Origin: Cryobacterium shii
GTDB lineage: Bacteria > Actinomycetota > Actinomycetes > Actinomycetales > Microbacteriaceae
Reading direction: 5' to 3'
Length of the DNA stretch: 64,000 bases
NCBI RefSeq assembly: GCF_004402595.1
Contig: NZ_SOFY01000013.1
Coordinates: forward strand, 1 to 64,000
The translations under genes and the position numbers were made by a program. Of the stretch, positions 1 to 64,000 are shown one piece after another. The notes beneath the pieces are model-generated. The model was not told where the DNA came from. It made no database searches and saw nothing but the letters and a program-made list of their open reading frames with translations. The first letter of the stretch is position 1; every line of letters begins with the position of its first letter.

Positions 1-53
1 CCATCGAGGTCCTCGACGAGGCGGTGATCCTCCCCGAACTCGCCACCGCCTAG
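1..53 (+). CDS. C-terminal end of an unidentified gene (partial)
   Basis: Reading from base 3 gives an open frame of 16 residues ending ILPELATA and a TAG stop at 51-53. The codons are GC-rich at the third position, as in genuine genes of this genome. The gene starts outside the window, so neither its family nor its length can be judged. It could be chance, because a 16-codon open frame is not rare in GC-rich DNA. Confidence 0.4.
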   Translation, partial: IEVLDEAVILPELATA

Positions 54-72
54 ACTAAAACCACTGACCTGC

Positions 73-351
73 ATGGTGTTGAGAAATTCCACCACTCAGT
101 GGGACGTGACCTTGGAAGCGGCGCTCGATCTTCATCCCGAGGATGCTCCCAAGATCGCCTTCCAGATCAACGCACCGCTCACCGCATTGCATTTGAAGCC
201 GTTCAACTTTGCCTCCCCCAACGACATTGACCGGTATCTCACCGGGACCGGAGCGGACACAGACCGATCAGGCGCATTTCGTTCAATCCCCAAGACCTCC
301 GACAACGCATTCCTGACACTGGACGCCCTGATGCAAACCATCTCCCGCTGA
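73..351 (+). CDS. Hypothetical protein, 92 aa
   Basis: A 92-residue open frame with moderate third-position GC bias and a protein-like composition; the C-terminal half is TLDALMQTISR-like. No domain or motif is recognised, and there is no membrane segment or signal peptide. A clear Shine-Dalgarno is not visible in front of the ATG. Codon use is less GC-extreme than in the housekeeping genes, which fits an accessory or transferred gene, as do its neighbours up to 2.3 kb. A 69-residue frame runs opposite on the minus strand but looks like a shadow. It could be a remnant of a longer gene. Confidence 0.45.
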   Translation: MVLRNSTTQWDVTLEAALDLHPEDAPKIAFQINAPLTALHLKPFNFASPNDIDRYLTGTGADTDRSGAFRSIPKTSDNAFLTLDALMQTISR

Positions 352-548
352 GGGTTCGGCTTGGGCGTCTTCGACGCAGCTTCGATGGCGGACGAGGCTT
401 GGACCGCCCACGACGTTCAGTCGTTCTCTCGCCTTGGCTTGCCACCGGGGGCAGACTGGCGATCAGAAAAAGGGAGCCGGATGTCATTTTCTTTGGTGAA
501 CGTCCTCGCGATCATGGTCCGTCGTTGCGGTGCGAGGAGCGTGACCCC

Positions 549-1112
549 GTGCTGATCTACTCGATGGGCGTCTCTGTGGACGGTTTTATCGCCGACCGTG
601 ACGGCGCGTTCGGGTGGTCGGTTCCGAGCGAGGAGCAGTTTCGTTTCCACATTGCGCAGACCCGTGAGCTCGGTGGTTTTTTGTGCGGCCGCAAGCTGTA
701 CGAGACCATGTTGCCGTGGGAGACGGATGCGTCTATGCGCGACGACGAGCTCGGTGCCGCGTTCGCCGACGTCTGGAATGCTCTCCCGAAGGTCGTCTTC
801 AGCCGCACGCTGGAAAGCGTTTTTGGCAATGCCCGGCTTGCCGAGGCGTCGGTGGGCGAGGAGGTCGCTGTCGCGGTCGGCGCGACCAGGAAGGACGTCG
901 GGATTGGCGGTGCTGGCCTGGCCGCGGCGGCGGTCGAACTCGATCTCGTCGACGAGCTGTCAATGTTCCGTCATCCGGTCGTCGTCGGTGGCGGCACGCC
1001 CTTCCTGCCGCCGATGACCAAGAACATTCGGCTGGACCTGGTCGAGACCAGGACGTTCGGCTCGCGTGTGATCTACGAGCGCTACCGGCGCACTCGCGAG
1101 GAGTCGCGCTGA
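549..1112 (+). CDS. Dihydrofolate reductase family protein (RibD C-terminal-like)
   Basis: A 187-aa protein beginning MLIYSMGVSVDGFIADRDG, the usual N-terminus of the RibD_C/DHFR-like oxidoreductases. It also shows the cores LCGRKLYETM and IGGAGLAAAAVELDLVDE and the C-terminal VVVGGGTPFLP. Members have an NADPH-binding dihydrofolate-reductase fold, but their substrates are mostly unknown, so no specific reaction is assigned. GTG at 549 is preferred because GAGGAG at 534-539 lies 9 nt upstream. A longer frame back to 399 adds residues unlike the family. The length is typical (180-200 aa). It is a stand-alone gene with no operon partner. Confidence 0.85.
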   Translation: MLIYSMGVSVDGFIADRDGAFGWSVPSEEQFRFHIAQTRELGGFLCGRKLYETMLPWETDASMRDDELGAAFADVWNALPKVVFSRTLESVFGNARLAEASVGEEVAVAVGATRKDVGIGGAGLAAAAVELDLVDELSMFRHPVVVGGGTPFLPPMTKNIRLDLVETRTFGSRVIYERYRRTREESR

Positions 1113-1245
1113 ACCGCAGCAGAACGACGCGAGTTTGAATGGAGTTCGGCCTGCGGGTACGCGGGCTGGTTCCTGCTCAATCGCGGTCCGATAATTGGTT
1201 CTGCTCATTGGCTCGGGATCCAAAGAAGAGTGTCAGAATAACGCC

Positions 1246-1482
1246 ATGCGCATTCAGGACTGGTGGCCACTACTGGACTGGACAACCCAGCAATGGCTGA
1301 TCAACAATAACGGTGACGTCGTGCCGCCAGACGTTCTGGATCAGATTACGGCTGTGGCAGGGGAACCCACTGCAGACACCCCCTGGGTTGGGGACGCCGT
1401 GCCGGAGGGATTCTCCCTGTCAGAAGAGGCAATCGACTGGATAGACATGACGGCCAACGATGAGGTTTCAGACGACGAATAG
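1246..1482 (+). CDS. Small hypothetical acidic protein, 78 aa
   Basis: Begins MRIQDWWPLLDWTTQQWLI and ends in an acidic tail (NDEVSDDE). It resembles small uncharacterised actinobacterial proteins that carry a WLI-NNGDVVP segment; this is recalled from the family and not searched. The frame is open upstream to 1195, but the ATG at 1246 gives the natural N-terminus. It has no signal peptide or membrane helix. Its last 15 bases overlap the end of the convergent truncated DUF222 gene. Base composition is noticeably less GC-rich than in the housekeeping genes. Confidence 0.6.
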   Translation: MRIQDWWPLLDWTTQQWLINNNGDVVPPDVLDQITAVAGEPTADTPWVGDAVPEGFSLSEEAIDWIDMTANDEVSDDE

Positions 1483-2259
1483 CTGAGCCGATTGCGGCTT
1501 TGGCGACGGTTTGGGTTGGATGACCGTGCCGAGCCCTGAAGGTGTCAGCCCGTTGAGGATGAGGTCCTTGAACACGTCGGCCCTGAGCCGGCCGAGGGTG
1601 CGGTCTTCGTCCGGTCCCAGCAGGCTCAGGCCCAGCACGGTGATGCGGTCGTACGCGGCCTGCACCTTCTCCGCGGAGTCGTACCAGTGCAGCGACGCCA
1701 TCCCGTCGGCCTCGGGCTCGAAGAACACGTTGCGTTCCGACACGGATGCCTGGTGCCGGGCCCGGATCGTCTCCGGGTGCAGCCGCTCCCGTAGCGTCCG
1801 TGCTTTGTGCTTGAGTTTCGACGCGGTCAGGTTCGCCGCGGACTTCAGCAGGCCCTCCTCGAACGCGGCCTTGGTCTCATCCGGCAGGGACCAGGCCTGC
1901 CCCATCAGCACCTGCGCGTGCCGGTAGCTGATCTGGCCCGCCCGGAGCGCGGCCATCGTTCGCGGCAGCTCACCGGTGAGGCACGCGCTCTCGGCGAGAA
2001 GGGTCTCGGCCGACCGTTGCGGGATCCGGATCGTGCAGGCGAGCTCACTCACGAACTCCCGCTCGGCGACCGTGTCGGCGTCCCACCGGGACCCTGGTAC
2101 CCGAGGCGCGGCATCCGCAGTCGCCGTCGCATAGCGGTGGGCCTCGTCGATGAGGTCTGCCAGTGCGGCAGCGTCCTGGGCGAGATTGCCGTGGGCCTCG
2201 CGGATGGCGTCGAAGTACTCACCGCGTGTCTCCTGCTGTTCGATGAACGAGGGCTTCAT
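1468..2259 (-). pseudogene. DUF222 (13E12-type) protein lacking the HNH nuclease domain
   Basis: The 263-aa product starts MKPSFIEQQETRGEYFDAI and matches the full-length HNH endonuclease gene at 51232-52521 over its whole DUF222 part (shared SELACTIRIPQR, TASKLK, HPETI-ARHQ and DGMASL segments). Similarity stops right after TPSGLG, where the other gene continues to its C-terminal HNH domain. Here a 19-residue unrelated tail follows (ending QSAQLFVV). The catalytic domain is therefore absent. The ATG at 2259 is chosen by alignment to the paralogue. The end overlaps the convergent gene at 1246-1482 by 15 nt, so truncation by deletion into the neighbour is likely. It may still encode a stable DUF222-only protein. 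Confidence 0.7.
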
Positions 2260-2341
2260 GCGAGTCACGTTACGGGCACCCACTGACAGTGCCCGTTGAA
2301 TCCGCCCGCCAGCGCGTGCCCTGTGCACAACAGGATCAGAC

Positions 2342-2352
2342 CCGCATTGTGG
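2342..2352 (-). promoter_or_regulatory. Imperfect palindrome upstream of the truncated DUF222 gene
   Basis: On the minus strand the sequence reads CCACAATGCGG, about 83 nt before the start codon. The same position upstream of the intact paralogue carries CCACAATGTGG, a perfect palindrome. Flanking bases are also shared (CTCCACAATG and GATC). It is a possible operator or promoter-proximal element; function is inferred only from conservation between the two copies. Confidence 0.3.
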
Positions 2353-2400
2353 AGGAAGGCCGACGTGCGAGGAGATGAATCAGTAGGCAGGCGTTAACAG

Positions 2401-2437
2401 CCAACAGGCCGGCCCCCAAAGGGGACCGGCCTGTTGG
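2401..2437 (-). terminator. Intrinsic terminator of rpsA
   Basis: A perfect 12-bp inverted repeat (CCAACAGGCCGG and its complement) encloses a C-rich/G-rich centre (CCCCCAAAGGGGA) that can extend the stem. It begins 13 nt beyond the rpsA stop codon. There is no long U-tract, as is common for actinobacterial terminators. It could also work on transcripts arriving from the opposite strand. Confidence 0.85.
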
Positions 2438-2450
2438 TCGTGCGGTGTGA

Positions 2451-3908
2451 CTAGTTGGAGCTGGAGAGCTTCTCGCGCAGTGCTGCGAGGGCCTCATCGT
2501 CCGCGAGCGTGCCGGCGCCGGCCGTCTCGCTCGAGAAGGAGGAGCCTGCGGCGGACGGGACATCGCCGACGGCGGTGATCTCGTCGTTCGCGGAAGCGAC
2601 CTGCTTCTTGTGTGCTTCCCAGCGAGCCTGGGCTGCAGCGTAGTCCTGCTCCCACTTCTCGCGCTGGGTTTCGAAGCCCTCGCGCCACTCGTTGGTCTCC
2701 GGGTCGAAGCCCTCGGGGTACTTGTAGTTGCCCTGGTCGTCGTACTCGGTGAGCATTCCGTAGAGCGCCGGGTCGAACTCGGTGCCCTCGGGGTCGACAC
2801 CCTCGTTGGCCTGCTTGAGGCTCAGCGAGATGCGGCGACGCTCGAGGTCGATGTCGATAACCTTGACGAAGACCTCGTCGCCGACCGAAACGACCTGCTC
2901 GGCGAGCTCGACGTGCTTGCCGGAGAGCTCGGAGATGTGGACGAGTCCCTCGATGCCCTCGGCAACGCGAACGAACGCGCCGAACGGAACGAGCTTGGTG
3001 ACCTTACCCGGTGCAACCTGACCGATGGCGTGGGTGCGGGCGAAGACCTGCCACGGGTCTTCCTGCGTGGCCTTGAGGGACAGCGACACGCGCTCGCGCT
3101 CGAGGTCGACCTCGAGGATCTCGACGGTGACTTCCTGGCCAACCTCGACGACCTCGCTGGCGTGCTCGATGTGCTTCCAGCTGAGTTCGGAGACGTGAAC
3201 CAGACCGTCAACGCCACCCAGGTCAACGAACGCACCGAAGTTGACGATCGACGAGACGACGCCCTTGCGGACCTGTCCCTTCTGGAGGTTGTTGAGGAAC
3301 GTGGTGCGGCTCTCGGACTGCGTCTGCTCGAGCAGGGCACGACGAGACAGCACAACGTTGTTGCGGTTCTTGTCGAGTTCGAGGATCTTGGCCTCGATCT
3401 CCTGGCCCAGGTACGGGGTCAGGTCGCGAACGCGGCGCAGCTCGATGAGCGAGGCCGGAAGGAAGCCACGGAGACCGATGTCCACGATGAGGCCACCCTT
3501 GACAACCTCGATGACCGAACCGGTGACAACGCCATCGGATTCCTTGATCTTCTCGACGTCGCCCCATGCACGCTCGTACTGAGCGCGCTTCTTCGACAGG
3601 ATGAGACGGCCTTCTTTGTCTTCCTTCTGAAGAACGAGGGCCTCAACCAGGTCGCCGACCTTGACGACCTCGGAGGGGTCAACGTCGTGCTTGATGGAGA
3701 GTTCGCGGGAGGGGATGACACCCTCGGTCTTGTAGCCCACGTCGAGGAGAACCTCGTCGCGGTCGATCTTCACAACGGTGCCCTCGATGAGGTCTCCGTC
3801 GTTGAAGAATTTCAGAGTCTTTTCGACCGCGGCAAGAAAGTCTTCAGCAGATCCGATGTCGTTGATGGCGACCTGCTTGGGTGCCCGTTCGGTCGTTGCG
3901 TTTGTCAT
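2451..3908 (-). CDS. rpsA: 30S ribosomal protein S1
   Basis: This 485-aa protein binds mRNA and helps load it on the 30S subunit. Four S1 (OB-fold) domains lie at about residues 36-106, 120-190, 208-280 and 295-365. The third and fourth carry the FGAFVDLGG/FGAFVRVAE and LVHISELS signatures of true RNA-binding repeats. An acidic, Glu/Ala-rich tail of about 120 residues follows. Four domains and this length are the actinobacterial norm (six in E. coli). The ATG at 3908 gives the usual MTNATTERAPKQVAINDIG-type start. It is monocistronic, with its own terminator just downstream and a candidate promoter 75-105 nt upstream. Confidence 0.97.
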   Translation of the reverse strand: MTNATTERAPKQVAINDIGSAEDFLAAVEKTLKFFNDGDLIEGTVVKIDRDEVLLDVGYKTEGVIPSRELSIKHDVDPSEVVKVGDLVEALVLQKEDKEGRLILSKKRAQYERAWGDVEKIKESDGVVTGSVIEVVKGGLIVDIGLRGFLPASLIELRRVRDLTPYLGQEIEAKILELDKNRNNVVLSRRALLEQTQSESRTTFLNNLQKGQVRKGVVSSIVNFGAFVDLGGVDGLVHVSELSWKHIEHASEVVEVGQEVTVEILEVDLERERVSLSLKATQEDPWQVFARTHAIGQVAPGKVTKLVPFGAFVRVAEGIEGLVHISELSGKHVELAEQVVSVGDEVFVKVIDIDLERRRISLSLKQANEGVDPEGTEFDPALYGMLTEYDDQGNYKYPEGFDPETNEWREGFETQREKWEQDYAAAQARWEAHKKQVASANDEITAVGDVPSAAGSSFSSETAGAGTLADDEALAALREKLSSSN

Positions 3909-3984
3909 GTAGTAGTTGCTCCAGGATGGACATAAGTCGGGCCATACGCAGAAAGAGTTCGTTGCGGTACTCCGCGCATGGCAG

Positions 3985-4014
3985 CGGATATTTCGTCACA
4001 AACGTGACAGTCAA
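3985..4014 (-). promoter_or_regulatory. Candidate rpsA promoter with a palindrome in the spacer
   Basis: On the minus strand a -35-like TTGACT (4009-4014) and a weak -10-like TATCCG (3985-3990) are 18 bp apart. The spacer contains an exact inverted repeat GTCAC-GTTT-GTGAC (3995-4008), placed where a repressor could block RNA polymerase. The distance to the rpsA ATG is about 77 nt. The -10 lacks the conserved final T, so this is a suggestion only. Confidence 0.35.
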
Positions 4015-4063
4015 GCTTAGCGGTTTGCGGGAGCGCCCGGCAACCGCCGAGCCTGCCCTGAAT

Positions 4064-5773
4064 CTACCGCGATCCACCCGGAAGAGTGCCGAGCATGGCG
4101 GCCCGGAGGGTGTCCAGTCCGACCCCGCCCAGGTCCAGCGCCTTGCGGTGGAACTCCTTGATCGAGAACGCATCGCCCTCCCGCGCAGCGTAGGTGTCCC
4201 GCAACTCCTCCCAGATGCGCTGGCCCACCTTGTACGAGGGCGCCTGCCCGGGCCAGCCCAGGTACCGGTTGACCTCGAATTTGACGAAACCCGCGTTCAT
4301 GTTGACGTTCTGGCCCAGGAAATCGAAGGCGTAGTCCGCGGTCCAGGGGCCGGAGCCGTCCGGCCGTTGCTTCTCGAGGTGCACGCCGATGTCCAGCACG
4401 ACCCGGGCGGCGCGCATCCGCTGCCCATCCAGCATGCCGAGCCGGTCCCCCGGGTCGTCCAGGTAGCCCAGCTGTTCCATCAGGCGTTCGGCGTAAAGCG
4501 CCCAACCTTCCGCGTGGCCCGAGGTGCCGGCCATCTGGCGGCGCCAGGTGTTCAGCTTCGCCCGGTTGTAGACGGCCTGGCCGATTTGCAGGTGGTGTCC
4601 CGGAACGCCCTCATGGTAGACGGTGGTGAGTTCGCGCCAGGTGTCGAACTCGGTGACGCCGACCGGAACGGACCACCACATCCGGCCCGGCCGGGAGAAG
4701 TCGTCCGTTGGCCCGGTGTAGTAGATGCCGCCTTCCTGGGTGGGAGCGATCATGCATTCGAGGCGCCTGATCTCGTTCGGGATGTCGAACTGGGTCTCCG
4801 AGAGTTCGGCGACGGCGCGGTCGCTGGTCTCCTGCATCCACTTCTGCAGGGCGTCGGTGCCGTGCAGCTTGCGGCTGGGATCCGTGTCGAGCAACGCGAT
4901 GGCTTCCTGGACGCTCGCCCCGGGAAGCATCTGGTCGGCGACGCTCTCCTGCTCGGCGACCATGCGGGCCAGTTCTTCCACCCCCCACTCGTACGTCTCA
5001 TCGAGGTCGATCGAAGCACCCAGGAAGCGCCGTGACTGCAGGGCATAGAGCTCCCGGCCGATGGCGTCGCGCTCGGGCGCGGCACCCTCGAGTTCGCGGC
5101 CGAGGAAGTCGGCCAGGGTTCCGTAGGCTGCGGCGGCGGTTCGCGCCCGCGTCGCGAGGTCCTTGGCGAGCGACGCCGGCAGGTGGCCCTGGTCGAGGGT
5201 GGCCTCCGCTACGAACTGGGCGAAGAAGCCGTCGTTCGCGGCGTGGTGCCGGGCCTGCAGGATGACCTCCCGCACCTGCCGCCGGGCGGGCATGCTGCCC
5301 CGCTCGATACCGAGGCGCAGGGTCTCGATGTAACCGTCGATCGCCGCGGGCACGGCGCGAAGGCGCGCGGACACGTTGTCCCAGTCGGCGACGGTGCCGG
5401 TGGGCATGAGGTCGAAGACCTCACGGATGCCCTGGGCAGGCGAAGCGATCACGTTCAGATCCCGCAGCGGCAGCCCTGCCTCGGCGCTCTCCACGTCGAG
5501 GGCCAGGTCACTGCGCAGGTCCGCGCGCGTGACGAGGTCGACGTCGTCGACCGGGATGGCCGCATCGAGGCGGGCGATGACGGCCCGAGCCTCGGCCTCG
5601 CGGCGCTCGAGGCCGGCCGGGGAATAATCGCCGAAACGGCCGTTCGCCTCCGCGCGGCCGATGTAGGTGCCGACCGTCGGGTCGAGTTCGACGACGGTGT
5701 CCACCCAGTCCTCGGCGATCGTGTCGATCGCCGTCGGAGTGCGCGCGGAAATGCGCTGGTTGTCGGTTGTCAT
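4064..5773 (-). CDS. DUF885 family protein, putative zinc-dependent peptidase
   Basis: A 569-aa protein with the DUF885 hallmark HEGVPGHHLQ at residues 387-396, a metalloprotease-like His/Glu motif, and the downstream EGWALYAERLMEQLG segment carrying the likely third ligand. The family is common in Actinobacteria and assumed to be peptidases, but substrates are largely unknown. There is no signal peptide, so a cytoplasmic location is expected. The length is normal for the family. It lies 50 nt downstream of polA but is separated from it by a strong hairpin, so it probably has its own promoter. Confidence 0.88.
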   Translation of the reverse strand: MTTDNQRISARTPTAIDTIAEDWVDTVVELDPTVGTYIGRAEANGRFGDYSPAGLERREAEARAVIARLDAAIPVDDVDLVTRADLRSDLALDVESAEAGLPLRDLNVIASPAQGIREVFDLMPTGTVADWDNVSARLRAVPAAIDGYIETLRLGIERGSMPARRQVREVILQARHHAANDGFFAQFVAEATLDQGHLPASLAKDLATRARTAAAAYGTLADFLGRELEGAAPERDAIGRELYALQSRRFLGASIDLDETYEWGVEELARMVAEQESVADQMLPGASVQEAIALLDTDPSRKLHGTDALQKWMQETSDRAVAELSETQFDIPNEIRRLECMIAPTQEGGIYYTGPTDDFSRPGRMWWSVPVGVTEFDTWRELTTVYHEGVPGHHLQIGQAVYNRAKLNTWRRQMAGTSGHAEGWALYAERLMEQLGYLDDPGDRLGMLDGQRMRAARVVLDIGVHLEKQRPDGSGPWTADYAFDFLGQNVNMNAGFVKFEVNRYLGWPGQAPSYKVGQRIWEELRDTYAAREGDAFSIKEFHRKALDLGGVGLDTLRAAMLGTLPGGSR

Positions 5774-5792
5774 GAACCGAGCCTAGAACACC

Positions 5793-5818
5793 GTGCGCCG
5801 GGGAATCCCCCGGCCCAC
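5793..5818 (-). terminator. Terminator after polA
   Basis: Inverted repeat GTGcGCCGGGG-AATC-CCCCGGCcCAC, an 11-bp stem with one mismatch and a 4-nt loop. It starts 5 nt beyond the polA stop and ends 19 nt before the DUF885 start codon. No clear U-run follows. Confidence 0.6.
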
Positions 5819-5823
5819 GGTCA

Positions 5824-8514
5824 TTAGTGCGCGGCCGCGTCCCAGTTGTCGCCGCGTCCTACCTGCACCTCGAGCGGCACGAGCAGGTCGGCCGCCGTCT
5901 CCATTTGGTGCGTCACGACCAGGCGAAGCGCGTCCCATTCGCCGGGCGCCACATCGAAGATCAGTTCGTCGTGCACCTGCAGAAGCATGCGGGATTCCAG
6001 ACCGCCCTCCAGCAGGTCCTCCTTGATGCCGTTCATCGCGATCTTCATGATGTCGGCGGCAGACCCCTGGATCGGGGCATTGAGGGCGGCGCGTTCCGCG
6101 TTCTCGCGCAGTGCCCGGTTGGTGCTGTGCAGCTCGGGGAACGGACGGCGCCGCCCGAAGATGGTCGCGGTATACCCGTCGACCTTGGCCTGCTCCACCA
6201 CGTTGCGCAGGTAGTCGCGCACGGCGCCGAAGCGGGCGAAGTAGTCCGTGATGAGCTGTTTGGCTTCCTTCGTGTCGATGCGCAACTGCCGGGACAGGCC
6301 GAACGCGCTCAGCCCGTAGGCGAGTCCGTAGGACATGGCCTTGACCTTGGAGCGCATCTCGTTCGTGACGTCCTCCGGGGCTACCCCGAACACGCTCGCG
6401 CCCACGAACCGGTGCAGGTCCTCGCCCGCGTTGAACGCCTCGATCAACCCCGGGTCCCCGGAGAGGTGCGCCATGATCCGCATTTCGATCTGTGAGTAGT
6501 CCGCGGTCAGGAGGCACTCCGCCCCCTCGCCGGCTTGGAAGGCCGCGCGGATGCGACGGCCTTCCTCGGTGCGCACCGGGATATTCTGCAGGTTCGGGTC
6601 GGTCGAGGAGATCCGGCCGGTGGTGGTGCCGATCTGCACGTAGGTGGTGTGGATCCGACCGGTGGTGTCGATGGCCTTGTCCAGGCTCTCCACGATCTGG
6701 CGCAGCTTCGTGGCGTCCCGATGCTTGAGCAGCATGTCCAGGAACGGATGCGGGTTGCTGGCCTGCAGGTCGGCGAGGGCCCCGGCATCCGTGGAGAACC
6801 CGGTCTTGTTCGCCCGGGTCTTCGGCATTCCCAGCTGCTCGAAGAGCACCTCCTGCAGCTGCTTGGGCGATCCGAGGTTCACCTCGCGGCCGATCTCGGC
6901 GTACGCGCCGGCTGCGAGCCCAGCCGCGCGTTCCCCGAGCTGGGCGGACAGTGCGGAGAGCTGGTCGTGGGACACGGCCACGCCGGCGAGTTCCATGTCG
7001 GCCAGGGCCACCAGGGTGGGCATCTCGATGGCGGTGAGCACGCTGCGCGAACCGTCGTCGAGCAGTGCCTCGATGGCTCCGGCGACCCGGAACGTGTACC
7101 AGGCCTCCATCGGCACTCCGCCGTTCTCGGTCTCCTCGGGCACCAGCTGGTTCGGGTCGCTGACCGGGAGCGTTTCGTCGAGGTACCGGCTGACGAGGTG
7201 GGCGAGGGTCTTGTCCGGTCCCCCGGGCCGCAGCAGCCAGCCCGCGATCAGGGTGTCGAAGACCAGACCGGTGAAGTCGATGCCGCTGCGGCGCAGGGCC
7301 TTGATCTGGAGCTTGGCGTCGTGCATGATCTTGGGCGAATCGCTGGCCAGCCAGGTCTCCAGCGCCAGGTAGTCCGCGCGGCCGGGCTGCCACGGCAGGT
7401 TGACGGTCTCGGCCCCGCCGGAGAGGCCGAAGCCGATCGCCAGGCCGTCCTGCACTTCGACGCACAGGCCGAGGCCCTGCGGGGAAGCGGCGGAGGCCCG
7501 AGCGATCCAGGCGCTCAGTTCCTCGTCCAGCAGGTCCTGGGCGATCGGGGCCCGGGGGGCCGGGACGAGTTCCTGGGCCGGCGCCGCGGCCGCGACGGCC
7601 TCGCCGGCAGCACCGGGACCGCCGGCCCCCTCGAGCTTGATCACGCGCTCGAGCAGGGTCCTGAATTCGAGCCGTCCGAACACGTCACGCACGGCGGGCT
7701 CGTCGATGGTGGATCGCGCAAGGTCCGGCAGTTCGACCGGCAGGTCCAGGTCGGTGACGAGGTGGTTCAGGCGCCGGTTGCGGATCGCGTTTTCCTTCTG
7801 CTCCCGAAGGTTGTTGCCGACGACGCCCTTGATCTCCTCGGCGTGCTCCAGGATGCCGTCGAGGCTCCCGTAGAGGCCCAGCCATTTCACGGCGGTCTTC
7901 TCGCCGACCTTCGAGATGCCGATCAGGTTATCGCTGGTTTCGCCGACGAGGGCGGCGACATCCGGGTACTGGGCCGGTTCGATCCCGTACTTCTCCCGCA
8001 CCCTGGTCGGGTCGTACCGGGTGAGGGCCGATACGCCCTGGCTGGCCGGGTAGAGCAGGGTCACGTTCTCGTTGACGAGCTGGATGGTGTCCCGGTCGCC
8101 GGAGACGACGAGGACGTGGAAGCCCTCGCTGGAGCCGCGGACGGACAGCGTCGCGAGGATGTCGTCGGCTTCGTAGTCTTCCTTGGTCAGGGTCTTGATG
8201 TTCATCGCGGCCAGGGCCTCCTGCAGCAGCGGCACCTGCCCGATGAACTCGATCGGCGTGCTCGCCCGCGTGCCCTTGTACTCCGCATACTCGCGGGTGC
8301 GGAAGGAGTATCGCGAGATGTCGAAGGCCACGGCGATGTGAGTGGGGTTCTCGGTGCGCAGCAGGCTGAGCAGCATGGACAGGAAGCCGTGGATGGCGTT
8401 CGTGTGCTGCCCGTCGCGGGTCTGGAAACTGTCCACCGGGAGGGCGTGGAACGCCCGGTAGGCCAGGGAATGGCCGTCGATGATCATCAGGGTAGGCTTT
8501 TCGGAATCTGACAC
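5824..8514 (-). CDS. polA: DNA polymerase I
   Basis: This 896-aa enzyme for Okazaki-fragment processing and repair has three parts. Residues about 1-290 form the 5'-nuclease domain (start MIIDGHSLAYRAFHALP). About 320-480 is a 3'-5' exonuclease fold. About 490-896 is the polymerase, with motif A DYSQIEMRIMAHLSGD, motif B (KAMSYGLAYGLSAFGLSRQL) and motif C LQVHDELIFDV. The exonuclease region reads LCVEVQDGLA where an active enzyme would have a D-x-E metal-binding motif, so proofreading is probably lost, as known for many actinobacterial PolA proteins. The gene is divergent from the thioesterase gene, with only 56 bp between the start codons. Confidence 0.97.
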   Translation of the reverse strand: MSDSEKPTLMIIDGHSLAYRAFHALPVDSFQTRDGQHTNAIHGFLSMLLSLLRTENPTHIAVAFDISRYSFRTREYAEYKGTRASTPIEFIGQVPLLQEALAAMNIKTLTKEDYEADDILATLSVRGSSEGFHVLVVSGDRDTIQLVNENVTLLYPASQGVSALTRYDPTRVREKYGIEPAQYPDVAALVGETSDNLIGISKVGEKTAVKWLGLYGSLDGILEHAEEIKGVVGNNLREQKENAIRNRRLNHLVTDLDLPVELPDLARSTIDEPAVRDVFGRLEFRTLLERVIKLEGAGGPGAAGEAVAAAAPAQELVPAPRAPIAQDLLDEELSAWIARASAASPQGLGLCVEVQDGLAIGFGLSGGAETVNLPWQPGRADYLALETWLASDSPKIMHDAKLQIKALRRSGIDFTGLVFDTLIAGWLLRPGGPDKTLAHLVSRYLDETLPVSDPNQLVPEETENGGVPMEAWYTFRVAGAIEALLDDGSRSVLTAIEMPTLVALADMELAGVAVSHDQLSALSAQLGERAAGLAAGAYAEIGREVNLGSPKQLQEVLFEQLGMPKTRANKTGFSTDAGALADLQASNPHPFLDMLLKHRDATKLRQIVESLDKAIDTTGRIHTTYVQIGTTTGRISSTDPNLQNIPVRTEEGRRIRAAFQAGEGAECLLTADYSQIEMRIMAHLSGDPGLIEAFNAGEDLHRFVGASVFGVAPEDVTNEMRSKVKAMSYGLAYGLSAFGLSRQLRIDTKEAKQLITDYFARFGAVRDYLRNVVEQAKVDGYTATIFGRRRPFPELHSTNRALRENAERAALNAPIQGSAADIMKIAMNGIKEDLLEGGLESRMLLQVHDELIFDVAPGEWDALRLVVTHQMETAADLLVPLEVQVGRGDNWDAAAH

Positions 8515-8570
8515 AGAGACAGCCTACAAGCGTCATCCGGCGTGGGCAGGTGCAGCGACCGAAGGTGAAT

Positions 8571-8996
8571 ATGATCCAGAAGACCACGGATGCACTCGAG
8601 TGGGTCCAGCAGCGCGGAGCCGGCTCACTGGCCGAGAAGATGGGCATCGAGTTCGTCGAGTTCACGATCGACCGGGCCGTCGCACGGATGCCGGTGGAGG
8701 GCAACACCCAGCCGGCCATGCTCCTGCACGGGGGCGCCTACGTGGTCCTGGGCGAATCGCTCGGATCGATGGCCGCCAACCTGCACGCAGGGCCGGACCG
8801 TCTGGCGGTGGGGATCGAGATCAACGCCACGCACACCCGGTCGGCGACTTCCGGCTACGTCACGGGAGTGTGTACGCCCGTGCACCTGGGCCGCACGCTC
8901 ACGACGCACGAGATCGCGGTGACCGACGACCAGGGACGCCGCTGCTCGACCATCCGGATCACGAACCTGATCAAGGACCGGTCCGGAATGAAGTAG
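8571..8996 (+). CDS. Hotdog-fold thioesterase (PaaI family)
   Basis: A 141-aa single hotdog domain with the PaaI-type motif LLHGGAYVVLGESLGSMAA (His-Gly-Gly and the catalytic acidic residue) and the C-terminal HLGRTLTTHEIAVTD. Family members hydrolyse acyl- or aryl-CoA thioesters; the substrate here is unknown. The ATG at 8571 follows an AAGGTG Shine-Dalgarno at 8562-8567. In-frame GTG codons at 8550 and 8565 are alternatives. It is transcribed away from polA and ends at a bidirectional terminator shared with pdtaR. Confidence 0.9.
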   Translation: MIQKTTDALEWVQQRGAGSLAEKMGIEFVEFTIDRAVARMPVEGNTQPAMLLHGGAYVVLGESLGSMAANLHAGPDRLAVGIEINATHTRSATSGYVTGVCTPVHLGRTLTTHEIAVTDDQGRRCSTIRITNLIKDRSGMK

Positions 8997-9006
8997 GAAC
9001 GCGAAA

Positions 9007-9040
9007 GGCCGAGCAGCCCACGAGAGGGGGCTGCTCGGCC
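9007..9040. terminator. Bidirectional terminator between the thioesterase gene and pdtaR
   Basis: Perfect 13-bp inverted repeat GGCCGAGCAGCCC / GGGCTGCTCGGCC with an 8-nt loop, placed between two convergent genes (stops at 8996 and 9073). The symmetric position suggests it serves both strands. Confidence 0.85.
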
Positions 9041-9072
9041 GGCCGAGATTCCGTTCGCTTCGGGTACTGGTG

Positions 9073-9678
9073 CTACTTCTTGGCGCTCAGCTGCTCGATG
9101 ATCGCCTGGGCGACGTCGTGCATGGTGAGCCGGCGGTCCATGGACGCCTTCTGGATCCAACGGAACGATTCCGGCTCGGTGAGCCCCATCTTCTCGTTGA
9201 GGAGCCCCTTGGCGCGGTCGACGAGCTTGCGGGTCTCGAACCGCTCGACCAGGTCCGCGACCTCGGCTTCGAGGGTGATGATCTGGCTGTACCGGGACAG
9301 GGCGATCTCGATCGCGGGCAGCAGGTCGTTCGGAGTGAACGGCTTGACGACATAGGCGAGCGCACCGGCCTCCGTCGCACGTTCCACGAGTTCCTTCTGG
9401 CTGAACGCGGTCAGCAGAACGACGGGCGCGATGTGGGCCTTCGTGATGCGCTCGGCCGCGGAGATGCCGTCGAGGTGAGGCATCTTGACGTCCATGATGA
9501 CGAGGTCGGGCCGAAGCTCGGTGGCCAGGGCGACGGCGGTTTCTCCGTCGCCGGCTTCACCGACCACCTCGAATCCGGCGTCACGGAGGATCTCGACGAT
9601 GTCGAGGCGGATGAGAGACTCATCCTCGGCAACGACAACGCGCCGAGGAGGTACTGGGGTGGAATCTTGGTCGGTCAC
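9073..9678 (-). CDS. pdtaR: ANTAR-domain response regulator (PdtaR type)
   Basis: A 201-aa protein with a receiver domain at about 12-122 (acidic pocket AEDES, phospho-acceptor Asp63 in VIMDVKMPHLDG, Lys112 in VVKPFTP). A C-terminal ANTAR RNA-binding domain follows at about 130-195 (LVDRAKGLLNEKMGLTEPES). ANTAR proteins bind dual-hairpin RNAs and antiterminate; the mycobacterial orthologue partners the histidine kinase PdtaS. No kinase gene is adjacent here. The gene faces the tRNA-Leu gene, with the tRNA -10 box lying about 17 nt from its start codon. Confidence 0.93.
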   Translation of the reverse strand: MTDQDSTPVPPRRVVVAEDESLIRLDIVEILRDAGFEVVGEAGDGETAVALATELRPDLVIMDVKMPHLDGISAAERITKAHIAPVVLLTAFSQKELVERATEAGALAYVVKPFTPNDLLPAIEIALSRYSQIITLEAEVADLVERFETRKLVDRAKGLLNEKMGLTEPESFRWIQKASMDRRLTMHDVAQAIIEQLSAKK

Positions 9679-9694
9679 GGGTGAAAGCCTACGG

Positions 9695-9700
9695 TATTCT
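9695..9700 (+). promoter_or_regulatory. -10 box of the tRNA-Leu gene (candidate)
   Basis: TATTCT lies 17 nt before the first base of the tRNA. The best -35-like hexamer (TTGGTC at 9667-9672) is spaced too far (22 bp), so only the -10 is proposed. Confidence 0.35.
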
Positions 9701-9716
9701 GATCCAGGTGTTGTGA

Positions 9717-9802
9717 GCCGGTGTGGCGGAATGGCAGACGCGGAGCACTCAAAATGCTTTGTTCGAAAGGACGTGTGGGTTCGAGTCCCACCACCGGTAC
9801 CA
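9717..9802 (+). tRNA. tRNA-Leu (anticodon CAA)
   Basis: The sequence folds into a class II tRNA. Acceptor strands are GCCGGTG (9717-9723) and CACCGGT (9792-9798), with a terminal G-U pair and discriminator A. The D arm is GCG...CGC. The anticodon stem GAGCA/TGCTT encloses the loop CTCAAAA (anticodon CAA, reads UUG codons). A long variable arm is present, and the T arm is GTGGG-TTCGAGT-CCCAC. CCA is encoded in the DNA (9800-9802). The long variable arm together with CAA makes Leu the only reasonable call. Confidence 0.95.
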
Positions 9803-9856
9803 ACACCACGTAGTGAAACCCCCGGTCAGTGACGCGTGGCGGGCGCTCGTCGCCTG

Positions 9857-10336
9857 CTAGTCGCGCACGCCGGGCAGCGTGACGTCGTCCCGGGACATGT
9901 CCTCCTCGAGCAGCGCCGTGATCGACCGAAGCGTCTCCGGTGACACATCCCCGAGCACCCGGGCCGCGAAGTTGACGACGCGTTTGGCGCGCAGGCTCTT
10001 CACAAAGACCAGTTGGGCGTCGACCCGTTCCGGCAGGTCGCCCGACCCGAGCAGGTACTTGGGCGGGATGCGGAAGAACTCGCCGATCCCGGTGAGCAGG
10101 TCGGCGTCGGTGACCAGTGGGCCGTCCCCCGTGATCATGTAGGCCCACCGGGCGCGCGACAGCGAGAGGCCCCGCGCTTCCAGGCCCGCGGCGATCTGCT
10201 TGTACGTATGGGGAGTGTTTCCCTCGGCGACGACGACATCAAGCAGCAGGTTCAGTTTGCGGGCCAGTTCGAGCTGCGGGCTGACGGGTTCGCCGGCCGG
10301 GTTCAGCGAGCCGTGGGATGTTCCGGGGTTGATCAC
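9857..10336 (-). CDS. EspR-like helix-turn-helix transcriptional regulator
   Basis: A 159-aa protein. Residues about 22-105 form an XRE-type HTH region laid out like mycobacterial EspR (LARKLNLLLDVV...PHTYKQIAAGLEARGLSLSRAR...GIGEFFRIPPKYLL). A C-terminal helical part at about 106-145 probably mediates dimerisation. It is the last gene of a three-gene operon; its ATG overlaps the stop of the membrane-protein gene by 4 nt (ATGA). Proteins of this type are usually found beside an ImmA/IrrE protease gene, as here, which suggests it is the regulated repressor or activator of the set. Target sites may be the repeated palindromes at 11916-11965. Confidence 0.8.
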   Translation of the reverse strand: MINPGTSHGSLNPAGEPVSPQLELARKLNLLLDVVVAEGNTPHTYKQIAAGLEARGLSLSRARWAYMITGDGPLVTDADLLTGIGEFFRIPPKYLLGSGDLPERVDAQLVFVKSLRAKRVVNFAARVLGDVSPETLRSITALLEEDMSRDDVTLPGVRD

Positions 10337-11367
10337 GATCGCCCGCCCCCTTCGAGAACCTCGGGGTGGTTAACCGGGCGGCGGGTCGCCGTCGCCCGGA
10401 CGTGGCGTTCGATGTCCTCGATCAGCGCCCGCTCGGCCGGGGAGACGGCCTGACCGGGGTTGAGGAGCAGGCTGTCGCGGACTTCGACGTAGCGCCGATA
10501 CAGGTGGGCACGGGGATCCCTGACGATGAGCAGCATCGGCCAGGTGAGCCGGCGCTCGATGCTCAGCTCCGGCGAGTCCGCCAGGAGACGTTCCCAGAGA
10601 GGCGTGATTCGCCACAGCAACTCGCGGTGCCGAACGCTTTTGCGCGCGGATTGGATCGCGTCCGCTGTCGCGGTAAGGCCCAGGCCGACGGCCAGGGATA
10701 TCGGCGCGGTGAGGAGGGCGAGGTGGTACACCGGGCGCGACCAGACCTGGAAAGCGGTCTCCTTGAGGAGGATCAGTTCCGCTGCATCGAACATGCTGAG
10801 CAGCGCGTAGACCAGAACCCACCAGCATCCGAAGGCCACAAACGCAAGCGACACGCGGGTCACCGTGCGCCGTTGGCGTCGAAGGTCCGACAGGCAGGCG
10901 TACCCCACCGAGATGGAGAAGAGGGCCATCGCGATCCAGGTCGTGGCGGAGTATGCGGCGAAGTCCCACCGCGTCGGGAACGACTTGTGGATCTCCCGGA
11001 CAAGGTGCCAGTCGCTGCCGAAAAACAGAATGGCCTGGACGGCGATGATCGCCGCGGCCGCCGCGGCGCTGACCTGCTTGCGTCGCTCGGTCAGTCGTTC
11101 ACCGGATACCGCCTCCCCCACGAGCGCAGCGAGGAGTGTTATCGCCACGATCGCCGTGGCGTGGAAGATGAAGTACGGCACGTTGACGCCGCCGAGTAGG
11201 GCGTCCACCGCGTTGTAGATGACGTGCGGCTGAAGGGACATGGTCGTGGCGAACGCGGTCAGAAACCAGAACAACGTCCGCCGCCGACCGCGAATGACCG
11301 AGGGCAGGCAGAAGCCGGCGGTGACCCACAGAAGCGCGGAAACGGCGAGGAGGGCGGTCTGCATCAC
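10333..11367 (-). CDS. Seven-helix membrane protein with cytoplasmic C-terminal domain (MAB_1171c/DUF6545-like)
   Basis: The 344-aa product shows about seven hydrophobic segments in its first 236 residues, starting with LLAVSALLWVTAGFCLP. A charged cytoplasmic domain follows (WRITPLWERLLADSPEL; DPRAHLYRRYVEVRDSLL). This layout matches the family annotated as MAB_1171c-like putative transporter; true transport activity is unproven and a sensor role is equally possible. Both ends overlap neighbouring genes by 4 nt (ATGA), so the three proteins are made from one message in a coupled way. Confidence 0.8.
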   Translation of the reverse strand: MMQTALLAVSALLWVTAGFCLPSVIRGRRRTLFWFLTAFATTMSLQPHVIYNAVDALLGGVNVPYFIFHATAIVAITLLAALVGEAVSGERLTERRKQVSAAAAAAIIAVQAILFFGSDWHLVREIHKSFPTRWDFAAYSATTWIAMALFSISVGYACLSDLRRQRRTVTRVSLAFVAFGCWWVLVYALLSMFDAAELILLKETAFQVWSRPVYHLALLTAPISLAVGLGLTATADAIQSARKSVRHRELLWRITPLWERLLADSPELSIERRLTWPMLLIVRDPRAHLYRRYVEVRDSLLLNPGQAVSPAERALIEDIERHVRATATRRPVNHPEVLEGGGRS

Positions 11368-11924
11368 AGCACCCTGCCGAATCCGGTTTGGGGGCCCTTG
11401 GCGGCATCCGCCTCGTCCTCCAGCATGATCAGCGCCAGCCGATCCCCGATCGCCTCCGCGAGGGCCTCTTGGTCGTCGGTGAAGCTGCTCCGGGACAGCG
11501 CATAGGCGATGGCGTCCAGCGGGATGAGGGGCGCCAGCAGGGCGACCCGTTCGATCGGCAGAAGTTCCTTCTCGTGACGGAGGATCATGTGGCCGAATTC
11601 GTGGTTGATGAATTGCTGGCGGTGAACCGCCGAATCCGTCGGTGCGTGATGGATACGTTCGAAATTCTCACCGGCGACCTCGATCCAGAGCCCGCAGACG
11701 CCGGACTCGACCAGGCGCGTGCTGGCGGGGCGGATGACGATCGTCTTCCCCCGGAGCCCCTCCATGTGCCGGTGGAGCAGCTCCGCCGTCAAAGGATGCG
11801 GCAGGTGGAGGGCGGCTACCAGGTCGCGCGCCCGCTCCGTGCGTTTTTCGTACCTCAGGCTGTGTTCCCCACTCACTGCGCCACGGCAACCCCCTTCGGG
11901 GGACGCCGAATCGGCGTTGGACAT
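11364..11924 (-). CDS. ImmA/IrrE-type zinc metallopeptidase
   Basis: A 186-aa protein with the zinc-protease motif HEFGH at residues 108-112 (context QFINHEFGHMILRHEKEL), typical of ImmA/IrrE-like domains that cut a partner HTH repressor in ICEBs1 (ImmA/ImmR) and Deinococcus (IrrE/DdrO). It is the first gene of the operon. Two in-frame start codons, at 11924 and 11960, lie inside two copies of a 14-bp repeat, and both would begin MSN; neither has a convincing Shine-Dalgarno, so a leaderless message is possible. The start at 11924 is chosen because the extra upstream residues are not family-like. The substrate is inferred to be the HTH protein two genes downstream. Confidence 0.8.
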   Translation of the reverse strand: MSNADSASPEGGCRGAVSGEHSLRYEKRTERARDLVAALHLPHPLTAELLHRHMEGLRGKTIVIRPASTRLVESGVCGLWIEVAGENFERIHHAPTDSAVHRQQFINHEFGHMILRHEKELLPIERVALLAPLIPLDAIAYALSRSSFTDDQEALAEAIGDRLALIMLEDEADAAKGPQTGFGRVL

Positions 11925-11965
11925 GTCTAACAGGTGATAACGTGAATCTCGGTTGGACATGTCTA
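11916..11965 (-). promoter_or_regulatory. Two identical 14-bp sites with a GACATGTC palindrome
   Basis: GTTGGACATGTCTA occurs at 11916-11929 and again at 11952-11965 (plus strand), exactly 36 bp apart start to start. Each has the self-complementary core GACATGTC and each contains, on the minus strand, an ATG that could start the metallopeptidase gene. Spacing near 3.5 helical turns and the position at the operon start suggest paired operators. Alternatively they reflect a small duplication. Confidence 0.5.
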
Positions 11966-12269
11966 CGCTACCGGGTCGGAGGGCCCGCAGTCGCCATGGG
12001 GAGCCAACCATTCACGCTCCTTTCGGAGTGTTCACGCGCACAGTCTCACCGGGGCGACACCGAAGGGGAACGGGGTGTCCACCCGGTGAGGCGGTGCGTG
12101 CAGAACTCCGGCGGGCGACGACTCAAATCGGCGAGTCGAACTGCGGAATGCTCGGTATCAGATTCGGGTGCCCACGTCTGCCCCCAGTCTGGGCTGCGGC
12201 ATCCGCAATAGGGTGGAGCGACGAAAAGACCTGTTGAACCGCGTACTCGACCCGAACAGAGGATGCCCC
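11925..12269. other. 345-bp divergent intergenic region
   Basis: Separates the metallopeptidase operon (leftward) from the HD-domain gene (rightward). Besides the repeated 14-bp sites, it holds a TAGGGT box at 12209-12214 that could be a -10 for the rightward gene, without a good -35. Short open frames here have no coding bias and are not called as genes. Confidence 0.5.
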
Positions 12270-12740
12270 GTGACAACACTTTTGGACGACGCCATCCACT
12301 TCGCGCGCGTTGCGTACTCCAGCCACCGCGACGATTTCGGTCGGCTGGCCATCGAGCATCCGCTTCGCGTGATGGATGCCCTCGCGAGCGACGACAACAG
12401 GCTCGTCGCCGTGCTGCACGACACCCTCGTCAACTCGGTCGCCACCCTCAGCGACCTCCGCGCGTTCCTGCCGAACCGCCTCCTGATGGCCGTCAGCGCC
12501 CTCGGCAACATCGACGAGGACACGGACGGGATCTCCCTGCAGCAGATCCTGGCCGACCCGATCGCGCTCACGGTGAAGCTCGCGTGCATCGCGGACCTGT
12601 CCGATCCGGCCCGCCTGGCCGACCTCGACCCGTTCACCCGGCGGAGCCGGGAATCGCACGCCGTGTCGGCCGCGCTGGCGCTGGGAACGACCCTCCCCGC
12701 CGAGCGCGCCCTGATGGTGCCCGCCGGCGTGCAGCGCTGA
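12270..12740 (+). CDS. HD-domain protein (RelA/SpoT hydrolase-like HD)
   Basis: The 156-aa product carries the metal-binding His of IEHPLRVM (His30) and the HD pair of VAVLHDTLVNS (His50-Asp51), arranged as in the (p)ppGpp hydrolase domain of RelA/SpoT. A later conserved segment reads TVKLACIADLSDPARL, like the VKLADRLHN region. No synthetase or TGS domain is present. It may be a small alarmone or nucleotide hydrolase, but the substrate is unproven. GTG at 12270 is chosen because AGAGGA at 12258-12263 lies 6 nt upstream. It converges on pyk, with a shared terminator between. Confidence 0.72.
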   Translation: MTTLLDDAIHFARVAYSSHRDDFGRLAIEHPLRVMDALASDDNRLVAVLHDTLVNSVATLSDLRAFLPNRLLMAVSALGNIDEDTDGISLQQILADPIALTVKLACIADLSDPARLADLDPFTRRSRESHAVSAALALGTTLPAERALMVPAGVQR

Positions 12741-12754
12741 CGCCGGATCCTCAA

Positions 12755-12797
12755 GAAAGGCCCCGCACCCCGTGTGACACGGGGTGCGGGGCCTTTC
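12755..12797. terminator. Bidirectional terminator between the HD gene and pyk
   Basis: Near-continuous inverted repeat of 21 bp per arm (GAAAGGCCCCGCACCCCGTG and its complement). On either strand the stem ends in CTTTC, giving a short U-rich end. It sits between stop codons at 12740 and 12809. Confidence 0.9.
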
Positions 12798-12808
12798 CAG
12801 GAGAGGTG

Positions 12809-14254
12809 TCAGCTCTTGGCGTACGCCGGGTGAACTTCATTGTGGGCATCGCCGACGCGGTGCACACGGATGTCGTTCGTGGAACCGGCGATTCCGGGAG
12901 GGGATCCGCTGATGACGACGACCTTGTCACCGAGCTGAGCCAGGCCCTGCCCGAGCAGGATGTCGTCCACCTGTCCGAACATGGCGTCCGTGTGCGTGAC
13001 CCGGTCCACCAGGTAGGTCTGGATTCCCCAGGTCAGCGCGAGGCGACGGCGGATGCCGGGCTCGGGCGTGAAGGCCAGCATCGGGATCTTCGACCGCAGA
13101 CGCGACATCCGCCTTGCCGAGTCGCCGGACTCCGTGAAGATGCACAGGAACTTCGCTTCGACGAACTCGGCGACCTCGATGGCTGCGAGGGTGATCGCGC
13201 CACCCTGGGTGCGGGGTTTGTTCGTCAGCGGGGCGATGCGCTCCAGTCCGTGGTCCTCCGTCGACGCAACAATGCGCGCCATCGTCTGGACCGTCACGAC
13301 GGGGTATTCGCCGACGCTGGTCTCACCACTGAGCATGACCGCGTCAGCGCCGTCGAGCACGGCGTTCGCGACGTCGGACGTTTCGGCCCGCGTCGGGACC
13401 GGGCTGTGGATCATCGATTCCAGCATCTGCGTGGCCACGATGACCGGCTTCGCCATGCGGCGGGCCAGTTCGACGGCATGCTTCTGCACGATCGGGACGG
13501 CCTCGAGCGGCAGTTCGACGCCCAGGTCGCCACGGGCGACCATGATGGCGTCGAAGGCGTCGACGATGCCTTCGAGGTTTTCCACGGCCTGCGGTTTCTC
13601 GATCTTGGCGATGACGGGGACACGACGGCCCTCTTCTTCCATGATCTCGTGCACGCGAGTGATGTCGGCGGCGTCACGGACGAACGACAGCGCGATCAGG
13701 TCCGTTCCGAGGCGGAGGCCCCAGCGCAGGTCCGCCTCGTCCTTTTCGGACAGGGCGGGCACGTTGACGGCGACTCCGGGCAGGTTGATGCCCTTGTTGT
13801 TGGAGACGGGGCCGGCGACGATGACCGTGGTGGTGACGACGGTGTCGTTCGTGGCCACGACCTCGACCTTGACCTTGCCGTCGTCGATGAGGAGGAAGTC
13901 GCCCGGCCTGACGTCCTGGGGCAGACCCTTGTAGGTCGTGCCGGACAGGTCGCGCGTTCCGACGACATCCTCGGTGGTGATCTTAAAAATGTCTCCGACG
14001 GCCAGTTCGTAAGGGCCGCCTTCGAACTTGCCGAGACGGATCTTCGGCCCCTGCAGGTCGACCATGACGGCGACTGCGCGGCCGGAGTCGTTCGCTGCCT
14101 TGCGCACGTTGGCGTAAACGCCCTCGTGCACCTGGTAGTCCCCGTGGCTCAGGTTCATCCGGCAGACATCTACACCGGCATCAATAAGGGCTCGAATTTG
14201 ATCGTAGCTGGATGCTGCCGGCCCGAGCGTGGCGACAATTTTGGCGCGTCTCAT
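12809..14254 (-). CDS. pyk: Pyruvate kinase
   Basis: A 481-aa glycolytic enzyme converting phosphoenolpyruvate and ADP to pyruvate and ATP. Visible motifs are the N-terminal RRAKIVATLGPA, CRMNLSHG, IAKIEKPQAVENL with the catalytic Lys, MVARGDLGVELP, KPVIVATQMLESM and LSGETSVGEYPV. The A, B and C domains are complete and the length is typical. It follows gltD by about 110 bp and ends at a strong terminator, so it is probably transcribed alone. It is cytoplasmic, with allosteric control through the C domain. Confidence 0.97.
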   Translation of the reverse strand: MRRAKIVATLGPAASSYDQIRALIDAGVDVCRMNLSHGDYQVHEGVYANVRKAANDSGRAVAVMVDLQGPKIRLGKFEGGPYELAVGDIFKITTEDVVGTRDLSGTTYKGLPQDVRPGDFLLIDDGKVKVEVVATNDTVVTTTVIVAGPVSNNKGINLPGVAVNVPALSEKDEADLRWGLRLGTDLIALSFVRDAADITRVHEIMEEEGRRVPVIAKIEKPQAVENLEGIVDAFDAIMVARGDLGVELPLEAVPIVQKHAVELARRMAKPVIVATQMLESMIHSPVPTRAETSDVANAVLDGADAVMLSGETSVGEYPVVTVQTMARIVASTEDHGLERIAPLTNKPRTQGGAITLAAIEVAEFVEAKFLCIFTESGDSARRMSRLRSKIPMLAFTPEPGIRRRLALTWGIQTYLVDRVTHTDAMFGQVDDILLGQGLAQLGDKVVVISGSPPGIAGSTNDIRVHRVGDAHNEVHPAYAKS

Positions 14255-14364
14255 TCTGAAAAAACTCCGGTTTCCGCGCTGTTTGGGCGCATGATTTCTG
14301 TTGTGGAACGGGAGACCACGGGGTGGTGGATCTCTTGGAATTGACTCACTGGATCAGTGACCAA

Positions 14365-15822
14365 TCAGATTGCGAAGGCATGATCCGTCGGTTTGACCGG
14401 AGCAGGCAACTGTGTCTCGCCTTCGAGGAATTTGTCGACCGCTGCCGCAGCAGCCCGGCCTTCAGCGATCGCCCAGACGATGAGTGACTGACCGCGGCCG
14501 ACATCACCGGCAACGAAAACGCCTTCATGGCTCGTCTGGTAATTGTCGTCACGTTCGACATTACTCCGACCATCGACCGGAATGTGCAGCTGATCGGCGA
14601 GGTCGCGGGACTCCGGGCCTGTGAAACCCAGCGCCAGCAGCACGAGATCCGCGGGAATCTCACGTTCGGTTCCGGCCTTCGGCACGCGGCGCCCGTCCAG
14701 GAATTCGGTTTCGGCCACGCGGATGGCGCGCACCTCGCCGGCCTCATTGGCCAGGAACTCGACCGTCGACACCAGGAATTCGCGGCTGCCGCCCTCCTCG
14801 TGGGCGCTGGACACCTCGAACAGCGTCGGCGACAGGGGCCACGGCTGGTGCTCGGGGCGGTCCGTGCCGGGCTGACGTCCGATGGCGAGATTGGTGACGG
14901 ATGCCGCGAGCTGGCGGTGTGCCGTGCCGATGCAGTCCGCTCCGGTGTCACCGCCCCCGAGCACAACCACGTGTTTGCCCTCAGCCGTGATCTGCTGGTC
15001 GACGGTGTCGCCGGCGCCCACCTTGTTCTGCTGGACCAGGTACTCCATGGCGAAGTGCACCCCGGGGAGGTCACGGCCGGCGACGGGCAGGTCGCGTGGC
15101 ACCATGGCCCCGGTGGCGATCACGACGGCGTCGTAGCGGGCGCGCAGGTCGGCCCAGGTGAGGTCGACGCCGATGTTCACGCCCGCACGGAAGCGGGTGC
15201 CCTCGGCGGTCATCTGAGCCAGGCGGGCCTCGAGGTGCTTCTTCTCCATCTTGAAATCGGGAATGCCGTAGCGCAGCAGCCCGCCGATGCGGTCGTCTCG
15301 CTCGAAGACCGCCACGGTGTGACCGGCGCGGGTGAGCTGCTGGGCCGCCGCGAGGCCGGCCGGGCCGGAGCCGACGACGGCAACGGTCTTTCCGGTGAGC
15401 CGTCCCGGCGGCTGCGGCTGGACCCAGCCGTTGGCGAACGCCTGGTCGATGATGGACACCTCGACCTGCTTGATGGTGACCGGCGGCTGGCTGATGCCCA
15501 GCACGCACGACGACTCGCAGGGCGCGGGGCAAAGCCGCCCGGTGAACTCCGGAAAGTTGTTGGTGGTGTGCAGGCGTTCGATGGCCTGCCGGCCCTCGTC
15601 CCGCCAGGTGAGGTCGTTCCACTCGGGGATGATGTTGCCCAGCGGGCAGCCCTGCTGGCAGAACGGCACGCCGCAGTCCATGCACCGTCCGGCCTGGCGT
15701 TTCAGCTGCGCGGCATCACCCTGCTCGTAGACCTCTTTCCAGTCCATGAGTCGCACGGACACGGGACGACGCGCGGGAAGCTCACGCTCAGTCGTCTTGA
15801 GGAATCCCTTCGGATCAGCCAT
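14365..15822 (-). CDS. gltD: Glutamate synthase small subunit
   Basis: A 485-aa NADPH-dependent FAD/iron-sulfur subunit that feeds electrons to GltB for making two glutamates from glutamine and 2-oxoglutarate. N-terminal cysteines for 4Fe-4S clusters are in [16 protein letters not shown] and CPAPCESSC. An FAD motif [13 protein letters not shown] and an NADPH motif GGGDTGADC follow. The length is usual. Its ATG overlaps the end of gltB by 8 nt, so the two are translationally coupled. Confidence 0.97.
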
Positions 15823-18800
15823 TGGTTACCTCCAGAATGCGGCTCCAGACAACGTCTCCATCGGGGTCGAGCCCCTCGGTGACGGCGTTCTGCCTGGTGG
15901 CCAGGACGGCCGCGTAGTCGCGCGGCAGCACCTTGACGAATGTGGACATGGTGGTTTCGAGGTCGGACAGCAGCCGCGACGCCAGAACCGACTCGGTCTG
16001 GTCCCGGTGCTGTTCGAGCAGGTCCTGAACGATCTCACGGTCGGCGCCGCCGAGCGGAAGCAGCGTCAGTTCGCCCGAGTCGAGGGCCTGGCGGTTGACG
16101 TTCTCGGTGCGGAGGCCGTACACGTAGGCCGTTCCCCCGGACATGCCGGCCCCGAGGTTGCGCCCGGTCTCACCCAGCACGACGGCCAGTCCGCCGGTCA
16201 TGTATTCGAGGGCGTGGTCCCCGACCCCCTCGACGACGGCGGTGGCACCGGAGTTGCGCACCAGGAACCGCTCCCCCACGATGCCGCGGATGAACATGCT
16301 GCCCTGGGTGGCTCCGTAGCCGATGACATTGCCGGCGATCACGTTCTGTTCGGCCGGGAACAGACTGCCCCGGTCGGGTCGCACGGTGATCTGTCCGCCG
16401 GAGAGCCCCTTGCCGACGTAGTCGTTCGAGTCGCCCTCCAGGCGCAGGGTGATGCCACCGGGAAGGAAGGCGCCGAACGACTGTCCCGCACTGCCGGTCA
16501 GGGTGACGTCGATCGACCCGGCGGGCAGGCCCTGTGCACCGTGGCGCATGGTGACCCGGTGCCCGAGCATGGTGCCGACGGCCCGTTCGGTGTTGCGGAT
16601 GGGCAGGGTGATCCTGACCTGGCCGCCGTGTTCGAGCACACTGGCGCTCTGCCGGATGAGTTCGTTGTCGAAGTGGAGCTCGAGTTCGTGTTCCTGTTCG
16701 CGGCCGGACTGGCGCGGCTCGTCGGCCGAGAAGTCAGGGCCGACCAGGATCGGAGCCAGGTCGAGCCCCGACGCCTTCCAGTGGGCGAGGGCACCGTTCA
16801 CGTCCAGGACCTCGCGGTGCCCGATGGCCTCGTCCAGGCTGCGGAATCCGAGTTCGGCGAGGTACTCCCGCACCTCCTGGGCGATGAACTCGAAGAAGTT
16901 GACCACGTGCTCCGCCTTGCCCGTGAACCGCTTTCGCAGCTCCGGGTTCTGGGTGGCGACGCCGACGGGACAGGTGTCGAGGTGGCAGACGCGCATCATC
17001 ACGCACCCTTCCACGATCAAGGGAGCAGTGGCGAAACCGAATTCCTCGGCGCCGAGCAGGGCGCCGATGATGACGTCACGGCCCGTCTTCAACTGGCCGT
17101 CCACCTGCAGCACGACCCGGTCGCGCATGCCGTTGAGCATGAGGGTCTGCTGGGTCTCGGCGAGGCCGAGTTCCCACGGGGTGCCCGCGTGTTTGAGTGA
17201 GTTCAGCGGGCTCGCCCCGGTTCCGCCGTCATGGCCGGAGATCAGGATCACGTCCGAGAGTGCCTTGGCCACCCCGGCGGCCACCGCTCCGATGCCGGAC
17301 TGGCTGACCAGCTTGGTGTGGATTCGTGCCTCGGGGTTCGCGCGCTTGAGGTCGAAGATCAGCTGTTTGAGATCCTCGATCGAGTAGATGTCGTGGTGGG
17401 GAGGCGGCGAGATCAGGCCGACCCCGGCGGTCGCGTGCCGGGTGCGGGCGATCCACGGGTAGACCTTGGTCGGCGGCAGCTGGCCGCCCTCGCCCGGCTT
17501 GGCCCCCTGGGCGAGCTTGATCTGGATGTCGTCGGCGTGGGAGAGGTACATGCTCGTGACGCCGAACCGCCCGGAGGCCACCTGCTTGACCGCGCTGCGG
17601 CGCTCGGGGTCAAGCAGGCGGTCGAGGTCTTCGCCGCCCTCGCCCGTGTTTGATTTGCCGCCGAGACGGTTCATCGCGATCGCGAGGGTCTCGTGCGCCT
17701 CGGCCGAGATCGAGCCGTAGCTCATGGCCCCGGTCGCGAAACGCTTCACGATCGACGCCACGGATTCCACCTCGTCCAGCGGTACGGCGTGCCGTTTGCC
17801 GGTGTTGAAGGTGAACATGCCGCGCAGGGTCATCAGGCTCGACGCCTGGTCGTCGACGAGTTTGGTGTACTCGCGGAAGATGTCGTAGCGGCGCGTGCGG
17901 GTGGAGTGCTGCAGCCGGAAGATGGTGTCCGGGTTGAACAGGTGCGGGGATCCTTCCCGGCGCCACTGGTACTCGCCGCCGGTCGCGAGGCGTTCGTGGG
18001 CGGTGACGGCCGCGTCCTCCGGGTACGCCGCCGCGTGCCGGGCCTCGTTCTCGGCCGCGATGACCTCGATGCCGATGCCGCCGAGCTTGCTGGTGGTGCC
18101 GGTGAAGTACTGGTCGATGAAGTCCTGGCTGAGGCCGACAGCCTCGAAGGTCTGGGCGCCGGCGTAGGACGACACGGTGGAGATGCCCATCTTGGACATG
18201 ATCTTGAGCACGCCCTTGCCGAGGGCCTTGATCACATTGCGCACGGCCTGCTCCGGCGTGCCGGTGGTGATGAATCCGCTGCGCACGAGGTCCTCGCAGG
18301 TTTCCATCGCGAGGTACGGGTTGACCGCGGAGGCGCCGTAGCCGATCAGGAGGGCAACGTGGTGCACCTCGCGCACGTCACCGGCCTCGACCACGATGCC
18401 GACCTTCATCCGGTTCTCGGTGCGGATCAGGTGGTGGTGCACGGCGGCGATCATCAGCAGCGACGGAATCGGCGCGAAATCCTTGTTGGAATCTCGGTCC
18501 GAGAGCACGAGGAACATCGCGCCCTCGTCGATGGCAGCGTCGGCCTCGGCGCACATCTCCTCGATGCGTGCGGCGAGGGCGTCAGGGCCGTCCTCGAACC
18601 GGTAGAGGCCGCGGATGGTCGTGGTGGTGCGGCTGCCGGGGACGGGGTCCATGTGCTGGATCTTGGCCAGCTCGTCGTTGTCGATGACGGGGAAGTCGAG
18701 CACGACCTGCCGGGCGTGCTCGGGGCCGACCGACAGCAGGTTGCGCTCCGGGCCGAGACCGAGCCGGAGCGAGGTGACGACCTCCTCGCGGATCGAGTCC

Positions 18801-20392
18801 AGCGGCGGGTTGGTCACCTGCGCGAACTGCTGCGTGAAGTAGTCGAAGATCAGCCGCGGCCGGTCGCTGAGCACGGCGATGGGAGTGTCGGAGCCCATCG
18901 CGCCGAGCGGTTCCCCGCCGGTGCGGGCCATCGGTGCGAGCAGGATCCGCACCTCTTCCTCGGTGTAGCCGAACGTGCGCTGGCGACGCACGACGGATGC
19001 CGGCGGGTGCACGATGTGCTCCCGGTCGGGCAGGTCCTTCAGGTTAATCCGTCCGGCATCCAGCCAGGTGCCCCAGGGTTCGCTGGCGGCGAGTTCAGCC
19101 TTGATCTCGTCGTCTTCGATCAGCCTTCCGGCGACTGTGTCCACGAGGAACATCTTTCCAGGACGGAGCCGGCCCTTGCGCACCACGCGCGCGGGGTCGA
19201 TGTCGAGCACCCCGATCTCGCTCGCGAGTACGACCAGGCCGTCATCGGTGATCAGGTACCGGCCGGGGCGCAGCCCGTTGCGGTCCAGGGTCGCGCCGAC
19301 GAGCGAACCGTCGGTGAAGACGATGGCCGCCGGACCGTCCCACGGCTCCATCAGCATGGAGTGGTACTCGTAGAACGCGCGGCGATCCTCGTCGAGGTCG
19401 GTCTGGTTCTCCCAGGCCTCCGGCACCATCATCATCACGGCGTGCGGGAGCGAACGCCCGGAGAGGCTGAGCAGCTCCACGACCTCGTCGAACGAGGCGG
19501 AGTCGCTGCCACCGGGGGTGACGATCGGCAGCAGCGGGGCGAGGTCGCCGAGCAGCTCGGATTCGAGCTGGGACTGGCGCGCCTGCATCCAGTTGCGGTT
19601 GCCCTGCACCGTGTTGATCTCACCGTTGTGGGCGATCATGCGGAATGGCTGGGCCAGCGGCCAGGACGGGAACGTGTTCGTCGAGTACCGGGAGTGCACG
19701 AGCGCGAGCTTCGAGACGAAACGCGGGTCGGACAGGTCAGGGTAGAACGGCTCCAGCTGCAGCGTGGTGACCATGCCCTTGTAGACCATGGTCCGGCACG
19801 ACAGGGAGGCGAAGTAGATCTCCAATTCGCGTTCGGCACGCTTCCGGAGCCGCACGGCCTGGCGGTCCAGGGCGATGTCGCCCAGCGTCTCTCCGGCCTC
19901 CGTCGTCCGGCTGCTCTGCACGAACAGCTGCTGGATCGCGGGCATCGCCGCGCGGGCCAGGTTGCCGACCTCGTCGGGGCGGACCGGCACCTCGCGCCAG
20001 CCCAGGATGACCAGGCCCTCTTCCAGGGCGATCCGGGAAATCTGACGCTTGATGCCACTCCTGGCGGTTGGGTTGGTCGGCAGGAACACGTTGCCGACCG
20101 CGTAGCGGCCCGCGACCGGCAGGGCGAAGTCGGTGACGGCGCGCAGGAATTCATCGGGGACCTGCGTGATGATGCCCGCCCCGTCACCGGTGCCGGCGTC
20201 GGACCCGACGGCGCCGCGGTGCTCGAGGTTGCGGAGCGCATCGAGGGCGAGGGTGATGATGTCATGCCCGGCGGACCCGCGCAGGGTGGCCACCATGGCG
20301 AGGCCACAGGCATCGCGTTCGTCGGCAGGGTTGTACAGTCCTTGCGACTCCGGCACACTGCTGAAGCGCGAGAAGAGGGGTGTTTGCGGCAT
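15815..20392 (-). CDS. gltB: Glutamate synthase large subunit
   Basis: A 1525-aa protein with a class II glutamine amidotransferase domain at about 29-430, whose catalytic Cys29 (ERDACGLAM) is exposed after removal of a 28-residue propeptide. A central domain, an FMN synthase domain with 3Fe-4S cysteines in [13 protein letters not shown], and a C-terminal GXGXG domain follow. The ATG at 20392 is preferred over upstream codons because GAGGA lies 7 nt before it and the propeptide length is right. A -10-like TATACC (20446-20451) lies about 54 nt upstream. A very long open frame on the opposite strand is a GC-driven shadow. Confidence 0.97.
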
Positions 20393-20515
20393 GGGACCGT
20401 CCTCAGGAAGATGACTGGCAAGTGGGGACGACGCTGGCCCGCTCAGGTATACATGTGCGCGGCGGCCCGTCATACCGGGACACAAGCCGTGGTCCAGGCT
20501 GAAGGCTACCTGGGC

Positions 20516-21511
20516 CTAGAGGCGCGAGTTGCTGGTGCTTGTGGCTGCAACGTCGTCAGATTCGGCGGGGGTTGCGGCTTCATCACCGTGATCCTCTGAG
20601 TCCGAGTCAAACTCATCAGATTCTACCTCAGCGTCGGAGCCCTTCCACTCGCGGCCCGGAACATAGGGGCTGACCTCGACGCCGGTGTGGCGTCGGGTCT
20701 GCACCGCGATGAGGATGATTCCGAGCAGGATGGCGGCAAAGGCAGCCCAGATGTTGGTACGGATGCCGAGGAAGATCTCACTCGGATCGACCCGGATCGA
20801 CTCGAAGAAGCTACGCCCGACGCCGTACCAGATCAGGTAGACGCCGAAGGCCTTGCCCCAGCGCAGGGTGAGCTTGCGTTCGAGCAGCAGGATCACGGCG
20901 ACGCCGAGGAAGTTCCAGATCATCTCGTAGAGGAACATGGGGTGGAACAGGGTGTCGGCGGGCAGCCCGAGGGGGAAGGCCTGGTTGGTAGATTCGATCT
21001 GCAGTCCCCAGGGCAGGGTGGTCGGCAGTCCGAAGAGCTCGTGGTTGAACCAGTTGCCGAGGCGTCCCAGGGCCTGCGCGACGAGCATGCCGGGAGCGAG
21101 GGCGTCGGCGAAAGACCAGAAGCGCACCCCGGCCATGCGGCAGCCGATGAACGCGCCGACGGCCCCACCGAGGAGCGCTCCGAAGATGGCGTTGCCGCCG
21201 TTCCAGATGGCGAAGACCTCCAGCGGGTCGGCGCCCTCGTAGAAGTAGTCGCCGGGGTGGGTGAGCACGTGGTAGAACCGGGCGCCCACGATTCCGAGCG
21301 GTACCGCCCAGAGAATGATGTCCAGGACCACTCCCGGCTCGCCGCCGCGCTGGGTCAGGCGGCGGGAGGTCATCACGGTCGCCGCGATGATCCCGGCGAG
21401 GATGCATAGGGCGTAGGCGTGGATGGTGAACGGTCCGAGCGTGAAGGAACTCCACTCGGGGCTCGGGCTCGGAATGCTCAGAGGTATAAACACCTGGGGA
21501 CTACCTTTCAT
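20516..21511 (-). CDS. lgt: Prolipoprotein diacylglyceryl transferase
   Basis: A 331-aa inner-membrane enzyme that adds diacylglycerol to the lipobox Cys of prelipoproteins. Several hydrophobic helices are present, together with the Lgt signature GRLGNWFNHELFG and the conserved GARFYHVLTHP and YEMIWNF segments. A charged, Asp/Glu/Ser-rich cytoplasmic tail of about 60 residues extends the C-terminus, as often in Actinobacteria. The start is uncertain: ATG 21511 is used, but GTG at 21526 and GTG at 21493 (behind AAAGG) are possible. It is the last gene of the rpe-his-trp run, 52 nt beyond trpA. Confidence 0.95.
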   Translation of the reverse strand: MKGSPQVFIPLSIPSPSPEWSSFTLGPFTIHAYALCILAGIIAATVMTSRRLTQRGGEPGVVLDIILWAVPLGIVGARFYHVLTHPGDYFYEGADPLEVFAIWNGGNAIFGALLGGAVGAFIGCRMAGVRFWSFADALAPGMLVAQALGRLGNWFNHELFGLPTTLPWGLQIESTNQAFPLGLPADTLFHPMFLYEMIWNFLGVAVILLLERKLTLRWGKAFGVYLIWYGVGRSFFESIRVDPSEIFLGIRTNIWAAFAAILLGIILIAVQTRRHTGVEVSPYVPGREWKGSDAEVESDEFDSDSEDHGDEAATPAESDDVAATSTSNSRL

Positions 21512-21563
21512 CGTGGCGTCGGCCACCCGGGGGCGAACGATCGACCGCCGGGGTCAATTTACC

Positions 21564-22430
21564 CTAGCTGGCGGGCCGGATCTCCCGCGCGCCGGCCGCG
21601 AGCTCACGGGCGAGGGCGGCGACTGCCGGCACTCCCCCGTCGGAGAGCGCCTTGACGAGGGCGGATCCGACGATGGCGCCGTCCGCGTAGCCGAGGATCT
21701 CGCGAACCTGTTCCGGCGTGGAGATGCCGAGGCCGACGCACGCGCTGGTCGAGCCGGCGGCCCGCAGCCGGTCGATCAGGATGCGGGCGGCGGAGTCGAC
21801 GTCGCCGCGGGCACCGGTGATCCCCATGGTGGACACGGCGTAGACGAAGCCGCGGCTCGCCTCGACGGCCTGCTTCAGGCGGGCGTCCGAGGAGGACGGA
21901 GCGGCCAGGAACACCCGGTCGAGACCGGTGCGTTCGCTCGCGGCGACCCAGTCCGCCGAGTCGTCGGGAATCAGGTCGGGCGTGATCAGGCCGGCGCCGC
22001 CCGCGGCGAGCAGGTCATCGGCGAAACGATCGACCCCGTACTGCACGATGGGGTTCCAGTAGGTCATCACCAACACGGGCACGTCGACCTGCGCGGTGAT
22101 CGCGGCCACGGCTTCGATGCCATGGCGCAGTCGGAAACCGTTCGCCAGGGCCCTCTGGGTGGCGGCCTGGATGACCGGGCCGTCCATCACCGGGTCGGTA
22201 TACGGCAGGCCGAGCTCGAGGATGTCGACGCCGTTGTCGGCCAGGGCCACGGCCGCGTCGATGCTCTCGGAGAGCGTGGGGAATCCGACCGGCAGATACC
22301 CGATCAGGGCGCCGCCGCCCTCGGAGCGGCGCCGCGCGATGGTGGCCTCGACCGTGCTGCCGCCCGCTGCCGGGTGGCGCGCTGCCGGGTTGCCTGTTGC
22401 CGGGTTGCCTGTCACTGCCGAGTTGCTCAT
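21564..22430 (-). CDS. trpA: Tryptophan synthase alpha chain
   Basis: A 288-aa TIM-barrel subunit that cleaves indole-3-glycerol phosphate to indole and glyceraldehyde-3-phosphate. Motifs include [33 protein letters not shown] with the catalytic Glu and Asp, and [14 protein letters not shown]. The ATG overlaps the trpB stop (ATGA). The first 30 residues are unusual: a 15-bp unit is repeated about three times (22366-22410), giving [15 protein letters not shown], ahead of the normal VEATIARRR start. This extension is probably unstructured. Confidence 0.96.
22366..22410 (-). repeat. 15-bp repeat, three copies, inside the trpA 5' end
   Basis: Units 22366-22380, 22381-22395 and 22396-22410; the last two differ at one base (GCTGCCGGGTTGCCT / GTTGCCGGGTTGCCT), and the first is more divergent. 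The unit is a multiple of three, so copy changes keep the trpA frame. Confidence 0.75.
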
Positions 22431-23659
22431 AGCTGTTCCGCGCCCTTGTCGAGCAGGTCGAAGTACCGACCCGCGGTTTCCATGTCCTTGTCGCCGCGGC
22501 CGGACAGGTTGACCAGGATGGTGGCGTCGGGGCCGAGCTTTTTGCCGAGGTCGAGGGTTCCGGCGAGGGCGTGTGCCGACTCGATGGCCGGGATGATGCC
22601 CTCGGTTCGACTGAGAAGGCGCAGGGCGCTCATCGCCTCGGCGTCCGTGACCGGCAGGTAGGTGGCACGGCCGATGCTCGCCAGCCACGAATGCTCCGGG
22701 CCGACGCCCGGGTAGTCCAGGCCGGCGGAGATCGAGTGCGACTCCACGGTCTGGCCGTCTTCGTCCTGCAGAAGGAAGCTGCGCGCGCCGTGCAGGATGC
22801 CGGGACGTCCCTTCGTGATCGTCGCGGCGTGGCGGAGGGTTTCCGCGCCCTCCCCGCCGGCCTCGTAGCCGTACAGGGCGACGTCGGGGTCGTCCAGGAA
22901 CGCGTGGAAGATGCCCATGGCGTTGGAGCCGCCGCCGACGCAGGCGGTGACAGCATCGGGCAGGCGGCCGGTGAGGTCGAGGACCTGCTGGCGGGCCTCC
23001 TCGCCGATGATCTTCTGGAAGTCGCGCACCATGGCCGGGAACGGGTGCGGGCCGGCCACGGTCCCGAAGATGTAGTTGGTGGTCTCGACGTTGGTCACCC
23101 AGTCGCGCATGGCCTCGTTGATGGCGTCCTTGAGGGTGCGGGAGCCGGTCGTGACCGACACGACCTCGGCACCGAGCAGGCGCATCCGTGCCACGTTCAG
23201 GGCCTGCCGCTCCGTGTCCACCTCGCCCATGTAGACCACGCAGTCGAGGCCGAACAGGGCGGCCGCGGTGGCGGTGGCCACCCCGTGCTGGCCGGCGCCG
23301 GTCTCGGCGATCACGCGGGTCTTGCCGATCCGCTTGGTCAGCAGGGCCTGCCCGAGCACGTTGTTGATCTTGTGCGAGCCGGTGTGGTTGAGGTCTTCCC
23401 GCTTGAGGATGATGCGGGCGCCGCCGGCGTGCGCGGCGAACCGCGGCACCTCGGTGATGATGGAGGGCCGACCGGTGTAGCTGCGGTGCAGTTCGGTCAG
23501 CTCGGCCGCGAATGCGGGGTCCTGACGGGCCAGCGCGTACTCGCTGGTGAGTTCGTCGAGGGCCGCGACGAGGGATTCCGGCACGAACCTCCCGCCGAAT
23601 TCACCGAAGTAGGGGCCCGCCTGCGCCCGGAGGGATTCTGAGTCGAGTGGGGAGGACAT
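22427..23659 (-). CDS. trpB: Tryptophan synthase beta chain
   Basis: The 410-aa PLP enzyme joins indole and serine to tryptophan. Diagnostic features are GRFVPESLV near the N-terminus, the PLP lysine in [23 protein letters not shown], the phosphate-binding loop [10 protein letters not shown], and [17 protein letters not shown]. The length is normal. It starts directly after the trpC stop (0 nt between) and its own stop overlaps trpA, so trpC-B-A are coupled. It works as an alpha2-beta2 complex with TrpA. Confidence 0.97.
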
Positions 23660-24430
23660 TCAAACCGCCAGGAATTCGGTGAGGGTGCGGATGGGATCGT
23701 TGGTGACGAGGGCTTCGCCGACGAGCACGACGTCGGCGCCGGCCGCGCGATAGTGTGCCACGTCCGCGGCCGTCTTGACAGCGGATTCGGCGACCCGGAC
23801 AACGCCGGAGGGGATCCGGCCGGCCAGCCGGCCGAACAGGTCCTGGTCCAGCTCGAAGGTCGTCAGGTCGCGGGCGTTCACGCCGACCAGGCTCGCGCCG
23901 ATATCGAGGGCTCGGTCGACCTCGTCGGCGCTGTGGGTTTCGACCAGGGCGGTCATGCCCAGTTCGCGCACGAGGTCGTGCAGGGAGACCAGTGTGGCCT
24001 GGTCCAGGGCCGCCACGATCAGCAGCACCATGTCGGCGCCCGCGGCCCGGGCTTCGAAGACCTGGTACGGAAGCCCGATGAAGTCCTTGCGGAGCACCGG
24101 AATCTGCACGGCCGAACGCACCTGCTCCAGGTCGGAGAGCGACCCGAGGAACTTGCGGCCCTCGGTGAGGACGCTGATCGCGCTGGCGCCGCCGAACTCG
24201 TAGGAGACGGCGAGTGCCGCGGGATCGGAGATCTCGGCCAGGGTTCCCCGGGAGGGGCTGGCCCGCTTGACCTCGGCGATGATCTTGACGCGTGGCGCCG
24301 GGGCGAGCACCGACAGGGCATCGATGGCCGGCGCCCGGATGAGGGCCGCCGCCTGGACGACGTCGAAGGAACGGGTGACGCGACGCGCTTCCGCGTCGGC
24401 GACCGCCCCGGCTAGAAGATCAGACAGCAC
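23660..24430 (-). CDS. trpC: Indole-3-glycerol phosphate synthase
   Basis: A 256-aa TIM barrel converting CdRP to indole-3-glycerol phosphate. The family motifs are IIAEVKRASPSRG (catalytic Glu and Lys), ISVLTEGRKFLGSL, PVLRKDFIG with the catalytic Lys, LVGVNARDLTTFELD and VRVAESAVKT. It is not fused to TrpF, as usual in Actinobacteria. It is 4 nt downstream of the small HGxxPAAW-type gene and directly abuts trpB. trpD, trpF and trpG are not in the window. Confidence 0.97.
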   Translation of the reverse strand: MLSDLLAGAVADAEARRVTRSFDVVQAAALIRAPAIDALSVLAPAPRVKIIAEVKRASPSRGTLAEISDPAALAVSYEFGGASAISVLTEGRKFLGSLSDLEQVRSAVQIPVLRKDFIGLPYQVFEARAAGADMVLLIVAALDQATLVSLHDLVRELGMTALVETHSADEVDRALDIGASLVGVNARDLTTFELDQDLFGRLAGRIPSGVVRVAESAVKTAADVAHYRAAGADVVLVGEALVTNDPIRTLTEFLAV

Positions 24431-24434
24431 TCGA

Positions 24435-24665
24435 CTAGTGACCCTGGTGCGAGGACTCGTGCTCGGCCACGCCGTAGCCGACCTTGGCGAGCACCCAGCC
24501 GGTGAGCAGACCGACGACCAGAAGACCGGCGGATGCCCAGACGAGCCATTCCACCGCGAGGAAGAACGCGACGGTCCCGATCGCGATGGCCAGCAGCATG
24601 ATGGTCACGGCGGTCCAGGCGGCGATCGAATGGCCTTCGCCAGGGTCTACCGATTCGAAGCTCAT
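24435..24665 (-). CDS. Small trp-operon membrane protein (HGxxPAAW family, DUF6704-like)
   Basis: A 76-residue protein with two hydrophobic helices (about 20-38 and 42-62) and an N-terminal EGHSIAAWTAV, a variant of the HG..PAAW motif found in small actinobacterial membrane proteins encoded next to trpC. ATG 24665 is chosen because AGGAG lies 5 nt upstream; the longer frame adds an unrelated N-terminus. The function is unknown. Conserved position between trpE and trpC suggests a link to tryptophan metabolism or transport. Confidence 0.8.
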   Translation of the reverse strand: MSFESVDPGEGHSIAAWTAVTIMLLAIAIGTVAFFLAVEWLVWASAGLLVVGLLTGWVLAKVGYGVAEHESSHQGH

Positions 24666-24776
24666 GGTTCTCCTTTTGTGCGTTGACGGGCAAAACAAGT
24701 CTAGCGGCCTCAGGGTTCCCCGGCCTTCTCGTGCAGCTTCGCGCTGCGGCGATTCAGGTCTCGATTGGCACCGGAG

Positions 24777-25412
24777 TCAGCGCTGTGCCGTGGGGTCTTC
24801 TCCGCGGCTCAAGCCGTCCCAGTCGTCGACGGCGTCGTGCCCGGTGTCGACGCCGGCGGCCGCGGCGTCCGTCCCGCCGGTGGAATCGGCCGGGGCGAAG
24901 CGCACGGCCTGGTAGCGGGTCGTCGGTCCGGGCCAGCGGCGGGCGGTGACCAGGACGCTGACGCCCACGGCGGCCATCACGACGCCGGCGAGCAGCGCCA
25001 GGTACGGCCACGGCGTCGCTACTGCGGAGACCACCCCGTCCAGGACGGACTCCCTGCCCGAGACCCCGGTGGCCTTGGTGATGGCACCCGCGCTGGCCGC
25101 GGCCGGACCGGTGACTGCGGTGAGCGCCGCCAGAAAAACGGAGAGCCCGAGCAGCACCTCCAGGAGGCCCAGAACGAACCGGATCACCGGGCCGGCGATC
25201 GTGAGGGCGCCGGCGAGGGCGAGCCCGGCCATGGCCAGGGCGGTGAGTGCCGGCGACGCGGTCGCGCCCGTCACCTCGAGGCTCTGCCGGGCGGTGCCGG
25301 ACTGTGCCACGACGGCGTTCACCCAGGTCTGCGTCCAGGCGAGCAGGGCCAGTCCGCTGGCCAGCAGCACGACCAGGACGTGGGCGAGCTTGAGCCGCCG
25401 GGAAGAGGGCAT
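24777..25412 (-). CDS. Trp biosynthesis-associated membrane protein
   Basis: A 211-aa protein with four predicted membrane helices (about 9-27, 54-75, 79-101 and 134-156) and a hydrophilic C-terminus. It matches the family known only from its place next to trpE in Actinobacteria (TIGR02234-type). The start follows the trpE stop without a gap. No catalytic motif is visible; a role in tryptophan or indole movement or in regulation is speculative. A 111-nt gap separates it from the next gene, the largest break inside the trp block. Confidence 0.85.
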   Translation of the reverse strand: MPSSRRLKLAHVLVVLLASGLALLAWTQTWVNAVVAQSGTARQSLEVTGATASPALTALAMAGLALAGALTIAGPVIRFVLGLLEVLLGLSVFLAALTAVTGPAAASAGAITKATGVSGRESVLDGVVSAVATPWPYLALLAGVVMAAVGVSVLVTARRWPGPTTRYQAVRFAPADSTGGTDAAAAGVDTGHDAVDDWDGLSRGEDPTAQR

Positions 25413-26969
25413 CTAGCGCACCCTCTTCATCGCGTTGGCCACGGCGACGGCCCGGAGCGGGGCGGCGGCCTTGTTCTGCGATTCCTGGTACTCCGAGGCG
25501 GGGTCGGAATCGGCGACCAGGCCACCGCCGGCCTGCACCCGGGCGACGCCGTTCATGATCGTGGCGGTGCGGATGGCGATGGCCAGGTCCGCGTCGCCGG
25601 CGAAGCCGAAGTAGCCGACCACTCCGCCGTACACGCCGCGCTGGGCCGGTTCGAGGTCGTCGATGATCTCCAGCGCCCTCGGTTTCGGCGCCCCCGAGAG
25701 GGTGCCGGCCGGGAAGGTGGCCCGGAACACGTCGATGGCCGACCGGTTCGGCAGCAGGTTGCCTTCCACCGAGGACACCAGGTGCATGATGTGGCTGAAC
25801 CGTTCGATCCGCATGAACTCGGTGACCTCCACCGAGCCGGCGGCGCACACCTTGAGCAGGTCGTTGCGGGCGAGGTCGACGAGCATCAGGTGCTCGGCGC
25901 GTTCCTTCGGGTCGCCGGCCAGCTCTGTCTCGAATGCGGCATCGGCTTCCGGGGTCGCCCCGCGGGGCTTCGAGCCGGCGATGGGGTGAGTGAAGACCCG
26001 GTCGTTCTGCACCTTGACGAGTGCCTCCGGGGAGGAACCGACGATCCAGTAGCCGTCCCCGGCCGGTGACTCGAGGCTGAGCAGGTACATGTACGGGGAC
26101 GGGTTGAGGCTGCGCAGCACCCGGTACACGTCGATCGGGTCGGCCGTGCATTCCTGGTCGAACCTCTGGGAGATGACGACCTGGAACACGTCGCCGGCGA
26201 CGATGTGGTCCTTGGCGACGTCGACCGAGGCGAGGAAATCCTCCCGCTTCGTGCGGTTGGCGGGGCTGGCGGGCGTGGACAGGTCGACCTCGGCCAGCCA
26301 GGCCTCCGAGGGCTCGGCCAGCCGTGTCTGCAGCGCATCCAGACGGTGCTGCGCCGACGCCCACAGGACGTCCGGGGTGTCGAACCCGTCGTTGAGCACG
26401 TTGGCGATCAACTGCACGGTGCCGTACTTGTGGTCGATCACGACGAGGTCGGCCACGAAGCTGAAGGCCTGGCCCGGCACCTCGTAGTCGGCGGGCGGGC
26501 GATTCGGCAGGTGCTCGATCTGCCGGATCGCCTCCCAGCCGATGAAACCGACCAGACCGCCGGTGAGGGGCGGGTGCCCCGGCATTTTCGGCGTCTCCCA
26601 CCGGGCGTGGAGCGCGGCCAGCGCCGCCAAGGGTCCGAGGTCGACGACGTCGCCGAGCGCGCGGGCGGCCGACATGCCGTAGTCGAGCCAACGGGCCTCG
26701 TCGCCCTGCTGGGTGAGTACACCGAAGGAGGACACTCCCACGAAGGAGAACCGCGACCAGATGCCGCCCTGCTCCGCGGACTCGAGCAGGAAGCTGCCCG
26801 GCCGGCCGGCCGCCAGCTTGCGGTAGATGCCGACCGGGGTCTCCCCGTCGGCGAACAGTTCGCGTACCACGGGGATCACGCGGTGCTCGGTCAGGAGGGC
26901 GGAGAACCGCTCCGGCGTGGTGGATGCGGCCGCCGTGGAACCGGCGGGGCTGGTGTCATCCGTTGCCAT
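25413..26969 (-). CDS. trpE: Anthranilate synthase component I
   Basis: The 518-aa enzyme uses chorismate and ammonia to make anthranilate. It shows the N-terminal tryptophan-feedback motif LLESAEQGG, and the C-terminal chorismate-binding domain with PIAGSKPRG, LVDLARNDLLKV and SGAPKPRALEIID. ATG 26969 is favoured because GAAGGA lies 6 nt upstream; an ATG two codons earlier (26975) overlaps the hisI stop as ATGA and is equally possible. The glutamine amidotransferase partner TrpG is not encoded in the window. Confidence 0.96.
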   Translation of the reverse strand: MATDDTSPAGSTAAASTTPERFSALLTEHRVIPVVRELFADGETPVGIYRKLAAGRPGSFLLESAEQGGIWSRFSFVGVSSFGVLTQQGDEARWLDYGMSAARALGDVVDLGPLAALAALHARWETPKMPGHPPLTGGLVGFIGWEAIRQIEHLPNRPPADYEVPGQAFSFVADLVVIDHKYGTVQLIANVLNDGFDTPDVLWASAQHRLDALQTRLAEPSEAWLAEVDLSTPASPANRTKREDFLASVDVAKDHIVAGDVFQVVISQRFDQECTADPIDVYRVLRSLNPSPYMYLLSLESPAGDGYWIVGSSPEALVKVQNDRVFTHPIAGSKPRGATPEADAAFETELAGDPKERAEHLMLVDLARNDLLKVCAAGSVEVTEFMRIERFSHIMHLVSSVEGNLLPNRSAIDVFRATFPAGTLSGAPKPRALEIIDDLEPAQRGVYGGVVGYFGFAGDADLAIAIRTATIMNGVARVQAGGGLVADSDPASEYQESQNKAAAPLRAVAVANAMKRVR

Positions 26970-26971
26970 GG

Positions 26972-27400
26972 TCATTCCTTCGGCTGGTCGGCGTTTTCGA
27001 TGGACCCGGCGGGCCGGCTCGGGCGAGCGCCGGCCACGACCTCGATGCCCCGGCCCACGAAGCAGGTGCGGGTGCCGGTGTGGCAGGCCGCTCCGACCTG
27101 GTCTACCTGCACGAGGAGGGTGTCGGCGTCGCAGTCAAGCGCGGCGGACTTCACGTACTGGCCGTGCCCGGACGTGTCGCCCTTACGCCAGTATTCCTGG
27201 CGGCTGCGGGACCAGAAGGTCACGCGCCCTTCGGTCAGGGTGCGGCGCATGGCCTCCCGGTTCATCCAGCCCAGCATCAGCACCTCGCCGGTGTCCCACT
27301 GCTGCACCACCGCCGGCAGCAGTCCGTCGGAGTTGAAGACGGCGCGTTGGAGGGCCTCGTCCGGGGCGGAGAGCTGGGGGGTCGACGACTGGTCGGTCAT
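26972..27400 (-). CDS. hisI: Phosphoribosyl-AMP cyclohydrolase
   Basis: A 142-aa enzyme of histidine synthesis that opens the adenine ring of PR-AMP. Motifs are [31 protein letters not shown], the zinc- and metal-binding DCDADTLL, and [12 protein letters not shown]. The single-domain form, separate from HisE, is typical for Actinobacteria. It lies between hisF (36 nt upstream) and trpE (overlapping), linking the histidine and tryptophan parts of the operon. Confidence 0.95.
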
Positions 27401-27436
27401 TGCGGGGCCGTTTCGGATCGGGTGGGGCGCGGCATG

Positions 27437-28198
27437 TCAGCGCACCGGCATTCCGGCGCGCCGCAGTTCCTGCTTGACGTCGCCGATGGTCAACTGGCCG
27501 CTGTGGAACACGGACGCCGCGAGCACGGCGTCCGCTCCCGCCGCGATGGCCGGGGGGAAGTCCTCGACCTTCCCCGCCCCGCCCGACGCGATCACCGGCA
27601 CGGCGCTCAGCTCCCGCATCAGCGTGATCAGTTCGAGGTCGAACCCGGCCTTGGTGCCGTCGGCGTCGATGGAGTTCACGAGCAGTTCGCCCACCCCCAG
27701 CGCGATGGCCGTGCGCGCCCAGGCGAGCGCGTCCAGGTCGGTTTCGGTGCGACCGCCGTGAGTGGTGACGAGGAAACCGGATTCCGTTCGCCCGCTGCGT
27801 TTGACGTCGAGCGAGAGTACGAGCACCTGGGAGCCGAACCGGTCGGCGATCTCGCCGATCAGGGCCGGGCGCCTGATGGCGGCGCTGTTCACGCCGACCT
27901 TGTCGGCCCCGCTGGCCTGCAGACGCGACACGTCCTCGACACTGCGGATGCCGCCGCCGACCGTGAGCGGGATGAAGACCTGTTCCGCGGTGGCCCGAAC
28001 CACGTCGTAGGTGGTGGCGCGGTTGTCGACGGTCGCGGTCACGTCGAGGAAGGTGAGTTCGTCGGCGCCCTGCTCGTAGTAGCGGCGGGCGAGTTCGACC
28101 GGGTCGCCGGCGTCACGGAGGTTCTGGAAGTTCACGCCCTTGACCACGCGGCCGTCGGCCACGTCGAGGCAGGGAATCACCCGCACCGAGAGAGTCAC
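27437..28198 (-). CDS. hisF: Imidazole glycerol phosphate synthase subunit HisF
   Basis: A 253-aa TIM-barrel cyclase subunit. The N-terminus [20 protein letters not shown] carries one catalytic Asp, and [10 protein letters not shown] the region of the second. The phosphate-binding segments VGGGIRS and [13 protein letters not shown] are present. It makes IGP and AICAR with the amidotransferase HisH, which is absent from this window, as are hisA, hisB, hisC and hisD. The order hisG-hisF-hisI on one strand with short gaps implies a common transcript. Confidence 0.97.
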
Positions 28199-28235
28199 GT
28201 TTTTGTTCTCCGTTACCGTTTGCCGACCGACCGCG

Positions 28236-29075
28236 TCAGAGGCGGGCGTTGTGGATGGCGCTGATCAGGATGGCGCGCGCGCCGAGCTCGTAGAGGGCGT
28301 CCATGACGTGGTTCGTGTTCAGGCGCGGGATCATCACCCGAACGGCCACCCAGTCCGGGTCGTGCAGGGACGACACCGTGGGCGACTCGATGCCCGGCGC
28401 CAGCAGGCAGGCGTCGTCGAGGAGCGTCAGGGGGATGTCGTAGTCCATCAGCACGTACTGGCGGGCGACGAGCACGCCCTGCAGCCGGCGCAGCAGGGTC
28501 GCGATGCCGGGCTTGTCGTTTTCGGAGCTGATCAGCACGGCGGTGGACTGCAGGATGACCGGGCCGAAGATCTCCAGGCCGGCCTTGCGCAGGGTGGTGC
28601 CGGTGGAGACCACGTCGGCGACGGCATCCGCCACGCCCAGCTGCACGGCGGACTCGACGGCGCCGTCGAGGGGAACCAGGTGCACCTCGACGTCGTGCCC
28701 GGCGAGGAAGGTCTCGACCAGTCCGGGGTAGCTCGTCGCGACGCGCAGTCCGGACAGGTCGGCCAGGGTGGAGAAGCGGCCGGCCGGTCCGGCGAAGCGG
28801 AACGTGGAGTCGCCGAAGTCGAGGCTGGCGATCTCCTGGGCGGTGGAGCGCGAGTCGAGCAGCAGGTCGCGGCCGGTGATACCCACGTCGAGGGCGCCGG
28901 AGCCGACGTAGGTCGCGATGTCCCGCGGGCGCAGGTAGAAGAACTCGACGTCGTTCAGCGGGTCGGAGACCACGAGGTCGCGCGGGTCACGGCGACCGGT
29001 GTAGCCGGCCTCGTGCAGCATCTGGGCGGCGGTTTCGGACAGCGAGCCCTTGTTGGGCACGGCAATTCTCAGCAT
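28236..29075 (-). CDS. hisG: ATP phosphoribosyltransferase (long form)
   Basis: The 279-aa enzyme performs the first step of histidine synthesis, coupling PRPP and ATP. The N-terminus is [18 protein letters not shown], and the PRPP-binding loop region reads [13 protein letters not shown]. The length and the C-terminal segment ([17 protein letters not shown]) identify the long, hexameric, histidine-inhibited form that works without HisZ. It is preceded by hisE (54 nt). Confidence 0.97.
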
Positions 29076-29129
29076 GGGATCACTCTCTGCGTTTGGAAGA
29101 ATCTTTGCGGGCTCGGAAACGATCGGCTG

Positions 29130-29393
29130 CTACAGATGCCGGTAGACGTCGGCGGGGGTGAGCCCCTTCGCCAGCATCATCACCTGCACGTGGTACAGCA
29201 GCTGGCTCATTTCGGCCGCCGCCTCGTCGTCGCTCTGGAACTCGGCAGCCATCCAGACTTCGGCGGCTTCCTCCACGATCTTCTTGCCGATGGCATGCAC
29301 GCCGGCATCGAGCTCGCGCACGGTCCCCGAGCCCTCCGGCCGAGTCCGGGCTTTGTCGCTCAGTTCAGCAAACAGGTCGTCGAAAGTCTTCAC
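29130..29393 (-). CDS. hisE: Phosphoribosyl-ATP pyrophosphatase
   Basis: An 87-aa all-alpha NTP-pyrophosphatase (MazG-like fold) converting PR-ATP to PR-AMP. The acidic metal-binding signature is [11 protein letters not shown], with a second acidic cluster in [15 protein letters not shown]. The length is exactly that of stand-alone HisE. It lies 12 nt after rpe and is followed by hisG. Confidence 0.96.
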
Positions 29394-29405
29394 CTGTCTA
29401 GGGTA

Positions 29406-30074
29406 CTAGTGCGCGTGCGGGTGTTCGTTCGCGGCGGCGCGCAGCAGGGCGATCTGCTTCGCCGGGTCGGGCGAGTTGAACACGCTGGAGCCCGCCACGA
29501 AGGTGTTGGCCCCGGCCTCGGCGGCGATCACGATCGTCTCCTCGGTGATTCCGCCGTCGACCTGCAGCCAGATGTCCAGGCCGGTCTTATTCACGGCCTC
29601 GGACAGGGTGCGGAGTTTGCGCATGGTGGAGGGCATGAAGCTCTGGCCGCCGAAGCCGGGTTCGACGGTCATGATCAGCACCTGGTCGAACTCGGGCAGC
29701 AGCTCGAGGTAGGGCTCGATGGCCGTGCCGGGCTTGAGGGCGATGCCGGCCCGGGCGCCGATCTGGCGGAGCCTCCGGGCCAGGGCGACCGGGTTGGTGG
29801 TGGCCTCGGCGTGGAAGGTGACCGAGAACGCCCCGGCCTCCGCGTAACCCGGTGCCCAGAGTTCCGGGTTTTCGATCATCAGGTGCAGGTCGAACGGAAG
29901 CGGGGACACCTGCGCCAGCCGGTCGACCACGGGCGGCCCGAACGTCAGGTTGGGCACGAAGTGGTTGTCCATGATGTCGACGTGCACCAGGTCAGCCGAG
30001 CGGATGCGGCCGAGGTCACGTTCGAGATTGGCGAAATCGGCGGCGAGAATGCTGGGGTTAATCCTGGTGACCAT
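29406..30074 (-). CDS. rpe: Ribulose-phosphate 3-epimerase
   Basis: A 222-aa TIM barrel that interconverts ribulose-5-phosphate and xylulose-5-phosphate. It starts with INPSILAADFANLERDL, then VHVDIMDNHFVPNLTFGP (metal-binding Asp and His), DLHLMIENPE, MTVEPGFGGQSF and QVDGGITEE. It is the first gene of the his-trp run. Its product supplies the ribose-phosphate pool that leads to PRPP, used by HisG and TrpD. Upstream lies the structured 239-bp intergenic region. Confidence 0.97.
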   Translation of the reverse strand: MVTRINPSILAADFANLERDLGRIRSADLVHVDIMDNHFVPNLTFGPPVVDRLAQVSPLPFDLHLMIENPELWAPGYAEAGAFSVTFHAEATTNPVALARRLRQIGARAGIALKPGTAIEPYLELLPEFDQVLIMTVEPGFGGQSFMPSTMRKLRTLSEAVNKTGLDIWLQVDGGITEETIVIAAEAGANTFVAGSSVFNSPDPAKQIALLRAAANEHPHAH

Positions 30075-30151
30075 GTTTTCACCCTACTGCGGTGAGCCAC
30101 TCTGGAGTGGCGGAGGGTCCCGGCCCTCGCAGCGGCGCAAATCCAGGCGGG

Positions 30152-30192
30152 CCCGACCCGCCCGACCCGCCCGACCCGCCCGACCCGCCCGA
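30152..30192. repeat. 9-bp tandem repeat (CCCGACCCG), four and a half copies
   Basis: Exact units at 30152-30160, 30161-30169, 30170-30178 and 30179-30187, then a partial fifth copy (CCCGA). It is non-coding and sits upstream of the rpe start codon. Such repeats change copy number easily by slippage. Confidence 0.85.
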
Positions 30193-30279
30193 ACGAATTC
30201 GACGGAGATTTTGCCGGAATCGGCCCCAAACACACCTGAAAACACGGTTTTAGACCAGAATCTCCGTCGAATTGGTTCG
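30190..30279. repeat. 90-bp structured element with a 21-bp inverted repeat
   Basis: Left arm 30190-30210 (CGAACGAATTCGACGGAGATT) begins the element; right arm 30259-30279 is its complement except for one central G-G mismatch, leaving an uninterrupted 15-bp pairing plus 5 bp. The 48-nt interior contains a small hairpin AAAAC-ACG-GTTTT (30238-30250). It lies between rsmB (ending 30314) and rpe (starting 30074). It is too long-looped for a standard terminator; a mobile miniature element, a structured RNA or a protein-binding cruciform are possible. A further 12-bp palindrome, CCGGTGCACCGG, is at 30283-30294. Confidence 0.8.
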
Positions 30280-30313
30280 ACACCGGTGCACCGGATCGAG
30301 CCGGAGGCACCGG

Positions 30314-31759
30314 CTATGCGGTGCGCTCGAGCAGCGTGATGAACATGGCGTCGGTGCCGTGGCGGTGCGGCCAGAGTTGCACGCTGTGGCCGTCGTCGGG
30401 GAGGTCAAGCTCGGAGCTGCTCAGCCCCTGCAGCACGGCGGCAGTGTCGAGGGTGTGTACCCGGTCGCCCCACTTCTTGAGGGCGGACGCGACGATCCCG
30501 CGGGTTTCCGCGATGTGCGGCGAGCAGGTGACGTAGGCGAGGATGCCGCCGGGCTTGAGGGCGCCGAGGGCCGCGTCGATCAGGCCGGACTGCAGGTCGG
30601 AGAGCTCGGCGACGTCCTTGGGCTGCTTGCGCCAGCGCGCTTCCGGGCGGCGGCGCAGCGCGCCGAGCCCGGTGCACGGAGCGTCGAGGAGGATCCGGTC
30701 GAATTCCTCGGGGTGCGCGTCGGCGAAGGTGGTGCCGTCCTGCTCCCAGACCGCCACATCGGTCGGGACGGCGGCCAGAGCCTTGCGCACGAGTGTGGCC
30801 CGGGCCGGGACGAGTTCGTTGGCGACGAGGTGGGCTCCCCCGCCCAGCGCTTCGGCGGCCAGCAGCGCGGCCTTGCCGCCGGGGCCCGCGCAGAGGTCGA
30901 GCCAACGCTCTCCCGGTGCGATCGGCCGGGCCCGGCTGAGGCTGAGGGCGGCCAATTGGGAACCCTCGTCCTGCACCCGGACGCGGCCGTCGCTGTCCTG
31001 CATTATGTGCAGGGGGTCGCCGCCGGCGAGCACGAAGCCGGCCGGCGAGAACGCGTTGGCGACGCCGAGACCCTCGGTGTCCTCCGTGTTGCTCAGGCCG
31101 GGCAGGGCCACCATGTTCACCCGGGGTGCGGCGTTGTCGGCGATCAGGAGGTCTTCCAGCTCGGCCTCGCGCCCTTCGAGGCGCAGGGACTGGCGGAACG
31201 CCCGCACCACCCAGACCGGGTGCGAGTGCTCCGCGGCGAGCCGGTCGTCCTCGCCGGTGGCCCCGGCGAGGACGCGGTCGCGCCACTCCTCGGGGGTGGA
31301 ACGGGAGATGGTGCGCAGCACCCCGTTCGTGAACCCGGTGGCCGCGCGGGACCCGACCTGGCGGGCCAGTTCGACGGACTCATTGACGGCCGCGTGGGTC
31401 GCCACCCGGGTGGCGAGCAGCTGGTGCGTGCCCAGGCGCAGCACGTCGAGGATGGCCGGGTCGATCGCGGTGACCGGGCGACCGGCCGCCTCGGCGATCA
31501 CCCGGTCGTAGAACCCCTGCATCCGCAGGGTTCCGTAGGTCAGCTCGGTGGCCAGCGCGGCATCCGCGGTGTTCAGGGCCGCCCGTTTGATGCGGGTGGG
31601 CAGCAGCAGGTTGGCGTAGGCGTCGGATTCCCGCACTGCGGCGATCACCTCGTAGGCGACCCGGCGGGCCGGCTGCACGAAGTCGGTGGGGGCCCGCTCC
31701 CGCCGACGCTCCTGGCGGCGCGGTTCCTGCCTCCGGTCACGGTTAAGCTCGTCGCTCAT
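30314..31759 (-). CDS. rsmB: 16S rRNA m5C967 methyltransferase RsmB/Sun
   Basis: A 481-aa protein with an N-terminal NusB-like RNA-binding domain (about 25-165) and a C-terminal SAM methyltransferase domain. The SAM motif is LDLCAGPGGKAALLA. The two cysteines of RNA m5C enzymes are in LLDAPCTGLGALRRRPEARW and YVTCSPHIAET. ATG 31759 overlaps the fmt stop (ATGA); residues upstream of it in the same frame are not family-like. The fmt-rsmB pairing is widely conserved. It is cytoplasmic and acts on ribosomal RNA. Confidence 0.95.
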   Translation of the reverse strand: MSDELNRDRRQEPRRQERRRERAPTDFVQPARRVAYEVIAAVRESDAYANLLLPTRIKRAALNTADAALATELTYGTLRMQGFYDRVIAEAAGRPVTAIDPAILDVLRLGTHQLLATRVATHAAVNESVELARQVGSRAATGFTNGVLRTISRSTPEEWRDRVLAGATGEDDRLAAEHSHPVWVVRAFRQSLRLEGREAELEDLLIADNAAPRVNMVALPGLSNTEDTEGLGVANAFSPAGFVLAGGDPLHIMQDSDGRVRVQDEGSQLAALSLSRARPIAPGERWLDLCAGPGGKAALLAAEALGGGAHLVANELVPARATLVRKALAAVPTDVAVWEQDGTTFADAHPEEFDRILLDAPCTGLGALRRRPEARWRKQPKDVAELSDLQSGLIDAALGALKPGGILAYVTCSPHIAETRGIVASALKKWGDRVHTLDTAAVLQGLSSSELDLPDDGHSVQLWPHRHGTDAMFITLLERTA

Positions 31760-32673
31760 GAGGCGACCACCTCCGTCGCCGCTACTCCACGCCACCAGTC
31801 GACTGCCTTCATTGGTTTCTTTCCGGCCGGTTGCACGGTGACGAGCTCGAGGGGCTCCGTTCCCGTTCCAATCAGCACTTTCTTGTCGATCTCTCGGATC
31901 AGGCCTGCGGGGTGCGGCTCGGCCCCCGTGGCCGGGGCCACGTCGAGAAGTTTGAGGCGGGCGCCGGCGAGCTCCGTGAAGGCGCCGGGCTCCGGGGTGA
32001 CGCCGCGCACGCGGCTGTACACGGCCTGCGCCGATGCGGACCAGTCGATGCGGGCATCCGCGAGGGTGAGTTTGGGGGCGAGGGTGACCTCGCCGACCTG
32101 GGCCACCGGTGAGACGACGCCGGCCTCGAGGTCATCGATCACCTGCAGCAGCAGCCGGGCGCCGCTCTCACTGAGGCCCGCGAGCAGGCTGCCGGAGGTG
32201 GCATCCGCGCCGATCGTCTCGGACGACTGGGCGAACACCGGGCCGGCGTCGAGCTCGGGCACCAGCTGGAACACGGCGGCACCGGTGAGTTCGTCCCCGG
32301 CGATGACGGCGCACTGCACGGGCGCCGCGCCGCGCCAGCGCGGTAGGAGGGAGAAGTGCAGGTTGATCCAGCCCAGTCTGGGCACCGACAGGAGCGGCTC
32401 GCGGACGAGTCCGCCGTAGGCCACGATCACCCCGAGATCGGGTTGCAGGGCGGCGATCTCCTCGGTCGCGGACGCGTCGAGGCGGTTTGCCTTCAGCAGG
32501 CGCAGCCCGCGCTCCTCGGCGGCCTGCGCCACTGGCGAGGGGGTGAGCAGGCGTTTACGGCCGAGCGGGGCATCCGCCCGGCTGATGACGGCCGCGATCT
32601 CGTGGCGGGAATCGTTCAGCAGCACCAGGCTGGGCACGGCCGCCTGGGGCGTGCCGGCGAAGACGAGTTTCAT
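31756..32673 (-). CDS. fmt: Methionyl-tRNA formyltransferase
   Basis: A 305-aa enzyme that formylates initiator Met-tRNA with 10-formyl-THF. Motifs are MKLVFAGTPQAAVPSL, the active-site NLHFSLLPRWRGAAPVQ (Asn, His), the catalytic Asp in ELDAGPVFAQ, and the C-terminal OB-fold domain (LIREIDKKVLIGTG). It starts directly after priA and overlaps rsmB by 4 nt, forming the common priA-fmt-rsmB translation cluster. Confidence 0.97.
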   Translation of the reverse strand: MKLVFAGTPQAAVPSLVLLNDSRHEIAAVISRADAPLGRKRLLTPSPVAQAAEERGLRLLKANRLDASATEEIAALQPDLGVIVAYGGLVREPLLSVPRLGWINLHFSLLPRWRGAAPVQCAVIAGDELTGAAVFQLVPELDAGPVFAQSSETIGADATSGSLLAGLSESGARLLLQVIDDLEAGVVSPVAQVGEVTLAPKLTLADARIDWSASAQAVYSRVRGVTPEPGAFTELAGARLKLLDVAPATGAEPHPAGLIREIDKKVLIGTGTEPLELVTVQPAGKKPMKAVDWWRGVAATEVVAS

Positions 32674-34722
32674 TTAGAGCAGCTCCGGGTCATCGAATCG
32701 TACTTTGAGTGTAGGCGCGGGGCGGAACGCTGCCCCCTTGGGGCGCCGACGCCGGGCCGCATTGCGCACGATGGCGGCTTTGAGGAGCCGGGCCACGTCG
32801 TCGCCGGTGCTGCCGTACGCGAAGCGCACGATGGCGCGCACGAGCGGCGCCCCCGTGCTACCCGGCCCCGCGCTGCCAGGCTCCGTGCTGACCGGGCCGA
32901 GCACGTCCACGCCGTCCATCCCGGCCAGGTCGACCACGGCCACGGCGACGTCCGCGGCGGTGCCGGTGACGGATGCGACGCGCACCGCGGGCGGGAATCG
33001 CAGCTGGCGCCGGTCGTACAATTCCGCCGCGGCGAGAGCCTCGGGCTGCCAGTTGTTCAGCGACCGCGCCAGGACCCCGCCGACCCCGACCAGGATCACC
33101 GGGGCGCCCGGTCCCGCGAGGGCGGCGGCATTGGACCACCAGCGGAGGCAGTCCTCCCCGACCCGCAGGGACTCGCGGGCGAGCATCCGTTCGCCGTCCA
33201 GCAGCAGGATGGCTCGGTAGCCGCCGGTCGGGATGGGCTCCGCCCCGCGGGTGGCGATCACCAGGGCCGGTTCGGCCCCCAGCTGCTGCAGCTGATGGTC
33301 GCCGTCGGCCACGATCACCCGTGCGCCGGGGAACGCCCGGCCGAGTTCCTCGGCGGTGCGCCCGGTGCCCAGGGTGACCACCCGCAGGCTCCGGCCGTCG
33401 CAGTGCACGCAGGCCCAGTCCGCCGCGAGGGCGCCACACCAGCGGCACGACGGGGTGGCCGAAGCCGAGGCCAGGCCCAGCGGGCCTTGGCACGTGGTGC
33501 AGCGGGCGGACTTCTTGCAGCTCTGGCAGGCGAGCATGGGTGCGTAGCCCGGGCTGGCCACCTGCACCAGGACGGGGCCGTGTTTGACGGCCTCCTTGGC
33601 GGCCAGCCACGCGGCCGTGGGGATGCGCGCGGCCCGCGCCTGCGGGTCGGGCTCCGACTGGAAGTCGGTGGGGATCACCCGGGGATGCCGGTTCCGGGCC
33701 GGGTGCACCTCGGTCAGCCAGCCGATTTCGACCAGGCGCTGCACCTCCACTGTGCGGGAGTGGCCGAGGAACACCAGCGCGCAGTCGGCCTGCCCCTGGC
33801 GCACGAGGGAGGCGTCGCGGGCGTGCACATAGGGGCTGAGCGGTTCGCTGTGCAGCGGGTCCCCGTCGTCCCAGAGCGCGATCAGGCCGAGGTCATGGGC
33901 GGGCGCGTAGACCGCGGACCGGTTGCCGAGCACGATCCGCGGCGCCGGCTCGAGGCAGGCCAGGAACGCCCGATACCGGTCCGGGTTCGGCTGACGGGCG
34001 TCGACCCGGCTGACGGAGCCGGTCGGGGCAAGCTGGTCGAGGGCCGCCTGCACCTGGTCCTGGTCGCGGTAGTCCGGAACGACGAGCACCGCGCTGCGGC
34101 CGGCGGCCAGGGTCGCCACGGCCAGCTCAGCCATGGTCCGCGCCCAGAGCCCGATGGTGCGTCCGTCCGGAAGCGGCACGAGGTCGGGCACTGCGGCGAC
34201 GCAGAGCCGCTGCCGGGCCAGCACGGGCGGGCCGAGTGAGTCCTGGGGGTAGTCGGTGAAGAACGCAACGGTATCCGTTGCGCTCGAAGCGTCGCCCGGC
34301 ACGGCGTCGGCCCCGGCCGCCGCTCGCGCGGCCAGCCACGCCTTCTCCACCCGCACCTGCCGCGGCGGCACGGCGAGACGGATGATGTCGCTCGCGTTCC
34401 CGGCGGCCCGGTCGGCCAGTCGCCGGGCCAGCTGCCAGACCGCCGGGGTCAGCACCTGGGCCGCGGAGACCACGCCGTCGATGGGGCTGAGCGCGCCCTG
34501 GAACTCGGCACCGGCCTCGGCCTGCGCCTGTTCCGGCGCGCCCAGGACCTCGATCAGGTAGCCCTCGGCGACCCGGCTGGCCGAGCGCAGCGGCACCTTG
34601 ACCCGCACGCCGGGAAGGGCGAGGTCCGCGAGCTCCGGAGGAATGCTGTAGTCGAACAGGTGGTCGAGCTGGGGAAGGGGCGAATCGATCAGCACGCGTG
34701 CCACGAGGCCGGCGCGGGTCAC
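32674..34722 (-). CDS. priA: PriA-like primosomal protein, degenerate helicase
   Basis: The 682-aa protein keeps the PriA 3'-DNA-binding domain (VLIDSPLPQLDHLFDYSIP) and eight zinc-binding cysteines in four C-x2-C pairs (CQSC, CTTC, CRWC, CVHC). No GxGKT Walker A loop is visible; the expected place reads AAGRSAVLVVPDYRDQ. The DEAH position reads LWDDGDPLHSEP. Loss of ATPase motifs is known for actinobacterial PriA, so a structural role at restarted forks is likely. GTG 34722 is preferred (AGGGA about 8 nt upstream); the frame stays open into metK but lacks family residues. Genes metK, priA, fmt and rsmB lie in one direction. Confidence 0.9.
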   Translation of the reverse strand: MTRAGLVARVLIDSPLPQLDHLFDYSIPPELADLALPGVRVKVPLRSASRVAEGYLIEVLGAPEQAQAEAGAEFQGALSPIDGVVSAAQVLTPAVWQLARRLADRAAGNASDIIRLAVPPRQVRVEKAWLAARAAAGADAVPGDASSATDTVAFFTDYPQDSLGPPVLARQRLCVAAVPDLVPLPDGRTIGLWARTMAELAVATLAAGRSAVLVVPDYRDQDQVQAALDQLAPTGSVSRVDARQPNPDRYRAFLACLEPAPRIVLGNRSAVYAPAHDLGLIALWDDGDPLHSEPLSPYVHARDASLVRQGQADCALVFLGHSRTVEVQRLVEIGWLTEVHPARNRHPRVIPTDFQSEPDPQARAARIPTAAWLAAKEAVKHGPVLVQVASPGYAPMLACQSCKKSARCTTCQGPLGLASASATPSCRWCGALAADWACVHCDGRSLRVVTLGTGRTAEELGRAFPGARVIVADGDHQLQQLGAEPALVIATRGAEPIPTGGYRAILLLDGERMLARESLRVGEDCLRWWSNAAALAGPGAPVILVGVGGVLARSLNNWQPEALAAAELYDRRQLRFPPAVRVASVTGTAADVAVAVVDLAGMDGVDVLGPVSTEPGSAGPGSTGAPLVRAIVRFAYGSTGDDVARLLKAAIVRNAARRRRPKGAAFRPAPTLKVRFDDPELL

Positions 34723-34755
34723 CGTCAGCGTCCCTGTCGTCGGCGCCGCTCCGGC

Positions 34756-34800
34756 CTGGTCACAACACGGCTGGTCACAACACGGCTGGTCACAACATGG
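34756..34800. repeat. 15-bp tandem repeat, three copies, between metK and priA
   Basis: CTGGTCACAACACGG at 34756-34770 and 34771-34785, and CTGGTCACAACATGG at 34786-34800. On the minus strand each unit contains TGTTGTGACCAG. It occupies over half of the 82-nt gap before the priA start. It may be a slippage product or a repeated protein-binding site. Confidence 0.85.
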
Positions 34801-34804
34801 CAGG

Positions 34805-35998
34805 TCAAAGCCGGGCTGCGCTTCGCAGGTCGTCGACCCGGTCGAGTCGCTCCCAGGTGAAGTCGGGCAGTTCCCGGCCGAAGTGGCCGTAGGCGGCCGT
34901 CTGCAGGTAGATCGGGCGGAGCAGGTCGAGGGACGCGATGATCGCGGCCGGGCGGAGGTCGAAGACCTCGCGGATCGCGGCGGTGATGTCACGGTCCGGG
35001 AGGGTGCCGGTGCCGAAGGTCTCCACGTACAGCCCGACCGGGGAGGCCTTGCCGATCGCGTACGCGACCTGGATTTCGAGTCGCTCGGCGAGTCCGGCGG
35101 CCACCGCGTTCTTGGCGACCCAGCGCATCGCGTAGGCGGCGGACCGGTCGACCTTCGAGGGGTCCTTGCCGCTGAACGCTCCCCCCCCGTGCCGGCTCGA
35201 GCCACCGTAGGTGTCGATGATGATCTTGCGGCCGGTGAGGCCGGCATCACCCTGGGGGCCGCCGATCTCGAAGCGGCCGGTTGGGTTGATCAGCATGTTC
35301 AGGTCGCTGGAATCAAGCTCGACCCGGGCGAGCACGGGCCGGATGACCAGTTCTTCGACCTCGGCGCGCAGCCGTTCGTTGGAGACCGACGGCGAGTGCT
35401 GGGTGGAGAGCACGACGGTCTGCACGGTCCGCGGCGTGATGCCGTCGTAACCGATGGTGACCTGGGTCTTGCCGTCGGGACGCAGGTAGTCCAGTTCGCC
35501 GGATTTGCGCACCTCGGCCAGGCGTTCCGCGAGGCGGTGCGCGATCCAGATCGGGATCGGCATCAGCTCGGGCGTCTCGCGGGTGGCGTAGCCGAACATG
35601 ATGCCCTGGTCGCCGGCTCCCTGACGGTCGAAGTCGTCGACGCTCGACTCTTCCCGGCGCTCGAAGGCGTTGTCGACGCCCTGCGCGATGTCGGGAGACT
35701 GCCCGCCGATGGAGATCTCCACACCGCAGGACCGGCCGTCGAACCACACGTCCGACGAGTCGTAGCCGATGTCGGTGATGCACTTGCGCACGATCGACGG
35801 GATCTCGACGTAGGCCTCGGTGGTGACCTCGCCCGCCACGTGCACGAGGCCGGTCGTGACGAGGGTCTCGACCGCGACGCGGCTGTTCGGGTCTTCGGCG
35901 AGGAGGGCGTCGAGGATGCTGTCGGAGATCTGGTCGCAGATCTTGTCGGGGTGACCCTCGGTGACTGATTCCGAGGTGAAGAGGCGAAGATCGCTCAT
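34805..35998 (-). CDS. metK: S-adenosylmethionine synthetase
   Basis: A 397-aa enzyme making SAM from methionine and ATP. Motifs: [20 protein letters not shown] (ATP and methionine site), [12 protein letters not shown], and [18 protein letters not shown], which forms the phosphate loop. The ATG at 35998 gives the standard [12 protein letters not shown] start; the longer frame is spurious. No SAM riboswitch could be recognised in the 138-nt upstream gap. A weak Shine-Dalgarno (GAGACGGG) precedes the ATG. Confidence 0.97.
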
Positions 35999-36056
35999 CT
36001 GGCCCGTCTCTGTTGATGAACACGCCGGTGAACAACGTGTTGAAGTGAACATGGTG

Positions 36057-36096
36057 AAAAAACCCGACCCGACCGGCCCCGGAGGACTCCGGCGCC
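36057..36096 (-). terminator. Possible terminator after coaBC
   Basis: On the minus strand the hairpin GGCGCCGGAG-TC-CTCCGGGGCC (36075-36096; one mismatch) is followed after 12 nt by six U residues (36057-36062). The spacing is longer than in classical intrinsic terminators. It lies 41 nt past the coaBC stop and before metK. Confidence 0.35.
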
Positions 36097-36136
36097 GCGA
36101 ACAGCCCGGCAACCCGTGAACGGATGCCCGGCAGGC

Positions 36137-37348
36137 TCAGGCGATCAGGTCAAGGATGCGCTGGGCCACCGACATCTTGGTTCCGGAGGCCTCACACACT
36201 ATATCTCCAGCGCTGTCGAGCACCCTGACTTCGTTACGGTCCGAGGCAAATCCCTCCGACCATCCCACCCGGTTGACCACCAGGAAATCGCAGCCCTTGC
36301 GGGCGAGCTTGGCCCGGCCCAGGGCGAGAAGCAGGTCAGGGTCGGTCTCGGTTTCGGCGGCGAAGCCGATCAGGACCTGCCCGGGCTTCTTCCCGGCCGC
36401 GAGCCCGGCCAGGATGTCGGGGTTGCGGGTGAGTTCCAGCACGAGCGAGTCCCCGGTGTCGTCCTTTTTGATCTTGTCTGCCCGTACGGTCGCCGGCCGG
36501 TAGTCCGCCACCGCGGCGGCCATGATCACGGCGTCGGCGTCGGCGGCTGTCTCGGTGACGGCCCGTTCCAGGTCGAGCGCCGAGCTCACCAGCAGGAGTT
36601 GAACCGTGGTGGGGGCCGGGACCTCCAGGTTGGCGGCGATCAGGATCACGGTGGCTCCCCGTGCCGCGGCGGACTCCGCCAGGGCTACGCCCTGCTTGCC
36701 GCTGGAGCGGTTCCCGAGGAAGCGCACCGGGTCGAGCGGTTCCCGGGTGCCGCCGGCGGTGATCACGATGCGCTTCCCCGCGAGGTCCGACTGCGGGCGG
36801 CCGTTCTCAGTCGCGGCCAGGGCGGCGAGTGCCGCGGCGACGATCGTGTCCGGTTCGGCCATCCGGCCGGCCCCGGTGTCTGACCCGGTCAGCGGGCCGG
36901 TGCCGGGCCCGACGATGGTGACGCCGCGCGCGCGCAGGGTCGCGACGTTGGCGACGGTGGCCGGGTTGTTCCACATTTCCGTGTGCATGGCCGGCGCGAT
37001 CACGAGCGGGGCGGTGCTGGCCAGGATGGTGTTTCCGAGCAGGTCGTCGGCGAGACCGGCGGCCAGCTTCGCGATGCTGTTCGCCGTGGCCGGTGCCACG
37101 ACGATCAGGTCGGCGGACTGCCCGATCGCCACGTGCCGCACCTCGGCCACGCCCTCATACAGGTCCGTGTGCACGGGGTTCCGGGAGATGGCCTCCAGGG
37201 TGGGCTTGCCCACGAACCGCAGGGCCGCCGGCGTGGCCACGACGTGCACGGTGTCTCCCCGCAACACAAAAGCGCGCACGACGTTGACGGCCTTGTAAGC
37301 GGCGATGCCGCCGGTTATCCCGACGACGACCGTACGACCTGACGACAT
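36137..37348 (-). CDS. coaBC: Bifunctional phosphopantothenoylcysteine decarboxylase/phosphopantothenate-cysteine ligase
   Basis: The 403-aa enzyme catalyses two steps of coenzyme A synthesis. The N-terminal FMN flavoprotein domain (about 1-180) starts VVVGITGGIAAYKAVNVVR and contains APAMHTEMWNNPATVANV. The C-terminal ligase domain (about 190-403) starts KRIVITAGGTREPLDPVRF and contains NRSSGKQGVALAE. It lies 26 nt downstream of rpoZ, a common order (gmk-rpoZ-coaBC) in Actinobacteria, and is probably on the same transcript. Confidence 0.96.
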   Translation of the reverse strand: MSSGRTVVVGITGGIAAYKAVNVVRAFVLRGDTVHVVATPAALRFVGKPTLEAISRNPVHTDLYEGVAEVRHVAIGQSADLIVVAPATANSIAKLAAGLADDLLGNTILASTAPLVIAPAMHTEMWNNPATVANVATLRARGVTIVGPGTGPLTGSDTGAGRMAEPDTIVAAALAALAATENGRPQSDLAGKRIVITAGGTREPLDPVRFLGNRSSGKQGVALAESAAARGATVILIAANLEVPAPTTVQLLLVSSALDLERAVTETAADADAVIMAAAVADYRPATVRADKIKKDDTGDSLVLELTRNPDILAGLAAGKKPGQVLIGFAAETETDPDLLLALGRAKLARKGCDFLVVNRVGWSEGFASDRNEVRVLDSAGDIVCEASGTKMSVAQRILDLIA

Positions 37349-37374
37349 CCTGCGCGCTCTGGCTGCGAGCTGTG

Positions 37375-37632
37375 TTACTCGACGATGGGGCGGGAGACGA
37401 GCTTGTCCTCGTTGATCTCGCGCAGGGCGACCGAGAGCGGCTTGTCCTCCACGGTCGAGTCGACGAGGGGACCGACGTTGTCGAAGAGGCTGCCTTCGTG
37501 CAGGTCCGCGTAGTAGTCGTTGATCTGGCGTGCGCGCTTGGAGGCGAAGACGACGAGGGCGTACTTGGAGTCGACCTTGGTCAGCAGGTCGTCGATGGGC
37601 GGGTCAATGATGCCAGTGAGCTTGGTGGCCAT
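37375..37632 (-). CDS. rpoZ: DNA-directed RNA polymerase omega subunit
   Basis: An 85-aa omega subunit that helps fold the beta-prime subunit. It contains the typical [25 protein letters not shown] core and a C-terminal [14 protein letters not shown] segment. ATG 37632 is placed 8 nt after the GGAG Shine-Dalgarno; an upstream GTG overlaps that site and is unlikely. It follows gmk by 110 nt. Confidence 0.95.
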
Positions 37633-37742
37633 TGGTGTCACTCCTTCAGAGCGGTTCGTGCTGCGAAACGTGGCAGCAGCGGGCAGATGATGCAGGTGGT
37701 CGCGTGAGTCACGCGGCGCGGAAATTCACGACAAAACGGGCG

Positions 37743-38663
37743 CTATGGCAGCGGCGGTGCCTTGCGCAGATTCAACAAGTCTACGACCTCGCGGGCGGCC
37801 TCGGCCACGTCGTGGTTCACGACCCGGAAATCGAACTCCCCCTGGGCTGCCAATTCGAGCTTGGCGGTCTCCAGTCGGCGGGTCTGTTCGGCGCCACTTT
37901 CGGTGTCCCGGCCGATCAGCCGACGCAGGAGTTCCTCCCAGGTGGGCGGCAGCAGGAAGACAAGCCGGGCTTCCGGCATGGCCCGGCGAACGGCACGGGC
38001 GCCCTGGATGTCGATTTCGAGGAGCACACTGTCGCCGTGGCTGAGGGCTTCGTCGACCGGGCCGCGGGGGGTGCCGTACCGGTAGGCGTTGTGCACGGTC
38101 GCCCATTCCAGGAGTTCCCCGGCATCGACCATGCGGTCGAACTCGGCGTCGTCGACGAAGAAGTAGCTCACGCCTTCGGTCTCGCCCGGCCGGGGCGCCC
38201 GCGTCGTCGCCGACACTGACAGGTGCACGTCGGGGTAGTGCTGACGGATGTAGGCGGCAACGGTTCCCTTGCCGACCGCGGTCGGTCCGGCGAGAACAAC
38301 CAGGCGGGCGGCGGATTCTCCGCGCCGGGAGGTGGTGCGGGTGGTGAGGAAGTCCTGCAACCGGGCGAGTTGGTGCTTGCCGAGGCCGCCTAAACGCTTC
38401 GATGGCGAGATCTCGAGCTTCTCCATGATGCGGTGCATCTTGGTGACGCCGATGGCCGGGATGCTCACCAGGAATTCCGTCACCCGCAGCCGGCCCTCGA
38501 TGCCCTCCGGGCTTTCCGTGGCCACAGCCAGCACTTCGAGTGCCGAACGTTTTCCGTGTGCGATCTGCGTTTTAACGGCGGCGCGCGCTCGGCGGGCCGC
38601 CACGGCTGCGCGCGAGGCTGCAACCCGGTCGACGTCAGGTGGGGTAGGGCGTTTCTCAGCCAC
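37743..38663 (-). CDS. gmk: mIHF-like DNA-binding domain fused to guanylate kinase
   Basis: A 306-aa protein, about 110 residues longer than normal guanylate kinase. Residues about 10-107 look like actinobacterial integration host factor: a basic Ala/Arg-rich helix (AAVAARRARAAVK), then SIPAIGVTKMHRIMEKLEI and RLGGLGKHQ, the H2TH-like DNA-binding core. From about 119 follows the kinase, with P-loop GPTAVGKGT (126-134), SVSATTRAPRPGE and LEIDIQGA. It phosphorylates GMP to GDP. Usually mihF and gmk are separate neighbours. GTG 38663 (GGAG 6 nt upstream, 8-nt overlap with pyrF) is chosen; TTG at 38681 is an alternative. Confidence 0.93.
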   Translation of the reverse strand: MAEKRPTPPDVDRVAASRAAVAARRARAAVKTQIAHGKRSALEVLAVATESPEGIEGRLRVTEFLVSIPAIGVTKMHRIMEKLEISPSKRLGGLGKHQLARLQDFLTTRTTSRRGESAARLVVLAGPTAVGKGTVAAYIRQHYPDVHLSVSATTRAPRPGETEGVSYFFVDDAEFDRMVDAGELLEWATVHNAYRYGTPRGPVDEALSHGDSVLLEIDIQGARAVRRAMPEARLVFLLPPTWEELLRRLIGRDTESGAEQTRRLETAKLELAAQGEFDFRVVNHDVAEAAREVVDLLNLRKAPPLP

Positions 38664-39536
38664 GGGCCGCTCCAGCTTCAACTACTCGGCGCGCAATCAT
38701 CTTTTTGATTCGGTCGGGGCCGACCGCTAGAACGCTGCGCGATTCACTCACGATAACGCCTCGAGCGTACCCCCCGTACAAGATCCTCAGTTTAGATACC
38801 TCCGCGCCCTGGTGACCGAAGCCCGGGGCGAGTATGGGCGTGAGCCCGGTCGCGGGTGCCGACGACAGATCGAGGCCGAACGTGGCCAGGTCCAGGGTCG
38901 CCCCGAGCACAACCCCAAACGAGCCCAGTTCGGTGACACTGCCCGCATTCCGGCCGGAAACGTCATCGAAGACCGCGCGCGCGACGGTGACGCCGGCCTG
39001 CGGCCCGTCGGCGACGACGGCGCGCTGGATGGCCGCCGCCTCCGGGTTCGAGGTCGCTGCGAGCAGGAAGAGGCCCTTCCCGGTTTCACCGGCGAGGGTG
39101 AAGACCTCCGCGAGCGAGCCGACGCCCATGTAGGCGTTCACGGTGATGGCGTCGACCTCGAGGGCCGAACCGGGGCTGAGCCACGCCTGCCCGTAGGCCT
39201 CGACGCTGGTGCCCAGGTCGCCGCGCTTGACGTCGGCGATCACGAGCAGGCCGGCCTCACGGGCGTCCGCCAGGACGCGTTCCAGCGCCACGTAGCCGGC
39301 CGAGCCGAACCGCTCGTAGAACGCCACCTGCGGCTTCACCAGGCCCACCTGCCCGGCGGAGGCCGCCACGACCTGCCGTCCGAACGACTCGGCGCCCGCA
39401 GCCGTGTCCGGCAGCCCCCAGTCCGTCAGGAGCCAGGCGTGCGGGTCGATCCCGACGCACAGCTGCCCCCAGCGCGAGAAGGCCTGCCCCAGCCGCCCGC
39501 CGAAGGTCGACGGGCCGGCCGCGCCGTCTCCCCCGT

Positions 39537-39540
<4 letters not shown>
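38656..39540 (-). CDS. pyrF: Orotidine 5'-phosphate decarboxylase
   Basis: A 294-aa last enzyme of UMP synthesis. It belongs to the longer, mycobacterial-type (class II) OMP decarboxylases: [10 protein letters not shown] at the N-terminus, [12 protein letters not shown], the catalytic [13 protein letters not shown], and [10 protein letters not shown] near the end. It overlaps carB by 4 nt and gmk by 8 nt, so it is embedded in one message. Confidence 0.96.
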
Positions 39541-42823
<3,283 letters not shown>

Positions 42824-42824
<1 letters not shown>

Positions 42825-43999
42825 TACTTGGCGTCTCCTGCTCCGGCGGCCGCACGATGAGCGACCACCACTTCCCTGAACCGATCAAAAAGGTACTCGG
42901 CGTCGTGCGGGCCGGCCGCGGACTCCGGGTGGTACTGCACCGAGAAGGCGGGAATATCGAGGCAGCGGATGCCCTCGACCACCTGGTCGTTGAGGCTGTA
43001 GTGGCTCACTTCGACCTTGCCGAATCCGGTGCGGGAGTCGTGCACGCCCTCGATCGGCATGTCCACGGCGAAACCGTGGTTCTGGGACGTGATCTCCACC
43101 CGGCCGGTGCTCTTGTCGAGGACCGGCTGGTTGATGCCGCGGTGGCCGAAAGGCAGCTTGTAGGTACGGAACCCCAGCGCGCGGCCGAGCAGCTGGTTGC
43201 CGAAGCAGATCCCGAAGTAGGGCACGCCGGCGCGCAGGATTTCCTGCAGGAGCGTCACGTGGGCGTCGGAGGCGGCCGGGTCGCCGGGGCCGTTCGAGAA
43301 GAAGACGGCCGAGGGGTTCAGCGAGAGCACGTGCTCCGCGGTGACCGACTGGGGCAGCACCAGAACCTCGAAGCCGCGTGCGGCCAGGTGGTTGAGAGTG
43401 GACGTCTTGACGCCGAGGTCGAGCACGACGACCGAACCGATGCGTTCCCCCTGCGCGGGGACCGAGAACGGCTCAACGGTGGAGACCTCGTCGGACAGGT
43501 TGCGGCCGCGCATGGCGGCGCCGGAGCGCACCAGCTCGAGCTGTTCGCCGTCGGAAATGGCGAAGCGGTCACCGGAGAAGATGCCGCTTCTCATGGCGCC
43601 GGCGGACCGGATGTGGCGGGTGATGGCGCGCGTGTCGATGCCGCTGATCCCGACGACTCCCCCGCTCTCGAGGTCATCGTCCAGGCTGCGGGTCGACCGG
43701 AAGTTGGAGGCGATCCGGGCCGGCTCGCGCACCACGAAACCGGAGACCCAGATGCGGCGGGATTCCATGTCTTCGTCGTTGGCGCCGGTGTTGCCGATGT
43801 GCGGAGCCGTCATCAGCACGATCTGGCCGGCGTAGGACGGGTCGGTGAGGGTCTCCTGGTAGCCGGTCATGCCGGTGGCGAAGACGATCTCGCCGAGGGT
43901 CTGGCCCTGGCTGCCGTAGGCCCGGCCTTCGTAGCGGCGGCCGTCTTCGAGCACGAGTACGGCGGCAGTCGGTCGGTCGGGGGTCGCTGCGTTGCTCAC
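42824..43999 (-). CDS. carA: Carbamoyl phosphate synthase small subunit
   Basis: A 391-aa glutamine amidotransferase subunit that passes ammonia to CarB. The C-terminal class I domain has the nucleophile in [12 protein letters not shown] and the catalytic His/Glu in VQYHPE. The N-terminal interaction domain starts [19 protein letters not shown] 43999 is used: it lies 1 nt after the stop of the PH-like gene, with GAGG 7 nt upstream. The longer frame reads into the upstream gene and is rejected. Confidence 0.97.
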
Positions 44000-44000
44000 G

Positions 44001-44558
44001 CTACGCCTCGCTTTCATCATGCGTGGCCGGGCGCAGGGCGTCGGCCGCAATGGTTCGGATGGCGTCGTTCAGTTTGACGCGGTCGGATGGGTCAAGGACT
44101 CGGAAATAGCTGTCGACGGTCTGGGGCTCGTCCACCCGGGACGCGCCGGTGGTCGGCCCGGCCAGGCGCCAGCCCAGCAGAAGCAGCCCGTCCGGCTCGA
44201 CCACGCGGTCGATGGCGTAGGTCGCGTCCTCGAGCACCTGGATCGCGGCGCCGGGGATGAAGACGGTCTCCTCGCCGGCGAGGACCAGCATGACGCCGGC
44301 CTCGGTCACGGCGAGGCGTGCCCTGGCCCGGAAGCCGAGCCCGCTGATGTTGAGGCGCTCCAGCGGTCGGCCGCGCAGGGTGGTGGCCACGTAGAACACG
44401 GCGACGGACGCCAGTTCGGCGCCGGCGTCGACCGGCAGGGGGTAACCGGCCGGCAGTGCCGCGTCGCGCCGGCCGCGGCCGCGCCAGCTGCGGTACATCA
44501 GCGCGAGCACGCCGAGCAGCACCGCGACGGTGATGACGGTGGCGATGGTCCTAGCCAC
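44001..44558 (-). CDS. Membrane-anchored PH-like domain protein of the pyr operon
   Basis: A 185-aa protein with one N-terminal helix (about 5-22), a basic stretch, then a beta-rich domain (about 65-165; [23 protein letters not shown]) of the bacterial PH-like type found between pyrC and carA in many Actinobacteria. No catalytic motif is visible and the function is unknown; tethering or regulating the pyrimidine enzymes at the membrane is only a guess. It overlaps pyrC by 8 nt and ends 1 nt before carA. Confidence 0.8.
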
Positions 44559-45900
44559 GGTCGTTCTCCCCGTGGGCGGCGATCTCCGCGATCGGCCGCA
44601 GCATTCCGTCCAGCACTGTGGCGTAGCCCCGGTGGAAGGTGGCGTGCACCCGGCCGGGCAGGGTCATGGTCAGGTAGGGCGAGTTGACGCCCTTGCCGGC
44701 CAGGTCCTCGCGGTCGAAGACCCGGCTGGCCGACGGATCGTAGAGGGTGAGCTCGGCGGGAGCGCCCACGACGAGCCCCTGGCCCTGGCCGTTCACGCGG
44801 CCGATCCGGGCGGGGGTGGCCGAGAGCACCCGGGCGATGTCGGACCAGTCCAGCTGTCCGCCGGCGACCACGGCCGCGTGCACGACGGACAGGGCGGACT
44901 CGAGGCCGACCATGCCGTTCGCCGCGGCATCCCATTCGCAGTCCTTTGACTCCACTGGGTGCGGGGCATGATCGGTGGCCACGATGTCGATCGTGCCGTC
45001 GGCGAGGCCGGCGCGCAGTGCCTCCACGTCTTCCCGGCGGCGCAGCGGGGGGTTCACCTTGAACCGGGCGTCGTAACCGACGACCAGGTCTTCGGTCAGC
45101 AGCAGGTGGTGGGGCGTGGCCTCGGCCGTCACGTTAATTCCACGGGCCTTGGCCCAGCGGATGACGTCGACCGAGCCCGCCGTCGACACGTGGCACACGT
45201 GCAGGCGGGACCCCACGTGCTCGGCCAGCAGCACGTCGCGGGCGATGATCGATTCCTCGGCGACCGCCGGCCAGCCCGTCAGCCCGAGTTCGCCGGAGAG
45301 GGCGCCCTCGTTCATCTGAGCTTTCTCGGTCAGTCTCGGTTCCTGGGCGTGCTGGGCGACGACCCCGTCGAACGCCTTGACGTATTCCAGGGCCCTGCGC
45401 ATCAGCAGCGGGTCCGACACGCAGAAGCCGTCGTCGGAGAAGACCCGTACCCGGGCGCGGCTGGCCGCCATTGCGCCGAGTTCGGCGAGGCGCTCCCCCG
45501 CGAGTCCGACGGTGACCGCGCCGATGGGTTGCACGGTGACGTAGCCGGCCCGTTCGCCGAGGGCGAGGACCTGCTCGACGACCCCGGCCGTGTCCTGAAC
45601 GGGCGAGGTGTTGGCCATGGCGAAGACGCTGGTGAAGCCTCCGATCGCGGCGGCCCGGCTGCCGGTGAGGATGGTCTCGCTCTGCTCGAATCCCGGCTCG
45701 CGCAGGTGCGTGTGCAGGTCGACGAGTCCCGGCAGGGCGATCAGGCCGGCGGCGTCGATGACGCTCGCTCCGGCGCTGGAGAGACCGGAGCCGAGTTCGG
45801 TGATGCGTCCGTCGGCGAGCACCAGGTCAGTGCCGGTTCCGTCCGGAAGTGTGGCGCCCCTGATCAGGTAGCGCGTGCTGGCAGCGCGTTCGCTGGACAT
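44551..45900 (-). CDS. pyrC: Dihydroorotase
   Basis: The 449-aa amidohydrolase closes carbamoyl aspartate to dihydroorotate. It is the class I type with GLVDLHTHLREPGFEQSETI (HxH metal ligands), later His residues in VAQHAQEP and LHVCHVST, and the catalytic Asp in IVATDHAPHPVESKDCE. The length is normal. It starts directly after the pyrB stop. Confidence 0.97.
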   Translation of the reverse strand: MSSERAASTRYLIRGATLPDGTGTDLVLADGRITELGSGLSSAGASVIDAAGLIALPGLVDLHTHLREPGFEQSETILTGSRAAAIGGFTSVFAMANTSPVQDTAGVVEQVLALGERAGYVTVQPIGAVTVGLAGERLAELGAMAASRARVRVFSDDGFCVSDPLLMRRALEYVKAFDGVVAQHAQEPRLTEKAQMNEGALSGELGLTGWPAVAEESIIARDVLLAEHVGSRLHVCHVSTAGSVDVIRWAKARGINVTAEATPHHLLLTEDLVVGYDARFKVNPPLRRREDVEALRAGLADGTIDIVATDHAPHPVESKDCEWDAAANGMVGLESALSVVHAAVVAGGQLDWSDIARVLSATPARIGRVNGQGQGLVVGAPAELTLYDPSASRVFDREDLAGKGVNSPYLTMTLPGRVHATFHRGYATVLDGMLRPIAEIAAHGENDRG

Positions 45901-46851
45901 TTATGAATCCTCCCGATCGCCGGACAGCAGCAGGTACAGTGCCGCCATCCGCACTGAAACACCGTTCGCGACCTGTTCGCGCACGGTTGAGCCGGCCGAG
46001 TCGGCCGCCGCTGAAGATATTTCCAGGCCGCGATTCATGGGGCCGGGGTGCATCACAATGCTAGTCGGAGCCAGCCGGGCGAAACGCTCATCGTCCAGGC
46101 CCCAGCGGCGCGAGTACTCCCGGCTGTTCGGGAAAAACGCGGCGTTCATCCGTTCCAGCTGGATGCGCAGCATCATGACCACGTCCGGGCCGGAGTCGAT
46201 CGCGGCGTCCAGGTCGAAACCCACCTCGGCCGGCCACCCCGTCAGGTCCATCGGCAGCAGCGTGGGCGGGGCGACGAACGTGACGTGTGCCCCCAACGTG
46301 GTGAGCAGCCACACGTTGGAGCGGGCGACCCGGGAGTGCAGAATGTCGCCGACGATGGTGACCGTGACGCCGTCCAGGCCTTTCCCGCGGGCACCGCCCT
46401 GGTGCAGGCGACGACGGATGGTGAACGCGTCCAGCAGCGCCTGGGTCGGGTGCTCGTGCATCCCGTCGCCCGCGTTGATGATGCCGGCGTCGATCCAGCC
46501 GCTTTCGGCGAGCACGTGCGGGGCGCCGGAGGCCGGGTGGCGGATCACGACGGCATCCGCCCCCATGGCGGCGAGGGTCTGGGCCGTGTCCTTGAGGCTC
46601 TCGCCCTTCGACACGCTCGATCCTTTCGCGCTGAAGTTGATCACGTCGGCGCTGAGCCGCTTGGCGGCCGCCTCGAACGAGATCCGGGTACGGGTCGAGT
46701 CCTCGAAGAAGAGGTTGACCACGGTTTTGCCGCGCAGGGTCGGAAGCTTCTTGACCTCGCGGTCGGCGACATCCGCCATGTCCTCGGCGATGTCGAGGAG
46801 CGTGATCGCGTCGTCCCGGCTCATGTCCTTGGTCGACAGGAGGTGCCTCAT
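45901..46851 (-). CDS. pyrB: Aspartate carbamoyltransferase catalytic subunit
   Basis: A 316-aa catalytic chain joining carbamoyl phosphate and aspartate. Visible: [19 protein letters not shown] (carbamoyl phosphate site), [25 protein letters not shown] and [12 protein letters not shown]. No regulatory PyrI gene is present, as expected for this type. It overlaps pyrR by 4 nt (ATGA), so production is coupled to the regulator. Confidence 0.97.
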
Positions 46852-47423
46852 GACGCGTCCTCGTTCTCTGCGCCCACGTGCGCTGGGCCGTCTCCGCCGT
46901 CGATGCTGACGAATTCGTCGCCGTCGACCTCCAGCAGGTGCAGGTTGATGCGTTCGTCGGTCGAGCTGGGCAGGTTCTTGCCCACGAAGTCCGCACGGAT
47001 CGGCAGCTCCCGGTGCCCGCGGTCGACCAGAACGGCCAGGCGCACGACGGTGGGGCGGCCGTGGTCGCCGAGGGCGTCGAGGGCGGCACGAATGGTGCGG
47101 CCCGAGTACAGCACGTCGTCGACAAGCACGACGGTGGCCCCCTCGATGCTCCCAGGGACGTGGGTGCGTGAGGGGGTTCGGGTGCGGGTGTGAGCGAGGT
47201 CGTCGCGGTACATCGTGACGTCGAGGGAGCCGACCCGCACCCCGGTCGCCGCCGGTTCGATCCGCCGGATCGTCTCCGCGATCCGCTGGGCGAGTACCAC
47301 ACCGCGGGTGGGGATCCCCAGGATCACGAGATTGTCAGCGCCGCGATTGGACTCCAGGATCTCGTGGGAGATCCGAGTCAACGCTCGCGTGATGTCAGCC
47401 TGGTTCAGCACTGTTCGTGCCAT
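46848..47423 (-). CDS. pyrR: Bifunctional pyr operon regulator/uracil phosphoribosyltransferase
   Basis: A 191-aa RNA-binding protein with a type I phosphoribosyltransferase fold. The PRPP loop is [15 protein letters not shown], and the N-terminal [16 protein letters not shown] is typical. UMP-bound PyrR binds a specific hairpin in pyr mRNA. A matching site lies just upstream of this gene (47432-47460), next to a strong AGGAGG Shine-Dalgarno. It is the first gene of the pyr operon. Confidence 0.97.
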
Positions 47424-47431
47424 AAACCTGA

Positions 47432-47460
47432 CCTCCTTCCCCGCCTCACCGGACGGCTGT
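47432..47460 (-). promoter_or_regulatory. PyrR-binding RNA element overlapping the pyrR ribosome-binding site
   Basis: The leader reads CCGUCCGGUGAGGCGGGG followed directly by AAGGAGG. UCCGGUGAGGC (47443-47453) fits the PyrR consensus UCCNGNGAGGY, enclosed by a short G/C stem. The Shine-Dalgarno (47432-47437) immediately follows. Binding of PyrR would therefore hide the ribosome site, i.e. translational repression as described for mycobacterial PyrR, instead of the attenuation known in Bacillus. Confidence 0.75.
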
Positions 47461-47465
47461 TAAAG

Positions 47466-47489
47466 GAAATCTTTTCCGATTTCACCCTA
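47466..47489 (-). promoter_or_regulatory. Possible pyrR -10 box and leader hairpin
   Basis: On the minus strand TAGGGT (47484-47489) resembles a -10 element. It is followed by a perfect hairpin GAAATC-GGAAAA-GATTTC (47466-47483), ahead of the PyrR site. No convincing -35 is seen. Confidence 0.3.
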
Positions 47490-47603
47490 ACACCTCACGC
47501 CGCCTCCCCTGGCCGCGGTCTCCCTAGCAACGGGCGCCGGCCGCGGTTAAGCTACCGGCAACGATGGGCCAGACCCGGGAAAGGCTGCGGAGGGAGACCG
47601 ACA

Positions 47604-48514
47604 ATGTCGCCGACGGACGAGGCGTCACGACGAGGGGAAGCTCGGGGCCCGTCCCCGTTCGCCTCGGAGGTGGGCGCACCAGCCGGGCCGATCAGCCTGT
47701 TGCGGCGTCAGGAGATCGAGTCCGTGCAGCGCGAACTCGAGCTCCTGGCTCCCACCGAGGAGGCCCGGCTCGAGAGCGTGCACAAGTACCGGGACGCGGT
47801 ATTCTCGCAGTATTTCCGGGACCGTCCGGTCTTCACCCTGACCTGGCCGGACAGCCTCTACATTCCGGCGGAGGCTGATTTCAAGAGGTACTGGTTCGTC
47901 GCGCCGCCGGGCGACCACCGGTACCGGTACCGGTGGTCGAACACGGAGAAGGGCCAGCCCGCCGGCAGTTCCGCCTCGGAGAAGGACGGCCGCCTGTTCA
48001 GCTGGGTCAACGTCTCCGCGCTGAACCCGAGCTACATCGGTTTCGCCGGTACCGGCGTCAGCATCACTCCCCGGGCCAGCCTCTCCACCGTCACCGTGAG
48101 CGCCGACATCGATCTCGTCACCGAAACCCGCTGGTGGCACATGCCCGGCACACCGGCCGGGTTCGCTCACTTCGCGTACCGCGGCACGGCCTATCTGGCC
48201 GGCTGGGAGATCGACCCGGTCACGGGCCAGTGGGAGCTCCTGGGCCATTCGGTTCACGCAGTCTGTTCAGGTTCAGCGAGAGCGGGCAGGGCGGGTCCGT
48301 CATCAATTCACAGCGGCAGGCGTTCACCGACCTGTCGGTGACGCTGCAGTTGCAGGGCTCGCACACCTACGCCATCGGCGTCGCGTTCGAGGCCGAGATC
48401 GCCTTCGACTGCCGCGATCACACGGGCCGCCCCTACAAGAAGCAGCCGGGTGACGACATCCGCCCGTGGGCATCCATCGTCGGAAACGTCGCCAGCATCA
48501 GCGTCTCCACCTGA
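47604..48514 (+). pseudogene. Unknown protein, interrupted by a single-base frameshift
   Basis: ATG 47604 follows GGAGGGAG (about 7 nt spacing). The first part (about 220 residues) begins MSPTDEASRRGEARG, has a charged helical stretch (LLRRQEIESVQRELELL), and then a beta-rich region (VSITPRASLSTVTVSADIDLV). Near 48258-48272 the frame is lost; coding continues in the next frame as SLFRFSESGQGGSV to the stop at 48512-48514, and the out-of-frame piece would end at 48341. One missing base explains the change. The family is not recognised. It is the only plus-strand gene in this part and sits between pyrR and the DsbA-like gene. Confidence 0.65.
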
Positions 48515-48525
48515 CCCGAGTCAGG
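48510..48525. terminator. Short hairpin between convergent genes
   Basis: CCTGAC-CCGA-GTCAGG, a 6-bp stem overlapping the stop codon of the plus-strand gene and 8 nt from the end of the minus-strand gene. It may terminate both, but the stem is short and no U-run is present. Confidence 0.35.
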
Positions 48526-48533
48526 GCGCCGGG

Positions 48534-49493
48534 CTAGGAGACGGCGTTGGCGCCGAGGAAGGCGAGGAACTCGGCCGGGTCGGTGACGCTGCCGGAGTAG
48601 ACGCTGCCGTTGACCAGTGCGGTGGGCGTGCCCTGAATCTGCGTGATGTCGGCATCCGGGATGGTGCCGGTGAGGGCCTGCTCCGTGTTGGCCTGGGACC
48701 AGGCCTGGTAGTCACCGGATGCGACGCACTCCGCGATGCTCGAACCGTCGCCGGCGAGGGCCACCAGCTCGTCGTCGCTGAGACCTTCGGTGTTCTCCGC
48801 GGGCTGGTTCGCGAACAGGGCGGCGAGGTAGTCGAGAGTGGCGTCGGGGTTCAGCGTGGCCTGGCAGGTCAGCGCGGCGGAGGCGCGGGACGAATACTCC
48901 GTGCCGAGGGAGGCGCGGTCGAGGAAGGTCAGCGAGTGCAGGCGCAGCGTGATGCTCCCATCGGCCACCAGGGCGGCGAGCTGGTCGCCGTTGGCCGTCT
49001 CGAACTGCTGACAGTACGGGCACATCGGGTCGAAGTAGACGTCGACCACGTCGGGGCCCGTGCCCACGACGAGGTACCCCGCGTCGAAGTTCGCCGCTCC
49101 GACCGTGCCGGTGGGGAGGCCGGCCCGGGGCGGGCTCGTTGCCTGCGACGTCGACCCGCCGGTGGATCCGTCGTGGGTTGCGGTTTTGAAGAATGCTCCC
49201 AGCGCCGCCGCGAACACGATCAACAGCACGACGCCGATGATCGTGGCGACGATGCCGGCGTAGCCGAGGATCAGGCCGGCGATGGCCAGGCCTCGCCCGC
49301 CTTCGCCGCGGCGCTTGATCTGGCCCAGCGCGATGTGCCCGGTGATCACGGCGGCGAGGGAGACGAAGAACGCCGACACCAGGGAGACGATCGCGAGCGT
49401 GTTCGTCTTCGGCCGCTGCGGGTACGGCTGTGAGCCGGGGACCGGAATGTAGGGAGCAGGCTCGTTCGACGGTTCGGGCGTGGTGCTGGTCAT
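48534..49493 (-). CDS. DUF4190-DsbA-like thioredoxin-fold membrane protein
   Basis: A 319-aa protein. It starts with a Pro-rich cytoplasmic tail, then two membrane helices (about 31-53 and 67-101) with GHIALGQIKRRGEGGRGLAIAG between them, a DUF4190-type signature. An extracytoplasmic DsbA/thioredoxin_4-like domain follows, with redox motif CPYC at 158-161 (VYFDPMCPYCQQF) and the cis-Pro loop in GTPTALVNG. It probably forms or isomerises disulfides in secreted proteins. It ends 8 nt from the convergent gene's hairpin and lies 24 nt downstream of nusB. Confidence 0.88.
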   Translation of the reverse strand: MTSTTPEPSNEPAPYIPVPGSQPYPQRPKTNTLAIVSLVSAFFVSLAAVITGHIALGQIKRRGEGGRGLAIAGLILGYAGIVATIIGVVLLIVFAAALGAFFKTATHDGSTGGSTSQATSPPRAGLPTGTVGAANFDAGYLVVGTGPDVVDVYFDPMCPYCQQFETANGDQLAALVADGSITLRLHSLTFLDRASLGTEYSSRASAALTCQATLNPDATLDYLAALFANQPAENTEGLSDDELVALAGDGSSIAECVASGDYQAWSQANTEQALTGTIPDADITQIQGTPTALVNGSVYSGSVTDPAEFLAFLGANAVS

Positions 49494-49517
49494 GCGGTCC
49501 CCCTGGCTGGCCGCGGG

Positions 49518-49937
49518 TTACGCGGTTGGTGCGGTTTGGGCGATGCGCCCGAGTAGTCCGTTGACGAAGCCGGCCGAGTCATCCGTCGACAGGATCTTGG
49601 CGGCCTCGACGGCCTCGTCGATGGCGACGGCGTGCGGAACGGCGTCGTTGAAGAGCACCTCCCAGATGCCGATGCGCAGGATCGCGCGGTCGATCACGGG
49701 CATGCGCTTGAGCGTCCAGCCCTGCGAGTACGTCTCGATCAGTTCGTCGATCTCGTCGCGGTGGTCCACCACGCCGTCGACGATCTCCCGCGCGTACAGC
49801 CAGGACGCCATCCGGGCCGGCTCGTTGGCCGCCCGCTGGGCTTCCAGGGCGAGGGACTCCGGGATGGTGATCTGCCGAACGTCGGCGATGTAGAGAATGT
49901 CGATCGCGCGCTTGCGCGCTTTAGTGCGCGCGCTCAC
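49518..49937 (-). CDS. nusB: Transcription antitermination factor NusB
   Basis: The 139-aa all-helical RNA-binding protein acts with NusE in rRNA antitermination. It has the N-terminal RTKARKRAIDILY, the central IDELIETYSQGWTLKRMPVIDRAILRIGIWE and the C-terminal DDSAGFVNGLLGRIA. The GTG start shares one base with the efp stop (TAGTG). The efp-nusB order is conserved in Actinobacteria. Confidence 0.96.
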   Translation of the reverse strand: MSARTKARKRAIDILYIADVRQITIPESLALEAQRAANEPARMASWLYAREIVDGVVDHRDEIDELIETYSQGWTLKRMPVIDRAILRIGIWEVLFNDAVPHAVAIDEAVEAAKILSTDDSAGFVNGLLGRIAQTAPTA

Positions 49938-50497
49938 TAGTTGACGCGGCCCAGGTAATCGCCGGTGCGGGTGTCTACCTTGACCCGGGTGCCCTGCTCG
50001 AGGAACAGCGGAACCTGGATCTGGAAGCCGGTTTCGACCGTGGCGGGCTTGGTGCCGCCGGTGGAGCGGTCACCCTGGAGGCCAGGCTCGGTGTAGGTGA
50101 TTTCGAGCACGACGGATGCCGGCAGCTCGACGTAGAGCGGGTTGCCGTTGTGCAGGGCAATCGTCACGTTCTGGTTCTCGAGCATGAAGTTGGTGGCGTC
50201 GCCCACGACCAGGGCGGGGACGTGCAGCTGGTCGAAGTCGGAGACGTCCATGAAGACGTAGGAGTCGCCGTCCGCGTACAGGTACTGGAAGTCCTGGCGG
50301 TCGACGTTCTCGGTTTCGATCTTGGCGCCGGCGTTGAAGGTGCGGTCGACGGTCTTGCCCGTGACGACGTTCTTCAGCTTGGTGCGCACGAAGGCGCCAC
50401 CCTTGCCGGGCTTGACGTGCTGGAAGTCGGTTACAGCCCAGAGCTGGCCGTCGATGTTGAGTACGACGCCATTTCGGATATCGGCGGTAGATGCCAT
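49937..50497 (-). CDS. efp: Elongation factor P
   Basis: A 186-aa tRNA-shaped factor that relieves ribosome stalling at polyproline. It has three beta domains: KOW-like (starting [16 protein letters not shown]), EFP OB and C-terminal ([19 protein letters not shown]). The loop bearing the key lysine is PGKGG at residues 30-34, with Lys32 at the tip. Mycobacterial and corynebacterial EF-P have PGKGP at this place. ATG 50497 gives the normal length; an ATG five codons upstream is possible. Confidence 0.97.
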
Positions 50498-50550
50498 GAA
50501 AAGGTGTTCCATTCAATTAGGAAGGTGCGCGGCCGAATCGGCCTCAAACA

Positions 50551-50580
50551 AGTGTAGTTGCCCCGGCCCTGTGAGCCAAA
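50551..50580 (-). promoter_or_regulatory. Candidate efp-nusB promoter
   Basis: On the minus strand -35-like TTTGGC (50575-50580) and -10-like TACACT (50551-50556) are 18 bp apart, about 54 nt before the efp ATG. A small hairpin GGCCG-ATT-CGGCC follows in the leader. It is a pattern match only. Confidence 0.35.
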
Positions 50581-50582
50581 GG

Positions 50583-50597
50583 CTGCCGCGGCGGCAG
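50583..50597 (-). terminator. Possible terminator after aroQ
   Basis: Hairpin CTGCCG-CCG-CGGCAG directly after the aroQ stop codon, ahead of the candidate efp promoter. The stem is 6 bp and the following CCUUUGG has only three U residues. Confidence 0.35.
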
Positions 50598-50598
50598 G

Positions 50599-51078
50599 TC
50601 AGCGGGCTGTACCGGTGCTGTCGGTGCTGTCGGTGCTGTCGACCAGGGAACGGGTGATGAAGTCCAGGGCCAAGCGGTAGGAATTGAACCCGAAGCCGGC
50701 GATCACTCCCGTCGCGACGGCGCTGACCACGCTGGTGTGGCGAAAGGTCTCCCGGGCGTGCGGGTTGGACAGGTGCACCTCCACCAGGGTGAGGCCGGCC
50801 TTGGTGACGAGGGCGGCGGCATCCCGCAGCGCGTAGCTGTAGTGCGTGAACGCGGCCGGATTCAGGATCACCGGGATCCGCTCGTCGACGGCTTCGTAGA
50901 GCCAGTGGATCAGCTCGGCCTCATCGTCGGTCTGGCGCACATCGACGGTGACCCCGGCGGGTGCCGCCTGCACGAGGGTTGCCCGCAGTTGGTCGAGGTC
51001 AGCCGAACCGTAGACGTCGGGTTCGCGACTGCCGAGTCGTCCAAGGTTGGGGCCGTTCAGAACGAGGACTGTGGTCAT
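50599..51078 (-). CDS. aroQ: 3-dehydroquinate dehydratase, type II
   Basis: A 159-aa shikimate-pathway enzyme. The N-terminus TVLVLNGPNLGRLGSREPDVYG contains the catalytic loop with its Arg and Tyr; later come VILNPAAFTHYSYALRDA and VEVHLSNPHARETFRHTS. The last residues are unusual: a 9-bp repeat (50614-50640) gives DST-DST-DST before the end. ATG 51078 is preferred over an in-frame GTG at 51084. Its usual partner aroB lies 12 kb away at the window end. Confidence 0.95.
   Translation of the reverse strand: MTTVLVLNGPNLGRLGSREPDVYGSADLDQLRATLVQAAPAGVTVDVRQTDDEAELIHWLYEAVDERIPVILNPAAFTHYSYALRDAAALVTKAGLTLVEVHLSNPHARETFRHTSVVSAVATGVIAGFGFNSYRLALDFITRSLVDSTDSTDSTGTAR
50614..50640. repeat. 9-bp tandem repeat, three copies, in the aroQ 3' end
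   Basis: Three exact copies of GGTGCTGTC (50614-50622, 50623-50631, 50632-50640). In frame, they encode a C-terminal Asp-Ser-Thr repeat. Confidence 0.85.
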
Positions 51079-51149
51079 CACCACAGCCTAGAGGCTCCCC
51101 TCGGTTCTCCACTGCACTCCGTGTTGCTTGTCGGGGTGCGACTTGTCCT

Positions 51150-51160
51150 CCACAATGTGG
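51150..51160 (+). promoter_or_regulatory. Palindrome upstream of the HNH endonuclease gene
   Basis: CCACA-A-TGTGG, a perfect palindrome about 72 nt before the start codon, with the surrounding bases shared with the truncated paralogue at 2.3 kb. It is a possible operator or part of the promoter. Confidence 0.35.
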
Positions 51161-51231
51161 GTTTGATCAGGTTATCCACGGTGTCCACGGATGCCGGGGC
51201 CGTGTCGGTGGGTGCCCGTAGCGTGTTCCTC

Positions 51232-52521
51232 ATGAAGCCAGCAGTGATCGAAGAGCGAGAGGCCATGGGCCGGCATTTCGACGCGATCAAAGACGCCCAC
51301 AGTGAGGTTGCCCGGGCCCAGGCCAAGGTCGCTCGCCTGATCGAAGACGCCCGCAGATTCGGTCAGGCCATCGCCCACAACGCCGCCCGGATTCCGGGTG
51401 CCCGCTGGGACGCCCGGGAGGTGGCCGAGCGGGAGTTCTCCAGCGAACTGGCCTGCACGATCCGGGTGCCGCAGCGCACCGCGGAGAACCTGGTCGCGGA
51501 GAGCCGGGCCCTGGCCTGTGACCTCCCGGCGACCCGGGCCGCGCTCGCATCGGGCGAGATCAGCTACCAGCACGCCAAGGCGGTGATCAATCAGGCCTGG
51601 TCGGTTCCCGCAGAAGGGCGCGCGAAGTTCGAAGCGGCGGTACTCAAATCCGCGTCGACTCTCACCGCCTCGAAGCTGAAGTACAACGCGCGGATTCTGC
51701 GGGAGCGGTGGCACCCGGAGACGATCAAGGCCCGGCATCAGAAATCCGTGCAGGACCGGGCCGTGTTCTTCGAGCCCGAGCCGGACGGGATGGCGTCGCT
51801 CACCTTCTACGCCAGCGCGGAGAAGGCGCAGGCCGCGTACGAACGGGTGACGCTGATGGCCCTGAGCCTGCAGAGCAAGGAGGAGGAACGAACCCTGACC
51901 CAGTTGAAGGCGGACGTGTTCGAGGACCTCATCCTCGACGGGGTGACGCCGTCGGGACTCGGCAAGGGGATCCGCGGTTCGGTGAACATCACGGTCCCGG
52001 TGTTCAGTCTCATGGGTCTCAACGACGAACCGGCCCATCTGGAGGGTTACGGCCCGATCGACGCGGACACCGCGCGGCGGATCGCAGCTGGGGCGCCGAG
52101 CTTCACCCGGCTTCTCGTGCATCCGGAGACCGGGGTGGTGCTCTCGGTCGGCCGGGACCGGTACAAGGTGCCCAAAGACCTCAAGAAGTACCTGCGGGTG
52201 AGGGACGAGACCTGCCGGTTCCCCGGCTGCAACCGGTCGGCGGCGCATGCCGACCTTGACCATTCGCTGGACTGGCAGTTCAACGGGCTGACCGCCGAGG
52301 ACAACCTCGCTCACCTGTGTCCGCCGTGCCATGCGCTGAAAAGCGAGACCGGGTGGAGCGTCAAGCACCTCGAATTGGGTGTTCTGGAGTGGATGTCACC
52401 GAGTGGGCGCTCGTTCATGACCGAGCCGGCCACGGTCATCCGTGCCGTGGCACCGGAACCGCCGCCGCAGCCTGCACCGGAATCTGTGCTCGATCCCGGC
52501 CCTGATCCCGCACCGTTCTGA
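51232..52521 (+). CDS. HNH endonuclease with DUF222 domain (13E12 repeat family)
   Basis: A 429-aa protein with an N-terminal DUF222 helical domain (about 1-250) and a C-terminal HNH nuclease domain (about 320-390): RDETCRFPGCNRSAAHADLDH, then HLCPPCHALKSETG, with Cys pairs for zinc and the HNH histidines. Such genes occur in many copies in Actinobacteria, where they behave like selfish or mobile elements; targets are unknown. ATG 51232 is chosen because the paralogue at 2259 starts at the same MKP. It is the first gene of the accessory block after aroQ. Confidence 0.9.
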   Translation: MKPAVIEEREAMGRHFDAIKDAHSEVARAQAKVARLIEDARRFGQAIAHNAARIPGARWDAREVAEREFSSELACTIRVPQRTAENLVAESRALACDLPATRAALASGEISYQHAKAVINQAWSVPAEGRAKFEAAVLKSASTLTASKLKYNARILRERWHPETIKARHQKSVQDRAVFFEPEPDGMASLTFYASAEKAQAAYERVTLMALSLQSKEEERTLTQLKADVFEDLILDGVTPSGLGKGIRGSVNITVPVFSLMGLNDEPAHLEGYGPIDADTARRIAAGAPSFTRLLVHPETGVVLSVGRDRYKVPKDLKKYLRVRDETCRFPGCNRSAAHADLDHSLDWQFNGLTAEDNLAHLCPPCHALKSETGWSVKHLELGVLEWMSPSGRSFMTEPATVIRAVAPEPPPQPAPESVLDPGPDPAPF

Positions 52522-52641
52522 GGGTTGCCCGACGCTGGCCTCGCCGTCAACGATTCCCACAGCGCGGCCCCCCTGCAACCTGAGCAGGATCCCGCGAACC
52601 CGGCAGCAGCGGATCCACCTCTGTTCGAGCAACCGGGTCAG

Positions 52642-53700
52642 TCACACGTCCCTTTCCGTTTCCGCGCCTGGCGCGAGGCGCGTCTCCTCCCACAGCCCCA
52701 TCAGCACGTCCGAAGCAGGCCCGGTTTTCGCAGACCGGTATCCGGTGCCTGCCCAGAGCGCGAGTCCGTCCGGGTCGCCGCGCCGGCCGGCTGCCGCCCT
52801 AAGCCCCTTCGTGAGGTGGTGCACCTGGGGATAGGCCCGGGGTGCGGCGGCGTCGTGCTCGGTGATGAACGCGTTCAGCAGGCCGCGGGCGGGGCGGCCG
52901 GAGAACGCCCGCGTGATCACGGTCCGAGAGAATCGCGGGTCGGCGAACGCAGCCTGGTGCGACGGGTGGGCCCCTGACTCATCGGTGCGGAGGAACCCGG
53001 TTCCGAGTTGCACGGCGACCGCTCCCGACTCCCGGAGGGCGGCGATCTGCGCCCCGGAATGGATGCCGCCGGCTGCGACGATCGGCAGCCGGGAGACCTC
53101 ACGGACGGCGGAGACCAGCTCGGCCAGCGGTACTGTCCCCGGCTCTTCAACCGGGGTGAACGTCCCTCGGTGGCCTCCCGCCTCCGTGCCCTGAACGCAG
53201 AGCGCGTCGATTCCTCGTTCCCCGGCGAGCGCTGCCTCCTGAACGGATGTGACCGTCGCAATCAGGTATGAGCCGGCAGCGCCCAGCTCCCGCACCCACT
53301 CGATCGGCGGCAGCCCGAAGGTGAAAGACACCACGGGGACCCGCAGCTCGGCGAGCAGGGCCAGCTTCTCGGGGAACCAGTCGTCATCCGCGACCCGGAT
53401 CGGTGGCAGCTCCACACCGTATGCCCGCGCGGTCCCGGCCAGTTCATCACGGAAGGACTCAACTCCAGTCTGGTCAGTCAGCGGCGGCCCAGGAACGAAC
53501 ACGTTGACACCGAAGGGGCGATGCGTGCGTTGCCGCACCTCGATGATCTGCTGGGCCGTCGCATCCGGCGTCTTATATCCGGCGGCCAGGAACCCCAGCC
53601 CTCCCGCCTCGCCGACGCTGACGACGAGCTCAGGTGTGGACGCACCTCCCGCCATGGGCGCTGCGATGATCGGTATTCTCAGATCACTCCATGCAAACAT
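52642..53700 (-). CDS. Nitronate monooxygenase-like FMN enzyme
   Basis: A 352-aa TIM-barrel flavoprotein of the NPD/2-nitropropane dioxygenase family. Motifs are IPIIAAPMAGGASTPELV, LCVQGTEAGGHRG, PIVAAGGIHSGAQI and VQLGTGFLRTDESG, which bind FMN phosphate and the substrate. Activity may be nitronate oxidation or a related quinone/enoyl reduction; the sequence alone cannot say. ATG 53700 follows a GGGGGAA Shine-Dalgarno. It converges with the HNH gene and is divergent from the epimerase-like gene. Confidence 0.88.
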   Translation of the reverse strand: MFAWSDLRIPIIAAPMAGGASTPELVVSVGEAGGLGFLAAGYKTPDATAQQIIEVRQRTHRPFGVNVFVPGPPLTDQTGVESFRDELAGTARAYGVELPPIRVADDDWFPEKLALLAELRVPVVSFTFGLPPIEWVRELGAAGSYLIATVTSVQEAALAGERGIDALCVQGTEAGGHRGTFTPVEEPGTVPLAELVSAVREVSRLPIVAAGGIHSGAQIAALRESGAVAVQLGTGFLRTDESGAHPSHQAAFADPRFSRTVITRAFSGRPARGLLNAFITEHDAAAPRAYPQVHHLTKGLRAAAGRRGDPDGLALWAGTGYRSAKTGPASDVLMGLWEETRLAPGAETERDV

Positions 53701-53835
53701 GTTCCCCCGGGCCAGGCGGTTGCGGTGCACGGCCGGGCGAATGCGGCAGCCTGGGGGCAACCCCCGCTTCGATCATGGCATCCGCCGTCCCTTCAGTCCT
53801 GGAGAAGCTACCGTTAGACGGAACATTGGAGATCG

Positions 53836-54681
53836 ATGACGATACTCATCGCAGGATGCGGCGACCTCGGCACGGAGGTCGGCCTGCGTTTCGCGGAGCT
53901 CGGCCACCACGTCGTGGGACTGCGCCGTCGAACAGAGCTGCTCCCCGCGGCCATCTCAGGCCAGTCGGTCGACCTCAGCAGGGAGAAGCCGGTCGTGCCG
54001 CCCGACACCGAGATCGTCATCGTCGCCCTCACCCCGGGCAGCCCCACCCCGGAGGCCTACCGCGCGGCCTACGTCGACGGCCTCCGCAACCTCCTCGACG
54101 GCCTGGACGACGCGCGGGTCACGCCGCACCGGTTCCTGCTGGTTTCCTCCACTGCCGTCTACGACGTGTCCGATGGCAGCTGGGTCGACGAGCAGACGCC
54201 GGCGAACCCCCGGCCCGGAACCGCCGCCATCCTGCTCGAAGCCGAACACTTGCTGCACTCGCGCATTCCCTCGGCGGTCGTGTTCCGGCTGGCCGGCGTC
54301 TACGGCCCCGGCCGGGAGCGTCTCATCACCCAGGTCAGGGAAGGCGGCGCCACCGTGTCCGCAAAGTCGCGGCACACGAACCGCATTCACCGAGACGACG
54401 CAGCGGCCGCGATCGTGCACCTGATGAGTCGCAACCAGTCGCCCGAACCCCTCTACCTCGGTGTGGACAACGCCCCGGTGGTAAGCCGGGAGGTGCTGAA
54501 CTTCCTCGCCACCGAGCTCGGCCTGCCGCTGCCGGAAACCGTCGCGACCGAGAGCCACCGCGGCGGTGACAAGCGCCTCCGCAACCGGCTCCTGCTCGAG
54601 TCGGGTTTCGTCTTCACCTACCCGACCTATCAGCAAGGCTACCGGGCCGTCCTCGACGGCCGGGGGACGCGCCACCCCTGA
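53836..54681 (+). CDS. NAD(P)-dependent epimerase/dehydratase-like protein
   Basis: A 281-aa extended SDR-like protein with N-terminal GCGDLGTEVGLRFAELGHHV (dinucleotide site), LVSSTAVYDVSDGSWVDE, FRLAGVYGPGRERL and the HTNRIHRDDAAAAI segment. The usual Tyr-x3-Lys pair is not evident at its place, so catalysis as a true epimerase is doubtful; such proteins may act as NAD(P)-binding sensors or atypical reductases. Its stop is 6 nt from the convergent membrane protein gene. Confidence 0.85.
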   Translation: MTILIAGCGDLGTEVGLRFAELGHHVVGLRRRTELLPAAISGQSVDLSREKPVVPPDTEIVIVALTPGSPTPEAYRAAYVDGLRNLLDGLDDARVTPHRFLLVSSTAVYDVSDGSWVDEQTPANPRPGTAAILLEAEHLLHSRIPSAVVFRLAGVYGPGRERLITQVREGGATVSAKSRHTNRIHRDDAAAAIVHLMSRNQSPEPLYLGVDNAPVVSREVLNFLATELGLPLPETVATESHRGGDKRLRNRLLLESGFVFTYPTYQQGYRAVLDGRGTRHP

Positions 54682-54687
54682 GCGCCG

Positions 54688-55065
54688 CTACGGGTGAGGC
54701 GCGCGCCTGCGGTCCCTCAGATATCGGACCAACAGGTACATCGCACCGACAAGCGCCATCAGCCAGCCGATCGGATACGGCAGGATCAGCACTCCCCACC
54801 ACATCGAACGCCCGCTCCCGCCGCCGATGCCGCCGACCGCGCTCAGTGCGAACAACGCCCCGACGCCGAACGCGATCAGGACCAGGACCCACAGAGAATA
54901 GAGCAGCACGGGTCGCTCTCGCTTGCCGAGAAACAGGCCGAACGCGACCAGGGCACTGCCGAGAAGGATGAGCAGGGAACCTTCCACCGGATCGACGGCT
55001 CCCAGCGCCATCCCGATCCCGCCGAGGGCGACGAGAATGCGCGACCAGAGCACACGTGCGGCCAT
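54688..55065 (-). CDS. Small integral membrane protein, 125 aa
   Basis: Four hydrophobic segments (about 8-24, 27-46, 53-76 and 88-112) with Arg-rich ends (VRYLRDRRRAPHP at the C-terminus) place it in the membrane. No family motif is recognised. It is a single gene between the convergent epimerase-like gene and the divergent lipoprotein gene. Confidence 0.7.
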   Translation of the reverse strand: MAARVLWSRILVALGGIGMALGAVDPVEGSLLILLGSALVAFGLFLGKRERPVLLYSLWVLVLIAFGVGALFALSAVGGIGGGSGRSMWWGVLILPYPIGWLMALVGAMYLLVRYLRDRRRAPHP

Positions 55066-55273
55066 GAAATCCTCCTCGATGCGAACGAGCCTGGGGTGTC
55101 GTCGTTCAATCTAGACCCGGCCGAGGGCCGCCGCTTCGGTGTGCGGCCCTGAGGACTTGACGCCAGATTTCGCCGCGGGTACCGTCTGCCTTCGAAAGGC
55201 CGGGACAACTGGTCGACGACTGGTCGGCGGCAACGACCAGAAAGACCTGGCCGTGCGGAACAGGAGGGCCGAA

Positions 55274-55892
55274 ATGCGCTCACTTCGCCTGATCTCACTG
55301 CCCCTGATCGTGCTGGGCAGCGCACTCGTGCTCGTCACCGGCTGCACCGCGCAGTCGTCCGCACCGTCGACCACTGGCAGCGGGTCCGCCCCCACCGACC
55401 AGGTCGTGGTTCGCCCCGTCTCCCAGGCCGGTCTGCCCGCGGCCGGGTTCACCGTCACGGACGACTCCGCTGTCACGGTCGATTGCGGAACCACCCCGAC
55501 GAATGCGCGGCCCTCCCTGGTCGCCGTCGACGACAACATCCTCAGCTGCTCCCCCTCCAGCGTCTACGCCGTCGCCTGCTGGAAGGACGCCTCCCCCGGC
55601 TCCGTGCTCTGCTTCCGGGACCCGTGGAAGGTCGACCTGGCCAGGATGACGAGCAAGGGCGATCTCCCCACGGTCCCCGCACCACCGGCCGCGCAACCCC
55701 TCGGCCTGCTGCTCGCCGACGGTGAACGGTGTCTGATGCGCAGCGGCGACCGTCTGGGCCGGCAGCGCAGACGGCATTGACCGGTCCTCGCCACGCTGGT
55801 CCGTCCAGGTGGCCCCCCTCTCCGGCACCGGGCCGCTCCACACTCGTGACGTCGTCAAGGCCTACGTCGTCGGCACGGCTCCGAGCAACTGA
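55274..55892 (+). pseudogene. Putative lipoprotein with a frameshift near its C-terminus
   Basis: ATG 55274 follows AGGAGG (55262-55267). Residues 1-24 form a lipoprotein signal with the lipobox LVTGC (Cys24), then a Ser/Thr/Gly linker and a Cys-containing outer domain (VDCGTTP, VYAVACWKDA). At about 55750 one extra base in GACC moves the frame: the uncorrected product ends at 55780 with an Arg-rich tail, while the next frame continues VWAGSADGIDRSSPRWSVQV to a stop at 55890-55892. Lgt, encoded in this window, would process it. The function is unknown. Confidence 0.65.
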
Positions 55893-55915
55893 ACCCCGGA
55901 TCAGCAGGCTTCGGA

Positions 55916-56080
55916 TCAGCGCCGATCGCGCCTGTCGTCACGACGGTCGCTGCGGCGGTCGACACCGTGGGCGACACCGTGGGCGACCACAGCAGCGGTA
56001 CCGACAACGGCCGCGGTTCGTGCGATCGGTGCGTGACCGACCACTCCCGGACGGCCGACTCTTCTGCGTGCAATGGGCAT
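55916..56080 (-). CDS. Small basic protein following the DUF6325 gene
   Basis: A 54-aa frame, MPIARRRVGRPGVVGHAPIA, with a hydrophobic middle (ARTAAVVGTAAVVAHGV) and an Arg/Asp-rich end. It resembles the N-terminal half of small actinobacterial proteins encoded after DUF6325 genes that normally continue to a SHOCT domain; no SHOCT part is present here. AAGGGA precedes the ATG, which is 1 nt after the DUF6325 stop. It may be truncated. Confidence 0.55.
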   Translation of the reverse strand: MPIARRRVGRPGVVGHAPIARTAAVVGTAAVVAHGVAHGVDRRSDRRDDRRDRR

Positions 56081-56081
56081 G

Positions 56082-56576
56082 TCAGATCCCTTCCAGGTCG
56101 TCTGTTTCATCTGCCCGGTCTGCCTCAAGCGCCGCCAGGAGCGTCTGGGTCGGGATGCGCCCGCTCGCGATGAGCTGGCCGCCGGCCCGCCGGACCGCGG
56201 AACCGAACGGAGCAGCCCAGAGGTTCTCCCAGACCAGGAGGGCAGCGCTGCTGCCCGGTTCGACGGCTTCGGCGACGGCCGTCACATCGTCTTCGCTGAG
56301 GAGCGTCGCGAGAGCGGTCTCAAAGGAACGCAATTCGCCCAACTCCGCCTCCTCGAGGTCCTCGATTTCAAACACTTCGAGGGCGCCATCGGCATCTTTT
56401 CTGATGATCAACAGGTCGAGCACCCGCACCACGCCCTGTTCGACCAACGACGCGATTTCGGGTCCGATGGAGCCGTTGAACCGGCTGCCCGGGAACTCCA
56501 CGACGATCCAGTCGACCGGGCCGAGGGTGTCCTCCGGCTCCGCTCCGGCCGCTTCAATATCGACGATTTCGGTCAT
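56082..56576 (-). CDS. DUF6325 family protein
   Basis: A 164-aa acidic protein: LGPVDWIVVEFPGSRFNGSIGPEIASLVEQGVVRVLDLLIIRKD at the N-terminus and ALLVWENLWAAPFGSAVRRAGGQLIASGRIP near the end. These are the hallmarks of a small family common in Actinobacteria, with a ferredoxin-like fold suspected and function unknown. ATG 56576 has AAGGA 6 nt upstream; the ATG two codons earlier is too close. It is transcribed with the small basic gene downstream. Confidence 0.8.
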   Translation of the reverse strand: MTEIVDIEAAGAEPEDTLGPVDWIVVEFPGSRFNGSIGPEIASLVEQGVVRVLDLLIIRKDADGALEVFEIEDLEEAELGELRSFETALATLLSEDDVTAVAEAVEPGSSAALLVWENLWAAPFGSAVRRAGGQLIASGRIPTQTLLAALEADRADETDDLEGI

Positions 56577-56722
56577 GGGCATTCCTTTCGCATCGAGGGC
56601 GAAGGCGGCGGTCACAACCCGTTCACATCCCGTTGTCCGCCCTTTTCGTCGTAGTGGCATGTACGCCGACGACAGTACACTTCCTCGCGGATCTCAGCTG
56701 AACCGCGGGGTTGAGCGGGCCA

Positions 56723-57220
56723 TCAGCGACCGGACAGGCCCCGAGGCGGCCGTCCCAATGCGCGCAGGCTCGCGGAGACGCTCCCGGCGGCCGACCAGGG
56801 GCCCATCCAGCCGATCACCGCGAGGGCTGACGTCTTCATCGGGACGAACTCTCCGGTGAGAAGTGACACGAGGCCCTCGAAGCCGGGGTTGTGCCCGACC
56901 AGAACGACGCTTTCGACGTCGTCGGGCAGGTCTCGAACGACGGCGAGGAGCTCACCCGCGGAAGCGGCGTACACCCGATCGTCGATCCGCGTCTCCGGCG
57001 TGGTGTCCAACTCAGCCGAGGCCAGCTCCCACGTGCTGCGAGCCCGGGTCGCCGGTGACACGACGGCGAGATCGAGGTCGCCCACGTTATCGGCCAGCCA
57101 GCGCCCAGCTGAAGGCGCCTGATGCAGCCCGCGACCGGCCAGCGGCCGGTCGACGTCAGATCCGGGGCCGGACCAGTCCGACTTGGCGTGTCGCAGCAGG
57201 ATCAGGGTGCGTTCAGTCAT
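56723..57220 (-). CDS. SixA-type phosphohistidine phosphatase
   Basis: A 165-aa histidine phosphatase with the RHG-like motif LILLRHAKSDW at the N-terminus and the second catalytic His in VVLVGHNPGFEGL. SixA enzymes remove phosphate from protein histidines; in Actinobacteria the partner is usually unknown. ATG 57220 overlaps the upstream gene's stop by 8 nt. Upstream in-frame residues are non-homologous shadow. Confidence 0.88.
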   Translation of the reverse strand: MTERTLILLRHAKSDWSGPGSDVDRPLAGRGLHQAPSAGRWLADNVGDLDLAVVSPATRARSTWELASAELDTTPETRIDDRVYAASAGELLAVVRDLPDDVESVVLVGHNPGFEGLVSLLTGEFVPMKTSALAVIGWMGPWSAAGSVSASLRALGRPPRGLSGR

Positions 57221-57899
57221 CCGCGGGCACGGATGTCTCCACCGGGGCCGCCTGAACCAGCACGAGCGCTCGGGGCTCGGCCTGGCCCGACCAGGTGCCG
57301 CTGAGCACCTCCTGTGAGCTGAATGCGCGCATCGTTGCTCCCGGGGCGCCGAGCACGCGGAGGACGACGAGGCGAAGATCACTCGCTTCCACCACGGTCC
57401 TTCCCTGCTCAGACCGGGTGGACACCCGTGTGCCCGCGGGCACCACGGGCACGGATGCGGCCGGCGTCCCGCTTCCGACGACAAACGCCGTCGGCTCCCG
57501 CACGACCCGCTCGCCGTCGATGTCGATGTGAAGCTGGGCCTGGCCGCCGCTCGTGAGCGCCGCCGTCGCCACCGCGGTCAGGTAGGCCGGGTCGCCGGCC
57601 CCGTCGTACACCCACCGCCGGCCGAGCACCGAGTGAGCCATGGTGCCGATGAGCCACTCGTCTGCGCCCTCGAGCTCCGCCCCGCGGTAGGTCAGGGGAA
57701 CCTGTAGCAGTGGGCCGTCCCCTGCGCGGACAAGTATTGTCTCGATTCCCACCTCGCCGGCGGGATCGTCGAAGCGGAATGACCCGACGTTCGAGAAGGT
57801 CGCACCGGCGCTCCCCGCAAACCACGGCTGGGTGGGAGCCCACGCCTCGATGAGTTCGATCTTGGACGGCCTCAACTCGGCCTGATACAGGAGTGCCAT
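57213..57899 (-). CDS. Maltokinase N-terminal cap-like domain protein
   Basis: A 228-aa protein starting MALLYQAELRPSKIELIEAW, with FDDPAGEVGIETILVR and EWLIGTMAHSVLGRRWVYDG. These resemble the N-terminal cap domain of maltokinase (Pep2) as stand-alone actinobacterial proteins. No kinase domain follows, so it is not itself a kinase; a role near trehalose/glycogen metabolism is only inferred. It overlaps the SixA gene by 8 nt. Confidence 0.75.
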   Translation of the reverse strand: MALLYQAELRPSKIELIEAWAPTQPWFAGSAGATFSNVGSFRFDDPAGEVGIETILVRAGDGPLLQVPLTYRGAELEGADEWLIGTMAHSVLGRRWVYDGAGDPAYLTAVATAALTSGGQAQLHIDIDGERVVREPTAFVVGSGTPAASVPVVPAGTRVSTRSEQGRTVVEASDLRLVVLRVLGAPGATMRAFSSQEVLSGTWSGQAEPRALVLVQAAPVETSVPADD

Positions 57900-57914
57900 A
57901 CGGTCGATATTAGA

Positions 57915-57950
57915 ACACTGAGGTCTGCGAGGACACTGAGGTCTGCGAGG
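57915..57950. repeat. 18-bp exact tandem duplication
   Basis: ACACTGAGGTCTGCGAGG occurs twice without gap (57915-57932 and 57933-57950), directly upstream of the cap-like gene's start codon at 57899, hence within its probable promoter or leader. Confidence 0.85.
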
Positions 57951-58030
57951 ACGGCCGCCGGACCCAGCTAGACCGTCACCCGCGCGCAATCCTCTTGGCC
58001 CGTTCCGGGAGTCGGCGGCACACTCAGGGT

Positions 58031-58162
58031 ATGGATTCCTCCCCCGATTATCTGAGCGCCCCCTACTGTCCCGATTGTCTGGGGCCGACGGAAGCCATCC
58101 TCGGCGCGTGGTGGTGCATCGACTGCCGCGTCATGCTCCACCCGGGCGAGAAGGGCGCCTGA
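58031..58162 (+). CDS. Small zinc-ribbon protein, 43 aa
   Basis: The ATG at 58031 opens a 43-codon frame with two C-x2-C pairs (Cys13/Cys16 in YCPDCLGP and Cys29/Cys32 in WWCIDCRVM), the arrangement of a minimal zinc ribbon. Third positions are GC-rich. A short AGGG precedes the start. No family name is recognised. Because it is so short, it could be missed by gene finders; conservation of the cysteines elsewhere would confirm it. Confidence 0.55.
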   Translation: MDSSPDYLSAPYCPDCLGPTEAILGAWWCIDCRVMLHPGEKGA

Positions 58163-58320
58163 GACCGACGCCCTGAACGCTCACAGCGGCGACATCTGAT
58201 GGTTGACAGGCCATGACCGCGTCGGTACCGTCACCAACGGGTTTTGCGGGGCGATGACCTCGGACTCACCGAGGGCGTCCAGCACTCACCCAAAACACTC
58301 AACCACGGAGGTACCCGAAA

Positions 58321-58829
58321 ATGTCTAAAGAAAAAGAGCCGGTATTCCTCTTCCTCGGCGTATGTGACGATCCGGAGATCGCCAAGGACGACCTTGAGGT
58401 CGTGCGTGACATGCACGATGCCAAGGTCATCGGCACCTACGACGCCGCAATCGCCACCAAGGAGGCTGAAGGCAGCGTGACGATCAAGAGGTCGGAGACG
58501 AGGCACGCGGGCTGGACGGGAGTCGCCGCGGGGGCCGTGGTCGGCCTGCTGTTTCCGCCCTCGATCATCGGGATGACGGCGGCCGGCGGTGCGGCCGGCG
58601 GCCTGATCGGTTCACTCGCGCGCTGTCCCGCAACGACGTCAAGGAACTCGGGGAAGCCCTCGATTCCGGTCAGGCGGTGCTCATCATCATCGGCAAGGAG
58701 GAGGTGACCGCGGAACTCCAGAAGGCCGGAATCCGTGCCGACAAGCGAACCGAGAAGCAACTCGACGTTGATGCCGAAGAACTCCAGACCCAACTGGCCC
58801 AGGCGGCCACGGAGATGGACACGCACTGA
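58321..58829 (+). pseudogene. DUF1269-like membrane-stress family protein, frameshifted
   Basis: GGAGG precedes ATG 58321. The first part, FLFLGVCDDPEIAKDDLEVV...VIGTYDAAIATKEAEGSVTI, then a Gly/Ala-rich hydrophobic stretch (VAAGAVVGLLFPPSIIGMTA), is typical of the DUF1269/TMEM198-like family. Near 58610-58620 the frame is lost; the next frame continues LSRNDVKELGEALDSGQAVL to the stop at 58827-58829. A single missing base explains it. The uncorrected frame ends at 58707 with a Ser/Arg-rich tail. Function in the family is unknown. Confidence 0.72.
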
Positions 58830-58884
58830 GGTTGCCGGGCCGGCGACGCTGAGGCGGACGTGGGAGACCCGGGATGGAGACACC

Positions 58885-59334
58885 GTGACCGATACCGTTC
58901 CACGACGCACGACGAGTCCCGCCGCGCGCAAAGCGGGGTTCGCAATTGCGATCGCGGTCAACGCCGTGATTCTGTATCTGGTCAACGCCTGGCCGGGGTG
59001 GCAGTCCGTCCCTTTCCTCACCCCGGAAACCAGCCAGGTGCTGGGCATCTTCAATCTTTCCCTGATCGTCGGCATCATCGTGAACGCCGTGTATCTGGTG
59101 CTCGACCTCCCCCCGATCAGGGCGTTGGGCGATCTGATCACCCTGGGAATCGGTCTCGCCGTGCTGGTCGGCCTGTGGGAGGTCGTCCCGTTCGACTTCC
59201 AGGACTATTCCTTCGACTGGACCGTGCTCATCCGGGCGGTCCTGATCGCGGCCATGGTCGGCACCGGAATCGGCCTGATCGTTCAGCTCGTGCTGCTGAT
59301 CCGCAGCATCTTCACACCCGGTTTCGCGCCCTGA
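58885..59334 (+). CDS. Membrane protein with four helices, 149 aa
   Basis: Four hydrophobic segments (about 17-35, 50-72, 78-95 and 113-140) with VVPFDFQDYSFDWTVLIRAVL between the last two. GTG 58885 is placed 6 nt after GGAG. No named family. It follows the frameshifted DUF1269-like gene by about 55 nt in the same direction and probably shares its transcript. Its end overlaps the convergent gene by 23 nt. Confidence 0.72.
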   Translation: MTDTVPRRTTSPAARKAGFAIAIAVNAVILYLVNAWPGWQSVPFLTPETSQVLGIFNLSLIVGIIVNAVYLVLDLPPIRALGDLITLGIGLAVLVGLWEVVPFDFQDYSFDWTVLIRAVLIAAMVGTGIGLIVQLVLLIRSIFTPGFAP

Positions 59335-59779
59335 CCGAGGGCTCACCTGGCGGGGCTGCCGCTCCAGCCGAAGGGCCGGTGACGAGTTCGCAGACCCCCT
59401 CGTCGTGGGCGACGAACATGCCCGTGATTCGGACCACCTTGCCGAACGAAACGCTGAGCTCTCGTGCCCAGGCCTGGTCGGGGGCGGTGAGGGCGGCCGC
59501 GCCGGGACGCTCCAGGGTCAGGATGACGCTGCCTCCGGGCCCGTGGCAGCGCAGTACCTCGGTGATCGCCGCAGCCATCCCGGTGACGCTACCCGGATCC
59601 GGCCGGAGGGGGATCCCGTCCACGGGGATCAGGAGGGGGATCTGCCATCCCTGGGCATCGAGCATCATGAACCAGAGCTGCCGGCGGATGGCGTGGCCGA
59701 TCAGGTCGGCGACTCGCTCCCTGGCCTCGGTCATCGTGGTCACGGGAGCGGCGTCTTCGATTCGGAGTGGGCTGGTCAT
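59312..59779 (-). CDS. Hypothetical cytoplasmic protein, 155 aa
   Basis: A soluble protein with MTEARERVADLIGHAIRRQL, WQIPLLIPVDGIPLRPDPG and VRITGMFVAHDEGVCELV. It resembles uncharacterised actinobacterial proteins of similar size; no catalytic motif is seen. ATG 59779 is chosen over an upstream start with a Pro/Arg-rich leader. The C-terminus (SAGAAAPPGEPS) overlaps the convergent membrane-protein gene by 23 nt and may not be ancestral. Confidence 0.6.
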   Translation of the reverse strand: MTSPLRIEDAAPVTTMTEARERVADLIGHAIRRQLWFMMLDAQGWQIPLLIPVDGIPLRPDPGSVTGMAAAITEVLRCHGPGGSVILTLERPGAAALTAPDQAWARELSVSFGKVVRITGMFVAHDEGVCELVTGPSAGAAAPPGEPSVRARNRV

Positions 59780-59884
59780 GTGCACCAGAGTGCCCGAGCG
59801 TGGAGGCCTGGGGCGGGTCTGCACAGGCTCAGGTCGGCCGTCGGGCCTGGGGAGGAATCCCCGCCAGGGCCGCCGGGCAACCGG

Positions 59885-60294
59885 TTACCCGAACGACTCC
59901 ATCAGCCGGGATCGCAGCAGAAACCTCACGCCCCGCGGGGCCTCGACGGAGAAGCCGCCGCCACGGCCGGGCACCACGTCGACGCTGAGGAAGGTGTGGC
60001 TCCAGTACTCGAACTGCTCGGCAGACATCCAGAAATCGATCACGCGTGGTTCCGTTGCGGACGGCGCGATGTCCAGCCGGCCGAGGAGCACATCCCGGTC
60101 GGAGGTGATGAACTCCCCCGCCGGGTAGCTCAGGGCGAGGAACCGTCGCAGCAGCCCCCCGACTGGTGGAACATGAGCGGCCCGTGTTCGTCCCAGAGGC
60201 TCCGCACTAGTTCGACCGCGACCGGGGTCAACTCCACCCGAGCACTGGTTTCCCCCGGGATGGTGATCGATGCGATGACGCTTTCCTGCGGCAT
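59885..60294 (-). pseudogene. DUF779 family protein, frameshifted
   Basis: ATG 60294 with AAGGGA upstream starts MPQESVIASITIPGETSARV. The DUF779 core FHQSGGCCDGSSP then runs straight into a TGA near 60130, while the next frame continues YPAGEFITSDRDVLLG to the true end at 59885. Adding one A (CCC-ATG instead of CCCTG) restores the family reading SSPM-x-YPAGEF. DUF779 proteins are small and usually encoded next to aldehyde dehydrogenases, as here. Function unknown. Confidence 0.78.
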
Positions 60295-60410
60295 GGCCGT
60301 TCCCTTCTGATCGGTCGAGTCCTGGGGCGGAGGACCACCGGCCATTGCTCGTCGCGGCGGTCCCCCGCATGCTCCGGGTGGGCCCGGGCTGTTCGAATAC
60401 GGCGTGCGGT

Positions 60411-61934
60411 TTAGAAGAAGCCCAGCGCGTCCTCGGAGTACGACACCAGCAGGTTCTTCGTCTGCTGGTACGCGCCGAGCGCGAGCTTGTTGTTCTCCCG
60501 GCCGATCCCCGAGCTCTTGTAACCGCCGAATGACGCTCCGGCGGGGTAGGCGTGATAGTTGTTCACCCAGACCCGGCCGGCCTGGATGTCCCGGCCGGCC
60601 TTGTAGGCGATGTTGCCGTTGCGGGACCAGACACCGGCGCCGAGCCCGTAGAGGGTGTCGTTGGCGATCGAGATGGCGTCGTCGTAGTCGGTGAAGCTCG
60701 TCACTGCGAGCACCGGGCCGAAGATCTCCTCCTGGAAGAGGCGCATCTTGTTGTGTCCCTCGAAGATGGTCGGTTCCACGTAGTAGCCTCCGCTGATCTC
60801 GCCGCCGAGGTCGACCCGTTCGCCGCCGAGGGCCAGCTTCGCGCCCTCCTTCTTGCCGATGTCGATGTAGGACAGGATTTTCTCGAGCTGGTCGTTGCTG
60901 GACTGCGCGCCGACCTGCGTGTTCGTGTCGAGCGGGTTGCCCTGGATCGCCTTGCGGGTGCGTTCGACGGCGTCGCCGAGGAAGTCGTCGTAGATCGGCT
61001 TCTGCAGCAGCGCCCGGCTGGGGGCCGTGCAGACCTCGCCCTGGTTGAACGCGAACAGCACGAAGCCTTCCTGGGCCTTGTCGTAGAAGGCGTCCTTTTC
61101 CTGGGCGACGTCGCTGAAGAAGATGTTGGGGTTCTTTCCGCCGAGTTCCATGGTCGACGGGATGATGTTGGCGCTCGCGTACTGCATGATCAGGCGCCCG
61201 GTCGAGGTCTCCCCCGTGAACGCGATCTTCCGGATCCGCGACGACGAGGCGAGCGGTTTGCCGGCCTCGATGCCGAACCCGTTGACGACGTCGAGCACTC
61301 CCGGAGGCAGGATGTCGCCGTCCAGTTCGATCAGCACCAGGATCGACACCGGGGTCTGCTCGGCCGGCTTGAGCACGATCGCGTTGCCGGCTGCCAGGGC
61401 CGGGGCCAGCTTCCAGACGGCCATCAGGAGCGGGAAGTTCCACGGGATGATCTGCCCGACGACGCCGAGCGGCTCGTGGAACTGGTACGAGACCATGTCG
61501 CCGTTCAGCTCAGCGTGCTCGCCGTCCTGGGCCCGGATCGCCGAGGCGAAGTACCGGAAGTGGTCCGAGGAGAGCGGGAGGTCGGCGTTCAAGGTCTCCC
61601 GGACCGGCTTCCCGTTCTCCCAGGTCTCGGCGACGGACAGCAGTTCGAGGTTGGCGTCGATGATGTCGGCGATCTTGTTCAGGATGGCCGCGCGCTCGGT
61701 CGACGAGGTTTTCCCCCAGGCCGGCGCGGCCCTGTGGGCGGCATCCAGTGCCAGCTCGATGTCTTCGGCGGTTCCGCGGGCGACCTCGGCGAATGGTTTT
61801 CCGTTGACGGGCGAGATGTCCTCGAAGTACTGGCCCTGGACGGGCTTCACCCACTCGCCGCCGATCCAGTTCTCATAGCGGGGTTTGAAGGTGACTAGGG
61901 CGCCCGGGGTTCCGGGGTTGGAATAGACGGTCAT
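60411..61934 (-). CDS. NAD-dependent aldehyde dehydrogenase (ExaC/acetaldehyde type)
   Basis: A 507-aa enzyme oxidising aldehydes to acids. Motifs are [19 protein letters not shown], the catalytic Glu in [12 protein letters not shown], the nucleophile in [15 protein letters not shown], and GPVLAVTSF. The C-terminal [21 protein letters not shown] resembles the ExaC/AldB group, often used for acetaldehyde. GAGGAG lies 5-10 nt before the ATG. Its neighbours (DUF779 and a GAF regulator) match the usual arrangement, suggesting induction by alcohols or aldehydes. Confidence 0.93.
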
Positions 61935-61965
61935 GATCTCTCCTCGTCGACGACGTTGTCGGTGG

Positions 61966-61984
61966 GGTCCGCCTGCTGCGGACC
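61966..61984 (-). terminator. Hairpin between the GAF regulator and ALDH genes
   Basis: Perfect 7-bp stem GGTCCGC-CTGCT-GCGGACC (19 nt), 31 nt past the regulator stop and 31 nt before the ALDH start. It may terminate or attenuate read-through from the regulator gene. Confidence 0.5.
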
Positions 61985-62015
61985 TGGCCTTGAGCCTAGG
62001 AAGGAGAACGTTGCT

Positions 62016-63386
62016 TCAGCGTTGCGGGATCTTGCGAGGCTCGGCCTCGGTGCCCCTCTGCTGCATTTCGGCGTCGATCCGCTTGAGCCGGGCCACGACG
62101 GATGCCCGTTTCGGCGACCGGGCCGGCAACAGTTCGAGGCAGGCCCGCCAGACCTCGCTGTCATAGGTGGCCTCGTCGGTGCGCGCGTACTCGAGCAGCA
62201 ACTCGGCGGAGGCGTCGCTGAGCATGGCTTCGCGCAGTCTGGCCGAGACCTCGGTGCGGATCTCGATGATGCCGGGCGCGCTGGAACCGGGCAGCACCGG
62301 TCCGCGGTAGGCGCCCAGGGCGACCCGGTGCGCGCCCCGCTCGAGGAAGGCGAGCACCCGCTGGGCGTCGAGCTCGAGAGGGGTCTCGAGGCGGTAGGGG
62401 CGGGAGGCGATGCCGATCCGGGGGCTGGTCTGTTCCAGCACCTTCCGCAGCCGCACCATTTCGGCCCTGAGGTTGTCGACCCCGTTCGCCTGGTCGGTGA
62501 GCAGCAGCGACAACCGGTCGGCCGAGAGCCCGTCCCGGTTCCACGCCAGCAGGGTCAGAATTTCGGCGTGGCGCGGGCTGACCTCCCCGGCGCCGCCGTC
62601 GTTCTCCAGTTGACCGTGGTCCCGGCCGAGCACCTCCAACCGGGCCGGAGAGGTGCGCACCGGGGGTGCCGGCAGCGCCCGGCCGAAGAACCGCGCCACC
62701 GTGGGCGCCGCCGCGGAGGCGCTCAGGCGCTGGATGCGCAGTTCCGCCTCCATCGCGGCGACGGCCGCCTCCACCAGCGGGAGGGTCTGGGGGGCCACCG
62801 CCTCGGCTCCGCCGGTGATGTCGATGACGCCGAGGATGTCACCGGAGTCCGGGTCGTGGATGGGCACGGCGGTGCAGCTCCACGGATGCGCGAGGTGGTT
62901 GAAGTGCTCGGCGCGCTGGATCTGGATGCCGTGGTCGAGGGCCAGGGCCGTTCCCGGAACGCTCGTGCCGACCCGTCGCTCCGACCGGTCGGAGCCCTCG
63001 ACGAACAGCATCCCCTCGGCACGCCGGCGCACCTCCCGGTCGCCGTCGATCCAGAGCAGCCGGCCGAATTCGTCCCCGATCGCCACGATCAGCCCGGAAT
63101 CGAAGGAGTGACGGATCAGCAGGTTGTGAACCACGGCCAGGACGGACGCCAGGGGGTGCTGGTCTCGTTTGTCCCGCAGTTCGTCGAACGTGAGCTCCCG
63201 CTCCGGGGCGAGCCTCGACGGGTCGAGTCGCAGTGACAGGGACCGGTCCCAGGATTCCTGCACCAGCTTGCGCACACCCGGCCGCGCCACCTTGTCCAGG
63301 ACCGCGGCCTCGTGCGCCCGCGCCAGCTTGACGAAGCTGCCCTCGCTCAGATCCGACGCAGAACCAACGGTCCACGGACTCGTCAT
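62016..63386 (-). CDS. GAF-domain transcriptional regulator of the ALDH operon (putative)
   Basis: A 456-aa protein. N-terminal helices (LVQESWDRSLSLRLDPSRLAPE) and a GAF-like sensor (about 75-215; LIVAIGDEFGRLLWIDGD, GTSVPGTALALDHGIQIQ, DILGVIDITGGAEA) are those of AcoR-type activators. The sigma-54 ATPase and Fis-type HTH are missing. Instead the C-terminal part (about 265-350) reads like a winged-helix domain (SPRHAEILTLLAWNRDGLSADRL; NLRAEMVRLRKVLEQ). It likely senses a small molecule and controls the adjacent ALDH gene. ATG 63386 is chosen over a TTG. Confidence 0.82.
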   Translation of the reverse strand: MTSPWTVGSASDLSEGSFVKLARAHEAAVLDKVARPGVRKLVQESWDRSLSLRLDPSRLAPERELTFDELRDKRDQHPLASVLAVVHNLLIRHSFDSGLIVAIGDEFGRLLWIDGDREVRRRAEGMLFVEGSDRSERRVGTSVPGTALALDHGIQIQRAEHFNHLAHPWSCTAVPIHDPDSGDILGVIDITGGAEAVAPQTLPLVEAAVAAMEAELRIQRLSASAAAPTVARFFGRALPAPPVRTSPARLEVLGRDHGQLENDGGAGEVSPRHAEILTLLAWNRDGLSADRLSLLLTDQANGVDNLRAEMVRLRKVLEQTSPRIGIASRPYRLETPLELDAQRVLAFLERGAHRVALGAYRGPVLPGSSAPGIIEIRTEVSARLREAMLSDASAELLLEYARTDEATYDSEVWRACLELLPARSPKRASVVARLKRIDAEMQQRGTEAEPRKIPQR

Positions 63387-63462
63387 GCAACCTTTGAACA
63401 ACTGTGGTCAGGGGCGATCGGGATGTACCCGGATCAGACGTCAGTATAGGCGCAGCACCCGG

Positions 63463-64000
<538 letters not shown>

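What the first reader, a model, noticed from the sequence alone, without database searches (positions are those of the whole stretch)
9857..11965. Three-gene operon: ImmA/IrrE protease, seven-helix membrane protein, EspR-like HTH
Seen: three genes joined by two ATGA overlaps, an HEFGH zinc-protease motif in the first, seven hydrophobic segments plus a cytoplasmic domain in the second, and an EspR-like HTH in the third. Known: ImmA- and IrrE-type proteases inactivate partner HTH repressors. Inference: the membrane protein senses an outside signal, activates the protease, which cleaves or releases the HTH regulator, giving a transmembrane proteolytic switch. The membrane family has no known function. 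This is the best candidate for an undescribed system in the window.
Basis: partly seen in the sequence, partly recalled or inferred. Interest (0 to 1): 0.7.

Follow-up and report, generated by a model that had tools for sequence, protein, structure and literature searches.

The report
Receptor-protease-repressor switch with RNA output
A three-gene bacterial module (a seven-helix membrane protein, a zinc protease and a DNA-binding protein) recurs across the actinobacteria, and in this genus its repressor-type DNA sites stand at the head of a folded, apparently non-coding RNA that may soak up a known small RNA.

Summary
The trio is a recurrent actinobacterial module: among 87 membrane-gene loci examined, an HExxH protease lies nearby in 86 and the HTH protein in 73. 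The HTH family is EspR's (profile E 7e-41). Elsewhere an enzyme gene (hydrolase, FAD oxidoreductase, PAP2, amidohydrolase, P450) often follows the membrane gene; in the window that slot is empty.

New here: (1) A palindrome, TTRGACATGTCYAA, marks all 41 complete window-type Cryobacterium loci: before the protease gene in 32, behind the HTH gene in 9. In 8 of 10 hydrolase-type relatives it is TTGAGCATGCTCAA-like, in 2-4 copies. (2) A structured RNA region runs from that site (group B: 45 double-change cells against 14.6 shuffled). (3) Words complementary to the C6 loops of the actinobacterial 6C sRNA occur on 26 of 41 RNA strands and 0 of 41 opposite strands; 6C matches in 44 of 57 genus genomes.

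Best reading: a 7TM receptor gates an ImmA/IrrE-type protease that inactivates an EspR-type repressor, releasing operon and RNA. Repression, cleavage, signal, transcription of the RNA and its target are inferred.

The parts
11364..11876 (-). IMM: ImmA/IrrE(M78)-like zincin, HEFGH; open frame runs up to 12011 but the real start is probably 11864-11876
   Evidence: Pfam PF06114 in 10 of 36 family members at E<=0.01, PADLOC capP in 13 of 36; neither matches the window copy itself at that limit
10333..11367 (-). MEM: seven-helix DUF6545 / MAB_1171c-family membrane protein, N-out/C-in, cytoplasmic C-terminal domain
   Evidence: PF20182 32.8 bits over cut-off; NF042915 E 1.3e-27, 96.8 bits against 100; topology; low-confidence model with 7TM matches
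9857..10336 (-). HTH: EspR-family DNA-binding protein
   Evidence: PDB EspR 8.9e-8 alone, 6.6e-41 as family profile
11916..11931 (.). operator copy 2, GTTGGACATGTCTAAC palindrome
11952..11967 (.). operator copy 1, 36 bp from copy 2, overlapping a TAGCGT -10-like box (by eye) of the trio promoter
11940..12100 (+). candidate non-coding RNA divergent from the trio (5' end near a TAACGT -10-like box seen by eye; both ends are estimates; transcription not shown)
   Evidence: group A alignment, fold; RNA regions of the same kind in groups B-E
12036..12099 (+). conserved hairpin of that RNA, loop GAAGGGGAACGG
   Evidence: A-U in 3 and G-C in 3 of 6 sequences at columns 22/43; the G-run-loop scan with a stem of 8 did not report it in the window itself
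9717..9802 (+). tRNA-Leu(CAA) next to the 3' end of the trio (neighbour, not part)

Best explanation
A self-regulated transmembrane switch. The EspR-family HTH protein binds palindromic operators and represses the trio's own transcription and, in Cryobacterium, an adjacent structured RNA with G-run hairpin loops. The 7TM DUF6545 protein senses a signal outside or in the membrane and, through its cytoplasmic domain, controls the ImmA/IrrE-type protease. The protease then cleaves or otherwise inactivates the HTH protein and releases the promoters. In other actinobacteria the released output is often an enzyme gene behind the membrane gene; in the window the enzyme slot is empty and the RNA is the likely output. 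In nine genomes the only operator lies before the RNA behind the HTH gene, so there the RNA alone would be the target. Shown by computation: the conserved module, catalytic motif, topology, EspR membership, operator conservation in two groups, RNA structure in one group. Inferred: repression, cleavage, signal, order of events, transcription and target of the RNA.
For: IMM in 86 and HTH in 73 of 87 MEM loci, either strand, within the stretches fetched. Operators in 41 of 41 complete single-contig window-type loci (38; window, L056, L057) and in neither of the two incomplete loci L228 and L239. 44 sites in 31,109 upstream bases against 0.74 in Markov sequences, 43 of them in the two operator groups. 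An operator lies in the 17-bp spacer of a TTGATT promoter in 6 of 8 loci of the second group, with a variant in a seventh. RNA, group B: 93.8% of cells paired, 45 double-change cells against 14.6 shuffled and 3-14 slid. Model R1 has 18 strong matches (E<1e-5) in 57 genomes, 17 at trio operators and one beside a decayed MEM gene; 15 of the 17 are its own training loci. HTH = EspR family. Precedents in print: ImmA/ImmR (passages read), PprI/DdrO (abstract read).
Against: No cleavage or binding data. The window protease is below Pfam's cut-off and its fold model failed (pLDDT 49.6). 14 of 87 loci lack a recognised HTH nearby. The CATG-type operator is absent from both plasmid loci examined (L146, L147), from L069 and L070 and from L251 and L256, two further second-type operons of this genus. 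A general repeated-palindrome test was positive in 8 of 87 loci, only 1 of 70 outside the two groups, and missed all 9 Cryobacterium loci, so autoregulation is not shown elsewhere. In nine Cryobacterium loci no site lies before the protease gene. Transcription of the RNA is not shown; folding energies of the two strands of group B are similarly low against shuffles; the group B structure was derived from the alignment it was counted on; in group B the RNA lies upstream of metH. The group B model does not recognise the window's RNA.
Confidence: 0.58

Rival explanations
1. Toxin-antitoxin-like or immunity module of mobile elements: HTH and protease form an ImmR/ImmA-type pair whose job is to keep a conjugative element quiet; chromosomal copies are remnants.
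For: Neighbour clusters that include TrwC relaxase, Prim-Pol, DUF2637, ArdC and ParB-like genes recur in 5-9 of the 87 loci (one member of each scanned); 12 plasmid records carry the membrane gene, 9 typed conjugative; window-type trios sit at several chromosomal sites in one genus.
Against: These clusters were seen in only 5-9 of 87 loci; the membrane protein and the varied enzymes are not explained; the window-type trio is kept with its operators in 41 of 57 Cryobacterium genomes, plus one split over two contigs.
Confidence: 0.2
2. The membrane protein is a transporter, as NCBI's family name says, and the HTH/protease pair regulates it.
For: Name of NF042915; a Mycobacterium abscessus mutant paper calls MAB_1171c a transporter (PMC8707978, passages read); a chance-level ABC2_membrane match (E 0.34, 10.8 bits against 26.9).
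Against: No significant transporter match; seven helices, N-out/C-in, with a cytoplasmic domain; 46 of the 50 fold matches listed are 7TM receptors, rhodopsins or designs after them, though none reaches E 0.001.
Confidence: 0.15
3. The HTH protein works like EspR itself, as a nucleoid protein or activator, and the protease acts on something else, for example the membrane protein.
For: Full-length similarity to EspR, which autoregulates and binds widely (PMC3315491, passages read).
Against: In the own genome the only 13-bp sites with up to 1 mismatch are the two at this operon, and 16-bp sites with up to 3 mismatches are near the control level (27 against 18 per strand): this suggests a narrow regulator.
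Confidence: 0.15
4. The divergent RNA is a 5' leader of a neighbouring gene (metH in group B) and unrelated to the switch.
For: In L214 and L216 metH (named by eye) may start 227-263 nt from the operator.
Against: RNA regions of the same kind start at the operator at other sites (pyk side, behind the HTH gene, next to other genes); R1 has no match at E<1e-5 away from a trio locus or relic in 57 genomes; in L219 and L224 metH begins about 750 nt away.
Confidence: 0.1

Closest known systems
ImmA/ImmR of ICEBs1 (Bacillus subtilis)
   Same: small HExxH protease encoded with an Xre-type repressor; on a conjugative element
   Different: ImmA is linked to RapI and RecA (passages read), not to an operon-encoded membrane protein; the regulator here is EspR-type
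IrrE(PprI)/DdrO of Deinococcus; CapP/CapH of CBASS
   Same: protease-repressor derepression; PADLOC capP profile matches 13 of 36 proteases here
   Different: DNA-damage signals, no 7TM partner (CapP/CapH recalled; the PprI paper was seen as abstract and outline)
BlaR1/BlaI, MecR1/MecI (recalled, no call)
   Same: membrane sensor plus zinc protease plus repressor
   Different: there sensor and protease are one protein; here they are separate genes
EspR of Mycobacterium tuberculosis
   Same: same protein family over the full length; autoregulation reported (passages)
   Different: EspR sites are TTTGC motifs, an inverted repeat 16 bp apart at its own promoter; here 14-bp palindromes with central CATG; no partner trio appears in the passages read
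COG2856-Xre pairs (Makarova et al. 2009, PMC2701414)
   Same: protease-Xre gene pairs listed as candidate TA-like regulators
   Different: that survey set aside three Xre pairs with membrane proteins (passages read); the trio and the RNA are not in those passages
6C RNA (RF01066)
   Same: two-hairpin actinobacterial sRNA with C6 loops, matched in this genus
   Different: the RNA here has G-run loops, the complement; it is not a 6C member

Membership tests
ImmA/IrrE (M78) peptidases | HExxH plus a downstream acidic ligand | tested here: met
   HExxH 86/86; H, E, H and E137 invariant 36/36
ImmA/IrrE (M78) peptidases | PF06114 score over the gathering cut-off (window copy) | tested here: not met
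   13.9 against 22 bits; 10 of 36 family members match at E<=0.01, best 7.8e-6
ImmA/IrrE (M78) peptidases | M78 fold | tested here: inconclusive
   model pLDDT 49.6, no match; no solved relative by profile
ImmA-ImmR type switch | protease cleaves the partner repressor | not testable with these tools
   needs biochemistry
DUF6545 / MAB_1171c | profile score over cut-off | tested here: inconclusive
   PF20182 32.8 over 24.4; NF042915 96.8 just under 100 for the protein, 100.4 over it in the genome search
EspR family | full-length sequence similarity | tested here: met
EspR family | EspR-type TTTGC sites | tested here: inconclusive
   conserved sites are TTRGACATGTCYAA or TTGAGCATGCTCAA-like; TTTGC itself was not searched for
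7TM receptors | seven helices, N-out/C-in | tested here: met
   family-mean hydropathy and charge; single-sequence counts 3-13
7TM receptors | GPCR- or rhodopsin-like fold | tested here: inconclusive
   pLDDT 64.8; best E 0.05, none at or below 0.001
Type II toxin-antitoxin | toxic component neutralised by antitoxin | not tested
   no toxicity data
CsrB/RsmY-type CsrA sponge (considered for the RNA) | Rfam family match and co-occurrence with CsrA | tested here: not met
   no Rfam match but tRNA at gathering in the 13 loci scanned; 2 of 4 CsrA-less genomes keep trio and RNA region
6C RNA RF01066 (considered for the RNA) | C6 loops on the transcribed strand | tested here: not met
   in L241 a weak 6C match only on the opposite strand (26.6 against 47 bits)

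The most novel reading that the evidence does not exclude
A GPCR-like 7TM receptor, a separate zinc protease and an EspR-type repressor form a split BlaR/BlaI-like signalling chain in actinobacteria, and in Cryobacterium its output is an anti-6C decoy RNA: G-run hairpin loops that kiss the C6 loops of the 6C sRNA and so free 6C's mRNA targets. This would be an external signal wired to a small-RNA sponge in actinobacteria.
Probability: 0.25. Interest if true: 0.85.

Novelty: new variant of a known kind. Interest (0 to 1): 0.7.

Why it matters
It would give a function to DUF6545, a membrane family that Pfam lists as of unknown function and whose NCBI counterpart matches in 86 of 394 sampled actinobacterial genomes. 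It would show how an ImmA/IrrE-type protease can be tied to a signal at the membrane, and place EspR, a Mycobacterium tuberculosis regulator, in a family otherwise encoded with a protease and a receptor-like protein. The varied enzymes behind the membrane gene suggest a plug-in sensor module useful for finding new signals. The Cryobacterium RNA, if it titrates 6C, makes the control of an actinobacterial sRNA testable.

Tried and rejected
CsrA sponge for the RNA: considered because G000 has CsrA. CsrA is in 53 of 57 genomes, but two of the four without it (G592, G599) keep trio and RNA region, and in groups B and C the GGA pairs in the stem (by eye). Set aside.

Protein structures: the protease model failed; the membrane model is weak. 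Profile search of the PDB for protease and membrane protein gave nothing useful.

A general operator test (repeated 16-bp palindromes) was positive in 8 of 87 loci against 0.4 in shuffles, 1 of 70 outside the two operator groups, and 0 of 9 Cryobacterium loci, so it is insensitive. Single palindromes seen by eye in other loci are not claimed. G-run-loop hairpins around operons outside the window-type Cryobacterium group show no strand preference (16 to 23 of 78 in each of four strand/side classes), so the RNA is claimed for that group only.

Longest perfect complementarity of the RNA strand to the genome's own 6C, against dinucleotide shuffles, is not decisive: mean 8.35 nt against 7.44 shuffled and 7.26 on the opposite strand over 31 pairs; in 25 of 31 more than 2 of 40 shuffles reach it, and several longest matches fall outside the loops. 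The loop-directed test carries the claim, and its mirror control is also positive in 8 of 9 group E loci. The window's own hairpin offers only 7 nt (GGGGAAC, by eye).

The G-run-loop criterion was chosen after seeing groups A and E; groups B-D are the independent test. Searches of G000 with R1 and with 6C gave no match. The phage collection had no match for the L060 HTH protein.
Full report
What is there. The window carries three overlapping minus-strand genes between tRNA-Leu(CAA) and a pyruvate-kinase-like gene (pyk named by eye): a small HExxH protein (IMM), a DUF6545 membrane protein (MEM) and an EspR-like HTH protein (HTH). The genome is of Cryobacterium type (all 7 loci are Cryobacterium; 57 genomes held, own included, share its genus).

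How common it is. A MEM relative was found in 14 of 199 family genomes, and the NF042915 family in 86 of 394 class genomes, 56 over its cut-off. I took 87 MEM loci: the window, 6 of the 7 loci (L025, a contig-end fragment, left out) and 80 places chosen. The choice favoured strong matches, so it is not a random sample. Iterated profiles found IMM in 86 and HTH in 73 of 87 stretches, either strand. On the MEM strand the commonest order is HTH-IMM-MEM (36 loci; 10 more with a hydrolase behind); 10 are listed as IMM-MEM-HTH like the window, and 17 show only IMM-MEM. Every one of 86 IMM proteins has HExxH. Two annotated plasmids have IMM-MEM-hydrolase-HTH, so the window's order equals that one with the enzyme slot empty.

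The enzyme slot. With heuristic gene calls, in 37 of the 86 non-window loci a same-strand gene outside the trio and the hydrolase family follows within 150 bp. I scanned 33 of these 37 (L020, L059, L064 and L069 left out) plus the L060 hydrolase. Pfam families found: PAP2 9, FAD-dependent oxidoreductase 8, amidohydrolase 3, amidase 2, P450 2, one each of SDR, methyltransferase, PadR, DUF222 and alpha/beta hydrolase (the L060 protein) (25 of 31 families shown). An alpha/beta-hydrolase family sits in the slot of 10 operons of the window's family. Neighbour clusters of such loci, in 5-9 loci each, include TrwC relaxase, Prim-Pol, DUF2637, ArdC and a ParB-like gene (25.7 bits, just under its cut-off; one member each scanned), and 12 plasmid records hold the membrane gene, 9 typed conjugative. 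Part of the family therefore rides on conjugative elements.

The parts. The HTH family is EspR's. The protease belongs with M78 by motif, with weak profile support (PF06114 in 10 of 36; CBASS capP profile in 13 of 36). MEM has seven family-mean hydrophobic peaks with positive loops 1, 3, 5, 7 and negative loops 2, 4, 6. Its low-confidence model is matched mainly by GPCRs and rhodopsins (46 of the 50 listed), none at E<=0.001.

The operator. The palindrome TTRGACATGTCYAA is present once, or twice 36-37 bp apart, upstream of IMM in the window and its Cryobacterium relatives. In 8 of 10 hydrolase-type loci (L059-L066, not L069 or L070) the sites are TTGAGCATGCTCAA-like, in 2-4 copies with spacings near 45, 22 and 22 bp; one lies in the spacer between a TTGATT -35 and a -10 box in 6 of 8, with a variant in a seventh. 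Both share TT-N3-CATG-N3-AA. In 87 upstream regions 44 sites occur against 0.74 in Markov sequences, 43 of the 44 in these two groups. The plasmid loci L146 and L147 have none. Of seven further operons of the second type fetched from the genus (L251-L256, L258; L256 has a broken MEM gene and no hydrolase match), L251 and L256 have none; L252, L253, L254, L255 and L258 have one to three near the HTH start. In the own genome the only 13-bp sites with up to one mismatch are the two here. A window-type HTH (66-99% identical, 44 of 57 genomes) comes with a complete trio on one contig in 41 genomes, all with an operator: 32 in front of IMM and 9 only behind HTH (38 loci; window, L056 and L057; in L225 the protease frame is broken). 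G621 has the trio split over two contigs with the operator before IMM (L208, L259). The two incomplete loci (L228, HTH alone; L239, IMM-HTH) have none.

The RNA. In nine genomes (L240-L248) the operator behind HTH is followed by roughly 200-250 nt of conserved non-coding-looking sequence with indels and hairpins with G6 loops (in L244 a large part is deleted). In the 32 other loci the same kind of hairpin tends to lie on the strand leading away from the trio. Strands with at least one G-run-loop hairpin: group A 5/6 (the window is the miss), B 14/17, C 4/4, D 5/5 on the divergent strand, against 3 of 32 on the trio strand; group E 9/9 downstream against 0/9 on the opposite strand; background windows 128 of 820. 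On 15 of the 17 group B sequences 93.8% of cells pair, with 45 double-change cells against 14.6 shuffled and 3-14 when slid; the structure came from the same alignment, which favours it. Folding energies are low on both strands, so they do not choose the strand. A covariance model of group B finds 18 strong matches (E<1e-5) in 57 genomes: 17 at trio operators, 15 of them its own training loci, and one (G609) beside a decayed membrane gene and, by eye, a decayed operator. The window's group has its own conserved hairpin (12036-12099) with two covarying pairs; the group B model does not see it, so homology across groups is not shown. In group B the neighbour gene is metH (by eye), and a leader function there is a live rival. 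Outside window-type Cryobacterium loci G-run hairpins show no strand preference.

What the RNA may do. A permissive Rfam scan of L241 gave below-threshold matches, mostly on the opposite strand, to sRNAs including sX13, ar14 and 6C (that these have C-rich loops is recalled). 6C itself matches in 44 of 57 Cryobacterium genomes at E<=1e-3; only 3 of 57 exceed Rfam's cut-off, and G000 had no match. All 20 sequences printed show two hairpins with UUCCCCCCAA in the loop region. At least one 8-mer complementary to these loops is in 26 of 41 RNA strands (A 5/6, B 5/17, C 4/4, D 3/5, E 9/9), in 0 of 41 opposite strands, in 48 of 2050 background windows, and in 8 of 41 with a mirror control, all in group E. 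G-run bases are unpaired more often than average (0.52 against 0.32). Against: shuffle tests of longest complementarity are not decisive, group B is weak, and the window's own loop offers 7 nt. I hold the anti-6C reading at about one in four.

Mechanism. By analogy with ImmA/ImmR (passages read) and PprI/DdrO (abstract read), the protease most likely inactivates the HTH protein. The near-constant pairing of IMM with MEM makes MEM the likely controller of the protease. The signal is unknown; the enzymes in the slot suggest small molecules or lipids. None of these steps is tested here. After rechecking, the confidence was lowered from 0.60 to 0.58, because nine loci lack an operator before the protease gene and most R1 matches are training loci.

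Print check. DUF6545 and MAB_1171c gave one paper in the held library, a mutant screen that calls MAB_1171c a transporter (passages read). The entries listed by searches (15, 20, 12, 12 and 8 shown, often of many more) did not describe this trio or RNA in title or abstract start; one search found none. The library lacks most subscription papers.

Noticed in passing
G000:C52:63244-63396; 53 of 57 Cryobacterium genomes: A CsrA gene (PF02599) in an actinobacterial genus.
   Followed up: partly
L288-L327 (44 of 57 genus genomes matched): 6C-like sRNA with two UUCCCCCCAA loops, mostly just under the Rfam cut-off.
   Followed up: partly
L234-L238 (G603, G629, G622, G586, G596): The best HTH match in five related genomes reads through one TGA; left as found.
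   Followed up: no
L257 (G616:C36) and L283 (G609:C17): Decayed copies of the operon; in L283 the RNA region outlives the genes.
   Followed up: partly
L261 (G631:C1:838000-844000): An operator-like TTAGGCATGTCTAA beside an integrase-like gene (by eye); G631 has three such copies about 52 kb apart.
   Followed up: no
window 12168-12740 +: An open frame that looks HD-hydrolase-like by eye, between the trio and pyk; not seen at that place in L209 and L211, the two pyk-side relatives looked at.
   Followed up: no
L239 (G605) and L284 (G605:C1:343008): IMM and HTH in one place, a 47% membrane relative far away: a rearranged or split system without the operator.
   Followed up: partly
L241:5163-6797 +: Photolyase-related gene downstream of the RNA region in at least two group E loci (L241 by Pfam, L242 by eye).
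   Followed up: no
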